Source of the DNA: Microcoleus sp. FACHB-672
GTDB taxonomy: Bacteria > Cyanobacteriota > Cyanobacteriia > Cyanobacteriales > Oscillatoriaceae
Direction: 5' to 3'
Length of the DNA stretch: 64,000 nucleotides
NCBI RefSeq assembly: GCF_014695725.1
Contig: NZ_JACJOU010000004.1
Coordinates: forward strand, 186,001 to 250,000
The translations under genes and the position numbers were made by a program. Shown piece after piece: positions 1 to 64,000 of the stretch. How positions within the stretch are numbered: position 1 is the first letter of the stretch; every line of letters starts with the position of its first letter. The notes beneath the pieces are model-generated. The model was given only the letters and a program-made list of their open reading frames with translations. It made no database searches and was not told the origin of the DNA.

Positions 1-82
1 GTGGCAAGTCTTGGGCCAGTTTGTGGATCTCATGTTCAGCCGGTGATGCTAAGGCGTCACCCAGGCTCGCATTTGTGTCTGA
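1..82 (-). other. Open in-frame continuation after the LapA-like stop codon
   Basis: Reading the minus strand beyond the TGA stop (83-85) of the LapA-like gene, the same frame stays open for 27 codons to the window edge. It begins SDTNASLGDALASPAEHEI, and its TNASL matches the TNASL found 14 residues before the stop. No ATG, GTG or TTG lies between the stop and this stretch. It is either a former C-terminal extension cut off by a nonsense change, or chance. Confidence 0.3.
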
Positions 83-466
83 TCAGGCGTCTGTGGTTGA
101 CACCTCCTGAGCGAGAGAAGCATTCGTGGTGAGGGGTTCGCTGGCAGGAGGCAGCCGGTGCTGGTCTTGCAATTCTGCTTTATAGCGTTCCATATCTTGC
201 TCTAATTCTTGAATGCGGTCATCTCTTTTACGAATTTGACGAATATCTTGGCGGGCTGCCAGTAGCCGCTGCAAGCGAGTCCACACACCAAAAAGCCAAG
301 CTAAAACGGCTCCAATCCCCATCGCCAAAATCAGTTCAATGGAAATTGGGGCTTGAAATTGGATACCTTCGATAATCTGAATGGTGGCCGGCTGTGTATT
401 TTCGATGCTGAATAAAACCAGCGCTAAGCACACTACGAAGATGATGACGAAGTTGAGCGGTCGCAT
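83..466 (-). CDS. LapA/DUF1049 family small membrane protein
   Basis: A protein of about 127 residues with the LapA (DUF1049) layout. It has an N-terminal membrane helix (about residues 5-22), a second hydrophobic stretch (about 42-62), then a charged coiled-coil-like segment (about 70-100) and a polar tail. In enterobacteria LapA assists lipopolysaccharide assembly; in cyanobacteria the family's role is not established, so only membrane anchoring can be inferred. I chose ATG at 466 because AGGAG lies 7 bases upstream. A TTG one codon earlier sits too close to that ribosome binding site. The tail just before the stop (TTNASLAQEVSTTDA) resembles sequence that continues in frame after the stop. 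Confidence 0.75.
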   Translation of the reverse strand: MRPLNFVIIFVVCLALVLFSIENTQPATIQIIEGIQFQAPISIELILAMGIGAVLAWLFGVWTRLQRLLAARQDIRQIRKRDDRIQELEQDMERYKAELQDQHRLPPASEPLTTNASLAQEVSTTDA

Positions 467-717
467 CAATGGACTCCTGCATCTTGGGGTTCATTTGCCC
501 ATTTTACGGGGGCACCGGCACGATTCAGCATTGTGAGGTTGGAGATTTTAATCGGAAATCTCCGATAGGGAGATAAATTCTGAGTGATACAACAATGCCG
601 GTGAATTTTGGCACTGGGATTTGCCGTCTTGCGTACTGAAATAATTATACAATTTCCGTTTGATAAGTTTATTATAAACTGGGTGGAGGAATTAATGGAC
701 AAACTAGCTGATGCAAA

Positions 718-864
718 ATGGATAGGTTGCCGGCATTGAAGGAACGCTTGGAGATAGGAAAGATTACTGCCTCTGGCTTTGAAGCGATTGGTGCCGGTTC
801 AGCAGTCGCCACCCATTACGATGATCGCTCTCTGAAAGCGTATATTTGGCAACAAGACAATTAG
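718..864 (+). CDS. Possible 48-residue ORF or gene remnant
   Basis: ATG at 718 opens a 48-codon frame (MDRLPALKERLEIGKITASG...) ending TAG at 862. I do not recognise it, but its composition looks protein-like. A strong ribosome binding site (GGTGGAGGA) sits upstream of a different-frame ATG at 695, which reads only 14 codons. A frameshifted gene start is therefore possible. Nothing ties it to a family. Confidence 0.2.
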   Translation: MDRLPALKERLEIGKITASGFEAIGAGSAVATHYDDRSLKAYIWQQDN

Positions 865-1418
865 TAAATTAAGTTGCAGACAAATCTTGATCAATTGCCA
901 AAAGCTGGGGCTTTGGTGGTAGTCGCTTTCTGGAAACTGAAAAATAATTCTGGATTTTCGGCGCGAGGGTTTACGATTTTGCCATAATCAAGCTATCAGT
1001 TAAAAAGACCGGCAAGAAGCTATCATTGCAATTTGAGAATGTAACATTTTATATCAAAGATACCGTGTCGCTTGTTCTTTCTATCTAGGGTTTGCCTAGT
1101 GAGACTCGGCAGATAAAAATCTCTCATGAGATTTTCCCCTCTCCCCGTCTTTTGTTTTTTCACTGAAAGATGTGAGATGCTTTCTGTGAGGGAGGCTACC
1201 GGGCGAGTTCGGGCTTTCTCCTAGCAGGTTAAGCGCCATGGGCAACAACTCTCTAAAAAGATGCCGGTGTTTGCTGACAGTAAATGTCCATCTGCTGACA
1301 GCGAGTTGCTCGATGTTGCCGGCGATTCCCCGTACCTTGTTGATGCTACGGCTTTTTTAACAAGATGTTGGCGCTACAATTTTATATTTAAGCCACTACC
1401 TTTAAGGATAACCCTACG
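865..1418. other. Intergenic, no gene seen
   Basis: About 550 bases lie between the small ORF remnant and the large kinase. The stretch contains pyrimidine-rich runs near 1130-1160. The short frames here have no family resemblance. It presumably holds the promoter of the kinase gene, but I cannot point to convincing -35/-10 boxes. Confidence 0.4.
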
Positions 1419-4400
1419 ATGCTTGCTATTCCTGGCTACCAAATTCTCGCTTTAATTTATGAAAGTGCCAATTCCCTGGTTTATCGGGGACGCCGTGAGC
1501 ATGATAATCAACCTGTTATCTTGAAACTGCTTAAACACGAGTATCCCTCCCCAGCAGAACTTGCCAGATATGAGCAGGAATATGAAATTACTCGGTCTTT
1601 AAATTTAGAAGGCGTTGTCAAAGCTTATGATTTGCTAAAGTATCAAAATACTTCAGTTATGGTTTTAGAGGATTTTGGCGGCGAGTCGTTAAGAACTTTA
1701 ATGGCTTCGCAAAGGTTTACACTTTTAGGATTTCTGACTCTGGCTGTGAAAATTGCCAAAAGTCTGGGAAACCTTCATGCTGTTAATATTATACACAAAG
1801 ATATCAATCCCTCCAATATCAGTTTTAATCCTGCGACCGAGCAATTAAAAATAATCGATTTTAGTATTTCCACTGTCCTATCTCGCGAAAGTACGGCGAT
1901 TAAAAATCCCAGCATTTTAGAAGGAACCCTGGCTTATATGTCGCCGGAACAGACCGGCAGAATGAACCGAAGTTTGGATTATCGAACTGATTTTTATTCT
2001 TTGGGGGCGACTTTTTATGAATTACTAACCCATCAATTGCCGTTTATTGCAACGGATGCAATGGAATTGGTACATTGTCACATTGCTAAACAGCCGGTGC
2101 CTCCCCATGTGATTAATCCAGAAATTCCTAAAGTTTTGTCTGATATTGTGATGAAACTGTTAGCAAAAACCGCTGATAAGCGATATCAAAGTGCTTGGGG
2201 ATTAATTGCTGATCTAGAGGAATGTTTAACTCAGTTACAGGATCAAGGGACAATTTCGGAATTTCCAATTGGTCGTCAAGATATATCTGATAAATTTCAA
2301 ATCCCGTCAAAACTTTATGGCAGAGAACGAGAAATTGAAACACTTTTAATGGCTTTTGATCGGGTTTATGCCGGTACGACGGAACTCATGTTGGTTTCGG
2401 GTTATTCAGGAATTGGGAAATCAGCCTTAGTGCAGGTTCTTTATAAACCGATTACCAGGCGCAAGGGTTATTTTATCGCGGGGAAATTTGACCAGTTTCA
2501 GCGAAATATTCCCTACTCGGCTGTCGTCAGCGCTTTTTCTGAATTGGTACGGCAACTCTTAACAGAAAGTGAAGTGCAGTTAAATCGCTGGCGCGAAAAA
2601 CTTTTGACTGCTTTTGGCCCTAATGGTCAAATTATTATTGATGTTATTCCCGAAGTCGAATTGATTGTAGGTACTCAACCTTCTATTGCGGAATTGGGTC
2701 CTACAGAGTCTCAAAATCGCTTTAATTTAGTTTTTCAAAACTTTATTCAGGTGTTTTGTTCGAGGGAACATCCACTCGTTATCTTTTTAGATGATTTGCA
2801 ATGGGCGGACTCTGCAACACTCAAATTAATTGAGTTAATGTTGATGGATCAGGGGACGCAATATCTGTTTGTAATTGGGGCATATCGAGATAATGAAGTG
2901 AGTCCTACTCATCCATTAATGATGACCCTAGACACGCTACACCATGAAGAAGCGGTTATTAACCAGCTTAGCTTAGAACCTTTGAACCTTGAGCAAATCA
3001 GCTTACTCATTGCAGAGACTTTGCACAGTAATGAACAAGCTGTCAAACCATTAGCAGAATTGGTTTTGCGTAAAACCCAAGGCAACCCGTTTTTTGTGAG
3101 TGAATTTCTCAAAACTCTCTATCAAGAAAATCTTCTCACTTTTAATCCCCCATCCTCTGTGACTAAAGGGGGGTGGCAGTGGGATATGGCTAAAATTGAG
3201 GCGCTTGCTATCACAGATAATGTGGTGGAATTAATGATTTGGAAGTTAAAAAAACTGCCAGAATCAACCCAGCAAGTTTTACGTTTAGTGGCTTGTTTGG
3301 GCAACCAATTTGAATTAAATACCCTGTCTTTAATTCATAAAAAAGAAGCCTCAGAAACCTTTAAAGACCTTTGGCCGGCAGTCCAAGAAGGATTAATATT
3401 ACCAGCGTCAGAATTAGAAAATACAGATCTTGATTTGATTAATTATCCGCTTTTAATTCTTAATTATAAGTTTTTGCATGACCGCGTGCAACAGGCGGCT
3501 TATTCACTGATTGATGAATCCAATAAAAAAGTCGTTCATCTGGAAATTGGGCGGTTATTGCTGGCGAATACCCCCGCCGAATACCGAAGCGAAAGAATTT
3601 TTGAGCTAGTCGATCATTTGAATGTAGCGAGATCATTAATTGTAGAGGAAGAAGAACAGCTTGAATTGGCAGTATTAAATTTAGAAGCTACCCGAAAAGC
3701 TAAAGATGCAACTGCTTACGTTTCCGCCCAACAGTATTTGACAGCAGGAATGGAAAGCTTAAGCGAAACGATTTGGGAGTCGGATTACGATCTAGCTTTT
3801 GCTTTGCATAAAGAACGGGCAGATATTGAATATTTAAATGGAAACTTTGAAGAGTCAGAAAAATTTATCAATTTAACCTTAGAAAATACGCAATCAACTT
3901 TAGAAAAAGCAGAAATATACAATCTCCTGATTGTGCAATATACACTGCGGGCTAAATATGAGGAGGGCGTGACAGCAGCGAGAAAGGCTTTAGCTTTGCT
4001 AGGCATTGAACTGCCGACAGATAATTTAGAAGCTGCAATCGGTGCAGAAATGGCAGCAGCACAAGAAACTTTAGCAAACCGAAGCATTGCTTCTTTGCTT
4101 GATGCACCAGAAATGAGTTTACCAGACAAAAAAATCGCTGCAAAATTAATCGTCAATGCTTTAACCTCTTTTTACTTGATAAAAGCTGAATTCTGGACTT
4201 TGAGCGTGCTTAAAGTTGTGAATATGTCGTTTCAATACGGAAATGCTCCAGAATCATGTCTTTGTTACTGTGCTTATGGAATCTTATTGATTAACGTTTT
4301 TGGGAATTATAAATTAGCCTATGAGTTGGGAAATTTAGGGAGAAAATTGAGCGAAAAATGGAATAATACCGATCTCAGATGTAAGGTTTTAGTAACCTTT

Positions 4401-6830
4401 GGAAATACAATTAATTACTGGTATAGACCGATAAAAGAAGGGAACATAATTACTAATGAAGGCTATCAAGTTGCTTTAAATTCTGGATGTTTGGAGTATG
4501 CTGGCTATGCGTTGCATAACAAAGTTGTAAATTTATTTATGCAAGGAACTAATCTTTCTCAAATCAGTGCCGAAATTCCTAAATATTTGCAATTTGCCCA
4601 AAAAACAAAAAATCAACTGTCTACTGATACGATGATTGGAATGCAACTCTTGATCATGCAGTTAGCCAAACTTGATCAAGAAGAAACTCCTCTTATCAAA
4701 AAAGGACTCAGTGAAAGCCAGTATGTAGAAGATTGCCGGCAACGCAGTACCTTTTTATCGCTAGCTGCGTATCAAATTTATAAAATTCAAGTTCTCTACC
4801 TCTACGAGCATCTAGATGAAGCCCTAAAAATTGCTTTAGAAACAGAAAGCTTACTTGCTTTCACCGGAGGGATAGCTGTCTCTACAGACTATAATTTTTA
4901 CTTGTCACTTGTTTTAATTGCCGCCTATCCAGAAGCGTCAGAAGATGAGCAAAAACAATATTGGCAAAAATTAGAAACTAATCAACAGCAGATGAAAATT
5001 TGGGCAGAAAACTGTCCGGAGAACTTTTTGAATAGGTATCTTTTAGTCAAAGCAGAAATTGCTCGCATTTCTGGGAAAGGAGAAGAGGCAATAGATTTGT
5101 ACGATCAAGCAATTGAATCAGCCTTAGAAAATCAGTTTACCCAAAATGAAGCCTTAGCCAATGAACTGGCAGCAAAATTCTGGTTAGCGAAAGGTAAAGA
5201 AAAGATTGCCAAAATTTATATGACTGAAGCGCATTATGGCTATCAGCGCTGGGGGGCAAAACGCAAAGTTGAAGATTTAGAAACTAAATATAGTCAGTTG
5301 CTAGCCAAAACGCCGGCTAAAAATCGGAGGGGTGATACTTCCAACACGAAGCTAGATGCAACGATTCACACGACAACCGGCAGCAATTCGGAATCTCTAG
5401 ATTTAGTAACCGTCATGAAAGCTTCCCAAGCAATTTCTGGGGAAATTGTTCTGGATAAATTGCTGGCAAAGTTGATGAAAATTCTTATCGAGAATGCCGG
5501 CGCACAAAAAGGCTTGCTGGTTTTGCCAAAAGATGGAAAATTGATCGTTGTAGCCGAAGCATCTGTCACGCAAGATGAGGTGGTGATGCAGAAATCTAAC
5601 TTGGTTGAGTCCAGTCAAGATTTGCCGGTGTCGGTGATTAATTATGTCGAGCGCACTCGCTCTGATATGGTTTTAAGTAATGCTGCCGGCGAAGGACGAT
5701 TTACGAGTGATCCGTATATTTCTAAACGGCAACTGAAATCAGTTTTGTGCAGTCCGATCATCAATCAAGGGCAACTGATCGGCATTCTTTATTTAGAGAA
5801 CAATTTAACCACCGGCGCGTTTACTCCAGAAAGACTGGAAGTTTTAAGGTTGCTTTCTTCCCAGGCTGCTGTGTCCTTAGAAAATGCTTTACTTTACGCT
5901 TCAGTCGAACAAAAAGTATCAGATAGGACACAAGAATTAAACGAAAAAAATGTTCGTCTCGAACAAACTCTTCACGAACTAAAACGTACCCAAACCAAAC
6001 TGATTCAGAGCGAAAAGATGTCGAGTTTGGGGCAAATGGTTGCTGGGGTCGCCCATGAAATTAATAACCCGATTAGCTTCATTTATGGCAATCTTACACC
6101 CGCAAGCGAATATGTTCAAAGTTTGCTTTCTGTCATTAATCTCTACCAGCAACACTATCCCACACCGGCAGCCGAAATTTGTGAGGAGATAGAAAACATT
6201 GATCTCGAATTTGTGGTGGAGGATTTGCAAAAACTTCTAGATTCCATGAAAGTGGGTGCTGAACGCATCCGCAAAATAGTCTTGAGTTTGCGAAATTTCT
6301 CGCGGCTGGATGAAGCGGATATGAAGCCGGTTGATATCCATCAAGGAATTGAATCTACCTTGCTTATTTTGCAACCTCGAATAAGAAAAGAAGGAGGGCG
6401 TTCTGGAATTGAGATCATTAAAGAATATGGAAAGTTGCCTCTCATTACCTGCTATGCCAGTCAAATGAATCAGGTATTTATGAATGTCCTAAGCAATGCG
6501 ATTGATGCTTTAGAGTCATTCGTTCCGTGTTCAGAATCCTTGGAAAATGAGCTAAAGCAAAAAACCATTTATATTCGCACTGAAGCAAATTCTACCGGCT
6601 TTGCGACGATTCGGATTTCTGATAATGGCCCAGGTATGACAGAAGATGTGATTCGGAAGATATTTGATCCCTTCTTTACCACAAAGCCGGTGGGTTCCGG
6701 CACCGGCTTAGGATTATCCATTAGCTATCAAATTGTCGTAGACTCTCACCAAGGGCAGCTTAACTGTATTAGCACCCCCGGTAAAGGTGCAGAGTTTGTA
6801 ATTTCAATTCCCATCAAACCTCAAAAATAA
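1419..6830 (+). CDS. Ser/Thr kinase - AAA ATPase - GAF - histidine kinase multidomain sensor
   Basis: An 1803-residue signalling protein. Residues about 6-270 form a Ser/Thr kinase-like domain with HKDINPSN at 126-133 and DFS at 147-149, instead of the usual HRDLK and DFG. Next is a PknB-associated AAA_16 ATPase with Walker A GYSGIGKS (328-335) and Walker B LDDLQWAD (around 457-464). A long helical TPR-like region spans roughly 640-1290. A GAF domain starts near 1328, then a coiled coil, then a histidine kinase with phosphoacceptor His1546 in the AHEINNP motif and the N, G1 (DNGPGM) and G2 (GTGLGL) boxes of the HATPase. This order is typical of the large cyanobacterial and fungal-like trifunctional kinases. 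The sensed signal is unknown. It has no transmembrane helix, so it is probably cytosolic. ATG 1419 has a weak AAGGA 13 bases upstream. No response regulator gene lies beside it. Confidence 0.93.
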   Translation: MLAIPGYQILALIYESANSLVYRGRREHDNQPVILKLLKHEYPSPAELARYEQEYEITRSLNLEGVVKAYDLLKYQNTSVMVLEDFGGESLRTLMASQRFTLLGFLTLAVKIAKSLGNLHAVNIIHKDINPSNISFNPATEQLKIIDFSISTVLSRESTAIKNPSILEGTLAYMSPEQTGRMNRSLDYRTDFYSLGATFYELLTHQLPFIATDAMELVHCHIAKQPVPPHVINPEIPKVLSDIVMKLLAKTADKRYQSAWGLIADLEECLTQLQDQGTISEFPIGRQDISDKFQIPSKLYGREREIETLLMAFDRVYAGTTELMLVSGYSGIGKSALVQVLYKPITRRKGYFIAGKFDQFQRNIPYSAVVSAFSELVRQLLTESEVQLNRWREKLLTAFGPNGQIIIDVIPEVELIVGTQPSIAELGPTESQNRFNLVFQNFIQVFCSREHPLVIFLDDLQWADSATLKLIELMLMDQGTQYLFVIGAYRDNEVSPTHPLMMTLDTLHHEEAVINQLSLEPLNLEQISLLIAETLHSNEQAVKPLAELVLRKTQGNPFFVSEFLKTLYQENLLTFNPPSSVTKGGWQWDMAKIEALAITDNVVELMIWKLKKLPESTQQVLRLVACLGNQFELNTLSLIHKKEASETFKDLWPAVQEGLILPASELENTDLDLINYPLLILNYKFLHDRVQQAAYSLIDESNKKVVHLEIGRLLLANTPAEYRSERIFELVDHLNVARSLIVEEEEQLELAVLNLEATRKAKDATAYVSAQQYLTAGMESLSETIWESDYDLAFALHKERADIEYLNGNFEESEKFINLTLENTQSTLEKAEIYNLLIVQYTLRAKYEEGVTAARKALALLGIELPTDNLEAAIGAEMAAAQETLANRSIASLLDAPEMSLPDKKIAAKLIVNALTSFYLIKAEFWTLSVLKVVNMSFQYGNAPESCLCYCAYGILLINVFGNYKLAYELGNLGRKLSEKWNNTDLRCKVLVTFGNTINYWYRPIKEGNIITNEGYQVALNSGCLEYAGYALHNKVVNLFMQGTNLSQISAEIPKYLQFAQKTKNQLSTDTMIGMQLLIMQLAKLDQEETPLIKKGLSESQYVEDCRQRSTFLSLAAYQIYKIQVLYLYEHLDEALKIALETESLLAFTGGIAVSTDYNFYLSLVLIAAYPEASEDEQKQYWQKLETNQQQMKIWAENCPENFLNRYLLVKAEIARISGKGEEAIDLYDQAIESALENQFTQNEALANELAAKFWLAKGKEKIAKIYMTEAHYGYQRWGAKRKVEDLETKYSQLLAKTPAKNRRGDTSNTKLDATIHTTTGSNSESLDLVTVMKASQAISGEIVLDKLLAKLMKILIENAGAQKGLLVLPKDGKLIVVAEASVTQDEVVMQKSNLVESSQDLPVSVINYVERTRSDMVLSNAAGEGRFTSDPYISKRQLKSVLCSPIINQGQLIGILYLENNLTTGAFTPERLEVLRLLSSQAAVSLENALLYASVEQKVSDRTQELNEKNVRLEQTLHELKRTQTKLIQSEKMSSLGQMVAGVAHEINNPISFIYGNLTPASEYVQSLLSVINLYQQHYPTPAAEICEEIENIDLEFVVEDLQKLLDSMKVGAERIRKIVLSLRNFSRLDEADMKPVDIHQGIESTLLILQPRIRKEGGRSGIEIIKEYGKLPLITCYASQMNQVFMNVLSNAIDALESFVPCSESLENELKQKTIYIRTEANSTGFATIRISDNGPGMTEDVIRKIFDPFFTTKPVGSGTGLGLSISYQIVVDSHQGQLNCISTPGKGAEFVISIPIKPQK

Positions 6831-6836
6831 TAAAGC

Positions 6837-6876
6837 GGAAGGATAAAACTTGTTTCTGCAACGGGTTTATCCTTCC
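6837..6876. terminator. Inverted repeat between convergent genes
   Basis: An 11-bp perfect stem (6837-6847 with 6866-6876, GGAAGGATAAA / TTTATCCTTCC) directly follows the kinase stop and faces the end of the DUF3153 gene. It fits a bidirectional transcription terminator, although the T-tract is weak on the plus strand. Confidence 0.6.
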
Positions 6877-6885
6877 CCCTGATTG

Positions 6886-7722
6886 TTAAGCTAACGGTTT
6901 AGGTGAAACAGTGGGTTTCCGCCGGCTGCCAATACCAAATGCCGGCAGCAATTGATATTTCAAATATCCACCCGCAGCAACCAGCAAAATAATCACAAAC
7001 GCACCAATCCCAATCGGACTCGGCACCCAGAACACAGTTTCCAAATGATTTAACTGACCCGGTTGGAGTGCCCAAACTAACTGATTTCCCTGTTTTTCCG
7101 GGCTAGTATCATCCGCAGACGCTTGAATTGTGCGCGCGCCCCAAGGCGTGTTTAAACTAAACTTGACATCGACCAATTCACCCGGACTGACTAAGACACT
7201 ACCATCAGAAGAAAGTACGCCTAAAGAGCGCATATCCAAGTCATAAATTAACCGATTACGAATTGCAAACAACCAGTTATTTTGATTGACGGTAAGGTGA
7301 GATTGAATCTCAGGTAGCGCAGGCTCAAGGTTTGCATCTGAGCGAGATTTTTTAGAGTCAACCAAATTAAAAAATTGGTTAAACTTCTTTTCTAGCTCAG
7401 CGCCATTATTAAAAGGAATCGTGACCAGCATTTCTCGCTCAGAAATTCGCTGAGTTTTACCTCCCAGTTGCTGTGTGCGCCGCTTCACGCTATCTAACCA
7501 TTGCTGAACGGTTAAGCTGCTAAAACTTCTGAGCTGTTCTCCCAACTGAATATGCTGTACAATTTCGCCGTGAGTCTGGCTCTCGAAGTTCACCCCAACA
7601 TCATACTCCACACATCCTGACAGCAATAGCGAAGCCAAAAATATTACCCATAAAAGCCGCCATCGGCTCCAGATAGTCCGAAGACTCCGCATTAAAGAAA
7701 AACGATTGCTTGCTGCTAGCAT
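6886..7722 (-). CDS. DUF3153 domain lipoprotein
   Basis: A cyanobacterial DUF3153 family protein of about 278 residues. The N-terminus is basic then hydrophobic and ends in a lipobox, LLLSGC, so it should be a lipid-anchored envelope protein. A second hydrophobic helix lies near the C-terminus (IGIGAFVIILLVAAGGY), followed by a basic tail. The function of DUF3153 is unknown. I chose ATG 7722 because GGAGGT stands 10 bases upstream of it; an ATG at 7740 in the same frame overlaps that binding site and looks less likely. The gene converges on the large kinase, with an inverted repeat between them. Confidence 0.8.
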   Translation of the reverse strand: MLAASNRFSLMRSLRTIWSRWRLLWVIFLASLLLSGCVEYDVGVNFESQTHGEIVQHIQLGEQLRSFSSLTVQQWLDSVKRRTQQLGGKTQRISEREMLVTIPFNNGAELEKKFNQFFNLVDSKKSRSDANLEPALPEIQSHLTVNQNNWLFAIRNRLIYDLDMRSLGVLSSDGSVLVSPGELVDVKFSLNTPWGARTIQASADDTSPEKQGNQLVWALQPGQLNHLETVFWVPSPIGIGAFVIILLVAAGGYLKYQLLPAFGIGSRRKPTVSPKPLA

Positions 7723-7836
7723 TGCTGATGTAACCTCCACTATTTTTGCAGTTTTATATAGATTTGGTGGCCTAATTTTGGATTTATTTTAATTCGCTAA
7801 ACCCCGTAAAATCTAAACGATTCGCTTTCGTTTTCC

Positions 7837-7959
7837 ATGCTTCGCATAAAAATGACTCCCCATCTTCCCTACCCAGAAACACAATCCCTGATCAGTCTTT
7901 GGTTTCTTGGTATTTTAACGATTATTTTCAACCTCACTCAGGGTGTGCCGGCTTCCTAG
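7837..7959 (+). CDS. Possible 40-residue membrane peptide
   Basis: ATG at 7837 opens a 40-codon frame with a hydrophobic core (LISLWFLGILTIIFNL) and ends TAG at 7957. It might be a small membrane peptide or the signal segment of a lost gene. The rest of 7723-8260 shows no other gene-like structure. No convincing ribosome binding site is present. Confidence 0.15.
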   Translation: MLRIKMTPHLPYPETQSLISLWFLGILTIIFNLTQGVPAS

Positions 7960-8260
7960 CTCACAGAACTCAGGGCAATCAAGCGGCGCAGTGGCCCATT
8001 TGAAACCTCAAGCGGCTGCTTTTCGCCAATTCCTGATCGATCTTAGGCTGGATGGTGCTGCGGTTACTAGCCCGATGGCGATCGATATAACTGCAAAATC
8101 TGCCGATTACGGTTTAGCTGTGGGTTTTTTAGTGGTTAAATAAATCGAGCTACGAGATAACAACGACAGGAAGTTAGCTGTCCCCAGGGTGAAGCGGGCG
8201 TTTTTGCCGGCTGTATGGTTCTAGTCTGCGATCAAGTAAAACAGTTGGTGGCACAGACTC

Positions 8261-10324
8261 ATGGATGAGTTGGATACGCGGGAATGGCTGCTCACAAATG
8301 GTTTAGGAAGTTTTGCCGGCGGTACGGTGTGCGATGCTCATACCCGCACCTATCACGGTTGGCTAATTGCGGCGCTTGAGCCTCCCAGCCGGCGCACGCT
8401 TTTGCTGTCTCATTTAGAGGCAAGCCTAGAAGTTGCCGGTCAGATTTTCGCCCTGGGGACGCATTTCTGGCTAGGCGGGGCAGTTTCCCCGTTGGGGTTC
8501 AATCTGCTGCGCTCTTTTGAAATAGAACCCGTTCCCACCTGGGTTTGGGGTCAAGATAACTGGCAGCTAACCAGGCAATTAGTGATGCCGTATGGAAGAG
8601 AAGAATTCGGAAATTCTCTGACTTCGGCTCAAATTGCCAATTCCCAGCCCGAATTGTGTCACCGGCTGTTAATTCAATATCGCTACACCGGCTCTGAAGT
8701 GGCCACACTGAGGCTGCGCCCTCTGATTGCGGATCGTGACTTTCACCACCAGCAAGGCGCTGATCCTGGGTTGCAGTTTTGGCAAGAAGCCGGTTCTCGG
8801 CAAGTCCGGTTGCAAGGAATCCGCAATGGTGAACCGGCAACGCCTTGGCAACTGCGTTGGAGTGCTGGGGATTACCAACCAGATGGGTTGTGGTACTGGA
8901 ATTATCAATATTTAGAGGAAACGCGGCGAGGTTTAGGGGATCGGGAAGACCTTTACAGTACTGGCGAACTAAGCGTTTCTTTGCAACCAGGGAATGCCGT
9001 GGTTTTGGAAGCGAGGGTGGGATGGCCAGAAGCACCCCTATCTGACCTCAGCAGCGTAGACTTTGAAGCGGCGGTGGAAGCTGAGCAGCAGCGCTTAGAT
9101 GGGCTGTTTGGCCGGCTGTCTCCACCAGATGCCGGTGAGCGGATTTGGCGACAACTGCTGAAGGCGAGCGATCAATTTATTGTTTACAGAAGTTCGATTG
9201 ATGGGCCAACGGTGATTGCCGGCTATCCCTGGTTTAATGACTGGGGCCGGGATACGCTGATCGCGTTGCCTGGATTGGCTTTGGCGACGGGTCGTTTTGA
9301 CATTGCTCGCGGGTTGCTGGAAACCTTTGCCCGTTACTGCCAGCAAGGGTTGATTCCCAATGCTTTCCCGGATGCCGGGGGTGAGCCGTTTTATAACAGT
9401 CTGGATGCAACGCTGTGGTGGGTTGAGACCCTGGGGCTGTATTTGGAAGCGAGCCAGGATTGGGATTTCTTGAACTTTGCCTATCCTGTAGTGCGGCAGA
9501 TTTACAAGGCTTTTACCGCCGGCACTCGTTATAACATTCAGGTGGATGCGTCGGATGGGTTGCTGACGTGGGACGCTGCCGGTGTGGCCCTGACTTGGAT
9601 GGATGCGGTAATTGATGGGCTGCCGGTGACGCCGCGCCGAGGCAAGCCGGTGGAAATTAATGCGCTTTGGTATTCTGCATTGTGTTGGGCGAGCCAGTGG
9701 GCAGAGCGGTTGGCAAGGGATGCCGGTGAGCGCTCTGTGAACTATCAAAATCAGGTTCGCAACTATTCACAAAAAGCGGCAATTGTCAAGAAATCTCTGT
9801 CAAAGTTTTGGAATTCGCAACAAGGTTATTTTTACGACACGCTGGAACCGGATGGGCGTGCCGATCCCCGAATTCGCCCCAATGCAGTGCTGGCGCTTTC
9901 TCTGCATCACTGCGCCTTCTCTGAGGGGCAAGGGCGTCGGGCTTTGCAAGTGGCGCGGGATCGGCTGCTGACGCCCTATGGTTTGCGGAGTCTTGATCCT
10001 GGCGATCCTGGCTATATTGGTGGTTATGCCGGTGATCGGTGGCATCGGGATCGCGCCTATCACCAGGGTACGGTTTGGAGTTGGTTAATTGGCCCATATA
10101 TCCGGGCATGGCAGCGGTTTTATCCGAATGAGCCGGTTGCTTTTGATTGGCAGCCGGTGTTGGATCACTTCCAGCATCAAGCTTGTTTTGGCTCGATTTC
10201 CGAGATTTTTGATGGCGATGCGCCTCACGCACCCCAAGGCGCAATCGCTCAAGCTTGGTCTTTGGCAGAAATTCTGCGTCACTTTGCTGCCGGTGGTCAA
10301 ATTTATAACAACTCAGGAGGGTAG
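8261..10324 (+). CDS. Glycogen debranching enzyme (amylo-alpha-1,6-glucosidase, GH133)
   Basis: A 687-residue protein of the archaeal/cyanobacterial glycogen debranching family. The N-terminal GDE_N-type beta domain begins at once with REWLLTNGLGSFAGGTV (about residues 7-23). The C-terminal (alpha/alpha)6 catalytic domain starts near 290 and carries the conserved PWFNDWGRDTLIALPGL stretch (from residue 323). The family hydrolyses alpha-1,6 branch linkages during glycogen breakdown, which in a cyanobacterium supplies carbon in the dark. Length is normal. The region is GC-rich and dense in GCCGG motifs. ATG 8261 is chosen because homologous sequence begins within the first ten residues. Neighbouring genes show no link to glycogen metabolism. 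Confidence 0.92.
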   Translation: MDELDTREWLLTNGLGSFAGGTVCDAHTRTYHGWLIAALEPPSRRTLLLSHLEASLEVAGQIFALGTHFWLGGAVSPLGFNLLRSFEIEPVPTWVWGQDNWQLTRQLVMPYGREEFGNSLTSAQIANSQPELCHRLLIQYRYTGSEVATLRLRPLIADRDFHHQQGADPGLQFWQEAGSRQVRLQGIRNGEPATPWQLRWSAGDYQPDGLWYWNYQYLEETRRGLGDREDLYSTGELSVSLQPGNAVVLEARVGWPEAPLSDLSSVDFEAAVEAEQQRLDGLFGRLSPPDAGERIWRQLLKASDQFIVYRSSIDGPTVIAGYPWFNDWGRDTLIALPGLALATGRFDIARGLLETFARYCQQGLIPNAFPDAGGEPFYNSLDATLWWVETLGLYLEASQDWDFLNFAYPVVRQIYKAFTAGTRYNIQVDASDGLLTWDAAGVALTWMDAVIDGLPVTPRRGKPVEINALWYSALCWASQWAERLARDAGERSVNYQNQVRNYSQKAAIVKKSLSKFWNSQQGYFYDTLEPDGRADPRIRPNAVLALSLHHCAFSEGQGRRALQVARDRLLTPYGLRSLDPGDPGYIGGYAGDRWHRDRAYHQGTVWSWLIGPYIRAWQRFYPNEPVAFDWQPVLDHFQHQACFGSISEIFDGDAPHAPQGAIAQAWSLAEILRHFAAGGQIYNNSGG

Positions 10325-10430
10325 CTAGTTGGCTCGTAGGAGAGTCGATTTGTTATTCAGAATTCCTGAGTGCTTGTAGGGAGATTCTACGACAAAATAA
10401 CAGGTTTTATTTCAGCAGGCGATAAGCGCC

Positions 10431-10890
10431 TCAAGCAACCCCTATTCCCAATACTGCGGGTGCGGCAACAGCAGCACCTCCACCAAGCATTACAGCAGGT
10501 GCAATACCTCCGACCATTAATGCAATTCTTCTTGCTGTTTTGGCATCTTTCCTAGCATTACACTCATGCTGAGGCAGATCTTCGTTGTCTTCAAGAAATT
10601 TTCCTATTACTATGTCACTCGCTAAACCACTTACAAGACTGCCCACACCTAAAATACCAGCAGCGGCTTTACCGGCAACAGCAACATTAACGAAGCAGCT
10701 TTTCTAAATCCCACTTTCATAAGAGTTGTTGCTATAGAATTTAAAGACTTTATCGCGACTTCGGTCGCTTTGTGACTAGCAATTTTAGTTGCTTTTTAAG
10801 TTGCGATTTTTGTAGCCACACTAATAGGGGCCGCAGCACCAGCACCTGCTACGCCTGCTCTTACATTGTTCACTTGCTCGCTCTTATATT
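10431..10890 (-). pseudogene. Decayed Gly/Ala-rich hydrophobic protein gene
   Basis: The minus strand shows coding traces broken by changes. From about 10890 the frame reads VNNVRAGVAGAGAAAPISV, meets a stop, continues to KVGFRKAASL, then needs a frame change near 10690. After that it runs GKAAAGILGVGSLVSGLASD and on through a hydrophobic Gly/Ala-rich end to a stop at 10431. No piece has a proper start. I do not recognise the family. I read it as a pseudogene; an unannotated programmed frameshift is less likely given the additional stop. Confidence 0.5.
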
Positions 10891-11049
10891 TTCCTGTTTT
10901 GCACCAGTAAGCAAAGTGTTCGCAGTTGTTACTATGGGCATATTGCCAATAAAATACCCCCATGCGTTAAATGAGTGGGAACCTCACTACGGCAGCGCCA
11001 GAAAAAGCTTTCCTTGTATATTGGTTATCTTCCTACTGCTCAAACTTAT

Positions 11050-11471
11050 ATTGAGCGTAATAGGAGGTACTGTGGCAATCATGTTACGCACATTAGCGAT
11101 TGTGCTTTGCTTCTTACCGGACAAGAATGAAGTTTCGGAAAAGCTTTAAAAGACAGCGACAGAGAGCAGCACTCCTGTTTTGGTGGGGTTGCTTACCTTT
11201 CTTGCCGATAAAGCATACGTTACACGACGTCTGCTTAATAAACAATCGGCTAATAAGGAACAAGTTTAGGTTGAGGAACAATCCCTTGAAACTTTGAAAA
11301 CTCAGTAACGAAGAATAAAAATTCGTCTGCTGCCTCTAGCCTTGCGTGCCGTAAGGCTGTTGGGGGACGCTTGCGTAGTAAACAACTGGCGAATCAGGAA
11401 CAAGTTCAAATTGAGGAAGAACCCCCTGAAAACTCAATAACCGAGAACAACAATTCGTCTGTTGATTCATA
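11050..11471 (+). pseudogene. Decayed gene remnants with a duplicated C-terminal segment
   Basis: On the plus strand, 11100-11290 and 11380-11471 each contain a diverged copy of one C-terminal segment. The first reads LLNKQSANKEQV then a stop, then VEEQSLETLKTQ. The second reads LRSKQLANQEQVQIEEEPPE and ends TAG at 11469-11471. The first copy is preceded by PVLVGLLTFLADKAYVTRRL in the same frame. Frames are broken several times upstream. This looks like a tandemly duplicated, decaying gene end of unknown family. Confidence 0.45.
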
Positions 11472-11505
11472 GTCAAAGCCAATCTTCAAGCATAGAAAAA
11501 CTTAG

Positions 11506-11542
11506 GGGAGCAACCCAACGAAGATATAGGCTACTCCCCTAA
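11506..11542 (-). terminator. Intrinsic terminator downstream of the tRNA
   Basis: A 9-bp perfect stem (11512-11520 with 11534-11542, TTAGGGGAG / CTCCCCTAA) is followed on the minus strand by GTTTTTC. It lies about 30 bases after the 3' end of the minus-strand tRNA, as expected for its terminator. Confidence 0.6.
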
Positions 11543-11571
11543 AATGCTGACTTCATAATATTTTTGTAAAT

Positions 11572-11643
11572 GGCTCAAGCGGGATTTGAACCTGCGACCT
11601 TGGGCTTATGAGTCCCCTGCTCTAACCACTGAGCTACTGAGCC
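11572..11643 (-). tRNA. tRNA with CAT anticodon (Met or lysidine-type Ile2)
   Basis: A 72-nt cloverleaf on the minus strand, GGCTCAG ... TTGAGCC, with D-arm GCTC/GAGC, anticodon loop CTCATAA and TTCAAAT T-loop. CCA is not encoded. The anticodon CAT allows elongator Met or Ile2 (after lysidine modification). The CTCATAA loop and the D-arm region resemble bacterial Ile2 more than elongator Met, but I cannot settle it. The anticodon stem pairs at only three of five positions (27G-43A and 31A-39G are mismatched), and the T-stem has an A51-C63 mismatch. Confidence 0.85.
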
Positions 11644-12211
11644 GTGCTTTTTTTCAGCCTTAATATCTTAACTCATCAAAGTTCAAGAGTGCAATAGCTA
11701 AATTGCAAATTGACTGACAAATTTATGAAAATTTTTCCAGGTAATCTCTCAAAACTGCTGATACGGCTGAGTTTTCTGAGGTTAGCCAGTCAACCGGCAA
11801 CAATTGTGAATTCCTTCACGGGATCTTCATATTTCGATGTTAATCTCGAAAATAGAACCCTTTCAGGAAAGCAATCTAACGAGAGGGTGAGGACTGGTTA
11901 AAGCGATTTGTCTAGAGAAGTCTCCAGAAATCAAATCGGTGAAATTCAGATTCCTTCAAAACTTAGCTATCTTGAAGAGTTGGAACGCACAACATCTGCT
12001 GCGACAGAGTTGGCTAAAAGTTGTTTCACTTAACCAGACTTTTCTCAGAAAGATGCTTAAGGGAGCCAATTGGCTGCCCTGTCATCTATCCAATTAGCAC
12101 AACAGGTGTTTTTATTCACGATTGTGCCCTGGGTGAGATTTTGAGTGGGGGATGTCTAAAATGGGCACTTCAGACTTCCACACTCAAGATTCTCTCAATC
12201 CTGCCGCTTAA
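11644..12211. other. Intergenic, no gene seen
   Basis: About 570 bases lie between the tRNA and the M23 peptidase gene. Short frames occur, but none has a ribosome binding site or recognisable sequence. The part next to 11644 presumably contains the tRNA promoter. Confidence 0.4.
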
Positions 12212-14608
12212 CTACTGAGGTAACATGGCAATCGGATCGATGGCTCCCGTGCCACGCCGGTGGAGTTCAAAGTGAAGGTGCGGGCCGGTACTAAAGCCGG
12301 TGCTGCCCATTTCAGCGATTTGCTGGCCTTGCTCGACTTGTTGGCCTTCGCGCACTAGAATCCGGTCATTGTGGGCGTATAGCGTCAAGCTGCCATCTGG
12401 ATGCTGAATTTCAACCAGATTGCCATAACCCCCCTCGTTCCAGCTTGCGTAGGTGATAACACCAGGCGCAGCGGCGACAATTGGCGTGCCAATGGGACCG
12501 GCAACGTCAATGCCTGCGTGCATCCGTCCCCAGCGCCAGCCATAACCTGAGGTCATTTCTCCCTTAGCCGGCCAGATATAGCCATTAAAGCTAGCTGCTC
12601 CGTTGGGCAAATAGCGCTCAGCAGGGGCGAGAGGCGGTAAATCTGGAGAAACCATGCGGGGTTGAATGCCTTGATTGTAGGCATCAGCGCCAATTGGTGC
12701 TGTCGCAACAACCGGCGCTTGTTCGGGAGCCGGTTGCGTTATTTGTCCACTTCGGGTTCCCAACCGAGCTTGCTGTGGGAGTTTTCCCTGCAACGACTCA
12801 CGAGGCTGAGCGGGAGTGAACTCTGGGTTGCTGATTTCTCTAGTCGGCACAGATAAGTTCATCACAGAAGGCACCACCGGCGTCGGAGTGGCGATGGCTG
12901 CGTTCCCTTGATTGCTAACTTTCTGTGTCTGGTACTTCTCTCTGAGCTTGAGGACTTCAGCCCTTAACCCTTCAACGTAAGGGTTAGATTTGTGGTTAAC
13001 TTCAGACTCAAGCGACTGATTTGGTTGAACCGGCACCACTGCTACGTTGGCGCTTTCGTTGGGTTTGGATTCCATCGAACTCGAAAAACTGCCGACGATC
13101 TCAGGAGTCCCAGGAGTCACCAACGGTAGAGTCGGGTTCAATGCTGAAGCCGGCTGCGGAATTATAAGATTCGGCACTTGCTTCTCTTCAATCAGCTCAG
13201 TATTCGCTGCCGGGTTGTAAGCCGCTTCCGGTGCCACATTACTGTTGGCAATCAGAGTCATCGTCTGAGCTTGGGGTTTACCGGCATCAGCGACAGGAAT
13301 TTTCAGCGTTTGATCCACATTGATAAAATTCGGATCCCTCAGCTCATTCGCATGAATCAACTCTGACTGAGAAACTCCATAATTCTGGGCAATCACACCG
13401 ACTGTGTCGCCCGAATTGACTCGGTAAACATTTGCTTTCGCTTCTTTGACTTGCTTAGAAGGAATCACAACCGTTTGTCTGTCGTCCGTTGCAATCACAA
13501 CCGCTTGCGACATATCCGGCACTTGTACTCCCTGTGAGGGCGTAAACACCGGCTGTTTGTCTTCAAGAGGCGATGCTGCCATCTCTGGGGCTGGCACCAC
13601 AGTCGTTTCCGGTGTGGGCACACTCAGTGGCACGCTCTTGATTGCAGCTTCCGGACTCGCTGCCGGCACCACGGGCACAAACTCTGGATGCGGCACCACA
13701 GTCGTTTCCGGTGTGGGCGCAATCAGTGGCACATTCTTGAATTCAGCTTCCGGACTCGCTGCCGGTACTACTGGCACTAACACTTCTCGATCCGCCCCGA
13801 CAGACGGATAGGAAAAGTTTGTGATTTGATTGGCCACAGAGGGGTTTTGCCCCCGCTCCGTAACCCATTGAGATGAACTTGCAGGCTCCTCAGACCGCAA
13901 CTCCGCCAGACCATTTTTCAGCCGATTCGATGATCGCTGTAAATTTTTGATGGCAACATCTTGATTTGCCTTTAAAACCTCTTGCTTAGCCTTAAACAGC
14001 TCATTAACGTCATCCGCAATCGGACTGTTAATGGCTAAGGGTACCACCAGCGTGTTTGCCGGCGACACCACCTGAAATTCCTCAAAGCTCCTTGTGGCCT
14101 CAGGAATATCCAGCCTTGGCTCTGCAAGCCGGACAGGCTCTGAGCTAATGCTGTAGGAAGGTTCGTTTGCCGTAACGGGCAAAGCTATTTCCGTAGAATC
14201 AACTTCAGGTGACAAGGGCAAAAGCCTTGAATCTTCCTGTTCCGCGTGTCTGGGTAGCGCATTCGCTTCAGGTATGGCAATCACTGTCTGGGCAGCCGGT
14301 GTCACTTCATCGGTGACCGGCAACCAAGCTGTTTGATCTAACGATGAGATTGCCCTCTTCGCCGTCGGTTCAGCTTTTATGGGTTCAGCTGCAAACGCTC
14401 TATCTCCTTGTCTCGGCAGAAACAGGCTAGAGGCACCCATAGAAATGGCCAATCCAATCATGGCTGCAGAAGTACGAACCCGGCGGTTGCCCTCTGGGTG
14501 CGCCTGCCTGAATAATCCCAACTTGCACGCAGAAAATTTTACTAACGCCTCCTTTTCTGAAGAGGGGGAAGGAACAAACCTTACCTTCTGCGGAAATTCT
14601 CGTTTCAA
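12212..14608 (-). CDS. LysM/M23 peptidoglycan endopeptidase-type envelope protein
   Basis: About 798 residues. After a basic N-terminus there is a hydrophobic segment (around 50-65, AAMIGLAISMGASSLF), then a long Pro/Ala/Glu-rich linker containing two 33-residue tandem repeats (VPVVPAASPEA...; about residues 275-342). A LysM domain follows (about 393-440, YRVNSGDTVGVIAQNYGVS), more low-complexity linker, and a C-terminal M23 peptidase domain. The zinc site is intact: His697 and Asp701 in HAGID, and His777 and His779 in HLHFE. It should bind and cut, or regulate cutting of, peptidoglycan, as NlpD/EnvC relatives do. I chose TTG 14608 because a perfect AGGAGGT lies 6 bases upstream; an in-frame TTG at 14674 lacks such support. 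Confidence 0.88.
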   Translation of the reverse strand: MKREFPQKVRFVPSPSSEKEALVKFSACKLGLFRQAHPEGNRRVRTSAAMIGLAISMGASSLFLPRQGDRAFAAEPIKAEPTAKRAISSLDQTAWLPVTDEVTPAAQTVIAIPEANALPRHAEQEDSRLLPLSPEVDSTEIALPVTANEPSYSISSEPVRLAEPRLDIPEATRSFEEFQVVSPANTLVVPLAINSPIADDVNELFKAKQEVLKANQDVAIKNLQRSSNRLKNGLAELRSEEPASSSQWVTERGQNPSVANQITNFSYPSVGADREVLVPVVPAASPEAEFKNVPLIAPTPETTVVPHPEFVPVVPAASPEAAIKSVPLSVPTPETTVVPAPEMAASPLEDKQPVFTPSQGVQVPDMSQAVVIATDDRQTVVIPSKQVKEAKANVYRVNSGDTVGVIAQNYGVSQSELIHANELRDPNFINVDQTLKIPVADAGKPQAQTMTLIANSNVAPEAAYNPAANTELIEEKQVPNLIIPQPASALNPTLPLVTPGTPEIVGSFSSSMESKPNESANVAVVPVQPNQSLESEVNHKSNPYVEGLRAEVLKLREKYQTQKVSNQGNAAIATPTPVVPSVMNLSVPTREISNPEFTPAQPRESLQGKLPQQARLGTRSGQITQPAPEQAPVVATAPIGADAYNQGIQPRMVSPDLPPLAPAERYLPNGAASFNGYIWPAKGEMTSGYGWRWGRMHAGIDVAGPIGTPIVAAAPGVITYASWNEGGYGNLVEIQHPDGSLTLYAHNDRILVREGQQVEQGQQIAEMGSTGFSTGPHLHFELHRRGTGAIDPIAMLPQ

Positions 14609-14614
14609 GAAACG

Positions 14615-14621
14615 ACCTCCT
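14615..14621 (-). promoter_or_regulatory. Ribosome binding site deciding a TTG start
   Basis: AGGAGGT on the minus strand, exactly 6 bases before TTG 14608. It is a full match to the anti-Shine-Dalgarno sequence, CCTCC, at the 3' end of the 16S rRNA in this window. It favours the shorter M23 reading over the upstream TTG. Confidence 0.75.
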
Positions 14622-15414
14622 AACAACCAGCGCTTAACTGTCCTTGAGTGAACCAATCTATTATGACCAATCAATGATGAGAATCACCTCTAAAAGAGAT
14701 CTAAATCACTGAGAGTCGATATGCTTAGGCAAGATTACCCTGCTTTTCCAATTTAGACAAGCTTACATTGATAAAAACCTCAGACCGGAGAGTTTTCGTC
14801 TAGCCTCGAGTGGTCAGGGGCTTGTGTAAGGCTTTCTCGCTGCTGTTCAGCGCTGTGTAGATGTTGGCACCGTTACTGTGGCCAAATAACGGAATTGACT
14901 CACCAGACGTGTATTTACGCTTATTTTTTCGAGAAATACAACCCTACCTTTTGGCTGCTCCGCTCTGGCATTACTCAAGTAACCGCCTCCACTGAAGCGC
15001 TCAATCTGCCAGTTTTGCTTAACAGATAAGTGTTTGAGCGAATTGAAGCTCATTGTTTTCGATCAAAAAAAACTATCTATTTCGCCACCTGTTCTCTCTG
15101 AGAGTTTGATAGAAATTTCTTATCACAAGTAACTTCGGCTCATTTTTATCATACCTGGATAGTTTTGGGATGATTATAGAACGACTTTACTAACTGTCGA
15201 AGTATTTAATCTCTTTTATGTAAAGGTTATTTATAAAAAATTATTTAATATCTGTGTAGATATATTAGGGATTTCCCTTCAGAACAAGTGTGCAATAATT
15301 CATCTTGCTGAAATCGCTACAGGTTAAGGTTTTCCACAGATGTGGCGGCCAGAACTATAAAGTGATAAAGTCATGACCGGCCTCACCAGTAGCGACTGTC
15401 AGCCGGCAAAGTTT
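14622..15414. other. Intergenic, no gene seen
   Basis: About 800 bases upstream of the M23 gene. The 15060-15300 part is AT-rich and probably carries promoters. A 68-codon minus-strand frame at 14847-15053 lacks a binding site or any family likeness, so I do not call it a gene. Confidence 0.4.
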
Positions 15415-15876
15415 TCAGCCCAAATAGCCCAATTGACGGCGCGCTTCAAATAAACCTATTGCCGCACTCACTGAAAGATTAAGGCTGCGAACGTGGGGCT
15501 GTGTCATGGGAATGTAGACAGTCTCATCACACGCAGATAACACTTCTGCCGACAGACCTAGGGTTTCACTGCCAAACAATAGCCAATCATTGGGCAGAAA
15601 CTGAAATTGAATATAGCTACACTTTCCGCGAGTGCTAAATCCCACACATCGACCCCCACGCGCTTGCTGGAAATCTTGGAAAGCTTCTACAGATAGGTGA
15701 TACTGCCAATTCACATACGGCCAGTAGTCCAAACCGGCTCGTTTGAGATAGCGATCACTAATTTCAAAGCCCATTGGTCCCACTAAATGCAGTTCTGTGC
15801 CGGTAGCGGCACAAGTACGGGCAATATTGCCAGTATTTGGCGGAATTTGGGGATGAATCAAGACAATTTGAGGCAT
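15415..15876 (-). CDS. trmL: tRNA (cytidine(34)-2'-O)-methyltransferase
   Basis: 153 residues, the normal length of TrmL (SpoU/TrmH superfamily, SPOUT fold). The N-terminus has the family sequence IVLIHPQIPPNTGNIARTCAATG. The C-terminal knot has the motif-2 and motif-3 regions LLFGSETLGL and IPMTQPHVRSLNLSVSAAIGLFEA. The enzyme 2'-O-methylates the wobble nucleotide of tRNA-Leu isoacceptors with S-adenosylmethionine. ATG 15876 starts directly on the conserved MPQIVLIHP. It is separated from the glutamate-cysteine ligase gene by 160 bases on the same strand, so co-transcription is possible but not shown. Confidence 0.92.
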   Translation of the reverse strand: MPQIVLIHPQIPPNTGNIARTCAATGTELHLVGPMGFEISDRYLKRAGLDYWPYVNWQYHLSVEAFQDFQQARGGRCVGFSTRGKCSYIQFQFLPNDWLLFGSETLGLSAEVLSACDETVYIPMTQPHVRSLNLSVSAAIGLFEARRQLGYLG

Positions 15877-16036
15877 GAATTACTTAATCAATCTTAATGC
15901 CGGCAACTATAGACTTAATCAGGCTCTCCAGACTGACTAAACCCCTCTCAAGATAGAGGTTAACTATTGCTTTTTCTAATACACCCTCCACCCACTCCAT
16001 TGATTAAATATTCTAATTTCCCATTTGGGCACTGAA

Positions 16037-17188
16037 CTAAGCAGCCAACAGTTGGCATAACTTATCTTCTAGATCCCGTTCTTGCTCAGCCATCGATTGA
16101 ATAGCCTGAGTGATAATACTCTGACAATCGAGTCCTCCAGAGTGCATTTTTAGCCACTGTTGGGCGCTATTGCCTTCTCGGAGAATTTTTTTCAGGGGTG
16201 AGAGGAAGCAACTGAAGCCGCGTTTTTTAGCCACAGGCCAAACTTCTTGGTAAATTTCCTCAATCCAATCTCTAGCTAAGATGGGCCTGCCGTCCTGCCA
16301 GTGTCGCAGCTGGGCATCTAAACTTTGATGGGCAGCAGCCTGTTCGTTAGCATCCGTTAAGACTACTAATTCTTCTGCTCGGTTCCCTGCCGGCAACTGG
16401 CTCATTTCCAAAGGATCTAAACCCGGATCATTAAGCAATTGCCACAATCTCGCTTCTAATAACGCCGTAATCGCCAGCAGCGAAATCGGATCGGTAACTA
16501 GGTCGCAAATTCTTAGTTCCAGCCGGTTGAGATTGTAAGGACGCCGATCACCATTAGGGCGCACTGATGACCACAAGTGGCGAACATTTTGCATGGTTCC
16601 CAGCACCAGCTGAGCTTCAGTCCACTGCACAAAATGGCGGTGGCTTTCAAATAGCGGAACATGGGCCGGCGTTTTCGGAAACATCCGCCACCGGGTCGAG
16701 TGATTGCCGGTGATTTGGCCATTGAGGAACGGCGAAGAGGCACTGAGGGCGAGATATAAAGGAGCTTCTACGCGGATCAGGCGACAAGCCCGCATCAGTT
16801 GCTCCAAATCGCTGATGCCTATATTAATGTGAATGCTGGCGGTGACAACAGTAGTGCCGTAAGTTTGTTCAATGTAATCGTGGTAGGGATTATTGGGGTC
16901 AGATCGGTAGAAGCGATCGCTCCCTTCTAAGGGCAACGTACTGCCAGGGATCACCGTGTAATCACCCAGATTTTTTAAATACTCCCGCAACTCCACTCTC
17001 GGGCGCACTAAGGCACATAACAACCGCTCATAGCGACAAAAAGGCGCAGTGGTATATTCCACGTTACGACTATCTGGCTCTCGGACAAATCCATCTAAGT
17101 CAGCCACAATTCGGTCAGACAACCCCACAACCCTGCCTTGGGGTGTGCCGGTGTACATTTCGACTTCAAAGCCTTTTGATAGCAGCAC
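16037..17188 (-). CDS. gshA: Glutamate-cysteine ligase, cyanobacterial type
   Basis: 383 residues, matching the cyanobacterial GCS2-like glutamate-cysteine ligase family that starts MLLSKGFEVEMYTGTPQG. It catalyses the first, ATP-dependent step of glutathione synthesis in the cytosol. Conserved internal stretches include VTASIHINIGI (about residues 115-126) and the Arg/Glu-rich NRLELRICDLVTDP (about 220-233), of the type that bind substrate and metal in this superfamily. The start is GTG 17188, well supported by AAGGAG 6 bases upstream. The second enzyme, glutathione synthetase, is not in this window. Confidence 0.92.
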   Translation of the reverse strand: MLLSKGFEVEMYTGTPQGRVVGLSDRIVADLDGFVREPDSRNVEYTTAPFCRYERLLCALVRPRVELREYLKNLGDYTVIPGSTLPLEGSDRFYRSDPNNPYHDYIEQTYGTTVVTASIHINIGISDLEQLMRACRLIRVEAPLYLALSASSPFLNGQITGNHSTRWRMFPKTPAHVPLFESHRHFVQWTEAQLVLGTMQNVRHLWSSVRPNGDRRPYNLNRLELRICDLVTDPISLLAITALLEARLWQLLNDPGLDPLEMSQLPAGNRAEELVVLTDANEQAAAHQSLDAQLRHWQDGRPILARDWIEEIYQEVWPVAKKRGFSCFLSPLKKILREGNSAQQWLKMHSGGLDCQSIITQAIQSMAEQERDLEDKLCQLLAA

Positions 17189-17960
17189 AGTTTCTCCTTT
17201 GCTGAGTTAATGACTCTTTATCTAATATCAGGGAAAAGTGGGCGCTACATCTACCGAGCGTCTGAGGTTTTCGCTGAGCTTGTCACTAGATAGTTGTGTA
17301 TATCCTTTCTAATTTACATAAAATTTAGGCAAAGATACTCAATTGTGATTATTAAAAGTCTACTTGACTGCAAAAGTTCTAACACTTATACAAAGAATTT
17401 CCACACTTGCTTTCCTGTAACTTTATTTTTTATGGGCTTAGGCTTTACCTAACACAAAGTAACCTAACGATTTGATTGAAAGCCCCACAAAAACTGGGCA
17501 AACAAGGAACCCTAAACTTCAAAAAATGCTGTATTTTTTTTATCCAAAGCCTAATTAAAAAGCTTGTTCTGCAAGAAAGGCAAGTGCTACCCAAAGTAGT
17601 AAAAATAGACAGTATTTTTAAGATTTTAAATATTTAAAAGTAAATAATTAAAATTTTAGATAAGTAGTTACCTTTTATCTTTAGCAAAAAGTTTTCAGGG
17701 AGAATTTTCGTAAAGTGTTAAAAATATATTTCTAGCCAAGCTAAACCATTAACACTGTTTGTTGCGAACAGACAAACTTCGCCGAACGTGCAGCAGACGA
17801 GAATGTATCTCTGGGTCACAAGAGCACAACAAGGGAATTAGGCTAATCGGATGCGAGTCCCCTACTTAGCCTGTAAGATAAAACACTATCAAACGAGGTC
17901 TTCAGAGATGGCCTTGTATCCTGCCTTGCCGATCATCAATGAGAGAGTATAACTGAGTCT
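17189..17960. other. Long intergenic region between gshA and the amino-acid importer
   Basis: About 770 bases, strongly AT-rich from 17300 to 17750, between divergently transcribed genes. It must hold both promoters. A 7-bp perfect inverted repeat (AGGCTAA 17840-17846 / TTAGCCT 17866-17872) lies about 90 bases before the importer start and may be a leader hairpin. I looked for an NtcA box (GTA-N8-TAC) and the glutamine riboswitch pattern and found neither convincingly. Confidence 0.4.
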
Positions 17961-19022
17961 ATGCGTAGATGGGGTTCCTTATTACTAGCCACCATGCTCT
18001 TGGTCATGCCCCTAGTAGGCTGTCGGAGCCGGCAGTCACAACAGACAACATCCAGCCAAACTACCCGTCAGAGTCGCTTAGAGACTGTATTAAAACGCGG
18101 AAAGTTAATTTGTGGTGTTGGTGCTGACTTGCCCGGATTTAGTTATGTGGGCCAGGACGGCAAATATGTTGGATTGGATGTAGATGTCTGCCGTGCGGTC
18201 GCTGCCGCTTTGTTTGATAACCCGGATGCTTTAGAAATTCGACCTTTGACCCCTAAAGAGCGGTTTACCGCTATGCAGTCCGGTGAAGTGGACATTCTCA
18301 GTCGCAACACCACCTGGACTTTAGGCCGTGATACCGAAGTGGGAATGGAGTTCGCTCCCACGGTGTTTTATGACGGTCAAGCCATGATGGTAAGAAAAGA
18401 TAGTGGCATTAAGTCATTAGAAGACTTCAAGGGAAAGGCTGTCTGCGTGCAAACCGGCACCACTACTGAGAACAGCTTGGCTGACCAAATGCGTAAACGC
18501 GGCGTTACTTATCAACCGCTTGTGTTTGAAGAAACCGATGCCACCTTTGCAGCTTACGCACAAGGTCGCTGCCAGGGTGTAACAACCGATCGCTCTCAAC
18601 TAGCCGGACGTCGCAGCATTTTGCCAAATCCAAATGACCACATTATTTTGGATGCGGTGATGTCGAAAGAACCTTTAGCACCATTAGTTCTTGGTGGAGA
18701 CACCAAATGGTTCGACGTTGTTAAGTGGTCAGTTTTTGCTTTATTTAATGCTGAAGAGTTAGAAATCACCTCGCAGAATGTAACACAGATTGCCTCTACA
18801 ACCACCGACCCAGTAGTGCGGCGTTTTTTAGGCGTCGAAGGAAATCTGGGTAAAGGAATGGGTGTTTCTAATGAGTTCGCAATTCGCATCATTAAACACG
18901 TTGGGAACTACGCGGAAGTTTACGACCGCAACCTCGGCCCTAAAACACCGTTAAACTTGCCGCGTGGGATTAACAATTCTTGGGGAAAGGGAGGTCTGTT
19001 ATACTCTCCTCCGTTCCTCTAA
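17961..19022 (+). CDS. natF: Amino-acid ABC transporter substrate-binding lipoprotein
   Basis: 353 residues, close to the AapJ/BztA/NatF group of polar amino-acid binding proteins (SBP family 3). The N-terminus has a signal peptide ending in a lipobox, PLVGC, with lipid-modified Cys21. The core starts RLETVLKRGKLICGVGADLPGF and includes the characteristic GLDVDVCRAVAAALF and GEVDILSRNTTWTLGRD. It captures amino acids outside the plasma membrane and delivers them to the two permeases encoded next. The gene order binding protein - permease - permease - ATPase matches the Anabaena N-II (NatFGH) and rhizobial Aap systems. The symbol is assigned by similarity and order only; the exact substrate range is not readable. 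Confidence 0.88.
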   Translation: MRRWGSLLLATMLLVMPLVGCRSRQSQQTTSSQTTRQSRLETVLKRGKLICGVGADLPGFSYVGQDGKYVGLDVDVCRAVAAALFDNPDALEIRPLTPKERFTAMQSGEVDILSRNTTWTLGRDTEVGMEFAPTVFYDGQAMMVRKDSGIKSLEDFKGKAVCVQTGTTTENSLADQMRKRGVTYQPLVFEETDATFAAYAQGRCQGVTTDRSQLAGRRSILPNPNDHIILDAVMSKEPLAPLVLGGDTKWFDVVKWSVFALFNAEELEITSQNVTQIASTTTDPVVRRFLGVEGNLGKGMGVSNEFAIRIIKHVGNYAEVYDRNLGPKTPLNLPRGINNSWGKGGLLYSPPFL

Positions 19023-19075
19023 GAAGATACTTCAGTTGTCAATTCTTAGGGTTCTATTGTCAATAGCAAAAAACA

Positions 19076-20035
19076 ATGGAGAGACAAAGGACAGAATACA
19101 AAGGACAAAAGATAAGGAACAAAACCCCCCTATGGCGTGATGACAGGTTTTGGCGGATTGCCGGCCAAGTTTTGGCCGTTTTGCTAGTAGGCATCACAGT
19201 TGCCATCTTAGTAGATAACCTACTTTTTAACTCTGAGCAGCAAGGAGTTGAATATGGGTTAGATTTTCTGGGTGAGCAGGCATCTTTTGATATTGGTGAA
19301 ACACTGATTCCTTACTCCCCTTTAAGCCCCTACAGTCAGGCTTTACTGGTGGGGATAGCTAACACCCTGCGAGTGATAGTTATCGGGATAATTCTGGCTA
19401 CTATTGGGGGCGTAATCATTGGATTCTCTGTAATTTCAGATAACTGGCTAGTGCGGCAACTGGCAATTATATATGTAGAAACCATCCGCAACACGCCTTT
19501 ACTGCTCCAACTGTTTTTCTGGTACTTTGCTGTTTTTCTAACAATGCCTGTGCAAGAAAATTCAATTTCGCTGCTGGGATTTATTTCTCTTAGCAATCGC
19601 GGAGTCGAGTTGGGTAGTATCCGTCTATCTTCTGAATTCTGTGCTTTGCTGGTGGGGCTAACCGTTTACACTGCCGCTTTCATTGCAGAAATCGTTCGCG
19701 CCGGCATTCAATCTGTGCCTCGCGGACAGTGGGAAGCCGCAAAAGCTTTGGGAATCAAACCATTTTTGATGCTGCGGTTGGTCGTGTTTCCCCAAGCTTT
19801 GCGGGTGATTATTCCACCTCTAACGAGTGAGTATCTCAATTTAGCAAAGAATTCGAGTTTGGCGATTGCTATTGCCTATCCAGATATCTATTCGGTTTAT
19901 TCAACCACCCTCAATCAGACGGGTCGCTCTGTAGAAGTCATTGTGCTACTTATGGGTACCTACTTGGCGATTGATCTTCTGATTGCCGGCGGGATGAATT
20001 TGTTCAACAACTCAGTACAAATTAAAGAGAGGTAA
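19076..20035 (+). CDS. natG: Amino-acid ABC transporter permease, AapQ/NatG type
   Basis: 319 residues with several membrane helices (the first at about 30-50) and the HisM-type BPD_transp_1 permease domain. The cytoplasmic EAA loop that docks the ATPase is clear: QWEAAKALGIKPFLMLRLVVFPQALRVIIPP (about residues 218-248). The sequence ETIRNTPLLLQLFFWYF is typical of polar amino-acid permeases. It follows the binding-protein gene by 53 bases and should pair with the second permease downstream as a heterodimeric channel. The N-terminus before the first helix (rich in Arg, Lys and Gln) is poorly conserved, so the precise start is uncertain. Confidence 0.88.
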   Translation: MERQRTEYKGQKIRNKTPLWRDDRFWRIAGQVLAVLLVGITVAILVDNLLFNSEQQGVEYGLDFLGEQASFDIGETLIPYSPLSPYSQALLVGIANTLRVIVIGIILATIGGVIIGFSVISDNWLVRQLAIIYVETIRNTPLLLQLFFWYFAVFLTMPVQENSISLLGFISLSNRGVELGSIRLSSEFCALLVGLTVYTAAFIAEIVRAGIQSVPRGQWEAAKALGIKPFLMLRLVVFPQALRVIIPPLTSEYLNLAKNSSLAIAIAYPDIYSVYSTTLNQTGRSVEVIVLLMGTYLAIDLLIAGGMNLFNNSVQIKER

Positions 20036-20236
20036 AAGTTTTAAACTTTGAAGGATAAGTTTGCCCGAATCCAAAGCTTGTAAATATTCATAAACTGAGT
20101 TTTGAGTGATGAATTTTACAGAATAGAAAATTCTAGATATTCGTAAAATAAGCTTTGTCGTTATACTTATCCTTCTTCTGATAAAATTTTCGCTTTAGAT
20201 AGTCTCGAAAAAGCAGTCGCTCAAAACTCAGAATTA

Positions 20237-21265
20237 ATGCAAAACCCTGAAAATTCAAAATTCAAAATTCAAAATTCTATCCCCTGGTTGCGCCAGAATC
20301 TCTTTAATACTTGGTACAACAGCTTACTCACGCTTTTCTGCCTCTGGCTGATCTACCAGTTACTGGGAGCGATTTTGGGCTGGGCAATTGGCAAGGCACA
20401 ATGGGCAGTTGTCTGGGCAAACTTACGACTACTTTTAGTAGGCCGATACCCACTTGGCGAAACTTGGCGGCTGTGGTTGATTGGGCTTATTTTGGCGGGA
20501 TTAACCGGCTTGTCAGTGTGGCGACCTCGTCTTTTGCGGCGGTGGTTGCCGGTGGGGTGGCTGGCTGCTTTCCCAGTCACTTTATGGCTCATTGGAGGCG
20601 GCTGGGGTTTAATGCCGGTGGGTACAGAACTTTGGAACGGTCTACTGCTGACCTTGTTAATGGCTGTGGTTAGTATTGTTCTATCTTTTCCCCTCGGTGT
20701 CTTACTCGCTTTAGGACGACAGAGCACTCTGCCGGTGGTGCGGTGGTTTAGTATCTTCTACATTGAAGTGATCCGAGGACTGCCTTTAATTGGCATTCTG
20801 TTTATGGCACAAGTGATGTTACCACTACTTTTGCCACCAGAAATCCGCTTGGATCGGGTGCTGCGAGCGATCGCCGGCTTGACTTTATTTAGTGCCGCCT
20901 ACCTGGCAGAAAATGTGCGCGGTGGATTGCAATCTCTGCCTCGCGGTCAAGTTGAAGCCGGCAAAGCCCTCGGATTCAATCCATTCTTAGTCATTGGGCT
21001 AATTGTGCTGCCTCAAGCATTACGGGCGGTTATCCCAGCGATTGTCGGTCAATTTATTAGTTTGTTTAAAGACACAACTTTGCTATCAATTGTAGGATTG
21101 CTGGAGTTGATAGGGATAGCTCGGTCGGTTCTCGCACAGCCACAGTTTTTAGGGCGCTATGCGGAGGTTTATCTGTTTATCGGCATCATTTACTGGTTCT
21201 TTTGTTACACCATGTCTTTAATCAGCAGACGTTTAGAACAGCAGTTAGACGCGGGCAAGCGGTAA
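20237..21265 (+). CDS. natH: Amino-acid ABC transporter permease, AapM/NatH type
   Basis: 342 residues. There are two or three N-terminal helices followed by the HisM-type permease domain, beginning around [25 protein letters not shown]. The EAA loop is [52 protein letters not shown] is the usual polar amino-acid permease segment. It forms the partner channel subunit to the preceding permease. It starts 201 bases after that gene. The first codons are made of an AAATTCA short tandem repeat (encoding KFKIQNS), so this N-terminus is probably non-essential and the start could lie slightly downstream. Confidence 0.88.
20251..20278 (+). repeat. AAATTCA short tandem repeat within the natH start
   Basis: Four tandem heptamers (three exact AAATTCA and a final AAATTCT). 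They translate as KFKIQNS inside the first 15 residues of the permease. Heptamer short tandem repeats are common in filamentous cyanobacterial spacers; here one has become part of a coding region. Confidence 0.7.
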
Positions 21266-21299
21266 AAGGCCAGGAAAAAGGAAAAGGGAGAAGGGACAA

Positions 21300-22064
21300 A
21301 TGAACCAAGAGATCAAGAATAAAGGACAAAACGAAGATTTGATGATTGTGGCCCAAGATGTCCACAAATGGTATGGCCAATTTCACGTTCTGCGTGGCGT
21401 CAGCCTTACAGTGAATAGAGGAGAAGTGGTAGTGATCATGGGGCCGTCAGGTTCTGGAAAATCCACGTTTATTCGCACCTTTAACGCTTTAGAAGAGTAC
21501 CAGCAAGGACAAATTGAAATTGATGGGATTACTCTCAGTCACGATCTCCGCAATATCGATGCAATTCGCCAAGAAGTGGGGATGGTGTTTCAGCAATTTA
21601 ACTTGTTCCCTCACTTAACAGTGCTGCAAAACGTCACCCTAGCACCGATTTGGGTTCGCCGATGGCCAAAGGCGAAAGCAGAAGAAGTGGCGATGCAGCT
21701 ACTGGAACGTGTAGGAATTCTAGAACAAGCGCGGAAATATCCAGGCCAGTTGTCAGGGGGCCAGCAGCAACGGGTGGCCATTGCTCGGGCTTTGGCCATG
21801 CAGCCTAAGATTATGCTATTTGATGAGCCGACATCGGCTTTAGACCCAGAAATGGTGCGGGAAGTTTTGGATGTTATGCGCTCGTTGGCCGGTTCGGGTA
21901 TGACAATGGTCGTAGTCACTCACGAAGTCGGGTTTGCTCGCGAGGTAGCAGACCGAGTGGTATTGATGGATAGTGGGATGTTGGTCGAGGAAGCTCCACC
22001 GGCAGTTTTCTTTCAAAGTCCAAAAGAGGAACGCACTCGCAAATTCCTCTCTCAGATTCTCTAA
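21300..22064 (+). CDS. Amino-acid ABC transporter ATP-binding protein
   Basis: 254 residues, the GlnQ/AapP-type ATPase that powers the amino-acid importer. It has Walker [10 protein letters not shown] (about residues 50-58), Q-loop [13 protein letters not shown], signature LSGGQQQR, Walker [14 protein letters not shown] and H-loop VVTHEVG, all intact. It lies 34 bases after the second permease and closes the operon. In Anabaena the ATPase shared by the N-II system is BgtA, and this gene would be its functional equivalent. The first 15 residues (rich in Asn, Lys and Glu) are not part of the domain. ATG 21300 follows AAGGGAGAAGGG, a purine run that can serve as the binding site. Confidence 0.92.
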
Positions 22065-22232
22065 GTTTGAAAGCGTTCTAAGTGCTGTGCGGGAAAATTT
22101 CTATAATTTTCTGCTTTTAGTGCCAGGGATGATGAAGTTACGGCCAACCTAATAGCCCTTAAATGTTTAAAGTTATTCGCCTTTTATTTCTGTCTTAAAT
22201 AAAACAGGGTTTCACTATTTAAAGAGACGACT

Positions 22233-22517
22233 ATGTCAATTAACAAAGCCCGCTTGCGTCAACTACACTCCATGCTTGCCCCCATCATGGTTTTACCCAT
22301 TCTGCTAACCCTAATAACCGGCCTTTTTTACCAAATGGCAGATGTTGCCGACAAGGAAGCAGACTTTTTCTGGTTGCTCGAGCTGCATAAGGGGAATTTT
22401 GGCCCTTTAAATTTAGAGGTAATTTATCCTTTTTTAAATGCTTTGGGTTTATTTACTTTGGCAATCACCGGCATTACCCTTTGGTTTCAAACCCCCCGTC
22501 GCCACCTTAGAAGCTAG
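22233..22517 (+). CDS. PepSY-associated transmembrane helix small protein
   Basis: 94 residues with two membrane helices (about 18-36, LAPIMVLPILLTLITGLFY, and about 68-86, FLNALGLFTLAITGITLWF). The N-terminus RLRQLHSMLAPIM and the GITLWFQTPRR end fit PepSY-associated TM helix proteins, which in larger forms occur in iron-reductase and siderophore-uptake systems. Here only the helix pair is present. It precedes an iron-uptake porin gene by about 440 bases, which is suggestive but not proof of a shared role. Confidence 0.7.
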   Translation: MSINKARLRQLHSMLAPIMVLPILLTLITGLFYQMADVADKEADFFWLLELHKGNFGPLNLEVIYPFLNALGLFTLAITGITLWFQTPRRHLRS

Positions 22518-22955
22518 CAGCTATCAAATTGAGACTTTGCAAGATAGCGTTTGAAGGCATATTATAAGCGCTTTCTGTGACCGAGCAGCGGATAATTTAA
22601 GAGTACACAAGTTAAGGGATGCCTGACAGTAGCTTAATTTGTAGTATTTATTACATTTTTAGATATTTTAAGAAATTATAGCATTTATAAAGAAAGTCTT
22701 AACTTCCGTACTATTAAATCTTTACCTCTGCTTAAGCTGTAAAAATTAGGATTTCTCATAGATTCAAATGCTCCCATGCTACTTGGAGGAGTTGTCTAAG
22801 CAGATACCAAAGTTACAACTCAGGTTGGGATCAAAAATATAAGAAGCAATAACCAGAGATTCTCGATAAAATCTGATAAATTATTTGAGTGGTGAAACAA
22901 AAGCACAATCTGCTCAGCAGTTTTTAAGTTAGTTAGGTGTGAGGACAGAAGAATA
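22518..22955. other. Intergenic, porin promoter region
   Basis: About 440 AT-rich bases precede the porin gene. No ORF is visible. It should contain the porin promoter and a long 5' leader. I could not identify a convincing Fur box by eye. Confidence 0.4.
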
Positions 22956-24845
22956 ATGATGCCAAAGATTTTTAGGGCTGCCTTCCTTTACAAATCAGCC
23001 GTCCTAGGGGCAATTTTGGTTGTGACCAACAGTGCCTTGGCCGTTGAAGTTCCTGCCGGCGAAAAAGATGCAGAGAAAATCGCAGCAGCCGACCCAATTG
23101 CCTCGTCTCTGGAAAACAATAACCGGCCCACTCAACAGGCTGGTGATCTGCTTGCAGTAAGTGCCCTCGACCAGTCGTCGTCTGTTAAAGCCACCTCAGA
23201 GCCAGCCGACACTCGTTTAAGCACACAAGTATCAGCCACAGGAACACTTCCCGCCCCTACCTCCGCTCAGACATCAGAAATCACCACTCCAGTAGAAGCC
23301 GGCAGCACCTTACTGGCAGAACTCCCAGCCGACGGCACGCTCCCCTCTGAAACTTCTGTCCCTGCTGAACCCTCTGTGAATTCGCTAGACGGCATGGACC
23401 AAGCCAACGAAGAAGTAGACCCAATGGCTCAGCTGAGCGATGTGAACCAGCTCTCAGATGTTCAGCCAACAGACTGGGCCTATGAAGCCTTGCGGAACTT
23501 GGTAGAGAAATATAACTGTATTGCCGGCTACCCGGATGGAACATTCCGAGGAAACCGGGCCATGACTCGTTATGAGTTTGCAGCCGGCTTAAATGCTTGC
23601 TTAGATTCAATTTTGGCGTTGATACCAGAAGGGGAAGACTATGCCACCCCAGAAGATTTAGCGATACTGCGCCGGCTCTTAGATGAGTTTCAAGCAGAAC
23701 TGGCCACCCTACGCGGTCGGGTTGATGTCCTCGAAGCTCGCACATCTGAATTAGAGGCCAATCAGTTCTCCACCACCACCAAGCTCAGGGGAGAAGTCAT
23801 ATTTGCCGGTAGTGACATTATCGGAGAAGGTGGCAGCTCGGTTCCCCACTTTACTCACCGCACCCGGTTAAACTTGGATACTAGCTTTACAGGCAAAGAC
23901 CTCTTGAGAGCTCGCTTGCAAGTCGGTAACACCGAAGACTTGACAGCCTTTGGTGGAACTCCAATGGATCGCTTGGCATTTGAAGCCAATACTGAGAACC
24001 AATTTCAAATCCATAAACTGTTCTATCGTTTCCCCCTTACTAGCAAGGCTACAGTTGTCGTTGATGCCAATCAAGGCGAGTACAATGAGAACGTCTTCGT
24101 ATTTAACCCGGCCTTAGAAAGTAGCGGACGGGGATCTGTATCCCGCTTTGGCCGATTCAACCCCATCTATCGGCAAGGCGGAGGACAGGGCCTAACCCTA
24201 AACTACGACTTTAGCAAAGCATTGGGTGTATCCCTAAGTTATCACGCTCCTAATGGTAACGATCCTGATCCCGCTCCTGATGGGGGAGGTGGATTTTTCA
24301 GCGGTTCCTATGCAGCACTCGGTCAAGTCACTTTCCGACCTAGCAATCGCTTTGCTTTAGGTTTAACTTACGTCAATTCCTACCATCGTAACGGCACCAA
24401 CCTATCGGGGGGCACCGGCAGCAGCTTAGCAAATCGACCCTTCGGTGCAGTTCCTACTTCAGCTAATCACTATGGTGTTGAAGCCAGCGTCAATATCAGC
24501 CCTCGATTTATCATTTCGGGTTGGGGTGGCCTGACAGACGCTCAGCAAGAATCAGGAGGAGATGCAGATGCCCAGATAATCAACTGGGCTTTGAGCTTAG
24601 CTTTCCCGGATCTGGGCAAAGAAGGAAATTTGGCGGCCTTTATCATTGGGATGCCGCCTAAAGTGACAGAGAGCGATGCCACTGAAGATAGAAACTCCTC
24701 TTTACACCTAGAGGCTTTGTATCGCTATCAAGTGACGGATAATATCGCCATCACTCCAGGCTTGTTTGTGATTCTCGATCCAGAGCATAACGACAACAAC
24801 GAAACGGACTTCGTGGGAACCGTCCGAACCACCTTCACATTCTAG
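22956..24845 (+). CDS. Iron uptake porin (SLH domain plus OprB-type barrel)
   Basis: 629 residues of the cyanobacterial SomA/SomB-like iron-uptake porin family. A signal peptide (about 1-29, ending SALA) is followed by a Ser/Thr/Ala-rich linker. An SLH domain spans about 165-215 (LSDVQPTDWAYEALRNLVEKYNCIAGYPDGTFRG), then a short coiled coil (about 235-270), then the beta-barrel from about 275 to the C-terminal Phe (VGTVRTTFTF). The SLH domain anchors the outer-membrane trimer to peptidoglycan, and the barrel lets small solutes, including inorganic iron, pass. A terminal aromatic residue is typical of BAM-inserted barrels. The linker between signal peptide and SLH is unusually long, about 130 residues. 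The second in-frame ATG at 22959 is an equally possible start. Confidence 0.9.
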   Translation: MMPKIFRAAFLYKSAVLGAILVVTNSALAVEVPAGEKDAEKIAAADPIASSLENNNRPTQQAGDLLAVSALDQSSSVKATSEPADTRLSTQVSATGTLPAPTSAQTSEITTPVEAGSTLLAELPADGTLPSETSVPAEPSVNSLDGMDQANEEVDPMAQLSDVNQLSDVQPTDWAYEALRNLVEKYNCIAGYPDGTFRGNRAMTRYEFAAGLNACLDSILALIPEGEDYATPEDLAILRRLLDEFQAELATLRGRVDVLEARTSELEANQFSTTTKLRGEVIFAGSDIIGEGGSSVPHFTHRTRLNLDTSFTGKDLLRARLQVGNTEDLTAFGGTPMDRLAFEANTENQFQIHKLFYRFPLTSKATVVVDANQGEYNENVFVFNPALESSGRGSVSRFGRFNPIYRQGGGQGLTLNYDFSKALGVSLSYHAPNGNDPDPAPDGGGGFFSGSYAALGQVTFRPSNRFALGLTYVNSYHRNGTNLSGGTGSSLANRPFGAVPTSANHYGVEASVNISPRFIISGWGGLTDAQQESGGDADAQIINWALSLAFPDLGKEGNLAAFIIGMPPKVTESDATEDRNSSLHLEALYRYQVTDNIAITPGLFVILDPEHNDNNETDFVGTVRTTFTF

Positions 24846-24932
24846 GTGCCTCAATTGTCAGAAGGCGTTCAGTCTGATGATTTTGGGGTCTGAGCCTTAA
24901 AGTTTCCCACTCAGTCATCCTGATAGTCCCTG

Positions 24933-24976
24933 AAACTGTAGGTAGGGTGAACATCTCCACCCTACCTACAGTTTTT
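24933..24976 (+). terminator. Strong intrinsic terminator after the porin
   Basis: A 17-bp perfect stem (24933-24949 with 24958-24974) around an 8-base loop is followed immediately by T residues. It carries the GTAGGTAGGGTG palindrome seen in related forms elsewhere in the window. Confidence 0.85.
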
Positions 24977-25228
24977 CAAATTTAAGTGGGAGCAAACTCA
25001 ATAGAACTTTTTTGGATGCAAGTAGCTGCTTTTGAGTTGCTCAAACTGTACATGAGATGCTCAGCGAAGTCAGCCATTGATTTAGAAAACGTCTGCTATG
25101 TCCCCGGTCAGCTAAACCAACAGCTTAACCGGGAAAAATGTTTGAGCTTAATGTAGGAAAATAAAATTGGTGTAATCTACTGGAAGCAGCTCAGATTGAG
25201 CCATTTATTCAGAAGGCAGGTATTGAAG

Positions 25229-26257
25229 ATGAAGTTACAAGACTTTCTCAACACAAATATCAAGTATGACGTTAATGCCATAGCATCTGACCCAGACCTC
25301 ACCCGTCAAATCCAGATGCGGATGATCGAATTAAATTTGCTTGAACCGCCGGCAGATGGTAGATTTGGCCCAATTTCTACAGCGGCTTTGAGGCGTTTTC
25401 AATCCTTAATGCAATGTGAAGAACCAGATTTTTTAGGTGCCATCACTGCTAATAAGATGATTGAAACTAAGCCCCAGGAAATTGCCGTTCCGCCTCCAGT
25501 CCTTAAAATTATTTGCGACACAGTTTTAAAAGCAAAACCTATCCCCTTGTCTCAACTATCACAGGAAGAGAAACAAGAAGTTAAAGGCGGTCAATCTTTT
25601 AAGCTTTTGTCCTTTGAACTTGTTCGCAATCACGTAAGAGTCACTCTGCGTAAGGATTCTTTTAACAATTCTAAAATTTGGTACGCATTTGGGCACCATA
25701 TTGAGGTTTATGAAAATACAACGCTTGTTTATCCAAAAGCTAAGCCAGCAACTGTAAAGCTTGATGTTCCTTATAAGTCTCAACTAGACAACTGGTTTAA
25801 TCCCACAGGTTCTGGCAATGTAACTTCACTTGCCATGTGCTTGGAGTTCTTGGGCGCTCGTGGCAAGAGCAATTCTGGGCAATTTGAAGATGAGCTGTAT
25901 GAATATACTGAAAGTAATGGTTTAAACAGACAAAATCCGCATGAATTGGTTCAAGTTGTGGCAGCTTACGGATGTCATGATCATTTTAAAGAAAATGCGA
26001 CAATCGAGGAAGTTCAAGATTGGCTATCAGAGGGTAAGCCGGTTGTGATACATGGCTTTTTCTCTTCTTTTGGTCACCTTATTGCTATCGTCGGTTACGA
26101 TGACAAAGGCTTCTATGTCCACGATCCTTATGGAGAATGGAGTCCTGAAGGATATCGTACAGATGGCAGTGGAGCTTATCTACATTACTCCTATCAGCTG
26201 ATCCGCACTGTCTGCATTCCAGATGGGAGCTTCTGGGTGCATTTTATCTCGAAATAG
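25229..26257 (+). CDS. Peptidoglycan-binding, C39-like peptidase protein with altered active site
   Basis: 342 residues from ATG 25229; a TTG at 25196 would add 11. Residues about 20-70 look like a PG_binding_1 domain (MRMIELNLLEPPADGRFGPISTAALRRFQ). A middle segment contains QEEKQEVKGGQSF, of the kind that introduces SH3-like repeats. The C-terminal part matches peptidase C39_2, starting KLDVPYKSQLDNWFNPTGSG. The catalytic Cys expected in GSCNVTS is Gly196 here (GSGNVTSLAM). The histidine region (SFGHLIAIVGYDD) and Asp/Asn region (VHDPYGEWSPEGY) remain. It therefore may have lost cysteine-peptidase activity, or a nearby Cys (in LAMCLEF) may matter. No signal peptide is evident. It stands alone between the porin and nadC. 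Confidence 0.75.
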   Translation: MKLQDFLNTNIKYDVNAIASDPDLTRQIQMRMIELNLLEPPADGRFGPISTAALRRFQSLMQCEEPDFLGAITANKMIETKPQEIAVPPPVLKIICDTVLKAKPIPLSQLSQEEKQEVKGGQSFKLLSFELVRNHVRVTLRKDSFNNSKIWYAFGHHIEVYENTTLVYPKAKPATVKLDVPYKSQLDNWFNPTGSGNVTSLAMCLEFLGARGKSNSGQFEDELYEYTESNGLNRQNPHELVQVVAAYGCHDHFKENATIEEVQDWLSEGKPVVIHGFFSSFGHLIAIVGYDDKGFYVHDPYGEWSPEGYRTDGSGAYLHYSYQLIRTVCIPDGSFWVHFISK

Positions 26258-26296
26258 TAGTGCTTAGAAATTCCGAACAGGAAATGCGTTAATGAA

Positions 26297-26356
26297 AAAT
26301 CTACCGGCCCTACCGAGATCAGTCTATATAAATTTGCCGATGGGGCCGGTAGATTT
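26297..26356. terminator. Convergent-gene inverted repeat
   Basis: A 14-bp perfect stem, AAATCTACCGGCCC (26297-26310) with GGGCCGGTAGATTT (26343-26356), separated by 32 bases. It lies between the ends of the C39-like gene and nadC, so it can terminate both strands. Confidence 0.6.
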
Positions 26357-26401
26357 ATTGTTTAATGCACTTTATTTTTCATCGAGAAAATTAACTAAAT
26401 T

Positions 26402-27307
26402 TTAGTGATCATCTTTTTGAAGCGACTGGGTGCCGGTGTTAAGTTTCATGCTTAAATCTAGCCAAGTCGAGCGAGTTATGGGGGCGCTGGTGGAAATGTA
26501 GTCAACGCCGGTTTGGGCGACAGCACGCAGGGTTTCCAGAGTGATATTGCCCGATGCTTCAATTTTGATATGAGGCTGTGAAGCCCGAATTAGCTGCACT
26601 GCTTGCTGCATCAGCTCAACAGGCATATTGTCTAGCATGATGATGTCCGCTCTGTGGTTGAGGGCTTCTTCTACTTGAGCTAGTGTTTCTGTTTCCACTT
26701 CTACTGTGAGAGGGTAAGGAATTCGCGCTCGAATTTGCGTGATTGCTGCGCCAATGCTGCCGGCAGCGGCAATGTGGTTATCCTTAATCATCACACCGTC
26801 ATCGAGTCCCATGCGGTGGTTCTTAGCTCCTCCTACTTGGGTTGCGTATTTCTCTAAAAGCCTAAGACCAGGCGTTGTCTTGCGAGTATCTACCAGTTGT
26901 GCAGGGAGATCAGCAATTTGCTCAACATATTTGCTTGTCAAGCTGGCGATCCCACTAAGACGCATGGCTAGGTTTAAGGCCACTCGTTCACCCATGAGTA
27001 GCGCATCTAGTGGGCCATTAAGGTGAGCGACGACTTGTTTTGGGTTGCACCATTCACCTTCGGCAACAGTAGGCACGAAGCGAACCTTATCATTCAACAT
27101 CTGAAAAACTAAGGCAGCGATAGGCAGGCCCGTGATCACGCCCGGTTCCTTGACAATCCATTCGGCTTGCCCCTCTGGGACGTTTGCCGTAAATAGGCTT
27201 TGAGTCGTGCGATCTCCTCGGCCTATGTCTTCCAGCAGCCAGCCCTCCAAGAGCGGCTCCAACACCAGCAAGGGGGGCAAAACAGTATTAGCGCTCACAG
27301 CGTACAT
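26402..27307 (-). CDS. nadC: Nicotinate-nucleotide pyrophosphorylase (carboxylating)
   Basis: 301 residues, normal for quinolinate phosphoribosyltransferase. It converts quinolinate and PRPP to nicotinate mononucleotide, CO2 and pyrophosphate in de novo NAD synthesis. The N-terminal domain has LLEDIGRGDRTTQSLF. The barrel has the substrate-binding residues in DTRKTTPGLRLLEKYA, VGGAKNHRMGLDDGVMIKDNH, the VEVETL and IMLDNM strands, and EASGNI near the end. ATG 27307 is the only sensible start. No other nad gene is near. The gene runs away from the rRNA operon that begins just beyond its 5' end. Confidence 0.95.
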   Translation of the reverse strand: MYAVSANTVLPPLLVLEPLLEGWLLEDIGRGDRTTQSLFTANVPEGQAEWIVKEPGVITGLPIAALVFQMLNDKVRFVPTVAEGEWCNPKQVVAHLNGPLDALLMGERVALNLAMRLSGIASLTSKYVEQIADLPAQLVDTRKTTPGLRLLEKYATQVGGAKNHRMGLDDGVMIKDNHIAAAGSIGAAITQIRARIPYPLTVEVETETLAQVEEALNHRADIIMLDNMPVELMQQAVQLIRASQPHIKIEASGNITLETLRAVAQTGVDYISTSAPITRSTWLDLSMKLNTGTQSLQKDDH

Positions 27308-27423
27308 TTCCCTATTAGAGTATTAGAGTTTTTCTTCATGGAGATAAGCTAGCTCAAAGTCTTACCGGCAGGGAGTTTGAGAGATTTGTTAAAACAATTT
27401 CAAAATATTTTTTCAAAAAGGGG

Positions 27424-27452
27424 TTGACAGACTTTGGGGGAATTGATAGATT
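27424..27452 (+). promoter_or_regulatory. rRNA operon promoter
   Basis: TTGACA (27424-27429) and TAGATT (27447-27452) are separated by exactly 17 bases. This is a near-consensus sigma-70 promoter about 175 bases upstream of the mature 16S rRNA. Transcription would begin near 27459. Confidence 0.75.
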
Positions 27453-27504
27453 AGTAAAGCGCTCAAGGGAAGCGACGTGAAAGCGAAGCGCCTCAAAGCG
27501 CCCT

Positions 27505-27516
27505 GAACCTAGAAAA
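27505..27516 (+). promoter_or_regulatory. boxA-like antitermination element in the rRNA leader
   Basis: GAACCTAGAAAA in the leader differs at one base from the boxA GAACCTTGAAAA in the 16S-23S spacer at 29613. It is a likely NusB/NusE (S10) antitermination site. Confidence 0.6.
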
Positions 27517-27519
27517 AAT

Positions 27520-27534
27520 AATAGTTTGAAAGCC
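27520..27534 (+). other. 16S rRNA processing stem, 5' strand
   Basis: AATAGTTTGAAAGCC is the perfect reverse complement of the spacer segment at 29209-29223 (the conserved D2 region). The two pair around the whole 16S rRNA, forming the RNase III-type processing helix. Confidence 0.75.
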
Positions 27535-27628
27535 AGAAACATTCAACCGGGTCAAGAAAAAACTTAGAACGAGCTGATTAGTCAGTAAGTGAAAGGAACC
27601 GGAACCGAAGAAATACCGGAGCCAAACC

Positions 27629-29118
<1,490 letters not shown>

Positions 29119-29208
29119 ATAGGGAGACCCGCTTCATCTGTCAAAGAAGAGTAAAAATCATCAGACAGAGAGAAGATATCCCGAGGTCGTGACCGGGTGA
29201 AGAAGAAA

Positions 29209-29223
29209 GGCTTTCAAACTATT
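29209..29223 (+). other. 16S rRNA processing stem, 3' strand (spacer D2)
   Basis: GGCTTTCAAACTATT contains the conserved cyanobacterial spacer element D2 (CTTTCAAACTA). It is perfectly complementary to the leader at 27520-27534. Confidence 0.75.
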
Positions 29224-29239
29224 AAACGGTTCAGAAAAT

Positions 29240-29313
<74 letters not shown>

Positions 29314-29366
29314 CCTGAATAGAAGTGAGGAAAGAGGAAAAACCTCTCAAAACGAACTTCTCTAGT

Positions 29367-29439
29367 GGGGGTATAGCTCAGTTGGTAGAGCGCTGCCTTT
29401 GCAAGGCAGATGTCAGCGGTTCGAGTCCGCTTACCTCCA
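29367..29439 (+). tRNA. tRNA-Ala (TGC)
   Basis: A 73-nt cloverleaf with acceptor GGGGGTA/TACCTCC, anticodon loop TTTGCAA giving TGC, and T-loop TTCGAGT. It follows tRNA-Ile by 53 bases in the spacer. CCA is not encoded. Confidence 0.97.
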
Positions 29440-29612
29440 CTCAACCAACAGCCAAAATCTAAAAAAAAAGTCATCTCGTCATTGCCAAATCAAAGAAAAA
29501 GCGGTTAGAATAAGAATCCGCTCAATGAAAAGGCAAAACGCGAACAGCGGAAAAAATTCAGCAACTGAACTTGAACAAAGACAAGCCAGCCTGCTGGATG
29601 AGATTCCAGTCA

Positions 29613-29640
29613 GAACCTTGAAAACTGCATAGCAACAAGT
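29613..29640 (+). promoter_or_regulatory. Spacer boxA and 23S processing stem, 5' strand
   Basis: GAACCTTGAAAA (29613-29624) is the cyanobacterial spacer boxA, followed by D4 CTGCATA. Bases 29625-29640 are the perfect reverse complement of 32640-32655 beyond the 23S gene. With two mismatches the pairing extends to 29614/32666. This would be the 23S processing helix, so the boxA sequence is largely buried in it. Confidence 0.7.
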
Positions 29641-29728
29641 CAGGTAGAAAGTGTCAGGCAAACAGCGAAGCGCAGCCGTAAAAGTTGTGCCGAGCGAATT
29701 GCCCCACAGACAATCAAAGAAAAATAGT

Positions 29729-32617
<2,889 letters not shown>

Positions 32618-32639
32618 CACCTTCTATTGATTACTACTA

Positions 32640-32666
32640 ACTTGTTGCTATGCAGCCTTCAGGGTT
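32640..32666 (+). other. 23S rRNA processing stem, 3' strand
   Basis: ACTTGTTGCTATGCAG (32640-32655) pairs perfectly with 29625-29640, and 32658-32666 pairs with 29614-29622. Together they loop out the entire 23S rRNA. Confidence 0.7.
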
Positions 32667-32685
32667 GTGTTAACCCACTAATTTT

Positions 32686-32804
32686 TCCTGGTGCGTTTGG
32701 CGCGGCGGAACCACACCGACTCCATCCCGAACTCGGAGGTGAAACGCTGCAGCGGCGAAGATACTTGAGGGGTAGCCCTCTGGAAAAATAGCTCCGTGCC
32801 AGGT
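32686..32804 (+). rRNA. rrf: 5S ribosomal RNA
   Basis: 119 nt starting TCCTGGTGCGTTTGGCG and ending GCCAGGT, with terminal stem CCTGG/CCAGG. Contains the conserved CCACACCGACTCCATCCCGA and GAACTCGGAGGTGAAACG stretches. Ends are estimated from the terminal helix. Confidence 0.95.
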
Positions 32805-32817
32805 CTCAATTTTCTTC

Positions 32818-32846
32818 AAAAGCTCCTTACTAATAAGGGGCTTTTT
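32818..32846 (+). terminator. rRNA operon terminator
   Basis: A 12-bp stem (32818-32829 with 32834-32845, one T-G wobble) with a 4-base loop ends in CTTTTTG, 13 bases after the 5S rRNA. A standard intrinsic terminator. Confidence 0.85.
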
Positions 32847-32948
32847 GTTTTTAATTTGACGTTAATCAGCCAACTTAACTATTGTTTAGAGACAGACTCT
32901 TATTGAACTTGAAGAAAAATTAAATTTTTACGTTGCCCACTCTATAAT

Positions 32949-33008
32949 GCGTTCAAAAACTTAAAAAATAACATTATTGCGTTCAAAAACTTAAAAAATA
33001 ACATTATT
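32949..33008 (+). repeat. 30-bp perfect tandem duplication
   Basis: Two identical 30-base units (32949-32978 and 32979-33008) start GCGTTCAAAAACTTAAAAAA. The second copy abuts the ATG of a 33-codon ORF, so its 5' leader is duplicated. Confidence 0.9.
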
Positions 33009-33110
33009 ATGTCATCTGTGTTTTTAGCAATTATTCTCGTTGCTTTGCTTAATCTGTCGGGTGTTGCAGTGATCACTTACCTTTTTCCGAAACGCGACTC
33101 CCACCATTAG
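33009..33110 (+). CDS. Putative 33-residue single-helix membrane peptide
   Basis: ATG 33009 to TAG 33108-33110 encodes MSSVFLAIILVALLNLSGVA followed by VITYLFPKRDSHH. It would form one membrane helix with a basic/His tail, the shape of small photosynthetic subunits. It does not match the ones I know (PetN, PetL, PetM, PsbN, PsaM and similar). There is no Shine-Dalgarno sequence, and the upstream 60 bases are the AT-rich tandem repeat. It sits between the rRNA terminator and a convergent protease gene. Confidence 0.35.
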   Translation: MSSVFLAIILVALLNLSGVAVITYLFPKRDSHH

Positions 33111-33243
33111 ATTTGCATGAATGATGAGCCAGAAACAAGTGCGAGAAATGAGTGCTCGTTTCAGACAAAAAAAGGATGGGCGAGCGACCCATCCTAAACA
33201 GTCAATCAGGAAATCTATTTAAAAACTTTGAAGCGCTAACCAG

Positions 33244-34509
33244 TTATTGTTCCTGAGCCGGCAGGGGTGCCGGTCGCACAGCTAACTTGAGGCTTTGGCC
33301 ATTGCGGCGCAATTCTACTTGCATATCCGTCCCGATTTTGCCTTTTTCAACTTCTTGTTGAATGCTGCCGGCATCGTTTACTGGTGAGCCATTCAGCTTT
33401 TGAATAACATCACCGACACGTACTCCCGCTTTGGCTGCCGGTGAATCTGGCAAGACTTTCATCACTAACACGCCTTGATCTTCATTAACAGTCACAGGCG
33501 CATTCGGATTTTTATTGATATTTTCCTTAATTTCTGGGGTTAGCGTTACCATTTGGATGCCTAAATAAGGATGTTGCGCCCTGCCGGTGGTTGCGAGTTG
33601 ATCAGCAATTTGTTGTGCCTTATTAATCGGAATCGCAAAACCCAACCCTTGCGCCCCACTAATGATAGCCGTATTCATCCCAATCACCTCACCGGCTTGA
33701 TTCAGCAGAGGCCCCCCTGAATTACCGGGATTAATTGCAGCATCGGTTTGAATAAAGCTGACTCGCTTATCAGGCACTCCGACTTGAGAACTTGTGCGGC
33801 CAGTAGCACTAATAATTCCCACAGTTACCGTATTATCTAACCCCAAAGGATTGCCGATGGCAATTGCCCATTCACCGGGTTGTAGCTGCTCAGAATCACC
33901 CAGCTTTACACTCGGCAAATTATTCGCTTCAATTTTCACAACGGCAACATCTGTGACGGGATCGACCCCCAAAACTTTGCCCTTAAACTCACGTCCATCT
34001 TTCAGCGTTACTGTTACCGTGTCGGCACCATCGACGACATGAGCGTTGGTCAGAATATTACCGTCGGAGTTAATAATAAAACCTGAACCTGAACCTCTTT
34101 GAACCTGCGTCTGAGGTGGAATTGGAACCTTAGAGCCGAAGAATTGACGGAAGAAGGGGTCATTCAAAGCATCGGGTATCTGGGAAGTCACGGTTCGAGA
34201 GGCATCGATCCGCACAACAGCCGGCCCAACATTCTGAACCACTGAGGTAATAAAATTAGACTCGGTCGATATCGGCAATCGAGATTGAATGATCGGGCGA
34301 ACTGGCACCTGAGCCGCCACAGACGCAGCCGGCTGGAGCGAGAGCACTTTCTGAGAAGCTAAGTAAGCTCCGGATAGAGCCATGCCGGCACCCAACAAAA
34401 GTACCGACAGATAACTAGCTGGCTTTTGCCAACCAGAGCGTGAAGCATTGAAGTCGATGCTGTTTGGCTGGCTAGAATGATGATTGGAATCGCGGGGTTG
34501 TGTTTGCAT
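33244..34509 (-). CDS. HhoA/HhoB/HtrA-type serine protease with PDZ domain
   Basis: 421 residues from ATG 34509 (CAGGT 7 bases upstream); an in-frame TTG at 34542 is less likely. A signal anchor lies at about 33-58 ([21 protein letters not shown]). A trypsin-like S1C domain follows with the triad His157 (TNAHVV), Asp187 (TDVAVV) and Ser264 (GNSGGP). One PDZ domain (about 315-410) includes [22 protein letters not shown]. Cyanobacteria have three such Deg proteases (HhoA, HhoB, HtrA) that degrade damaged envelope and photosynthetic proteins; I cannot say which one this is. It is probably periplasmic or lumenal and membrane-attached. Confidence 0.9.
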
Positions 34510-34690
34510 TGATAGTACCTGCTGCAAAGACGTCAGAATCAAGCGCTCTTGGCTTTAGCGAAAGCAGCCTTCAAGAGTTGACTCTTTTTAATTTAGATAG
34601 TGGATATGACGCTCTTGTGACAAACTTGTCTCAAAACCGTGATGATTTTATTTTCTTGTCCTTGGCAGCTCAAACAGGCTGGTTTTCAGA

Positions 34691-34722
34691 TGGGAATGGG
34701 GAATGGGGCATTGGGGATTGGG
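34691..34722 (+). repeat. STRR-like heptamer repeat
   Basis: TGGGAATGGGGAATGGGG followed by CATTGGGGATTGGG. These are degenerate ATTGGGG/AATGGGG heptamers, matching the CCCCART-type short tandem repeats known from filamentous cyanobacteria. It lies in the spacer between the protease and aroB. Confidence 0.6.
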
Positions 34723-34733
34723 CAATCAAACTC

Positions 34734-35828
34734 TCACTGCATTCCCTGCAACACTTGCCGAATTAAATCTGCCGGCACCTGATCGGTTACCGTTGCCGCA
34801 CCGATTTTTTCTGGTAGTACAAACCGAACTTTTCCTGCCTTGACTTTCTTATCGCTTTGCAAACTTTCCAGAATTTTATCAATATCCAAAGGTGCCGGCA
34901 ATTGAGTGGGCAAACCGGCTTTTTCAATTAATGCCAACTGCCGGTGATCGCAATCTTTATCCCACATTTGCAACTCAACTGCTAGCTGACTGGCTGCCAC
35001 CATGCCGATGCCAACCGCTTCCCCATGATTGACGACTTTATAGCCGGTGAGGCTTTCCACCGCATGACCGATGGTGTGACCGTAATTTAAAATTGCCCGT
35101 AAGCCCGATTCTTTTTCATCTTTGCTCACTACATCTGCCTTACTTTGGCAGGATCGGCTTAAAATTTCTAGCAATAAATCAGCACTCACATAGCGCATTT
35201 GATCCAGGCGCTTGCACTCTTCCAGCTTGACAAATAACTCAGCATCCCAGATGACACCGTACTTAATCACTTCCGCCATGCCGGCTCGAAATTCCCTTGC
35301 CGGCAGCGTTTTCAGCACATCCGGGTCAATTAAAACCAACCGAGGTTGATGAAATGCCCCAATCAAATTTTTACCTTGCGGGTGATTAACGCCGGTTTTG
35401 CCGCCAATAGACGCATCCACCATTGCCAAAAGTGTTGTCGGCACTTGTACAACATTAATCCCGCGTAGCCAAGTTGCCGCCGCAAAGCCGGTCATATCGC
35501 CAACCACGCCACCGCCTAGCGCAACCATTGTTGACGAACGTTCTAAGCGGTTTTCCAAGGCAGCATCGTAAATCTTTTGCAGCGACTTGAGGGTTTTGTA
35601 CTGTTCACCGGCAGGCAAAATGCAGCTAGCCACTTCAAACCCAGCCGTTTTTAAGGATGCCTGTACCTGTTCTCCGTAATGCCGGTAAAGCACCGGGTTA
35701 GAAACCAATAAAACTTTCTTACCGAGTTGCAACGGTTGCATCTGTGCGCCCAGTTCACCTAAACTGCCACAGGCGATCGCAATCTCATAAGACTGCTGCG
35801 GTAGATTCACGCGGACGACAGAAGCCAT
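34734..35828 (-). CDS. aroB: 3-dehydroquinate synthase
   Basis: 364 residues, normal length. It converts DAHP to 3-dehydroquinate, the second shikimate step, using NAD+ and a divalent metal. The NAD-binding [20 protein letters not shown] is at about residues 104-123. Other conserved parts are [19 protein letters not shown] and the metal-binding and active-site region [21 protein letters not shown], with a further HGEAVGIGM histidine. ATG 35828 begins [16 protein letters not shown]. It lies on the same strand as the protease downstream, 224 bases away. Confidence 0.95.
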
Positions 35829-35990
35829 AATTCAATGCCTGATCAATCTTCAAGGTTACTGTACTTAGTACGTTTCTACCGCAGTCTTAACCAAAAGTCG
35901 AGTGTGCCGGTAGCAACCCGCTTCAGGGGCTGTATTCTAGCCCGCACCATGTTTCAATAGTTCTTATTAGATTTTGATGGAGAAATGTAA

Positions 35991-36092
35991 ATGAGCGTAG
36001 ATGCAGCCTTGTCTTATTTTCTGCTTTTAGGCGGTGCGTTTGGAACTGCTGTTGTGCTGCTATTTGGCTTGAGAGCTGTCAAACTGCTTTAG
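35991..36092 (+). CDS. petL: PetL-like cytochrome b6f small subunit
   Basis: A 33-codon gene, MSVDAALSYFLLLGGAFGTA followed by VVLLFGLRAVKLL, with GGAG 8 bases upstream of ATG 35991. It has the size, single helix and C-terminal FGLRxxKxL pattern of PetL, the 31-33 residue subunit that stabilises the cytochrome b6f dimer in thylakoid membranes. It stands alone on the plus strand between aroB and the radical SAM gene and is followed by a strong hairpin. The match rests on a short motif remembered from known PetL proteins, so the assignment is probable, not certain. Confidence 0.55.
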   Translation: MSVDAALSYFLLLGGAFGTAVVLLFGLRAVKLL

Positions 36093-36100
36093 GCGCTAGG

Positions 36101-36134
36101 TTCTCGTTCCCAGGCAAGCGCTTGGGAACGAGGA
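36101..36134 (+). terminator. Long hairpin after the PetL-like gene
   Basis: A 12-bp stem (36101-36112 with 36123-36134; CTCGTTCCCA / TGGGAACGAG core) lies 8 bases after the stop codon. It belongs to a palindrome type common in cyanobacterial spacers. It can terminate transcription from both sides, although it lacks a T-run. Confidence 0.6.
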
Positions 36135-36145
36135 GAATCGCTGAG

Positions 36146-37729
36146 TTAACTTGCTAGTTTCGCCGGCACCTCGGCTTCGGTAAGTTTGTGTTCCGCCTCA
36201 TTTGCCAGAAACTCAGCCACCTGTGCTTCAATTTCATCGCGCACAATCTGCCGGTATTCTAAGAAATGCTCGTTGTGAGCGCACACTGTCAGGTAATGCT
36301 CCCACACCGCCGGATTGCGCTTAATGATGCTAAATAGGTGATGCCAGAATATCCAGCGAGTATTGCGCTTGAAACCCTGACGCCAGCAGACAATCAAGAA
36401 AGCGCGTACATCCACCCAACTGGGCCATTTAAACGGAAGTTTGCACACCGGCGCACCCATCATCAAGAAACAGCGATAGGTGCGATCCAGAAATAGCTTC
36501 GGATCGTACAACTGCCAGAACGCTTCCACATATTCCCTGGCAATCTCTTCTAAAGGCCGGGTGGGAATAAAATTCATCAATGTGGTTTGATTGATGTTGC
36601 CATCTTTGTTCCGCATCCGTCCTTCTTTTTCCAGCCGGTTCCACAGTGCGGTATGCGGCAACGCTTGCAACATGGCAAACGTTGTGCTAGGAATTGCTGC
36701 CAGCTCTGCAAATCGGACAATCCGATCACCAGCACCCGATTTTTCCCCATCAAAGCCAATAATAAATCCAGCCATTGGTCGCAGCCCAGCACGCATAATT
36801 GTCTGCACAGCATCAATCAGCGAACTGCGCGTGTTTTGAAATTTCTTGGTTAGTTGTAAACTTTCTTCATCCGGCGTTTCAATCCCCACAAACACCGCAT
36901 CAAAATAGCACTCTAACATCAGCTGCATCAGTTCCGGGTCTTCTGCGAGGTCAATGGATGCTTCTGTATTAAATCGGAACGGATATTTATGTTCAGCTTG
37001 CCAGACTTTTAACTCTTTCAGCAACAACTTAACATTGCGTTTGTTGCCAATAAAGTTGTCATCTACCATGAACACACTGCGCCGCCAGCCTAATTCATAG
37101 AGATAATCCAACTCGGCTAGCAACTGTGCCGGTGTTTTGGTGCGGGGTTTGCGACCATAGAGTACAATAATGTCGCAGAATTCACACTGGAACGGACAGC
37201 CGCGAGAGAACTGAACCGACATGGAATCATAGGCGTCGAATTCCAGCAAATCGAAACGCGGAACGGGGGTGCTTGTCACATCCGGCTTCTCACCGCCAGA
37301 TCGGAAAATTCCTTGCGTCTCACCTTTTTGAATCGCCTCGACAAACATCGGCAGCGTGATTTCCCCTTCATCCAAAATCAGATAATCCGCACCGGCTTCT
37401 GTGGCTTCACAGGGAACCGAAGTTGGATAAGGACCACCGACTGCGACTCGCTTGCCGCGCCGCTTGGCTTCACGAATTTGTTCAAGCAAATCAACTTTCT
37501 GGACAATCATCGCAGAAAGAATGACAATGTCTGCCCATGCCCAGTCTTCCTCAGTGACAAAGCGAATGTTGCGATCAACCAGCTTAAATTCCCACTCCTG
37601 AGGCAAGATTGCTGCCACTGTCACTAAACCTAAAGGCGGTAGCAAAACCTTGCGATTCACAAGTTCTAGGATTTTCTCGTAAGACCAGAACGTTTTGGGA
37701 AATAGAGGATAGACTAGCAAAACCCGCAT
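36146..37729 (-). CDS. B12-binding domain radical SAM protein
   Basis: 527 residues from ATG 37729, which has GGAG 7 bases upstream; a GTG at 37744 overlaps that site. The N-terminal part (about 1-140) is a B12-binding-like domain (MRVLLVYPLFPKTFWSYEK, DIVILSAMIVQK, VAVGGPYPT). The radical SAM barrel follows with the [4Fe-4S] cysteines 178, 182 and 185 (CPFQCEFC). The C-terminal 150 residues match the DUF4070-type tail of this cyanobacterial group. Such proteins are related to BchE and hopanoid-type methylases or cyclases, but this subgroup's reaction is unknown. It is transcribed towards the PetL-like gene. Confidence 0.85.
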   Translation of the reverse strand: MRVLLVYPLFPKTFWSYEKILELVNRKVLLPPLGLVTVAAILPQEWEFKLVDRNIRFVTEEDWAWADIVILSAMIVQKVDLLEQIREAKRRGKRVAVGGPYPTSVPCEATEAGADYLILDEGEITLPMFVEAIQKGETQGIFRSGGEKPDVTSTPVPRFDLLEFDAYDSMSVQFSRGCPFQCEFCDIIVLYGRKPRTKTPAQLLAELDYLYELGWRRSVFMVDDNFIGNKRNVKLLLKELKVWQAEHKYPFRFNTEASIDLAEDPELMQLMLECYFDAVFVGIETPDEESLQLTKKFQNTRSSLIDAVQTIMRAGLRPMAGFIIGFDGEKSGAGDRIVRFAELAAIPSTTFAMLQALPHTALWNRLEKEGRMRNKDGNINQTTLMNFIPTRPLEEIAREYVEAFWQLYDPKLFLDRTYRCFLMMGAPVCKLPFKWPSWVDVRAFLIVCWRQGFKRNTRWIFWHHLFSIIKRNPAVWEHYLTVCAHNEHFLEYRQIVRDEIEAQVAEFLANEAEHKLTEAEVPAKLAS

Positions 37730-37961
37730 TGATAAGCTCCTCACACTGTGAAATTAACATCTGAGTCTAAATGACTTAAGCTTAACGCGACTTGACTGCT
37801 TTCCCGGTTTGTACAACCGGCAGCTAAGTAAGTGAAACGTTCAAAATTGTCGCTTGTAAAGTTTTGTAACAATCCAGAAAATTCCACAGGGTTAACCGAT
37901 ATAAGCGGTTTAAGCAATTTCATTCCTCATGAAATATAGCGTTCACCGGGAAGCTAGAGTT

Positions 37962-39431
37962 ATGAACCCGCAGCAAAGCCAACTTTATCAACAAATCCAA
38001 GCATTTTCCCTCGACGATCCCGATGCGAAATGGTGTTTTAGCCGGCGACTGGCAAAAGAAAAGGGCTGGAGTGATCGCTACACTCAGCGAGTGATTGCGG
38101 AATACAAAAAGTTTGCGTTTCTGGCAGTCGCGGCAGGACATCCGGTTTCCCCATCTGAGCCGGTTGATCAAGTCTGGCATTTGCATTTAACTTACACGCG
38201 ATCTTACTGGCAAGAATTTTGTTCTCAGATTTTACAAATGCCACTGCATCATGAACCTTCTCGCGGAGGTAGCAGTGAACGCGATAAATATAACGATTGG
38301 TACAAAAAAACACTTGCCAGTTACGAGCGTTTTTTTGGGTATGCACCCCCTAATGATATCTGGCTTCCCTTGCACATTCATGCCAGTCACAGCAAGCAAT
38401 TCGTGCAAGTCAACCGGCAACAGAATTGGATTGTGCCGAAGCCAAGTTTGAATTTCTTGCCCAAGATTGACTGGAATCAGCCGGCATTCTTGGCAGTGCT
38501 ATTTGTTTTAACCCTTGCTGTAAGCGGCTGTGCTTCTTCCCTACAATCAGGCACTTTCCCCAATCCGCTTAACCTAACGGGGCCAACCTTTTTGGCACTA
38601 TATGTATTTTTAGGGCTTGTCAGCATCATCTTGGGAGTCCTGCTGGGCCATTATCTGCGACTGCCGGGTGGCAACTCTACTGTTGAACTGGATTTGTATG
38701 AAACTGCCTACCTCAGCGCCGGACAACACCACACCGTGGATACGGCAATTGCCAGCCTTGTACAGCGCGAACAAGTGGAACCGCATACAGGCTGCCGGCT
38801 TGTCCTCACAACGACCTTAGAGCAGATTGATCACCCACTAGAACAAGCCGTTGCCGCAGCAATTGAAACCTATGGAAATATTTATCAGGTGAGAACAGCG
38901 ACTGCGGTTACTGCTGCGGTTGAGCAAATTCGTGAACGCTTACAGCAATTGCAACTGCTGCTGAATCAAAAGCAAGCTGATTTTGTTCGGATCTTTTCAG
39001 CAATTCCTATTTTCTCTTTGTTGGCACTCGGCGTTACCAAAATTTTCGTGGGACTCTATCACGGCAAGCCAATAGGGTTGCTGCTGTTTCTGTGCATTCT
39101 CACCGCCTTCATTGGGTCAATTTTTCTATCTTCATCGCCGTTTCGTAGCCGATTAGGCGATCACGTACTCGTGAATATTCAAAGTCATTTGGGACGTCCA
39201 ACAGTTGCTAGCACCACTGATCCGCAACTTCCAAGGGCGTTTGCTGTACTGGGCGCTGGCGTCTTAGCCGGCACCACACTTGTCGGTTTAAAAGAAGTTT
39301 TCATTCCTCCTGTGGCTGTTAGCAGTAGTGCCGGTGGCGGTGATGGTGGCGGCGGCGGCGGTGATGATGGTGGCTGTGGTGGTGGCGGTGGCTGCGGTGG
39401 CTGCGGCGGCTGCGGCGGCTGTGGCGGCTGA
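37962..39431 (+). CDS. Gly/Cys-tailed membrane protein (GRDP-like N-terminus, TIGR04222-type)
   Basis: About 489 residues. The N-terminal third has the glycine-rich-domain-protein-like pattern with FLAVAAGHPVSPSEPVDQVWHLH and a further SYWQEFC motif. The middle has TM segments (about 175-195, 205-230, 345-390) and the TIGR04222 hallmark YETAYLSAGQHHTVDTAIASL. The C-terminus is an extreme Gly/Cys tail with repeated GGCGGCGG (about residues 455-489). TIGR04222 proteins are membrane proteins of unknown function whose cysteine-rich tails may bind metal or be modified. The start is uncertain: ATG 37929 adds 11 residues, and neither start has a strong binding site. It heads the co-directional block that leads to the CHAT receptor. 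Confidence 0.75.
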   Translation: MNPQQSQLYQQIQAFSLDDPDAKWCFSRRLAKEKGWSDRYTQRVIAEYKKFAFLAVAAGHPVSPSEPVDQVWHLHLTYTRSYWQEFCSQILQMPLHHEPSRGGSSERDKYNDWYKKTLASYERFFGYAPPNDIWLPLHIHASHSKQFVQVNRQQNWIVPKPSLNFLPKIDWNQPAFLAVLFVLTLAVSGCASSLQSGTFPNPLNLTGPTFLALYVFLGLVSIILGVLLGHYLRLPGGNSTVELDLYETAYLSAGQHHTVDTAIASLVQREQVEPHTGCRLVLTTTLEQIDHPLEQAVAAAIETYGNIYQVRTATAVTAAVEQIRERLQQLQLLLNQKQADFVRIFSAIPIFSLLALGVTKIFVGLYHGKPIGLLLFLCILTAFIGSIFLSSSPFRSRLGDHVLVNIQSHLGRPTVASTTDPQLPRAFAVLGAGVLAGTTLVGLKEVFIPPVAVSSSAGGGDGGGGGGDDGGCGGGGGCGGCGGCGGCGG

Positions 39432-39559
39432 GACATGAGTAAGTATTCAGCGATTTGCCAGATGAAATGCAGTTGCTTGTATTGAAGGGTTGCCGGTTTA
39501 TGTAAAGTTTCGTAACCATCCAGATAAATGTATCAGATCAATCCCAATAAGCAGATTGC

Positions 39560-39579
39560 TGATGAGGTGAGGATATGAT
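39560..39579 (+). repeat. 20-nt translation-start leader, first of two identical copies
   Basis: TGATGAGGTGAGGATATGAT occurs here and, base for base, at 39916-39935. Each copy provides the ribosome binding site (GAGGTGAGG) and start codon of the following gene, so two neighbouring genes share a duplicated start region. Confidence 0.85.
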
Positions 39580-39907
39580 GAGTTCGTTCGCCGGCACTCC
39601 CGAATTTTTCGTTTTGCTTGCTCCCCAAACCGAAGATTTTTTGTGTTTGGTAGAGGGTACGGATGGGGCGAATCTGTGGGAATGGACTCCTTTCATCATG
39701 AGGGCAATACAGTTCAAAACCTTTCAGGAAGCGAGGGAGAAAGCCGAAGAGTTAGTTAGGGATCGCCAAGAAGGTTACGAGCTAGCCGTGTGTCATGTTT
39801 TAGTATTCGACGACGGAACACATTTCATGTGGGGAAAGCAGGAAATCATCAGAAAGGGAAAGGGCTTTTCAACAATTGAGATAAACGCAGTCAATAAACC
39901 CCTATAA
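39575..39907 (+). CDS. Unrecognised 110-residue cytosolic protein
   Basis: I do not recognise this family. The protein is soluble-looking with no signal or membrane segment. It has an alpha/beta pattern: FFVLLAPQTEDFLCLVEG, then FKTFQEAREKAEELVRD (amphipathic helix), then YELAVCHVLVFDDGTHFMWG. The start is well supported by GAGGTGAGG 5 bases before ATG 39575. It lies 23 bases before the membrane kinase gene and shares a duplicated start leader with it, so it is almost surely co-transcribed and may be a partner or substrate of that kinase (inference). Confidence 0.65.
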   Translation: MMSSFAGTPEFFVLLAPQTEDFLCLVEGTDGANLWEWTPFIMRAIQFKTFQEAREKAEELVRDRQEGYELAVCHVLVFDDGTHFMWGKQEIIRKGKGFSTIEINAVNKPL

Positions 39908-39930
39908 GCAAATAATGATGAGGTGAGGAT

Positions 39931-41391
39931 ATGATTGGGCAGGTGTTAGGCGAGCGATACCAAATTCAACAGCAACTCAGTAAAAAACCCGGACGAGAAA
40001 CCTTTCTGGCGTTTGATCTCGTAACGCAGCAACTCGTGGTTGTCAAAATTCTGAAATTTGGTGGGGACTTGGAATGGGATCACCTGAAGTTGTTTGAGCG
40101 AGAAGCGCAAATCTTACAAACGCTTTCGCAGCCGACAATTCCTAAATACCTCAATGGGTTTGATCTCGATTTACCCACTTGCAAAGGCTTTGTTTTAGTT
40201 CAAACTTACATCAAAGCTGTTTCTTTAGAAGCTCATTTAAAAGCTGGCCGTACCTTCAGCGAGTCAGAGGTGAAACAACTTGCTGAAAAGCTCTTAGAAA
40301 TCCTGATTTACTTACACGAACAAAAGCCACCGATTATTCACCGAGATATAAAACCGAGCAATATTCTGCTGAATAACCGTTCAGGTAATAATGTGGGGAA
40401 CGTGTATTTGGTTGATTTTGGTTCTGTACAGAATTTGGCAGCGGTGGAAGGAGGAACTTTTACAGTTGTGGGAACCTATGGTTATATGCCGGTGGAACAA
40501 TTTGGCGGGCGGGCAGTACCGGCTTCTGATTTGTATAGTCTGGGGGCAACGTTAATTTATTTAATGACAAGAGTGCATCCCTCTGATTTGCCGCAAAAAG
40601 ATTTTCGCATTCAATTTGAACAAGTAACGGAGCTAAGTTTAGAATTCAGTCGCTGGTTGAGAAAGATAGTAGAACCGAGTTTGGATAAACGTTTTACTTC
40701 GGCTCAGGTAGCTTTGCAAGCGTTGAAGCAACCCAATTTAATCGATTCTGCACCGTTGATTCCTAGAAAGCCGGCAGGTAGCAATCTATTACTTACCAAG
40801 AGTGCAGCCGAACTGCAAATTATTATTCCATCATTTCTACAAGTAGTATTATCTAATTTTTTTAAATTCAATTGGTCATTGCCGATTATTATCAAAAAAA
40901 TGTTTGTTGGTTTACATATTATCATCGAAAAAATAGTTTCATTTGCGGTTTTTATTGTTCTCTTTGGTTGGATGTTTATCGGTTCTTTGGTGGCAGGCAT
41001 TTATTTTTATCCTTTGATGGGCTGGGTAATACTAGGTTTTTTGTTCTTTATTGCTATTCATAAATTATTTTACAAAGTTCGGTTACAAATAAATCAAGAA
41101 AAAATTTACTTTATTCAAAAAATTCTTGGATTTCAAATAATGACTTCATCTCTGAGAAAAGATATTATCAAAATTGAGCGAATTTGTCCTCATGTAAAAA
41201 TTATAGAAAGCCCAGACAGTTTTTCATCTAATCTTGTTCGCAGCTCAATTGTGGTTTGGGCCGGCACCCAGAAATATGAACTGACAAATTTGACAGAGCC
41301 AGAACTAGATTGGTTGGCTTATGAGTTGAGTGAATGGTTAGAGTTACCTATCGAAATCCGCCAAGTACATACAGTAAAATCTACTAGCTAA
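39931..41391 (+). CDS. Membrane-anchored Ser/Thr protein kinase
   Basis: 486 residues. The kinase domain (about 8-270) has the ATP lysine Lys39 (VVVKIL), the catalytic loop HRDIKPSN (137-144, Asp139) and DFG Asp162, so it should be active, unlike the N-terminal domain of the large kinase at the left end of the window. Two hydrophobic helices follow at about 330-381. A cytosolic C-terminal domain (about 382-486) ends LTEPELDWLAYELSEWLELPI, a tail common in cyanobacterial kinases of this type. No extracellular sensor domain is visible. It precedes the sigma-like factor by 44 bases on the same strand, in what appears to be a signalling operon. Confidence 0.9.
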   Translation: MIGQVLGERYQIQQQLSKKPGRETFLAFDLVTQQLVVVKILKFGGDLEWDHLKLFEREAQILQTLSQPTIPKYLNGFDLDLPTCKGFVLVQTYIKAVSLEAHLKAGRTFSESEVKQLAEKLLEILIYLHEQKPPIIHRDIKPSNILLNNRSGNNVGNVYLVDFGSVQNLAAVEGGTFTVVGTYGYMPVEQFGGRAVPASDLYSLGATLIYLMTRVHPSDLPQKDFRIQFEQVTELSLEFSRWLRKIVEPSLDKRFTSAQVALQALKQPNLIDSAPLIPRKPAGSNLLLTKSAAELQIIIPSFLQVVLSNFFKFNWSLPIIIKKMFVGLHIIIEKIVSFAVFIVLFGWMFIGSLVAGIYFYPLMGWVILGFLFFIAIHKLFYKVRLQINQEKIYFIQKILGFQIMTSSLRKDIIKIERICPHVKIIESPDSFSSNLVRSSIVVWAGTQKYELTNLTEPELDWLAYELSEWLELPIEIRQVHTVKSTS

Positions 41392-41435
41392 ATGATGTTT
41401 TTGTTTGAAATCGGCCTTCTAATTTACCTTACTTT

Positions 41436-42062
41436 ATGTGTGAATTAAATGAACTCGTGTTAGAAACCCGTTGCTATCCGCATGGCAGCTTGGAGCGTCA
41501 AAAAAGGCTGAATCTTATTATTGCGAAGATGCAGCGCTCCACCCAAATTTGGCAAGCTCCAAATGTGCAAAGAGATGATTATCAGGAGGCACTGCAACAA
41601 ACTTGGCTATGGTTTTGTGAGAATCTTGATCGTTACGATCCTAGTAAAGCCGGGGTCATGACGTGGTTCAACAATAATTTAAGGTTTAAAATTCTCAACC
41701 GCTGGCAAGAAATCAAAAAAGAAAAAGCAAAATTTATCTATTTAGAACACCCTCTGAATAAAGATGAAGCACCCTCCATGTGGAATATTCCAGACAGCCG
41801 GCCTGAACCTTCAACTCTTATGGAAGATCTCCTAGAATGGTTGGAGAAAAACAAAAAAGAACTCAAACGAATTCATGTAAGGAACTGCCCAGATGTGAAC
41901 TGTTATATTTTAATCCGCTGTCGGTTGCCGCCAGAACCCATTCCTTGGGAAACGCTTTCTAAAGAACTTAAGGCTGCCGTTCCGACCTTGAGCGGTTTCT
42001 ATCAACGCGAGTGTATTACTCAGCTCCAAAGATTTGCCAAAGAAGGCGGCTACCATTCCTAA
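41436..42062 (+). CDS. Divergent sigma-70 family-like factor
   Basis: 208 residues. A region-2-like segment is DDYQEALQQTWLWFCENLDRYDPSKAGVMTWFNNNLRFKILNRW (about residues 48-91). A region-4-like helix-turn-helix is at the C-terminus (PWETLSKELKAAVPTLSGFYQRECITQLQRFAK, about 171-203). Such short sigma-like proteins are found in cyanobacteria next to DUF1822 and CHAT genes, as here. It could redirect RNA polymerase in response to the downstream receptor, or be regulated by the kinase upstream; both are inference. Region 4 is degenerate, so a non-sigma DNA-binding role is possible. ATG 41436 lacks a strong binding site. Confidence 0.7.
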   Translation: MCELNELVLETRCYPHGSLERQKRLNLIIAKMQRSTQIWQAPNVQRDDYQEALQQTWLWFCENLDRYDPSKAGVMTWFNNNLRFKILNRWQEIKKEKAKFIYLEHPLNKDEAPSMWNIPDSRPEPSTLMEDLLEWLEKNKKELKRIHVRNCPDVNCYILIRCRLPPEPIPWETLSKELKAAVPTLSGFYQRECITQLQRFAKEGGYHS

Positions 42063-42076
42063 CATCACAATTAATC

Positions 42077-43207
42077 ATGAAAGACTTAACTTCCTTTAGT
42101 ACCTTTAGCATTCCTCTAGCTCCCAGAGATCGCTACACTGCCGAACAATTTGCGCGGGAGCAACCAACTGCCGAAAAAGCCACTCAGGTTTATTGCAATA
42201 CTTTGGCAGTTTTGGTCGTCCATTACTATTTGCGAATGCTCGATATTTCTGTCGATCTCAAAACGAGTTATAGCTGGAACGCCGGCTGTCGTCTTGGGGC
42301 AGATATTGCTGATTTATATTTACCCGGAAAAGGGCGGCTAGAATGTCGCCCCATCCCTCTAGGAGAAGCAACCTGTGCCATTCCCCCAGAAGTTTGGGCA
42401 GATCGACTGGGTTACATCCTTGTTGAAATCAATGAAAGTTGTGAAGTAGGAACGATCTTAGGATTTGTTCAACTTGCCGCACCCACCATTTTCCGCTCAC
42501 AATTACAACCACTTGACGCATTACTAGAAATATTGCACTCTACACCGACACTGGTTCCTTCACTCGGATTTATCCGCTTAAATCAATGGTTACATCAAGT
42601 ATTCGATCCAGGTTGGCAGGGTTTTGAAGAATTAGTTTATCAGCAGCAAGCCTGGGCATTCCGCACGCGACTGGCTAAGTCTGTCCGCACGCGACAGGCT
42701 GAGTCTGTGAGTGTTTGGCAACCAATTGAACAGTTGTATTCTAGTCAAGAGACGGCTATTCTGCAAGATGAGCATTTTGCCCCCAGCGATGCACTGAGTT
42801 ATTTAATTCAGAGGACTGAAGACGAAGAAGTGCGCTGGAAAGCGGCTGAACTCTTGTGGGATCTTGCTCCGGAAAACCCGCTAGCCGGCATTCGACGCGT
42901 CACTGACTTGAGAAGCCAATTAGCCGGTTATGCCGGCGCTTTAATGGTGGCAATTTTGCCTAAGGCTGATCAAACTTTCGCATTGTTATTGCGAGTCTAT
43001 CCGCTGCGCTATCAATCCTATTTGCCAGCCGGTTTACAACTGGAAGTAAGCGGACAGGATGAATTGGGTAATCCAGTGAAAGAAAATGTTATAGCAAGAG
43101 AAAGTGATGACTACATTCAGCTAAAGTTAATTGCAGAACCGGGAGATCGGTTCAGTGTTGCCCTCAAGTTGGACAATGCCCGCTTTGAAGAACACTTTAT
43201 GGTCTAA
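42077..43207 (+). CDS. DUF1822 family protein
   Basis: About 376 residues from ATG 42077; the frame is open further upstream into the sigma-like gene, but the conserved start is MKDLTSFSTFSIPLAPRDR. The N-terminal half has the DUF1822 pattern (NTLAVLVVHYYLRMLDISVDL, AGCRLGADIADLYLPGKGRLECRPI, DRLGYILVEINESCEVGTILGFV). The C-terminal part is a beta-rich region. It contains a local 8-residue duplication, RLAKSVRT/RQAESVSV. No function is known, but the family travels with sigma-like factors and CHAT proteins in cyanobacteria. Gaps of 14 and 19 bases to its neighbours argue for one transcript. Confidence 0.8.
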   Translation: MKDLTSFSTFSIPLAPRDRYTAEQFAREQPTAEKATQVYCNTLAVLVVHYYLRMLDISVDLKTSYSWNAGCRLGADIADLYLPGKGRLECRPIPLGEATCAIPPEVWADRLGYILVEINESCEVGTILGFVQLAAPTIFRSQLQPLDALLEILHSTPTLVPSLGFIRLNQWLHQVFDPGWQGFEELVYQQQAWAFRTRLAKSVRTRQAESVSVWQPIEQLYSSQETAILQDEHFAPSDALSYLIQRTEDEEVRWKAAELLWDLAPENPLAGIRRVTDLRSQLAGYAGALMVAILPKADQTFALLLRVYPLRYQSYLPAGLQLEVSGQDELGNPVKENVIARESDDYIQLKLIAEPGDRFSVALKLDNARFEEHFMV

Positions 43208-43226
43208 CGCCAAGCGCGAATAAGCG

Positions 43227-45701
43227 ATGGGAAAGCAGATTATCTTCACAATTGGTAATGGCAGCTTTGATCAGGGATTTCCCGTAGAGTTTCAGATTCG
43301 AGAAGCTGGACAAACTGCATTTACGATTACGGGACAGCTACCTCCTGCTGCGGAAATTCTGCAACGCTATGATCATTGGCAACAGGCTTATTGCTCTTTA
43401 GAGAAAGTGCGGCATAAATTGCGGCGCATCAAGATTCCTTCTAACCAAACAAAAAACGTTTCCAATTCCAAGGATTGTAGTAAATTAGCAGAAGATCTTG
43501 AAACCACTTTAAAACAGTGGTTTGATTGCTTACCTCTGCAACAGTTTTCCGAGCCGGCTCAGATTATTCTGCAAACTCAAGATCCTGCGTTGCGCCGGCT
43601 TCCCTGGCATCTGTGGAATTTAGTCGAGCATCGCCCTGATATCGAGCTATGCGTTAATTTCCAGAATCTTCCCAACACTCAGCCGGTGTGGAAGCGACTG
43701 CCAAACCCGGTGCGAATTTTGGCAGTTTTGGGCAGTGATGAAGGCATTGATACTCAAGCAGATTTGCAAGTTTTGCAGCAGCTACCGGCTGCTAAGGTAA
43801 CGCAATTACAAATGCCGCACCGTAGCCAACTGATTGAGACACTGCTCAAACAACATTGGGATATCCTGTTTTTTGCCGGCCATAGTTTTAGCAATACTGA
43901 AGGAAAAGGGGGGCAAATTTATCTCAATGAAACAGAATGTTTGTCTCTCAATGATTTGCGACTCGCCTTACACGCAGCCGTGCAAAAAGGCTTAATGCTG
44001 GCAATTTTTAATTCCTGTGATGGCTTAGGACTCGCGCAAAATGCCGCAGACTTACAAATTCCCCATGTTATCGTCATGCGGGAACCTGTTTCAGATCCGG
44101 TGGCTCATGCTTTTTTGCGCTACTTTTTTGAAGCATTTGCTCAAGGGCAATCTTTGTATCGTTCAGTATGGCAAGCGCGGGCAAAACTTCAGGGAATGGA
44201 AGACAAATTTCCGGGGGCTTCTTGGCTGCCGGTATTATGTCCAAATCCAACAAAACCGCTGCCCGTTTGGTGTAAACCGCGCTCTCCCTATCGTCAACTG
44301 ACTTTGTTAATCGGCATTTTAACAATTCCCCTTGCTTTATTTGCCGGTTGGAAAGTTTATGAATGGAATGCTTTGCAACGTCGGATCAGTTTAGGCGAAA
44401 AAATTTTAATCAAATCTGTTAAAACACCAGAGAAGGAAGCCGGTGTAAAAGCTTTTGCAGCTAAGAATTTTCCCAAGGCAATTTCCCACTTCCAAACCTC
44501 CTTAAAAATCCATCAAAATGATCCGGAAACGCGGATTTATCTGAATAACGCCAAAGCCGGCTTGCATCCTGCCATAACAATTGGTGCGGCTGTCCCCATC
44601 GGCACAAATTCCAATGTTGCCCAGGAAATTTTGCGTGGTATGGCACAGGTACAGGAAGCGGTGAATCGTGCCGGCGGCATCAACGGGAAGTTTTTAAAAG
44701 TCCAAATTGCCGATGACAATAATAATCCCAACCTCGCCAAACGCCTTGCTGAAGTGTTTGTGGAAGACAGCAACATCCTAGCCGTCATTGGACATAATGC
44801 CAGCGATGCTTCTGCTGCCGGTGGTGCCGTCTATCAGGGCAAGTTGGTGATGATTACACCCACCAGTTTTTCTAAAGGCTTGGTTGAACTCGGAGGGCGT
44901 GCTAACGATAACTTTTTGTTTCGTACAGTTCCCAGCCTGAGCTCAGCAGCCAATAAGCTGGCTCGCTACGCTATCAAAACGGCGCAGAAAACCCGTATTG
45001 CCATGTGTTTTGATATTGATTCTGTCGATAATCAATCTTTTCGCTATGAATTTGCGGCGGTAATGGATAGCGCTATCCGAGAAGATGGGGGTACGCTCAT
45101 CGATATTCGCTGCAATTTTGGTGCACCGGGCTTTAATGCCGAGGTGGCGATCTCCCGCGCTAAAAATCATGGGGCTGATGCCATGCTGTTGTCTCCCCAT
45201 GTTGATCGCCTCTCCAACGCGTTGGACATTGCTAAGGCGAATCGGGGACAATTAGCTTTATTTAGTAGCCCAACATTGCACACGGCAAAAACACTAGAAG
45301 GACAAGCCGATGTTAATAATTTGGTGATTCCTGTTTTCTCGCATCCAGCAGCGATGTCTGCCAATCATCCATTTATCGCAGGTGCTAAAAACTTGTGGGG
45401 CAGTTTAGAAACCCTCACTTGGCGAACTCCCAGCGCTTACGACGCCACGCAAGCCGTTGTAGCGGCAGTAAAGCAAAGCGATGGTTCTCGACAACAGTTG
45501 CAGCGAGTGTTATCAAGTCCGGGGTTTTCAGTTCCGGGTGCTTTCGATGAAGTGCAGTTTCACCAGTGGGGCGATCGTGTTGGGGGAAATCCCGTCTTGG
45601 TTCAAGTTCAACCCAATCGTTCTGCCGGCAAGTATGAATTCAAATTAATTGAAGGCGTTGAACAATCTGTCAGTTTAAAGAAGACGAAGTTAATTCCTTA
45701 G
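43227..45701 (+). CDS. CHAT caspase-like domain fused via one helix to a type I periplasmic ligand-binding domain
   Basis: 824 residues with an unusual layout. Residues about 75-345 form a CHAT domain (caspase-like, clan CD) with the dyad His219 (FFAGHS) and Cys264 (IFNSCDG). One transmembrane helix spans about 358-378 (LTLLIGILTIPLALFAGWKVYEW). A short TPR-like hairpin follows (about 405-445, FPKAISHFQTSLKIHQNDPETRIYLNNA). Residues about 449-815 match type I periplasmic-binding proteins of branched-chain amino-acid systems (LivK/Peripla_BP_6), with the hallmarks GIAQVQEAVN-like, AGGINGKFLKVQIADD, VIGHNASDASAAGG and MITPTSF. The topology implies a cytosolic protease domain and an extracytoplasmic sensor, that is, a receptor-protease. 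The ligand and protease substrates are unknown. Confidence 0.88.
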   Translation: MGKQIIFTIGNGSFDQGFPVEFQIREAGQTAFTITGQLPPAAEILQRYDHWQQAYCSLEKVRHKLRRIKIPSNQTKNVSNSKDCSKLAEDLETTLKQWFDCLPLQQFSEPAQIILQTQDPALRRLPWHLWNLVEHRPDIELCVNFQNLPNTQPVWKRLPNPVRILAVLGSDEGIDTQADLQVLQQLPAAKVTQLQMPHRSQLIETLLKQHWDILFFAGHSFSNTEGKGGQIYLNETECLSLNDLRLALHAAVQKGLMLAIFNSCDGLGLAQNAADLQIPHVIVMREPVSDPVAHAFLRYFFEAFAQGQSLYRSVWQARAKLQGMEDKFPGASWLPVLCPNPTKPLPVWCKPRSPYRQLTLLIGILTIPLALFAGWKVYEWNALQRRISLGEKILIKSVKTPEKEAGVKAFAAKNFPKAISHFQTSLKIHQNDPETRIYLNNAKAGLHPAITIGAAVPIGTNSNVAQEILRGMAQVQEAVNRAGGINGKFLKVQIADDNNNPNLAKRLAEVFVEDSNILAVIGHNASDASAAGGAVYQGKLVMITPTSFSKGLVELGGRANDNFLFRTVPSLSSAANKLARYAIKTAQKTRIAMCFDIDSVDNQSFRYEFAAVMDSAIREDGGTLIDIRCNFGAPGFNAEVAISRAKNHGADAMLLSPHVDRLSNALDIAKANRGQLALFSSPTLHTAKTLEGQADVNNLVIPVFSHPAAMSANHPFIAGAKNLWGSLETLTWRTPSAYDATQAVVAAVKQSDGSRQQLQRVLSSPGFSVPGAFDEVQFHQWGDRVGGNPVLVQVQPNRSAGKYEFKLIEGVEQSVSLKKTKLIP

Positions 45702-45734
45702 AATGCAAAAGTTTTCTTAGCTCTCCGTGGGAGT

Positions 45735-45761
45735 GTAGGGTGCGTAAATCACGAACCCTAC
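45735..45761. terminator. Imperfect hairpin between convergent genes
   Basis: GTAGGGT (45735-45741) pairs with ACCCTAC (45755-45761), and the stem continues inward (CGT/ACG) after one mismatch. It lies between the ends of the CHAT and DUF362 genes and shares the GTAGGGTG core with the porin terminator. Confidence 0.5.
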
Positions 45762-45792
45762 TAGCACTGTTCTCGATTAAGAAAGCCAAAAA

Positions 45793-46752
45793 TTATCTGC
45801 CGGCATAAGCTTTCATCGGTTCCTTGATAAATCGAATATAAAGATGCCTGAAGGTTGATTTAATCACGCGAGGCATTCCAAAGTCGATAGGAACCAGAGA
45901 AGCCGGAAGTTTCCAATCAGAAATTTGCAAATCTGCCGGTTGTTGCAGTGGGAAGTGAATGTCTGCGAGTTCTGGACACAATCCCAACCTCATTGATGCG
46001 GCAACTGTCGGCACAATGCTTGGCTCAACATTCAAAATTTCTAAGATCGCACGATCCAGAGCAAAAACATCTTGAGAAGCGCCTAAAATCCCCAAATTCC
46101 GGGGTTCACCGCCACTAGGGCCGTTGCCTTCATGGCCAATTATTCCATCCAAAATAGTTAAATTTGGGTTAACTGCTCGTGCGGTTTCTACTAGCATTTG
46201 ACCAAACCGGCTGGCATCTTTGCCGGCTTCCATGTGCCACCAGGCTTTCATTTTTCCAGGCACACACCCAAATAAGTTTTTAACGCCCATCGTCATGGTT
46301 AGCTGAACGTGGGATTTTACCTTTGGTAAATTAATCACCACATCTGCTTCCATTGTTTCTTTACTCAGTAACAAATGGTCAAATTCTTTGCTGACGGTTT
46401 CGTATCGCTTCCCGTGAAATTCAACAACCGGCAAATTTAATTCTTCTAGAATCGGCTGATATCCATTTGCCACAGCTACCCCTCTAGCGCTGCCAAATGC
46501 GGGGCCATCTCCCATAAACGGTTTACCCCCAACTTCCCGCACCATTTTGGCAACGCAGTAAACAATTTCTGGGCGAGTCACGCATTCTTTAGTCGGACGT
46601 GATCCGGTGAGCAAATTGGGTTTGAGCAGCACCCGATCTCCGAGTTTAACAATCGCCGCCATTCCTCCCAAAGGTTCTAGCAACGTTTCCAAAGATTCCC
46701 GCAAAATTTGGCGTTCATAAGAGCCGGCGCGAATTAAACTAACGGTAGGCAT
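45793..46752 (-). CDS. DUF362 domain-containing protein
   Basis: 319 residues of the DUF362 family. Recognisable stretches are GDRVLLKPNLLTGSRPTKECVTRPEIVY (about 37-64), MGDGPAFGSARGVAVANGY, and ADVVINLPKVKSHVQLTMTMGVKNLFGCVPG (about 135-165). Many DUF362 proteins carry a C-terminal ferredoxin domain with eight cysteines. This one lacks it, so a redox role is less likely here. The biochemical function is not established. ATG 46752 begins MPTVSLIRAGSYER. It is convergent with the CHAT gene and therefore not part of that operon. Confidence 0.85.
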   Translation of the reverse strand: MPTVSLIRAGSYERQILRESLETLLEPLGGMAAIVKLGDRVLLKPNLLTGSRPTKECVTRPEIVYCVAKMVREVGGKPFMGDGPAFGSARGVAVANGYQPILEELNLPVVEFHGKRYETVSKEFDHLLLSKETMEADVVINLPKVKSHVQLTMTMGVKNLFGCVPGKMKAWWHMEAGKDASRFGQMLVETARAVNPNLTILDGIIGHEGNGPSGGEPRNLGILGASQDVFALDRAILEILNVEPSIVPTVAASMRLGLCPELADIHFPLQQPADLQISDWKLPASLVPIDFGMPRVIKSTFRHLYIRFIKEPMKAYAGR

Positions 46753-46972
46753 GATGGTAATTTTTGTCCTAATTTAGCTGAGCTTATTTGGAACTATGCA
46801 TAACTGTGGGGAGGGTTTTAGTAAATTTTATTTAAAAATAACAAAAATATCTAAGTTTTGCCATTAATGGATTATTGTTATTAAAATAAATCAGTTTTTG
46901 GTTAAAATTGTGCTTTGTCATTTGCCGTCGGCACTCCAACAAATGACAAAGACAAAGAACCTTTTAAAATTG

Positions 46973-47254
46973 TTACCGGGCTGCACCACGCGTCAGGGCA
47001 GTCACCCGCTTAGCATCTGGGAAAACACCATCGCCGGCAATCTCAGGGAAGGGAGGTTTCACTTCCACTTTTGCCACCTTATCAAGTCTGATAACAACGC
47101 TTTGATCAGACAGATGCAGCGTTATCCAATTTTGCTCGGAAGCAATTTGCAGTTGCTGATAAAATTCTTGGGGCGTTTTCGTGATACTAAATGATTCGCT
47201 CTGACCGTGCACGTAATGAAAGGTCACTTGGGTTGTGCTATCTTGACTTGGCAT
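46973..47254 (-). CDS. Small conserved-looking cyanobacterial protein of unknown function
   Basis: 93 residues from ATG 47254 (AGGAG 10 bases upstream); a TTG two codons earlier is also possible. No membrane or signal segment. The beta-rich pattern TTQVTFHYVHGQSESFSI, then FYQQLQIASEQNWITLHLSDQSVVIRLDKVAKVEVKPP, suggests a small single-domain protein. I cannot name its family. It follows aspA on the same strand after about 100 bases that include a palindrome. Confidence 0.6.
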   Translation of the reverse strand: MPSQDSTTQVTFHYVHGQSESFSITKTPQEFYQQLQIASEQNWITLHLSDQSVVIRLDKVAKVEVKPPFPEIAGDGVFPDAKRVTALTRGAAR

Positions 47255-47316
47255 TGACAATCATCTCCTGATTTAAAATTCGGCCTTTGAAATTAGGAGG
47301 GCGCACACACTTTTGT

Positions 47317-47338
47317 GGGCGTACACGTCGGTACGCCC
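47317..47338. terminator. Perfect palindrome after aspA
   Basis: GGGCGTAC (47317-47324) and GTACGCCC (47331-47338) flank a 6-base loop, 18 bases beyond the aspA stop. It could terminate aspA on the minus strand. Similar GGCGTAC palindromes are frequent in cyanobacterial spacers. Confidence 0.5.
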
Positions 47339-47355
47339 CTACAAGCCCCTAGCCC

Positions 47356-48774
47356 CTAGCCCTCTTCACGTGGCAGTGCGCTCATTGTTTCCAAGTCTAT
47401 AACGTTTGCCAGTTCTTCAGCACTCATCAGGCCCCGTTCTAGGACAATCTGCCGCAGAGATTTGCCGGTTTCTAGGGATTCTTTGGCAACGGCAGCAGCG
47501 TTGAGATAGCCGATATGAGGGTTAAGGGCAGTAACAAGGGCTAAGCTTCCTTCAGCGTAAGCGAGGCAGCGCTCACGGTTGGCGCTAATGCCTTCTAAGC
47601 ATTGCTGAGTCAATGCTGCCAAAGTGTTGCCGAGAATTTCAATACTGTGAATTAGGTTATAGGCAATCAGCGGCATCATCACGTTTAATTCTAGTTGGCC
47701 GGCTTGGGCAGCCAGGGCGATGGCACTGTCATAACCCATGACTTGAAAGCAAACCATTGAGGTCATTTCTGCCATCACGGGGTTATATTTTCCGGGCATA
47801 ATTGACGATCCAGGCTGCACCGGCGGCAGCTGAATTTCTTTGAAACCTGTTTTTGGCCCAGAATCCATCAGGCGCAAGTCATGGGAAATTTTAACGCAAT
47901 CCTGGGCAAGGTTCCGTAATGCACCGGACACGCTAACAAACGGTGCCATACTCTGCATCGCTGCCATCAAATGAGGGGCCGGTCGCAATGGCTGATCAAT
48001 CAATTCTGATAAAATTTGGGCGACACGATGGCGATATTGCGGGTGCGTATTCAAGCCGGTGCCGGCAGCACTCCCGCCCAACCCCAGCGTCATTAAATCC
48101 TCTGATGCTTTCTCAACTCGAATCATGTGTTCGGTGAGAATTTGCGCCCAAGCACGAAAGCTTTCTCCTAAGCGCACCGGCACCGCATCCTGCAAGTGAG
48201 TTCTGCCAGATTTAACAATATCTTTGAATTCTTCAGCTTTGTTATCTAAAGCAGCGATCGCCCCTGAAAGCGCGGGGTAAAAGGTTCTCTCCAAAGCCAA
48301 CAGTCCCCCGATCCGAATTGCTGTGGGGATTACGTCGTTTGTAGACTGACCGTAATTAACGTGATCGTTGGGGCTAACGCGCTTGTAATTGCCTTTTTCA
48401 TCACCCAAAATTTCTAGCGCCCGATTGGCCAGCACTTCATTAATATTCATGTGGTGGGAGGTGCCGGCACCGGCTTGATAGATATCCACCACAAACTGAT
48501 CGCGGAACTGGCCGGCGAGAACTTCGTCAGTTACCTCTACAAGCACTTGACTAATCTCTGTCGATATGCATCCAAGTTCGCCATTAACCACCGCCGTAGC
48601 TTTTTTAATCAGCACACAGGCATCGATATATGTGGGCAACGGTTTTATCCCACTAATCGGGAAATTTTCAATGGCACGTAGGGTTTGAATGCCGTAGTAG
48701 GCATCGGCAGGGATTTGCCGTTCCCCCATAGAATCTCGCTCTGTCCGGTAATTTGTGCCTGATTGTAGATTCAT
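47356..48774 (-). CDS. aspA: Aspartate ammonia-lyase
   Basis: 472 residues, normal for the aspartase/fumarase superfamily. It interconverts L-aspartate with fumarate and ammonia in the cytosol. The N-terminus has ERDSMGERQIPADAYYGIQTLRA. The conserved regions are AGAGTSHHMNINEVLANRA, SPNDHVNYGQSTND and the signature GSSIMPGKYNP starting at Gly322, whose flexible-loop serine is the catalytic base. The N-terminal MGE...DAYYGIQT pattern and HHMNINEVL favour aspartase over class II fumarase, but the two are close. Its promoter region contains one copy of a 38-bp direct repeat shared with the divergent TPR gene. Confidence 0.88.
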   Translation of the reverse strand: MNLQSGTNYRTERDSMGERQIPADAYYGIQTLRAIENFPISGIKPLPTYIDACVLIKKATAVVNGELGCISTEISQVLVEVTDEVLAGQFRDQFVVDIYQAGAGTSHHMNINEVLANRALEILGDEKGNYKRVSPNDHVNYGQSTNDVIPTAIRIGGLLALERTFYPALSGAIAALDNKAEEFKDIVKSGRTHLQDAVPVRLGESFRAWAQILTEHMIRVEKASEDLMTLGLGGSAAGTGLNTHPQYRHRVAQILSELIDQPLRPAPHLMAAMQSMAPFVSVSGALRNLAQDCVKISHDLRLMDSGPKTGFKEIQLPPVQPGSSIMPGKYNPVMAEMTSMVCFQVMGYDSAIALAAQAGQLELNVMMPLIAYNLIHSIEILGNTLAALTQQCLEGISANRERCLAYAEGSLALVTALNPHIGYLNAAAVAKESLETGKSLRQIVLERGLMSAEELANVIDLETMSALPREEG

Positions 48775-48785
48775 GGTGTGGGTTT

Positions 48786-48823
48786 GGGTACTTTAAATAA
48801 AATCATCCTAAAGTAAGATGCCA
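48786..48823 (+). repeat. 38-bp direct repeat, copy 1
   Basis: This stretch (core AAATAAAATCATCCTAAAGT) is nearly identical to 48873-48910, with only a few mismatches. Both copies lie in the divergent aspA-TPR spacer, 87 bases apart. Confidence 0.8.
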
Positions 48824-48872
48824 GATTCTTGGTGCTAATGGCAGTCAAGTTGTTGAGTTCAGGGCAGATTTT

Positions 48873-48910
48873 GGGTATTTTAGATAAAATCATCCTAAAG
48901 TTAGATGTCA
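48873..48910 (+). repeat. 38-bp direct repeat, copy 2, overlapping the TPR start
   Basis: The second copy (core AGATAAAATCATCCTAAAGT) runs into the ATG of the TPR gene at 48905. The equivalent ATG also exists in copy 1 (48819-48821) but leads to no ORF. The TPR start region thus seems duplicated. Confidence 0.8.
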
Positions 48911-49987
48911 AACCTTATGAGTAATGCAGTCGCGGTGGAACTGGAAGTCGAGTTTTTCTTCCAGAAAGGGTTACACCTCAACCGATCTGAGCAATACGCC
49001 CACGCAGTTGCCAGCTATGATAAAGCCTTAGAACTGCAACCGGACTACCACGATGTCTGGTACAGTCGGGGGAATGCGCTGTATCACCTGCGCCGGTTTG
49101 AGGAAGCAATTGCTAGCTATGATAAAGCGATTGAGTTTAAACCGGCCTTTCATGAAGCATGGAACAATCGCGGCAATGCCCTAGATGACATGGGCCAGTA
49201 TGAGGAAGCAATTGCCAGCTATGATAAAGCGATTAAATTTAAAACTGACTATTACTGGGCTTGGAACAATCGCGGCATTGCCCTCAAAAATCTGGGCCGC
49301 TACGAAGAAGCAATCACCAGCTATGATAAAGCCATTGAATTTCAACCCAATTACTACTGGGCTTGGTATCACCGGGGGATTGCCCTAAGACACTTAGGCC
49401 GGTTAGAAAAAGTGATTGCCAGCTACGACAAAGCCATTGAGATCAAACCGGACTTCCACGAAGCTTGGCACAATCGGGGAAATGCCCTATATGACTTACA
49501 ACGCTACGAAGCGGCAATTATTAATTATGACAAAGCTTTAGACGAAAAACCTGACTATCACTGGGCTTGGTATAACCGTGGGATGGCGCTTCTGAATTTG
49601 GGTTACTATGCAAAAGCGGTTGCTAGCTTAGATCGTGCCTTAGTGCTTCAACCTGATAACGCCGATACTTGGTACTTTCGCGGTCAGGCGTTGGATAACC
49701 TAGAGTGCCATTATGGGGCCATCGCCAGCTACGATAAAGCGATAGAGTTGCAACCCGATAAACACAAAGCCTGGTACAACAAAGCCTGCTGTTATGCCGG
49801 TTCCGGTCATATTGATTTAGCAATTGAACACTTACAAAAAGCAATTAATCTCAATCCCGACGAATACGTGGAAATGGCAAAAACTGACTCGGATTTTGAC
49901 GAAATTCGGGAAGATGGGCGATTTCAGGCATTAATTCAACAAAAATCTTGTTCCACCCCTTCTACAACTGCAGTGCTGTGGAATTAG
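48905..49987 (+). CDS. Tetratricopeptide repeat protein
   Basis: 360 residues made almost wholly of about nine 34-residue TPRs (from about residue 24 to 330). They have the consensus YEEAIASYDKAIEFxPxxxxAW and NRGNALxxLGR. The end, MAKTDSDFDEIREDGRFQALI, is a common cap of cyanobacterial TPR proteins. There is no signal peptide or catalytic domain, so it is a protein-interaction scaffold of unknown partners. The repeats are very similar to one another, which suggests recent internal expansion. The start is uncertain: ATG 48905 lies inside a duplicated spacer segment, and ATG 48917 is also in frame. Confidence 0.85.
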   Translation: MSNLMSNAVAVELEVEFFFQKGLHLNRSEQYAHAVASYDKALELQPDYHDVWYSRGNALYHLRRFEEAIASYDKAIEFKPAFHEAWNNRGNALDDMGQYEEAIASYDKAIKFKTDYYWAWNNRGIALKNLGRYEEAITSYDKAIEFQPNYYWAWYHRGIALRHLGRLEKVIASYDKAIEIKPDFHEAWHNRGNALYDLQRYEAAIINYDKALDEKPDYHWAWYNRGMALLNLGYYAKAVASLDRALVLQPDNADTWYFRGQALDNLECHYGAIASYDKAIELQPDKHKAWYNKACCYAGSGHIDLAIEHLQKAINLNPDEYVEMAKTDSDFDEIREDGRFQALIQQKSCSTPSTTAVLWN

Positions 49988-50534
49988 GAATGGGCGCGAT
50001 AGTGAGGCAGCCTCCATCCCGCCGGCATCCAATCACTCAGCAAATCTTTCCCATACAGGGCAAGATTTAGCAGAAATTGTGAGGGATTTGCAGCCAATGA
50101 GGTGACGCTCAAGCAAAAACAACTGCTTAGCGCCACCTATTGGCGTTATCGAAACACTTTTAACTACGAATCACAAGTTACTTTTAAATTGTGGGAAAAT
50201 TTATATAGAAAACATGAGTACGCTATATAAAGTTACTAGACTTTGCCGTAGTGCTTGCTCAGTAAGGTGACGCTATTGGGTTAAAACTTAAGTGGCCAGA
50301 CATTTCCACTTTCTGAAAGTCGGCCCTAGGACAGTAGAAAGAAACATCGTATCGGCAGATCTTGTGAACTTTTATTTCAAAACTAGCTGCATTCTTAGTT
50401 CTGTCGCCTGTTTCCGGGAGAATTGGGGAACTCTAACCCTTCTATGGGACTCTTGATGGTTGTGACGTGTTTCCACAAAATTCGGGGAAACACACTCCAA
50501 GCATTTCCTGCCTCGTAGAGTTTATAGTGTTCTC
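49988..50534. other. Intergenic region before the exopolysaccharide genes
   Basis: About 550 bases without an ORF. It contains an 8-bp perfect inverted repeat GTGTTTCC (50467-50474) / GGAAACAC (50486-50493), about 40 bases before the dehydratase start, and a preceding partial copy (CTGTTTCCGGGAGAATTGGGG near 50409). These may be leader hairpins or a regulator site for the polysaccharide genes. There is also a small GCGCCA/TGGCGT palindrome near 50140. Confidence 0.45.
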
Positions 50535-52466
50535 ATGCTCCAGCAATTACTGCTCAAACACCTAGCAGATGCAATTCAGAAGGCTGCAGCCTCACTCTCT
50601 AGGCCACAAAAGCACGGGCTGCTCATCGCCATTGATATCGTACTATTTTTGGCAGCTATTTACAGCGCGTTTGGGTTACGTTTCAGCACTCTAGACCCCG
50701 TTGCAAAAATTCTGCCCTACACTTGGTTAATTTTCTTACTGATTTTCATTAAACTTTTCGTGTTTTTAGCACTAGGCATCTACCGCCCAGTGCTGCGCTA
50801 CACCGGCTTAGAATTTTTATTTAGCGCCGCTAGAGCAGTCCTGCTCAGCTGTGGTGCATTTGTTGTTCTTGCCTATTTACTAGAATTCTTACAACTGCCG
50901 CGTTCGGTTCTGCTCAACGATGCTTTGCTGACCCTGCTCTTAGTTGTTGGGGTGCGGGTATCTATGCGCTGGATTGTTTACCATTTAACTTACCAGCCCA
51001 ATTACAGCAACCCGCCAGAACGGGTGGTGGTTTACGGTGCAGGAAAAGCCGGTTCCCAACTCGCCCAAGCCTTAACTTACCATAATGGCTACCATCTCGT
51101 AGCCTTCGTGGATGACGATGTATCTCTTCACAAGCAAATTATTCAGGGGCTTACCGTTTACCCCCCAAAAGACCTTCCCAAACTTTTAGCCCAAAAAAGC
51201 TTTGACACCATCTTACTAGCCATGCCCTCTGTGGATCGGGCAGCCAAACGTCAAATTATAGAAAGGTTGCAGTGTTTGTCAGTGCCGGTGAAGACTGTAC
51301 CCGGTATTGGGGAGATATTATGCGGCAAAGTTTCTATCAGTGAAATCAGAGATATAGATATTGCTGATCTTCTAGGACGAGAAGAAGTTGTACCAGATCC
51401 AGACTTGCTGCGGATGAATATCACAGGAAAAGCGGTTCTGGTGACGGGTGCGGGTGGCTCAATTGGCTCTGAGTTATGCCGGCAGATCGCGCAGCAAGCA
51501 CCTAAATGCCTGATCTTATATGAGCAGAGTGAGTTTGCCCTCTACAGCATTGACATGGAATTAACTGAAGCTTATCCCAAGCTTCATAAGGTTGCCTGCT
51601 TGGGGAGTGTAACCGAGCAAATGCAGCTAAGTGCTATTTTGTATAAATATAAGATAGAGACGATCTATCATGCTGCTGCCTACAAACACGTTCCGATCGT
51701 AGAAGCCAATCCCGCTCAGGGAGTAATTAATAATGTTTTAGGAACGCTGACAGTCGCTCGTTGTGCCATTGAGTGTGGGGTCAATAATTTTGTCTTAATT
51801 TCCACCGATAAAGCGGTGCGCCCTACGAATGTTATGGGAGCAACAAAACGCGTGGCGGAGCTGATTTTACAAGCACTGGCAGCTCAACCGGAAATGACAA
51901 CCTGTTTCACTATTGTGCGATTTGGCAACGTGTTAGATAGCAGTGGTTCAGTTGTACCGCGTTTCCGCAAACAAATTGCCGAGGGCCAGCCAATTACATT
52001 AACCCATCCGGATATCACTCGCTATTTCATGTCTATTCCCGAAGCCGCTCGTTTAGTCATCCAAGCCGGATCTTTAGGAAAGGGAGGTGAAATTTTTCTA
52101 TTGGATATGGGTCAACCTGTTCGGATTTACGATCTGGCGTTGCAGATGATTCAACTCAGCGGCTTAGTACCGGGAAAAGATATAGAGATCAAAATTACCG
52201 GATTGAGACCCGGAGAAAAGCTACATGAGGAATTACTCATTGATTGTGCAAATGTCGCTCAGACCAGACATCCGAAAATTTTCTGTGCAAATGAAGCTAA
52301 AATGCTTTGGGAATTTTTGCACCCACGCATAGAAGCGCTGCTTGCAAAAGCGCGAAGAGATGACCATACGGGTGTCATTGCCCAATTGCAGAGTCTCGTA
52401 CCAGAATATAAGCTGGCAGCATACCAGCTAGCGAGGTCTGCCAAAGTCCCAATTTCTGTAGACTAG
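50535..52466 (+). CDS. Membrane nucleotide-sugar 4,6-dehydratase/epimerase (WbpM/CapD type)
   Basis: 643 residues. Four membrane helices (about 27-150) precede a CoA-binding-like Rossmann fold (VVVYGAGKAGSQ, about 169). The SDR catalytic domain has TGAGGSIG at 304-311. The usual SDR YxxxK is MxxxK here (Met434, Lys438, in NVMGATK), as in Pseudomonas WbpM, which removes water from UDP-GlcNAc. ISTDKAVRPTN and GLRPGEKLHEELL complete the family pattern. It acts at the cytosolic face to make modified sugars for surface polysaccharide. The export protein and tyrosine kinase follow on the same strand, with gaps of about 210 and 120 bases. Confidence 0.9.
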   Translation: MLQQLLLKHLADAIQKAAASLSRPQKHGLLIAIDIVLFLAAIYSAFGLRFSTLDPVAKILPYTWLIFLLIFIKLFVFLALGIYRPVLRYTGLEFLFSAARAVLLSCGAFVVLAYLLEFLQLPRSVLLNDALLTLLLVVGVRVSMRWIVYHLTYQPNYSNPPERVVVYGAGKAGSQLAQALTYHNGYHLVAFVDDDVSLHKQIIQGLTVYPPKDLPKLLAQKSFDTILLAMPSVDRAAKRQIIERLQCLSVPVKTVPGIGEILCGKVSISEIRDIDIADLLGREEVVPDPDLLRMNITGKAVLVTGAGGSIGSELCRQIAQQAPKCLILYEQSEFALYSIDMELTEAYPKLHKVACLGSVTEQMQLSAILYKYKIETIYHAAAYKHVPIVEANPAQGVINNVLGTLTVARCAIECGVNNFVLISTDKAVRPTNVMGATKRVAELILQALAAQPEMTTCFTIVRFGNVLDSSGSVVPRFRKQIAEGQPITLTHPDITRYFMSIPEAARLVIQAGSLGKGGEIFLLDMGQPVRIYDLALQMIQLSGLVPGKDIEIKITGLRPGEKLHEELLIDCANVAQTRHPKIFCANEAKMLWEFLHPRIEALLAKARRDDHTGVIAQLQSLVPEYKLAAYQLARSAKVPISVD

Positions 52467-52672
52467 GCTACAAGTACAGGTAGCGGAAAGCCAATCTCAC
52501 AAAGGATCCTAGGCCGCCTCCGCGAGATGAACACTAAAGCTGTAGAATCTCCCCAATGGCTCAGTAACCATTGATGAACTGGATCAAACCTTTGAACGTT
52601 AGAAAACACCACACTTTGACCGTTTAGGTCTTGTCCCTGCTAAGGTATTGTAAAAACTCTAGAAGCCCTACT

Positions 52673-54175
52673 ATGGTTCGTGCAACTTTTAGGTATCCGA
52701 CATCAATACATTCTCCACTCGCCACTGGCCACTGGCCGAGCAAACCCCTGAGCAAACCTTTCATTGGTCTAACAGTTTCGGCTCTAATAATACTGACGCA
52801 CTCCTTGCCCAGTTTGTCTCAGGGTCGGGCTTTCAGTGATACTACACCTAGTCAACTCGTTGCTCCCAGTCAACTGCAAGAGGCTTACATCTTAGGGCCT
52901 GGTGATATCATTCAGATCGATATCTTTAATGTGCCAGAGTATAGCGGCGAGAATGGTCGATACCAAGTTTTAGTGGATGGCTCACTAAATATGCCCCTGA
53001 TTGGCCGTGTAGATGTCCAAGGTCTAACCTTGCAAGTGGCGGCACAAAAATTTTCTCAACTATACGCTGAATACCTTACACGTCCTATCGTTACGGTAAG
53101 TTTGCTGCTAGCTCGTCCCCTGAGTATTGGGGTAGCAGGAGAAGTGAACCGCCCAGGCTCCTACGTCCTTGATGCTCTGGGAGCCGGTAACACCGAGGCT
53201 GGCGCTCAAGTTCCAACAGTGACACGCGCTCTTCAAAGTGCGGGTGGAGTTACCCAATCTGCGGATCTACGACGAGTTCAGTTACGTCGCCCCCAACCCT
53301 CTGGTAGTGAGCAAATTATCAACCTGGATCTGAATGAATTGTTGCAAACAGGCGACTTGCGCCAAAATTTAAGTCTGCGGGATGGAGACACAATTTTTAT
53401 TCCGACTAAAACAAATGTAAATCTGGCAGAAGCCGCTCTATTAGCAACGACTACGATCTCTGGAGATCCAACTCGACCCCTGAATGTCGCAGTGGTTGGC
53501 GAAGTCACTCGTCCGGGTTCCTACACAATGCAAAGAGTAGACGATGAGGGGGCACAACAGGGGCTGATCACTTTAACTCGGGCGCTTAGAACAGCAGGTG
53601 GAATCACGCAATCAGCGGATATTCGGCGGGTTGAAGTGCGTCGAAATACTAAAACAGGCAATGAACAAGTCATAGAAGTGGATCTTTGGCAACTTCTGCA
53701 AACGGGCGACCTCAGCCAAGATGTAATCCTTGATCAGGGAGACACCATCGTTGTTCCGACCGCCGAAAATATAGACTTAACTGAAGCTCGCCAAGTCGCC
53801 GCTGCCAGTTTTTCTCCGGGAGCAATGAGAGTCAGTGTTGTAGGGGAAGTGGCTGAGCCGGGTCCGGTAGATTTACCCCCCAACACTTCCTTAAACCAAG
53901 CATTGCTGGCAGCAGGAGGTTTTAACAACATACGAGCTCGCAGACAAGACGTAGAACTGGTTCGCCTAAACCCAAACGGCACTGTTTCTCGCCGGACTGT
54001 GCCGGTGGACTTTTCTCAAGAACTCAATGAAGAAACGAATCCCGCTCTACGCCCCAATGATGTGATCGTTGTAGGTCGGTCTGGCATTACTAAAACCGCA
54101 GATACAATCACCACGATTCTCAGCCCGTTTGTTAACCTATTCGGGGCGTTCAGAATTTTCGACGTCTTGTTCTAG
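52673..54175 (+). CDS. Polysaccharide export protein (Wza-like, SLBB domains)
   Basis: About 500 residues from ATG 52673; an upstream TTG at 52631 adds 14. A signal peptide (about 27-50, FIGLTVSALIILTHSLPSLSQG) is followed by the Poly_export domain (AYILGPGDIIQIDIFNVPEYSGE, about 73-150). Three SLBB domains then follow, with recurring VAGEVNRPGSY, VVGEVTRPGSY and VVGEVAEPGPV. The two central modules are near copies of each other (ITQSADIRRVEVRR / VTQSADLRRVQLRR), a duplication. The C-terminal helix region LSPFVNLFGAFRIFDVLF would span the outer membrane. It forms the outer-membrane exit channel for polysaccharide, working with the Wzc-like protein encoded next. Confidence 0.9.
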   Translation: MVRATFRYPTSIHSPLATGHWPSKPLSKPFIGLTVSALIILTHSLPSLSQGRAFSDTTPSQLVAPSQLQEAYILGPGDIIQIDIFNVPEYSGENGRYQVLVDGSLNMPLIGRVDVQGLTLQVAAQKFSQLYAEYLTRPIVTVSLLLARPLSIGVAGEVNRPGSYVLDALGAGNTEAGAQVPTVTRALQSAGGVTQSADLRRVQLRRPQPSGSEQIINLDLNELLQTGDLRQNLSLRDGDTIFIPTKTNVNLAEAALLATTTISGDPTRPLNVAVVGEVTRPGSYTMQRVDDEGAQQGLITLTRALRTAGGITQSADIRRVEVRRNTKTGNEQVIEVDLWQLLQTGDLSQDVILDQGDTIVVPTAENIDLTEARQVAAASFSPGAMRVSVVGEVAEPGPVDLPPNTSLNQALLAAGGFNNIRARRQDVELVRLNPNGTVSRRTVPVDFSQELNEETNPALRPNDVIVVGRSGITKTADTITTILSPFVNLFGAFRIFDVLF

Positions 54176-54295
54176 TTTGGGCGAGATCAACTAGCATCTT
54201 TGCTTTAGAAACAGCCGGACTCGGTTGAATTCTAACAACATAAATGCAGAGTTTCGTCTAGGATACGAATTAATAAAACATACAGAGGGGTCAAG

Positions 54296-56629
54296 ATGGA
54301 GACCGCACATAATTATCAGCCATCATCACCGCAGAGTCATACTAGCCAATTTCAGCAATTACAGCCGTTTTACCCCGCTGAATTACAAGAGCATGACGAC
54401 GATGAGCTGGATCTAGAACAGATATGGACGATTGTCCGTCGTAGAGCCGTTTTAATTGCCGGAATCACCACCGTAGTGGCGGCGGCTGCCTTGGCTTGGA
54501 CTCTCAATCAGACACCTAAGTATAAAGGTACATTTCATCTGTTAGTCGAGCCGGTTATTAGCGATCAAAGTCAACTTGCTGGGATTTCTTCGGCACTTCA
54601 AACCATTGGTATGGGTTCAGTCATGCCTAAGCAAGGCTTGGATTATGAAAGCCAAATACAGGTCTTGAAAAGCCCCAAACAAATGGCTCCTATTATTCAG
54701 CAGTTGCAATCTCGATATCCTAAAATTGACTACCGTTCTCTATTGGGTGGAGCGGGTCAAAAAGGAAGCTTATCGATTGAGCGAATAAAAAAAGCCAAGG
54801 TTTTAGAAATCAATTACCTAGATTCCGATGCAGAAAAAATTCAGTTTGTTTTAGATCAATTGGCCCAAGGTTATCTTAGGTACAGCCTAGAAGACCGCAA
54901 AAGCGACAGCCGACAAGGAATTCAATTTATTGAAGATCAACTGCCGCAGTTGCGCCAGCGAGTAGACACGCTACAACAGCAACTTCAGCAGTTTCGCCAG
55001 CAGTATAACTTGATTGACCCTGAAGTTCAAGGCGAAGAACTGGCTGAGCAAGTTACAGCGCTTCAACAAGATAGCTTAGAAACCCAAACCTCGCTGGCTC
55101 AGCAGCAATTGCTTTTCGGGAATTTGCAGCAGCGGCTTGGGCTAGACCCGGAGAGTGCGCTAAAAGCATCTGCGCTAACGCAATCACCGCGCTATCAGCA
55201 ATTACTCAATCAGCTGAGAGAAATAGAAACAAAGATTGCGACAGAGAAAGCTCGATTTACAGACAATAGTCCTAGCATTCAAGCGTTACGAGATCAACAG
55301 CAAAACTTACTCCCTCTGATCCGTCAAGAAGCCCAAGAAGTTTTGGGTGAAAACATTTCGCAGAGCAATACCCAAGTATTGCGAGCGCCGTTCCAAGATT
55401 CGATTCGGTTAGGTTTAGCTAGCCAATTGATCGATACTGCCAACAAAATTGAGCTTTTAAAAGTACGCAATCAAGCGATTGGCGAAGCTCAAGGTTTTTT
55501 CAATCAACAAGTTCAGCAGTTTCCAGTCATGATCCGCCAGTACACGGATCTACAGCGGGAATTGGGCGTGGCGACTGCTACGCTTAACCAACTTTTAGGA
55601 CAACGAGAAATGTTGCGAGTGGAGGCAGCGAAGCAGGATGTACCTTGGGAATTGATTTCGGAGCCTAAACTCGTACGCAACAAGAAGGGCAAACTAATAC
55701 CGGCTGAACCCAGTGTATCCAAAACGTTCGCGATAGGAATCATCGGAGGCTTACTGCTGGGACTGGGTGCGGCTTTGCTTGCAGAGCGGCTCAACAATGT
55801 GTTTCACACGCCCCAGGAATTGAAAGATACTACCCGATTGGCTCTGTTAGGAGTTATTCCTTATAGTGATCAAGCGATGGAAGTTCCACGATCTCGTGTA
55901 ATGGCTGATTCAGCTACCAAAGCTGACTTCTACTATGCCGGCGCTTCGCCGTTGATGGAGGCTTTTCGCTCTCTCAACGCTAATATGCGCCTCCTCAACT
56001 CTGGCAATCCTATTCGCTCTGTAGTAATCAGCTCTGCCGCACCGGCAGATGGTAAATCGACGGTGGCTGTAAATCTAGCGCAGGCAGCAGCGGCAATGGG
56101 ACAGCGGGTCTTACTGGTGGATACAGACCTGCGCTGGCCTCAGGTTAGTAGCAAAATGGGTCTGAAAAATACCCCAGGATTAACCGAAGCGCTCACGACA
56201 AACGCAGCACCGGCTGATGTGATGCAGCAGTCGCCAATGGAAGAAAACCTGTTTGTCCTCACAGCCGGCTCGATTCCTTCCGACCCGCTGAGACTCCTTT
56301 CCTCTAAGAAAATGCAGAGTTTTATGGAGCAATGGCAAGCTGCGTTTGACTTGATTATCTATGACGCACCGCCTTTGCTGGGTTTGGCAGATGCTAGTTT
56401 GCTAGCCGGCCATACAGATGGGATTTTGCTCGTTGTGGCAATTGGCCAGACAGAACGCTCTGAGGTGACTCAAGCATTAGACGGATTGCACACATCTGGC
56501 ACCCCAGTTTTAGGTGTGGTGGCAAATAAGGCTAGTGGCTATCCGATGAACGCCTACTATGACCACCGACGCTATCCCACATCCTATCAGGATGAGCGCC
56601 GCCCCGATCCGGATGCTGTCGTCCTCTAA
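54296..56629 (+). CDS. Polysaccharide co-polymerase with bacterial tyrosine kinase domain (Wzc-like)
   Basis: 777 residues. The Wzz domain lies between two membrane helices (about 52-70, and about 480-500, FAIGIIGGLLLGLGAALLAE), with long coiled coils in between. The C-terminal BY-kinase has Walker A APADGKST (Lys587), Walker A' LLVDTDLRWP, and Walker B LIIYDAPP. The tail carries a tyrosine cluster, Tyr749, 754, 755, 760 and 764, the usual autophosphorylation sites that control oligomerisation and polysaccharide chain length. ATG 54296 has AGAGGGG upstream. With the Wza-like and WbpM-like genes before it, this is a Wzy-dependent-type export locus; no glycosyltransferase or Wzy/Wzx gene is in the window. 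Confidence 0.92.
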   Translation: METAHNYQPSSPQSHTSQFQQLQPFYPAELQEHDDDELDLEQIWTIVRRRAVLIAGITTVVAAAALAWTLNQTPKYKGTFHLLVEPVISDQSQLAGISSALQTIGMGSVMPKQGLDYESQIQVLKSPKQMAPIIQQLQSRYPKIDYRSLLGGAGQKGSLSIERIKKAKVLEINYLDSDAEKIQFVLDQLAQGYLRYSLEDRKSDSRQGIQFIEDQLPQLRQRVDTLQQQLQQFRQQYNLIDPEVQGEELAEQVTALQQDSLETQTSLAQQQLLFGNLQQRLGLDPESALKASALTQSPRYQQLLNQLREIETKIATEKARFTDNSPSIQALRDQQQNLLPLIRQEAQEVLGENISQSNTQVLRAPFQDSIRLGLASQLIDTANKIELLKVRNQAIGEAQGFFNQQVQQFPVMIRQYTDLQRELGVATATLNQLLGQREMLRVEAAKQDVPWELISEPKLVRNKKGKLIPAEPSVSKTFAIGIIGGLLLGLGAALLAERLNNVFHTPQELKDTTRLALLGVIPYSDQAMEVPRSRVMADSATKADFYYAGASPLMEAFRSLNANMRLLNSGNPIRSVVISSAAPADGKSTVAVNLAQAAAAMGQRVLLVDTDLRWPQVSSKMGLKNTPGLTEALTTNAAPADVMQQSPMEENLFVLTAGSIPSDPLRLLSSKKMQSFMEQWQAAFDLIIYDAPPLLGLADASLLAGHTDGILLVVAIGQTERSEVTQALDGLHTSGTPVLGVVANKASGYPMNAYYDHRRYPTSYQDERRPDPDAVVL

Positions 56630-56661
56630 TCGCTTAATCCATAACAAAATTCAAATCGAAT

Positions 56662-56709
56662 AAAAGGCAAAAGGTCAAAAGAGATAAAAATCTTTACTTT
56701 TGCCTTTTT
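56662..56709 (+). terminator. Intrinsic terminator after the tyrosine kinase
   Basis: A 12-bp perfect stem, AAAAGGCAAAAG (56662-56673) with CTTTTGCCTTTT (56697-56708), is followed by T. The loop itself holds a smaller AAGAGAT/ATCTTT hairpin. It ends the exopolysaccharide transcript. Confidence 0.7.
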
Positions 56710-56894
56710 ATGTTTAAAATTGACCCGAACATAGTAGCCGACACTACTTTATTGAGTTAGGTTTAAATTATCTAAATTTTAGAGAAAACAGACAGATTCC
56801 AAGATTAATTTAAGAATAAGTGCTTCGGGTGGCTGTGCCGATGTTTGTTTTGCAGCCGGCTACCCCAGTTCATTTTTGAAAGGGAGATCGGGTA

Positions 56895-58262
56895 ATGGCC
56901 ATCGCAACAACCAACCCTGCAACCGGGGAAATACTGAAAACATTTGACCCGCTAACGGATAACGAGATCGAAGTTAAACTCGCTCGCTCTCAACAGGCGT
57001 ACCAAGCATACCGGCACATACCAATGACGCAAAGAGCCGGCTGGCTGAAGGCGGCTGCTGATATTTTAGAACACCGGCGCGAAGAGTTTGGCAAAATCAT
57101 GACCCTGGAAATGGGGAAAACACTCAAATCTGCGATCGCAGAAGTGGAAAAATGCGCCCTCGTCTGCCGATATTATGCCGACAATGCCGCTGAATTTTTG
57201 GCAGATGCGCCGGCAGCTACCGATGCCAGCCGAAGTTTTGTTCGATATCAGCCACTTGGCCCCGTTTTGGCCGTGATGCCTTGGAATTTTCCCTTTTGGC
57301 AGGTGTTTCGCTTCGCTGCACCGGCACTGATGGCCGGCAACGTTGGCTTGCTCAAACACGCGTCCAATGTCCCCCAGTGCGCCTTAGCCATTGAAGAAAT
57401 TTTTCTGCAAGCCGGTTTTCCCGAGGGAGTCTTTCAAACCTTGCTCGTTGGTTCAGACAAAGTGGCCAACTTGATGGCTGATGAGCGCGTCAAAGCCGCC
57501 ACCTTAACCGGCAGTGAACACGCAGGTGCCAGTCTAGCCGCAGTTGCCGGCAAAGAAATTAAAAAAACTGTGTTGGAATTAGGCGGCAGTGACCCTTTTA
57601 TTGTCCTGGAAAGCGCTGATCTCGAAGCGGCTGTAACGACTGCCGTAACAGCAAGACTGCTGAATAATGGCCAATCTTGTATTGCCGGCAAACGCTTTAT
57701 TGTTGCTAACAGCATCGCTGATGAATTTGAGCAACGATTCGTAGAGAAATTTAAAGCATTGCGAATGGGCGATCCAATGGATGCTACAACAGATATTGGA
57801 CCCTTGGCTACCCCTGGCATTCTCAAGGATTTGGACAGCCAAGTACAAAACTCCATTGCCAAAGGGGCAAAAGTCTTAACTGGGGGACATCCCTTGTCAG
57901 ATCGTCCGGGCAATTTCTATCCCCCCACAATTTTGACGGACTTCTCACCAGGCTCACCGGCATACCAAGAGGAATTTTTTGGGCCGGTGGCATTACTGTT
58001 CAGGGTTGCCGGTATTGACGAGGCCATTGAGTTAGCCAACAGCACGTCTTTTGGCCTGGGTGCGAGTGCCTGGACATCTGATGCAGACGAACGCGAACGC
58101 TTAATTGAGGAATTAGAAGCCGGTGCCGTATTTATCAACGGTTTGGTGAAATCCGATCCTCGGCTGCCTTTTGGGGGCATCAAGCGTTCTGGATACGGTC
58201 GGGAATTAAGCGTCCAAGGTATTCACGAATTTGTGAATATCAAGACAGTTTGGGTGAAGTAA
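56895..58262 (+). CDS. NAD(P)-dependent succinic semialdehyde dehydrogenase
   Basis: 455 residues, an aldehyde dehydrogenase of the short succinate-semialdehyde group (begins ATTNPATGEILKTFDPLTD). The catalytic base Glu228 (LELGGSDPF) and nucleophile Cys262 (NNGQSCIAGKRF) are intact. It oxidises succinic semialdehyde to succinate. In cyanobacteria this is the second step of the bypass that replaces 2-oxoglutarate dehydrogenase, and the gene for the first step, the ThDP-dependent 2-oxoglutarate decarboxylase, lies about 550 bases downstream on the same strand, as in Synechococcus PCC 7002. Use in GABA breakdown is also possible. AGGGAG upstream supports ATG 56895. Confidence 0.92.
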   Translation: MAIATTNPATGEILKTFDPLTDNEIEVKLARSQQAYQAYRHIPMTQRAGWLKAAADILEHRREEFGKIMTLEMGKTLKSAIAEVEKCALVCRYYADNAAEFLADAPAATDASRSFVRYQPLGPVLAVMPWNFPFWQVFRFAAPALMAGNVGLLKHASNVPQCALAIEEIFLQAGFPEGVFQTLLVGSDKVANLMADERVKAATLTGSEHAGASLAAVAGKEIKKTVLELGGSDPFIVLESADLEAAVTTAVTARLLNNGQSCIAGKRFIVANSIADEFEQRFVEKFKALRMGDPMDATTDIGPLATPGILKDLDSQVQNSIAKGAKVLTGGHPLSDRPGNFYPPTILTDFSPGSPAYQEEFFGPVALLFRVAGIDEAIELANSTSFGLGASAWTSDADERERLIEELEAGAVFINGLVKSDPRLPFGGIKRSGYGRELSVQGIHEFVNIKTVWVK

Positions 58263-58468
58263 TGGGGATTTATCCTTCACAGTGATCAGGAGAGTGGGTG
58301 AAACACATTCGGTAGACAGCTCACGCCCTTTAAAACCTTGCAGATCGCTAGATTAGTCGGCACGAGGCGAATCTAGCGATCTACAAGCATCTTGAATTCA
58401 CAGTTTCTGCAGAGCCGGCATCACAAATATTCAGGATACGCTACTTCGATACAAGTTGACAGCAGGAA

Positions 58469-58573
58469 ATGCTCCTGCGAATTGTAGTAGAAGAAACTGC
58501 AACAAAATGTGTAGGGGTTACTTTGTACAAAACTTCACAAATTCCTAGATATTTGAGCCGACTCCAGCCGTGA
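58469..58573 (+). pseudogene. C-terminal remnant of a DUF4258-type toxin gene
   Basis: A 34-codon frame, MLLRIVVEETATKCVGVTLY followed by KTSQIPRYLSRLQP. The pattern LLRIVVEE...VGVTLYKTSQIxRY is the end of DUF4258 proteins, which are normally about 80-90 residues, so the first half is missing. An in-frame stop lies four codons before the ATG. Its TGA overlaps the GTG start of the DUF2283 remnant (GTGA), as in intact DUF4258/DUF2283 pairs. Recognised by pattern only. Confidence 0.5.
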
Positions 58574-58767
58574 AAGTAACCTATGACAAAGAAACTGAGT
58601 CAATGACAATCACCCTACGAGAAGCTGCTATTAAAGAAAGCGATGAAGTAGATCCGGGCGTGATTTTAGATATTGGTTATGATTGTGGCATTGCCCGCTT
58701 TAAGATTTGATCAGCATCAAAGGTAGTCTCAAAATTACCGGAAATACAGGCTGTTGTAGGGGAATAA
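58570..58767 (+). pseudogene. DUF2283 antitoxin-like gene interrupted by a stop codon
   Basis: GTG 58570 opens MKVTYDKETESMTITLREAA, then IKESDEVDPGVILDIGYD, the DUF2283 pattern. The frame meets TGA at codon 47 (58708-58710) but goes on as SASKVVSKLPEIQAVVGE to TAA at 58765. DUF2283 proteins usually read ...IEILxASK here and are about 65 residues long, so one nonsense change would explain the break. With the DUF4258 remnant overlapping its start, this is a decayed type II toxin-antitoxin-like pair. A shortened 46-residue product is the alternative. Confidence 0.6.
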
Positions 58768-58813
58768 AACCCTATTCACACAAAGATCGACATCATCGTT
58801 GAGGTAAGGTTAC

Positions 58814-60460
58814 ATGACCGAGATGAACACCGCCCAATTGCTAGTGCGCTGCTTGGAAAATGAAGGAGTGCGCTATATTTTCGGGTTGCCTGGGGAAGAA
58901 AATATACACGTTTTAGAAGCACTCAGAGATTCTTCCATTCAATTTATTACTACACGCCACGAGCAAGGCGCAGCCTTCATGGCCGATGTCTACGGTCGCT
59001 TAACCGGCCAAGCCGGCGTTTGTCTTTCCACCCTTGGCCCAGGTGCGACCAACCTGATGACCGGCGTTGCGGATGCCAACCTCGACGGTGCTCCCTTGGT
59101 GGCAATTACCGGCCAAGTGGGAACGGATCGAATGCACATTGAATCCCACCAGTATCTCGATCTCGTGGCGATGTTTGCACCCGTGACTAAATGGAACGCC
59201 CAGATCGTTCGCCCCAGCATCACCCCCGAACTTGTGCGGCGGGCATTTAAACGAGCGCAATCAGAAAAACCCGGTGCGGTTCATATTGATGTGCCGGAAA
59301 ATATTGCCGCTATGCCGGCCCTTGGCGAACCGCTTAGTAAAGGAAACTTAGAAAAAACTTACGCTTCATTTAACAGTATTGAGCAGGCAGCCGAGCTGAT
59401 TTCCCAAGCCACTAATCCTTTAATTTTAGTCGGTAATGGAGCGATTCGAGCCAACGCCAGTGAAGCGCTTACAGAATTTGCAACCCAATTAAACATTCCT
59501 GTCGTGAATACTTTTATGGGTAAAGGAATGATTCCTTATACTCATCCTTTGGCGCTGTGGGCGGTGGGCTTGCAATTGCGAGACTACATCAGTTGTGGCT
59601 TTGATAATACCGATTTGGTGATTGCCATTGGCTACGATTTGATTGAATACTCCCCGAAGAAATGGAATCGCGAAGGCAAGATTCCCATTATTCATATTGG
59701 AGCGATCCATGCTGAGGTTGATAGCAGCTATATTCCCAAAGTTGAAGTCGTGGGGGATATTTCAGATTCTCTGAGAGAAGTGATGGGACGGGCAAACCGG
59801 CAAGGCAAAGCAGAGCCTTATGCCTTGGAGCTGCGGGAAGAAATTCGGGCGGATTACGAACAATATGCCAACGATGATAGCTTTCCCATTAAACCGCAAA
59901 AACTGATTTATGACCTGCGGCAAGTCATGGGTCCAGAAGATATTGTCATCTGTGATGTGGGCGCTCACAAAATGTGGATGGCGCGGCATTATCATTGCGA
60001 ACGCCCCAATACTTGCTTGATTTCTAATGGATTTGCAGCGATGGGAATCGCAATTCCTGGCGCAATAGCTGCTAAATTAGTTGCTCCCCAACAGCAAGTT
60101 GTTGCTGTGACGGGGGACGGGGGATTTATGATGAATTGCCAAGAACTGGAAACCGCTTTGCGCGTTGGCACAGCTTTTGTTACGATCATTTTTAATGATG
60201 GTGGCTATGGCTTGATTGAGTGGAAGCAACACAATCAATTAGGTCATTCAGATTTCGTTAAATTTGGCAATCCTGATTTTGTTAAATTTGCTGAAAGCAT
60301 GGGGCTAAAAGGCTACCGAATTGAATCAACTGCTGAATTTATTCCCACGCTTAAAGAAGCTTTGGCTCAATCTGTGCCGTCGGTGATTGATTGCCGGGTT
60401 GATTACCGGGAAAATTTGCGCTTTACTCAAAAAGCTGGAGAGCTAACTTGCACGATTTAA
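58814..60460 (+). CDS. 2-oxoglutarate decarboxylase (acetolactate-synthase-like ThDP enzyme)
   Basis: 548 residues of the acetolactate synthase large-subunit superfamily. The ThDP-activating Glu50 is in TRHEQGAAFMADVYGR, and the cofactor Mg/ThDP motif starts GDGGFMMN at Gly434. Automatic annotation usually calls it acetolactate synthase. Pairing with a succinic semialdehyde dehydrogenase, as in Synechococcus PCC 7002 (A2770/A2771), instead indicates the 2-oxoglutarate decarboxylase that yields succinic semialdehyde and CO2, closing the cyanobacterial TCA cycle. No regulatory acetolactate synthase subunit gene is near, which supports this. ATG 58814 follows GAGGTAAGG. Confidence 0.85.
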   Translation: MTEMNTAQLLVRCLENEGVRYIFGLPGEENIHVLEALRDSSIQFITTRHEQGAAFMADVYGRLTGQAGVCLSTLGPGATNLMTGVADANLDGAPLVAITGQVGTDRMHIESHQYLDLVAMFAPVTKWNAQIVRPSITPELVRRAFKRAQSEKPGAVHIDVPENIAAMPALGEPLSKGNLEKTYASFNSIEQAAELISQATNPLILVGNGAIRANASEALTEFATQLNIPVVNTFMGKGMIPYTHPLALWAVGLQLRDYISCGFDNTDLVIAIGYDLIEYSPKKWNREGKIPIIHIGAIHAEVDSSYIPKVEVVGDISDSLREVMGRANRQGKAEPYALELREEIRADYEQYANDDSFPIKPQKLIYDLRQVMGPEDIVICDVGAHKMWMARHYHCERPNTCLISNGFAAMGIAIPGAIAAKLVAPQQQVVAVTGDGGFMMNCQELETALRVGTAFVTIIFNDGGYGLIEWKQHNQLGHSDFVKFGNPDFVKFAESMGLKGYRIESTAEFIPTLKEALAQSVPSVIDCRVDYRENLRFTQKAGELTCTI

Positions 60461-60528
60461 ATTCCTTTGAACGCGAGTAGGCCCTAAAACTTACACATCG
60501 GAATAACCACTTTTATGGTATATTCTAT

Positions 60529-60559
60529 AAAACCCTCACTTAAAGTGAGGGTTTTGTTT
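60529..60559 (+). terminator. Intrinsic terminator after the decarboxylase gene
   Basis: A 12-bp perfect stem, AAAACCCTCACT / AGTGAGGGTTTT (60529-60540 with 60544-60555), has a 3-base loop and is followed by GTTTA. It is very stable and sits about 70 bases after the stop. Confidence 0.85.
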
Positions 60560-60659
60560 AAATTTGTAGATTTTAGAAACCGAAGTTTGGCAAATAGCAT
60601 TTTGTCTTAAGTGAATAATAAAAATACATTAGAAAATTTATAAATAAGCAGCAAGCTTA

Positions 60660-61442
60660 ATGAAAATTGCAACTTGGAATGTTAACTCGATTCGCAGCCG
60701 ATTAGAGCAAGTAATTGCCTGGTTACAGGTGAGTGACGTTGATGTCTTGTGTCTGCAAGAAACAAAAGTTGTAGATACAGATTTTCCGCGTACAGACTTT
60801 GAAAACATAGGGTATCACGTCTACATTTACGGGCAGAAATCATACAATGGGGTGGCGATTTTCAGCCGGCAGCCGATGGAAGATGTCAGCATGGGATTTG
60901 TGCCGGTGTTGGGCACAGAAGTGGGGGATTTGGATGAGCAAAAGCGGTTGATTGTCGGCACTCTTAATGGCGTCCGCATTGTTAATGTTTATGTCCCCAA
61001 TGGTTCAGAAGTTGGCAGTGATAAATATCTCTATAAGCTCAGTTGGCTAAAGCTGTTGCGGGAATATTTAAAAAGGGTAATTGACAACAATAATCAGTTA
61101 TGTATTTGCGGAGATTTCAATATTGCTTTGGAAGATCGAGATATTCACAACCCCAAAGCTTTTAAGAATCAAATTATGGCTTCTGACTTGGAGCGCCAAG
61201 CATTACGGGCTGTTCTAGAATTGGGGTTAGGAGATGCGTTTCGTAAGTTTACGGAAGAAACCGGCCACTTTAGCTGGTGGGATTATCGTAGCGGTGGGTT
61301 TGCGCGGAATCGAGGTTGGCGGATCGATCATCTTTATTTGACACCGACTCTTTATGAGCAGTCTGTAAGCTGTACGATTGACACAGCTCCTAGAAAGTTA
61401 GTTAAACCGAGTGACCATACGCCGGTGATTGTTGAAATTTAA
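60660..61442 (+). CDS. xth: Exodeoxyribonuclease III
   Basis: 260 residues, the normal ExoIII/AP-endonuclease length. It has the family motifs MKIATWNVNSIRSRL (start), DVLCLQETKV with the metal Glu, VNVYVPNG, the CGDFNIA active-site DxN, and the ends FSWWDYRSGGFARNRGWRIDHL and PSDHTPV with the catalytic His. It cuts at abasic sites and removes 3' blocking groups in base-excision repair. ATG 60660 is fixed by the conserved first residues. It is a single gene with a terminator on its upstream side. Confidence 0.95.
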   Translation: MKIATWNVNSIRSRLEQVIAWLQVSDVDVLCLQETKVVDTDFPRTDFENIGYHVYIYGQKSYNGVAIFSRQPMEDVSMGFVPVLGTEVGDLDEQKRLIVGTLNGVRIVNVYVPNGSEVGSDKYLYKLSWLKLLREYLKRVIDNNNQLCICGDFNIALEDRDIHNPKAFKNQIMASDLERQALRAVLELGLGDAFRKFTEETGHFSWWDYRSGGFARNRGWRIDHLYLTPTLYEQSVSCTIDTAPRKLVKPSDHTPVIVEI

Positions 61443-61478
61443 GTTTTAAATGCGTAATTTAGAACCGCAGATAGACGT

Positions 61479-61519
61479 AAATCTACACAGATCAGTTGGA
61501 TGATCATCTGCGTAGATTT
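61479..61519. repeat. Imperfect palindrome in the xth - SDR spacer
   Basis: AAATCTACACAGAT (61479-61492) pairs with ATCTGCGTAGATTT (61506-61519) at 13 of 14 positions. It resembles the CGCAGAT-type palindromes scattered in cyanobacterial spacers and may also end xth transcription. Confidence 0.55.
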
Positions 61520-61567
61520 GCCACAGGCTGCTGTTCAAAATCTTAAATTAAAGCAGGAATTAACGCT

Positions 61568-62452
61568 ATGTTTTTAGTCACGGGAGCAACCGGCGGATTA
61601 GGTCGGCGAATTGTGCGGGTGTTGCGTGAGCAGCAGAAGCCGGTGAGAGCGTTTGTGCGTCTCACATCTCGTTACGGGGAACTAGAACAGCGCGGCGCGG
61701 ATATTTTCATCGGAGATTTGCAGCGAGAACGGGACATTCAGAAGGCGTGTCAGGACGTACAATACGTGATCACCGCTCACGGCGCAAATGAAAGCAGCGG
61801 CAGCGCTCAGGCGATAGAATACCGGGCGAATATTGACTTAATTGACAGTGCCAAGGAGGCAGGCGTTGAGCATTTTGTGTTCACTTCCGTGTTGGGGGTT
61901 GATCGCGGATATGAAGATGCGCCGGTGTTTAAGGCGAAGCGGGAAGTAGAAAAATACTTGCAGGCGAGTGGCTTAAATTACACGATTTTGCGGCCCTCTG
62001 GGTTTTCCTCGAATCTGCTGCCACTGGCGGAACGGTTTCGGCAAACCGGCATTTATTTGCTAATCGGTGATCCGAGAAATCGTACTTCGATTGTTAGTAC
62101 CGATGATTTGGCAAAGATTGCAGTAGATTCCGTGACAGTTGAGGGGGCAAGAAATCAAATTTTGTCGGTTGGCGGGCCAGAAATTCTGACACGAGAGGAT
62201 GTGCCGCGCATCTTTGGCCGAGTTTTTAATCGAGAACCCATTATTCTCAATCCGCCGCTACTAGCGTTTGATGGGTTGCGAAATGCGTTAGGGTTTCTGA
62301 ATCCTCAGTTGCAAAAGTCTCTGGGAACGCTGCGAGTTTTATTGGCAAATGAGTATTTCTGCAAGCCGGAAGAAATTGCGCGGCTAGAATCGATGTTTGA
62401 TATGAAGATGGAGTCTTTGGAGCGTTTTATCCGGCGTTATATGGGAGTTTGA
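61568..62452 (+). CDS. NmrA/Ycf39-like atypical SDR protein
   Basis: 294 residues. It has a Rossmann fold with TGATGGLG at residues 5-12 and the pattern RIVRVLREQQKPVRAFVR that favours NADP. The downstream HFVFTSVLGVDRGYEDAPVFKAKREVEKYLQASGLNYTILRPSGF is typical of atypical SDRs (NAD(P)-binding NmrA group, related to Ycf39). A complete YxxxK pair is not seen, so it may bind nucleotide without classic reductase chemistry. Some family members assist photosystem or chlorophyll-protein assembly, but nothing here shows that role. ATG 61568 directly precedes the Rossmann strand. Confidence 0.85.
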   Translation: MFLVTGATGGLGRRIVRVLREQQKPVRAFVRLTSRYGELEQRGADIFIGDLQRERDIQKACQDVQYVITAHGANESSGSAQAIEYRANIDLIDSAKEAGVEHFVFTSVLGVDRGYEDAPVFKAKREVEKYLQASGLNYTILRPSGFSSNLLPLAERFRQTGIYLLIGDPRNRTSIVSTDDLAKIAVDSVTVEGARNQILSVGGPEILTREDVPRIFGRVFNREPIILNPPLLAFDGLRNALGFLNPQLQKSLGTLRVLLANEYFCKPEEIARLESMFDMKMESLERFIRRYMGV

Positions 62453-62480
62453 TTTGAGATGGGGTGGCAAGATGTTCACC

Positions 62481-62511
62481 CTACACAAAAGCCGGCCTTT
62501 GTAGTTTTTTT
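62481..62511 (+). terminator. Terminator with T-tract after the SDR gene
   Basis: CTAC...AAA pairs with TTT...GTAG around a GCCGGC loop, with small bulges, and is followed by seven T residues. It lies between the convergent SDR and small-protein genes. Confidence 0.55.
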
Positions 62512-62515
62512 AGTT

Positions 62516-62692
62516 TTACGCCGGCACTGCTTCTTCTGATTCATCTCGGGATTGGAAGTACGACAAGAGGTTAGCAACCGCTAAGTCTGATGCTTCTTGC
62601 AAGTTAGTTGGGACTAAATTTCTGTAACCGACAGTTTGGGATTGTCGGCTGATATAAAGTTCAGCTTCTCGGCGCAGTGTCGGGTTCATCAT
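62516..62692 (-). CDS. Small unrecognised protein, about 58 residues
   Basis: From ATG 62692 (or the adjacent ATG 62689) it reads MMNPTLRREAELYISRQSQT, then VGYRNLVPTNLQEASDLAVANLLSYFQSRDE, ending EEAVPA. It is helical and soluble. It looks like a genuine conserved small protein, but I cannot name the family. It starts 24 bases after the DUF92 stop on the same strand, so the two are likely co-transcribed. No Shine-Dalgarno sequence is clear; the frame is open to an upstream ATG at 62713. Confidence 0.6.
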   Translation of the reverse strand: MMNPTLRREAELYISRQSQTVGYRNLVPTNLQEASDLAVANLLSYFQSRDESEEAVPA

Positions 62693-62716
62693 AAATCGTA
62701 ACCGGCACTTCAATTC

Positions 62717-63502
62717 CTAAACAGACACCGGCATCCAATAATTCCACGCCAAAGCCAACAAAATCGCCACACCGGCACCAATCAACGTATTAATAATATT
62801 CACCACTTCATTCGTCAGCCAATCAAACTTTGATTGCAATGTTGCCCCAATTACACTTTCTAAATTGGTTGCAATAAACGCAGCAATTATACACAAGATA
62901 ACTCCTGTCCAATTAATCATCCCAACACCCCAAGCAACCAAGGCGATCAGCGCCGATGCCACGATGCCGGCAAGCGTTCCTTCCAAACTTACTGCGCCTT
63001 CCGTTCCTCGCTCCACCGGCTGCAAGGTGGTAATCAAAAATGTCCGCTTTCCATATACTTTGCCTACCTCACTTGCCGTCGTATCCGACAACTTTGTGCT
63101 AAAACTCGCTACATAGCCCAAGAGGAGAAGTGAGACGAGGGGAATAGAAGCAGGGACAGAAACCGGCAGCAGGGTTCCCAAGGCGCAAAGTGTGCCGGTG
63201 AGTGCTGAACCCCAAACATTTTCTGGGCCTCTAGCACCGGATCGCTTCTCAGCAATACCGGCAGCCTCTTTCTCTGCCATGCCGATGCGCGTAACCGCAG
63301 AACCCACCAGGAAATAAAACATCACCACCGCATAGCCTCGCCACCCCAAAGTCCCCCAAATGATTACCCCTAACACCCAAGCGTGCAACAAGCCTGCCGG
63401 CGTGAGTAACTTCTTTGGCGCAAAATAGGCAACCCCCAACAGAACTGTATTTAATACAACTGCCACCAACCAAGGATTCAGAGAATAAACTGTAGATAAC
63501 AT
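62717..63502 (-). CDS. DUF92/TIGR00297 family protein (VTE6-like phytyl-phosphate kinase)
   Basis: 261 residues with six or seven membrane helices. It has the DUF92 pattern: LTPAGLLHAWVLGVIIWGTLGWRGYAV, FYFLVGSAVTRIG, SFSTKLSDTTASEVGKVYGKRTFLIT, and VERGTEGAVSLEGTLAGI. The plant and cyanobacterial member VTE6 phosphorylates phytyl phosphate to phytyl diphosphate, feeding tocopherol and phylloquinone synthesis and chlorophyll-derived phytol recycling. This is the most likely role for a cyanobacterial copy. ATG 63502 begins MLSTVYSLNPW. It is divergent from the VOC gene, 28 bases away. Confidence 0.85.
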   Translation of the reverse strand: MLSTVYSLNPWLVAVVLNTVLLGVAYFAPKKLLTPAGLLHAWVLGVIIWGTLGWRGYAVVMFYFLVGSAVTRIGMAEKEAAGIAEKRSGARGPENVWGSALTGTLCALGTLLPVSVPASIPLVSLLLLGYVASFSTKLSDTTASEVGKVYGKRTFLITTLQPVERGTEGAVSLEGTLAGIVASALIALVAWGVGMINWTGVILCIIAAFIATNLESVIGATLQSKFDWLTNEVVNIINTLIGAGVAILLALAWNYWMPVSV

Positions 63503-63530
63503 TTAACTAACCTCTGACAATACCCAAATT

Positions 63531-63962
63531 ATGAACCAAGTTTTATTTCATCTTGCCTTTCCTGTCACCGATATTGCCCAAACAAAAGAATTTTACGGCA
63601 ATGGCTTGGGGTGCGAAATTGGGCGAGAATCTCCGAATTCTATCATTCTCAATCTTTGCGGCCATCAAATTGTCGCCCACGTTACCCGCGAACCTCTAAC
63701 CCCCCAAAGAACGATTTATCCCCGCCATTTTGGGCTGGTTTTTACCGCAGAAGCCGACTGGGAAGCCTTGCTAGAACGAGCGCAAGAAAAACAGCTACTC
63801 TTTAGAGAGCAGCCAAAGCGCCGGTTTACCGGCTTACCCACAGAACACCGCACCTTCTTCTTAGAAGATCCGTTTCATAACTTACTGGAATTTAAATATT
63901 ATTGCCATTCGGAGGCAATTTTTGGGGTTCAGGAATACGCACAAGTTGGTGATGCGGTTTAA
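63531..63962 (+). CDS. VOC family (glyoxalase-fold) protein
   Basis: 143 residues with two VOC beta-alpha-beta-beta-beta modules. It begins LFHLAFPVTDIAQTKEFYGNGLGCEIGRES and ends FFLEDPFHNLLEFKYY, a pattern typical of the superfamily's metal-site residues (His at the start strand, Glu at the end strand, His in RHFGLVF). The substrate cannot be read from the sequence; members include glyoxalases, dioxygenases and resistance proteins. ATG 63531 is the only good start, and no strong binding site is seen in the 28-base divergent spacer shared with the DUF92 gene. Confidence 0.85.
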   Translation: MNQVLFHLAFPVTDIAQTKEFYGNGLGCEIGRESPNSIILNLCGHQIVAHVTREPLTPQRTIYPRHFGLVFTAEADWEALLERAQEKQLLFREQPKRRFTGLPTEHRTFFLEDPFHNLLEFKYYCHSEAIFGVQEYAQVGDAV

Positions 63963-64000
63963 CCGGCTCTTTTAAAGCCTCAGCAACTGCCTGCAAACTT

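Follow-up and report, generated by a model that had tools for sequence, protein, structure and literature searches.

The window analyzed here, a stretch of 64,000 nucleotides from Microcoleus sp. FACHB-672, carries a run of six plus-strand open reading frames pointing in one direction, all recovered at the coordinates of the original prediction. These genes, with the domains and residues on which the interpretation draws, are as follows.

37962..39431, +, gene 1, a TIGR04222 membrane protein (NCBIfam TIGR04222, E 8.3e-41)
39575..39907, +, 110-aa orphan protein without family match
39931..41391, +, Ser/Thr kinase with C-terminal hydrophobic segments (Pfam Pkinase, E 1.3e-30)
41436..42062, +, divergent sigma-like gene, 208 aa (weak profile match, fold matches, and neighbourhood)
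42077..43207, +, DUF1822 gene, 376 aa, predicted anti-sigma protein (Pfam PF08852, E 5.7e-75)
42782..42865, +, helical HEAT-like insertion of DUF1822, residues 236-263 (alignment and low-confidence AF2 helices)
42890..43204, +, C-terminal beta-sandwich of DUF1822, residues 272-376 (AF2 blocks, pLDDT 66-86)
43227..45701, +, 824-aa membrane protease-receptor (Pfam, hydropathy, and related loci)
43227..43511, +, N-terminal constant domain of the receptor, residues 1-95 (aligned across 81 CHAT rows)
43509..44192, +, CHAT caspase-like domain, residues 95-322 (Pfam PF12770, E 1.5e-13)
43881..43883, +, predicted catalytic His219 codon (His in 81/81 aligned rows)
44016..44018, +, predicted catalytic Cys264 codon (Cys in 80/81 aligned rows)
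44295..44351, +, single transmembrane segment, residues 357-375 (hydropathy)
44574..45611, +, Peripla_BP_6 type I binding domain, residues 450-795 (Pfam, E 1.1e-24)

From gene 1 to gene 6 the intergenic gaps measure 143, 23, 44, 14, and 19 bases, the last four being the tight spacing first described for the last five genes and recovered on re-measurement. Gene 1 has an alternative open start, the ATG at 37929. The stretch can be aligned end to end in two further genomes of the genus (DNA identity, 94% and 90%), which are the other genus members among the genomes of the family search. Since the six genes are co-linear in all three genus genomes and every one of them is under purifying selection there (dN/dS, 0.09-0.34), the locus is more than a chance arrangement. 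Scanning it for promoters and terminators gave a signal at chance level.

The last gene encodes a protein ordered as N-terminal domain, CHAT domain, one transmembrane segment, TPR-like hairpin, and type I periplasmic binding domain, the hairpin being named by its resemblance to locus L096, in which a Pfam TPR match precedes the binding domain. The predicted dyad is intact: Cys264, already singled out in the original prediction, is present, and the sole exception at its column is a gap in a fragment, the full dyad standing in 80 of the 81 rows. Hydropathy and Pfam also agree with the receptor anatomy first proposed, placing the binding domain beyond the one hydrophobic segment, which separates it from CHAT; a transmembrane-like segment follows CHAT in 73/87 proteins of the subfamily. 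In the PDB the binding domain is related mainly to amino-acid binding proteins (best, 4mlc; E 2e-11), and it is predicted to be an extracytoplasmic sensor. HetF is counted among the CHAT proteases, and its model matches only residues 183-273 of the CHAT protein in the window, and those weakly (E 1.5e-7, 30 bits versus a cut-off of 1200). Residues 1-95 lie where EACC2 stands in the published architecture and form a putative EACC2 domain, the name being taken from PMC8195603 and applied here by position.

The product of 41436..42062 is helical in its N-terminal part, where about residues 45-100 resemble region 2, and carries an HTH towards its C-terminus (about residues 156-203). Because it has no match in Pfam and its sole NCBIfam match is weak (TIGR02989, E 0.0018), we call it sigma-like, a sigma factor proper being a prediction. 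Foldseek searches with its AF2 model return sigma factors among the top rows, including sigmaE-RseA, AlgU-MucA, and RpoE-NepR, none of them at E<=0.001. Sigma70_r4_2 is matched by 2/17 members of the short sigma family, and profile comparison of the short with the long sigma family yields a weak match (P 0.0017, probability 15%). Among the matches listed, 59 of 75 short-sigma-family places have a DUF1822 place <=1 kb downstream, and a further 4 of the 75 have one 1-7 kb off.

The DUF1822 protein matches PF08852 over the full length of the model. Its AF2 model is of low confidence (pLDDT 55.9, built from 3 sequences), and with it the best 50 Foldseek rows are mostly Ig-like domains, with no anti-sigma protein or Csx30 among those 50; a PDB sequence search gave 0 chains at E<=1. 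The idea that DUF1822 is a Csx30 relative found no match in either search. The label HEAT-like for the insertion is a reading of the residues by eye. A pairing of this insertion with the binding-domain receptor, for which the raw table, free of tree correction, is 9/9/2/57 (Fisher p 1.3e-5), was dropped, there being too few independent changes on the CHAT tree.

The original prediction held that sigma-like, DUF1822, and CHAT genes recur together in cyanobacteria, and a search for co-occurrence and fixed order (147 DUF1822 genes in 58 genomes, the gene in the window counted) bears this out. A gene matching sigma profiles, which were built from the same loci that they count, lies directly upstream of DUF1822 in 130/147 cases and 57/58 genomes, at a median gap of 23 bp; of the 17 DUF1822 genes without one, 12 have none within 5 kb. 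The gene after DUF1822 is an EACC2-type CHAT in 77/141 cases, and a caspase-superfamily protease of three types (this CHAT, a TPR-CHAT, or C14) in 87/141. Since the other 54 of the 141 have none of these three protease types next, a sigma-DUF1822 pair need not come with this protease. Among the best 105 CHAT genes of the subfamily, 49 have no DUF1822 <=2.5 kb upstream among the matches listed. The distances of DUF1822 and CHAT proteins co-vary between operons of the same genome (41 pairs, 21 genomes), and shuffling of partners equals the observed tracking in 6/2000 cases. Distance correlations link DUF1822 with CHAT (partial r, 0.75 and 0.60), but those of DUF1822 with sigma, whose distances are near saturation, are weak (0.09 and 0.26). 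Joint inheritance of the operon alone could produce the DUF1822-CHAT correlation. The widely conserved unit is the trio of sigma, DUF1822, and CHAT protease, smaller than the six genes.

A sister-class family of the same phylum (f29) carries the DUF1822 N-terminal domain inside a larger protein. All 24 f29 proteins >480 aa with downstream sequence have a transmembrane segment, one of them two, and a sigma-like gene follows directly in 22/25 loci, the opposite order to that in cyanobacteria. These sigma-like genes match Pfam Sigma70_r4 above cut-off in 4/4 cases tested. No CHAT profile match was found in the first seven f29 loci; in the one locus scanned, an AAA/STAND-like ATPase comes next. 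As read from the sequences, this is how a membrane-anchored anti-sigma factor would be laid out, and to find the pair in two classes of one phylum is evidence that DUF1822 belongs with sigma. We infer that DUF1822 is most likely an anti-sigma protein, the partner holding sigma inactive, and by analogy it fits best as the regulator that would be cut.

Our preferred model, which as a whole we hold at a little under an even chance, starts with a small-molecule, probably amino-acid-like ligand that would bind the extracytoplasmic type I domain. The signal would pass through the single transmembrane helix and switch on the cytoplasmic CHAT cysteine protease (H219/C264), which would cleave DUF1822, the putative anti-sigma protein holding the divergent sigma; once released, sigma would guide RNA polymerase to the genes it controls, its own operon perhaps among them. 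Gene order and conservation, the intact dyad, the transmembrane and sensor anatomy, and the sigma-DUF1822 pairing are observed parts of this model; topology, ligand, signalling direction, inhibition of sigma by DUF1822, and cleavage of DUF1822 by CHAT are predicted. In a wider and tentative reading, to which we give slightly less credence, DUF1822 represents a phylum-wide family of anti-sigma proteins that has gone unrecognised and, in cyanobacteria, the soluble substrate of exchangeable caspase-superfamily proteases and sensors. Its N-terminal domain would hold the matching divergent sigma and, in f29, would be anchored in the membrane; in cyanobacteria DUF1822 would have become soluble and the proteases would carry exchangeable sensors, here a binding-protein receptor.

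The original prediction extended such a pathway to all six genes, with phosphorylation as a second input. As a fixed system this is not supported, the TIGR04222 domain and the 110-aa gene rarely accompanying DUF1822; of the wider set, what stands is that the kinase and the N-terminal domain of gene 1 lie near some binding-domain cassettes. Each is found <=8 kb upstream on the same strand in 4/11 binding-domain cassettes versus 1/136 others, counts that raised our estimate for a version with gene 1 and the kinase (without the close relative L001, 3/10; Fisher p 9e-4, kinship ignored). The recurring part of gene 1 is its N-terminal domain (residues 1-200; L082, E 8e-63; L095, E 6e-20; weakly L171), not the TIGR04222 domain, and the view of gene 1 as a mere neighbour has been withdrawn on this recurrence. 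The kinase has HRD and DFG motifs (residues 137 and 162) and a hydrophobic region (residues 335-383). L095 carries both elements, the dN/dS of the kinase among the genus genomes is 0.25-0.30, and co-linearity in the genus points the same way. However, each element is absent from 7/11 binding-domain cassettes, the window and L001 are closely related, and the kinase lies 5.3 kb (L095) and 1.8 kb (L166) from DUF1822; among 63 loci, its 44-bp spacing to sigma is found in the window and L001 only. The TIGR04222 domain occurs in 11/194 genomes, and among the matches listed the copy in the window is the only one adjoining DUF1822. The 110-aa protein, without family match in the Pfam, NCBIfam, and PADLOC scans, is restricted to genus level, being found in 3/8 family genomes, every one of genus g1, and at 2/143 loci, the window and L001. 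The two may serve the binding-domain sensor type as accessory genes and are not general partners of DUF1822 cassettes; their full membership in the pathway seems to us improbable.

Other roles for the trio were also considered. Kaur et al. (PMC8195603, section 9) propose a conflict or cell-death system, in which the variable C-terminus senses a threat, the caspase domain is activated by cutting itself, and sigma drives defence or death. The C-terminal parts do vary, with CHASE2 in a paralogue of the same genome in place of the binding domain and six changes of binding-domain state across the CHAT tree of 73 rows, and this genome has 31 CHAT places. Against this, the four nearest scanned flanking genes (DHQ synthase, a trypsin/PDZ protease, radical SAM, and a DUF362 protein) include no recognisable defence gene, PADLOC matches none of the six genes except the kinase, through generic kinase models, and a ligand-binding ectodomain fits nutrient or signal sensing equally well; we consider this explanation unlikely. 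The 54 DUF1822 genes without one of the three protease types next would suit a DUF1822 that is a sigma co-activator or second sensor, with CHAT sharing only the operon and acting on other substrates, yet the conserved order and the closeness with which DUF1822 and CHAT track each other inside a genome make this about as improbable as the full six-gene pathway. Least probable is that sigma is the CHAT substrate, to be switched on or destroyed by the cut, and DUF1822 an adaptor: a review names proteolysis as a proposed control of ECF54 and places CHAT proteins in ECF54 neighbourhoods (PMC8999054), whereas f29 loci pair sigma with DUF1822, the first seven having no CHAT profile match, and CHAT is tracked by DUF1822 distances, not by those of sigma. 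Overall, the original prediction is partly supported.

If true, cleavage of an anti-sigma DUF1822 would give a role to a family that exceeds its cut-off in 122/194 sampled genomes of the phylum, and would turn a predicted "conflict system" into a signalling pathway of ligand, transmembrane helix, caspase-like protease, anti-sigma, and sigma. HetF-PatU3, Csx29-Csx30, and CalpL-CalpT would gain a common chromosomal counterpart. Should the wide reading of DUF1822 hold, it would describe a receptor-caspase-anti-sigma pathway with receptor and caspase in one membrane protein.

The sigma/DUF1822/caspase neighbourhood is not new, since a 2021 paper describes it and predicts a function (PMC8195603), so that its earlier description as lacking an assigned function falls away. 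With EACC2 systems the window shares the published features of a caspase-type domain with His/Cys dyad, a variable C-terminal domain, and DUF1822 nearby; the constant N-terminal domain is a candidate counterpart of EACC2, and the adjoining sigma-like gene of the ECF-type sigma gene. However, the main text of that paper contains neither "periplasmic" nor "PBP", whereas the protein in the window has a periplasmic-binding-protein ectodomain, and it calls DUF1822 a TPR protein, its section 9 giving no anti-sigma role such as is proposed here. In type III-E CASP, the CHAT protease Csx29 cuts Csx30, an inhibitor of CASP-sigma (PMC10028731); both systems combine a CHAT protease with a putative or known sigma factor and one further protein, which in CASP inhibits sigma and is cleaved, but the trigger is guide RNA plus target RNA rather than a predicted receptor. 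CalpL likewise cuts the anti-sigma CalpT, releasing CalpS (PMC12751052). Cyanobacterial HetF, as in Anabaena, cuts PatU3, the inhibitor of HetZ (PMC12288457), and so shares a cyanobacterial protease cutting the inhibitor of a transcription regulator, although that account, as seen in part, names no sigma factor and the cassette in the window has a sigma-like gene. Our literature search found nothing joining PCaspase with sigma and CHAT. A Nostoc punctiforme metacaspase carries an ANF-receptor (periplasmic component) domain in the same protein (PMC2853523), which likewise joins a caspase-type protease to a type I ligand-binding domain; that protein is named a metacaspase rather than CHAT, and the portion of the source consulted gives it no sigma/DUF1822 context. 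Relative to these systems, what is added here is the binding-protein sensor form and the evidence pairing DUF1822 with sigma.

Six genes run along the forward strand of the locus:

37962-39431, +, TIGR04222 protein (gene 1)
39575-39907, +, orphan protein of 110 aa
39931-41391, +, kinase
41436-42062, +, sigma-like factor
42077-43207, +, DUF1822 protein
43227-45701, +, CHAT protease-receptor

Open reading frames, Pfam/NCBIfam matches, and sequence inspection recover all six with the common direction, gaps, and motifs of the original prediction. The sigma-like gene is present as proposed but lacks a Pfam match, which leaves its identity softer than first put, and gene 1, placed in the same operon, shares its direction but lies 143 bp away and has an alternative start upstream. 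The host genome measures 6.37 Mb, and the nearest named relative found, with 89% over the top DUF1822 segment, is Microcoleus vaginatus WJT46-NPBG5 (L001). A family search of eight genomes shows the stretch to be co-linear in all three genomes of the genus. Across these three, dN/dS is 0.09 to 0.14 for the sigma, DUF1822, and CHAT genes, 0.15 to 0.19 for the 110-aa gene, 0.25 to 0.30 for the kinase, and 0.34 for gene 1. An identical run of 20 bases, taking in the ribosome-binding site and start, precedes both the 110-aa gene (39560-39579) and the kinase (39916-39935) and looks like a duplicated leader.

DUF1822 was detected in 130 of 194 genomes of the phylum sample (122 above the family cut-off) and in none of the 14 control genomes of the same survey. 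Partners were counted around 147 DUF1822 genes from 58 genomes, in 143 loci comprising 140 stretches taken from some of the listed DUF1822 places plus the window, L001, and L002; this is a nonrandom sample from the best-scoring section of the Pfam list, with the close kin window and L001 counted separately and with profiles derived from the same loci. Two sigma profiles were used, one short (mostly 210 to 260 aa) and one long (mostly 385 to 550 aa); three of four scanned members of the long family match Sigma70_r4, and the remaining one gives Sigma70_r4_2 below the cut-off. A sigma-profile gene lies within 5 kb of DUF1822 in 135/147 cases and is its immediate upstream neighbor in 130/147 (median gap, 23 bp). 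Directly downstream, the window-type CHAT subfamily is found in 77/141 cases (six stretches end before this point), a count that rises to 87/141 when TPR-CHAT and C14 peptidases are included, and the complete sigma-DUF1822-CHAT triple is present for 64/147 genes in 43/58 genomes. The co-occurrence search thus bears out the proposed recurrence of this association in cyanobacteria. Searching from the other side, a DUF1822 place is listed no more than 1 kb downstream for 59 of 75 short sigma places (76 listed, one split gene being merged) and at 1 to 7 kb for 4, while 12 have none listed; among the best 105 CHAT places, 56 have a listed DUF1822 within 2.5 kb upstream and 49 have none listed. Counts from both directions therefore identify sigma and DUF1822 as close partners and the protease as a frequent third member. 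DUF1822 relatives also occur on 17 of 72,556 plasmid records, seven of them typed as conjugative, and decayed cassettes are seen in L069, with DUF1822 divided over two frames, and in L090, with a broken CHAT gene.

In the window CHAT protein, an N-terminal constant domain and CHAT are followed by one transmembrane segment, then by a TPR-like hairpin, and finally by the type I binding domain. H219 and C264 are both kept in 80 of 81 aligned CHAT rows, the exception being a fragment, and a transmembrane-like segment follows CHAT in 73 of 87 related proteins. The nearest solved relatives of the binding domain are mostly amino-acid binding proteins, and the GHxxS and PTS stretches, which belong to the ligand site of that family, are conserved in 70% or more of the 18 rows aligned (with the window entered twice). 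A tree built from 73 CHAT rows requires a minimum of six changes in the binding-domain state and six in the sigma type, the pattern of a constant core with exchangeable sensors. The host's second cassette (L046, C25:46500-66400) encodes a 314-aa sigma-like protein, DUF1822, an EACC2-type CHAT protein, and then DUF928, and its CHAT protein carries a Guanylate_cyc-like (cyclase-like) stretch and CHASE2 where the window has the binding domain. DUF928 recurs directly after the CHAT gene (L046, L066, L074-L076, L083, and others), with 38 DUF928-profile genes in 36/143 loci. In addition, proteins with the transmembrane-TPR-binding-domain build and no CHAT (L096:9861-11219, L102:3281-4630, and L103:3204-4553) adjoin sigma-DUF1822-CHAT cassettes with the same binding domain, each preceded by a gene of 236 to 239 aa that is PspA_IM30-like in L102. 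The 6.4 Mb host genome has 31 CHAT places, four within open frames of 1900 to 3600 aa.

The proposed six-gene system holds only in part. The 110-aa gene, found in 3/8 family genomes of a single genus, is local. The TIGR04222 domain occurs in 11/194 genomes and adjoins a listed DUF1822 place in the window copy only, but the N-terminal domain of gene 1 recurs. Residues 1 to 200 have a relative in L082:4073-4906 (277 aa; E 8e-63), which shares the Gly/Cys-rich tail, and a weak match in L171 (E 1e-5); the N-terminal domain has another relative in L095:14227-14520 (97 aa; E 6e-20), adjoined by a kinase gene. The L082 and L095 relatives each precede a further CHAT cassette of the binding-domain type. 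In the 8 kb that lie upstream, counting the same strand only, this domain and the kinase profile are each found for 4/11 DUF1822 genes with a binding-domain CHAT versus 1/136 others (for the kinase, the window, L001, L095, and L166 versus L121); without L001, this becomes 3/10 versus 1/136 (Fisher p 9e-4, post hoc and ignoring kinship). Given this enrichment, the kinase and gene 1 may be accessories of the binding-domain sensor type.

The most telling evidence on DUF1822 comes from outside the CHAT context, in f29, a family of a different class of the same phylum. A low-confidence model (pLDDT 55.9) divides the window protein into three parts, with a HEAT-like insertion between the N-terminal domain and a beta-sandwich at the C terminus. 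In f29, the N-terminal DUF1822 domain begins a larger transmembrane protein, mostly of 500 to 1300 aa, which in L201 ends in a TonB-type domain. We examined 27 f29 loci (L198-L224), omitting 1 of 21 places of one listing and both places of genome G016. A sigma-like gene lies immediately 3' of the DUF1822 gene in 22 of the 25 loci with further sequence, L214, L220, and L224 having none directly downstream; 21 of the 22 products are 182 to 200 aa long, that of L223 (476 aa) matches the f29 profile alone, and all four tested exceed the Sigma70_r4 cut-off. CHAT and C14 profiles have zero matches in the first seven of the 27 loci. Membrane anti-sigma factors consist of a cytoplasmic sigma-partner domain, a transmembrane stalk, and an outside domain, and the f29 layout matches this build, making DUF1822 a candidate anti-sigma protein. 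In L201, the sigma-like gene is followed by one for a zinc-ribbon AAA/STAND-like ATPase.

The window cassette is thus real, conserved, and of an already published kind. Kaur et al. 2021 (PMC8195603), in the text examined, describe EACC2-caspase proteins with variable C termini, report that TRADD-N-independent EACC2-caspase neighborhoods mostly contain an ECF sigma factor and DUF1822, and propose caspase self-activation with a sigma-driven response. This description covers the window locus, so the cassette, originally presented as lacking an assigned function, has a predicted one in print. The literature text examined, including section 9 of that paper, states no anti-sigma role for DUF1822, and the part examined does not name the binding-domain sensor form, which is added here. 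Our analysis adds a sharper, testable claim on DUF1822 as a candidate anti-sigma protein. In the portions of the literature considered, related mechanisms are in print for Csx29-Csx30-CASP-sigma (PMC10028731), CalpL-CalpT-CalpS (PMC12751052), HetF-PatU3 (PMC12288457), and ECF54 with CHAT (PMC8999054), and a metacaspase-ANF-receptor fusion (PMC2853523) is a related published case.
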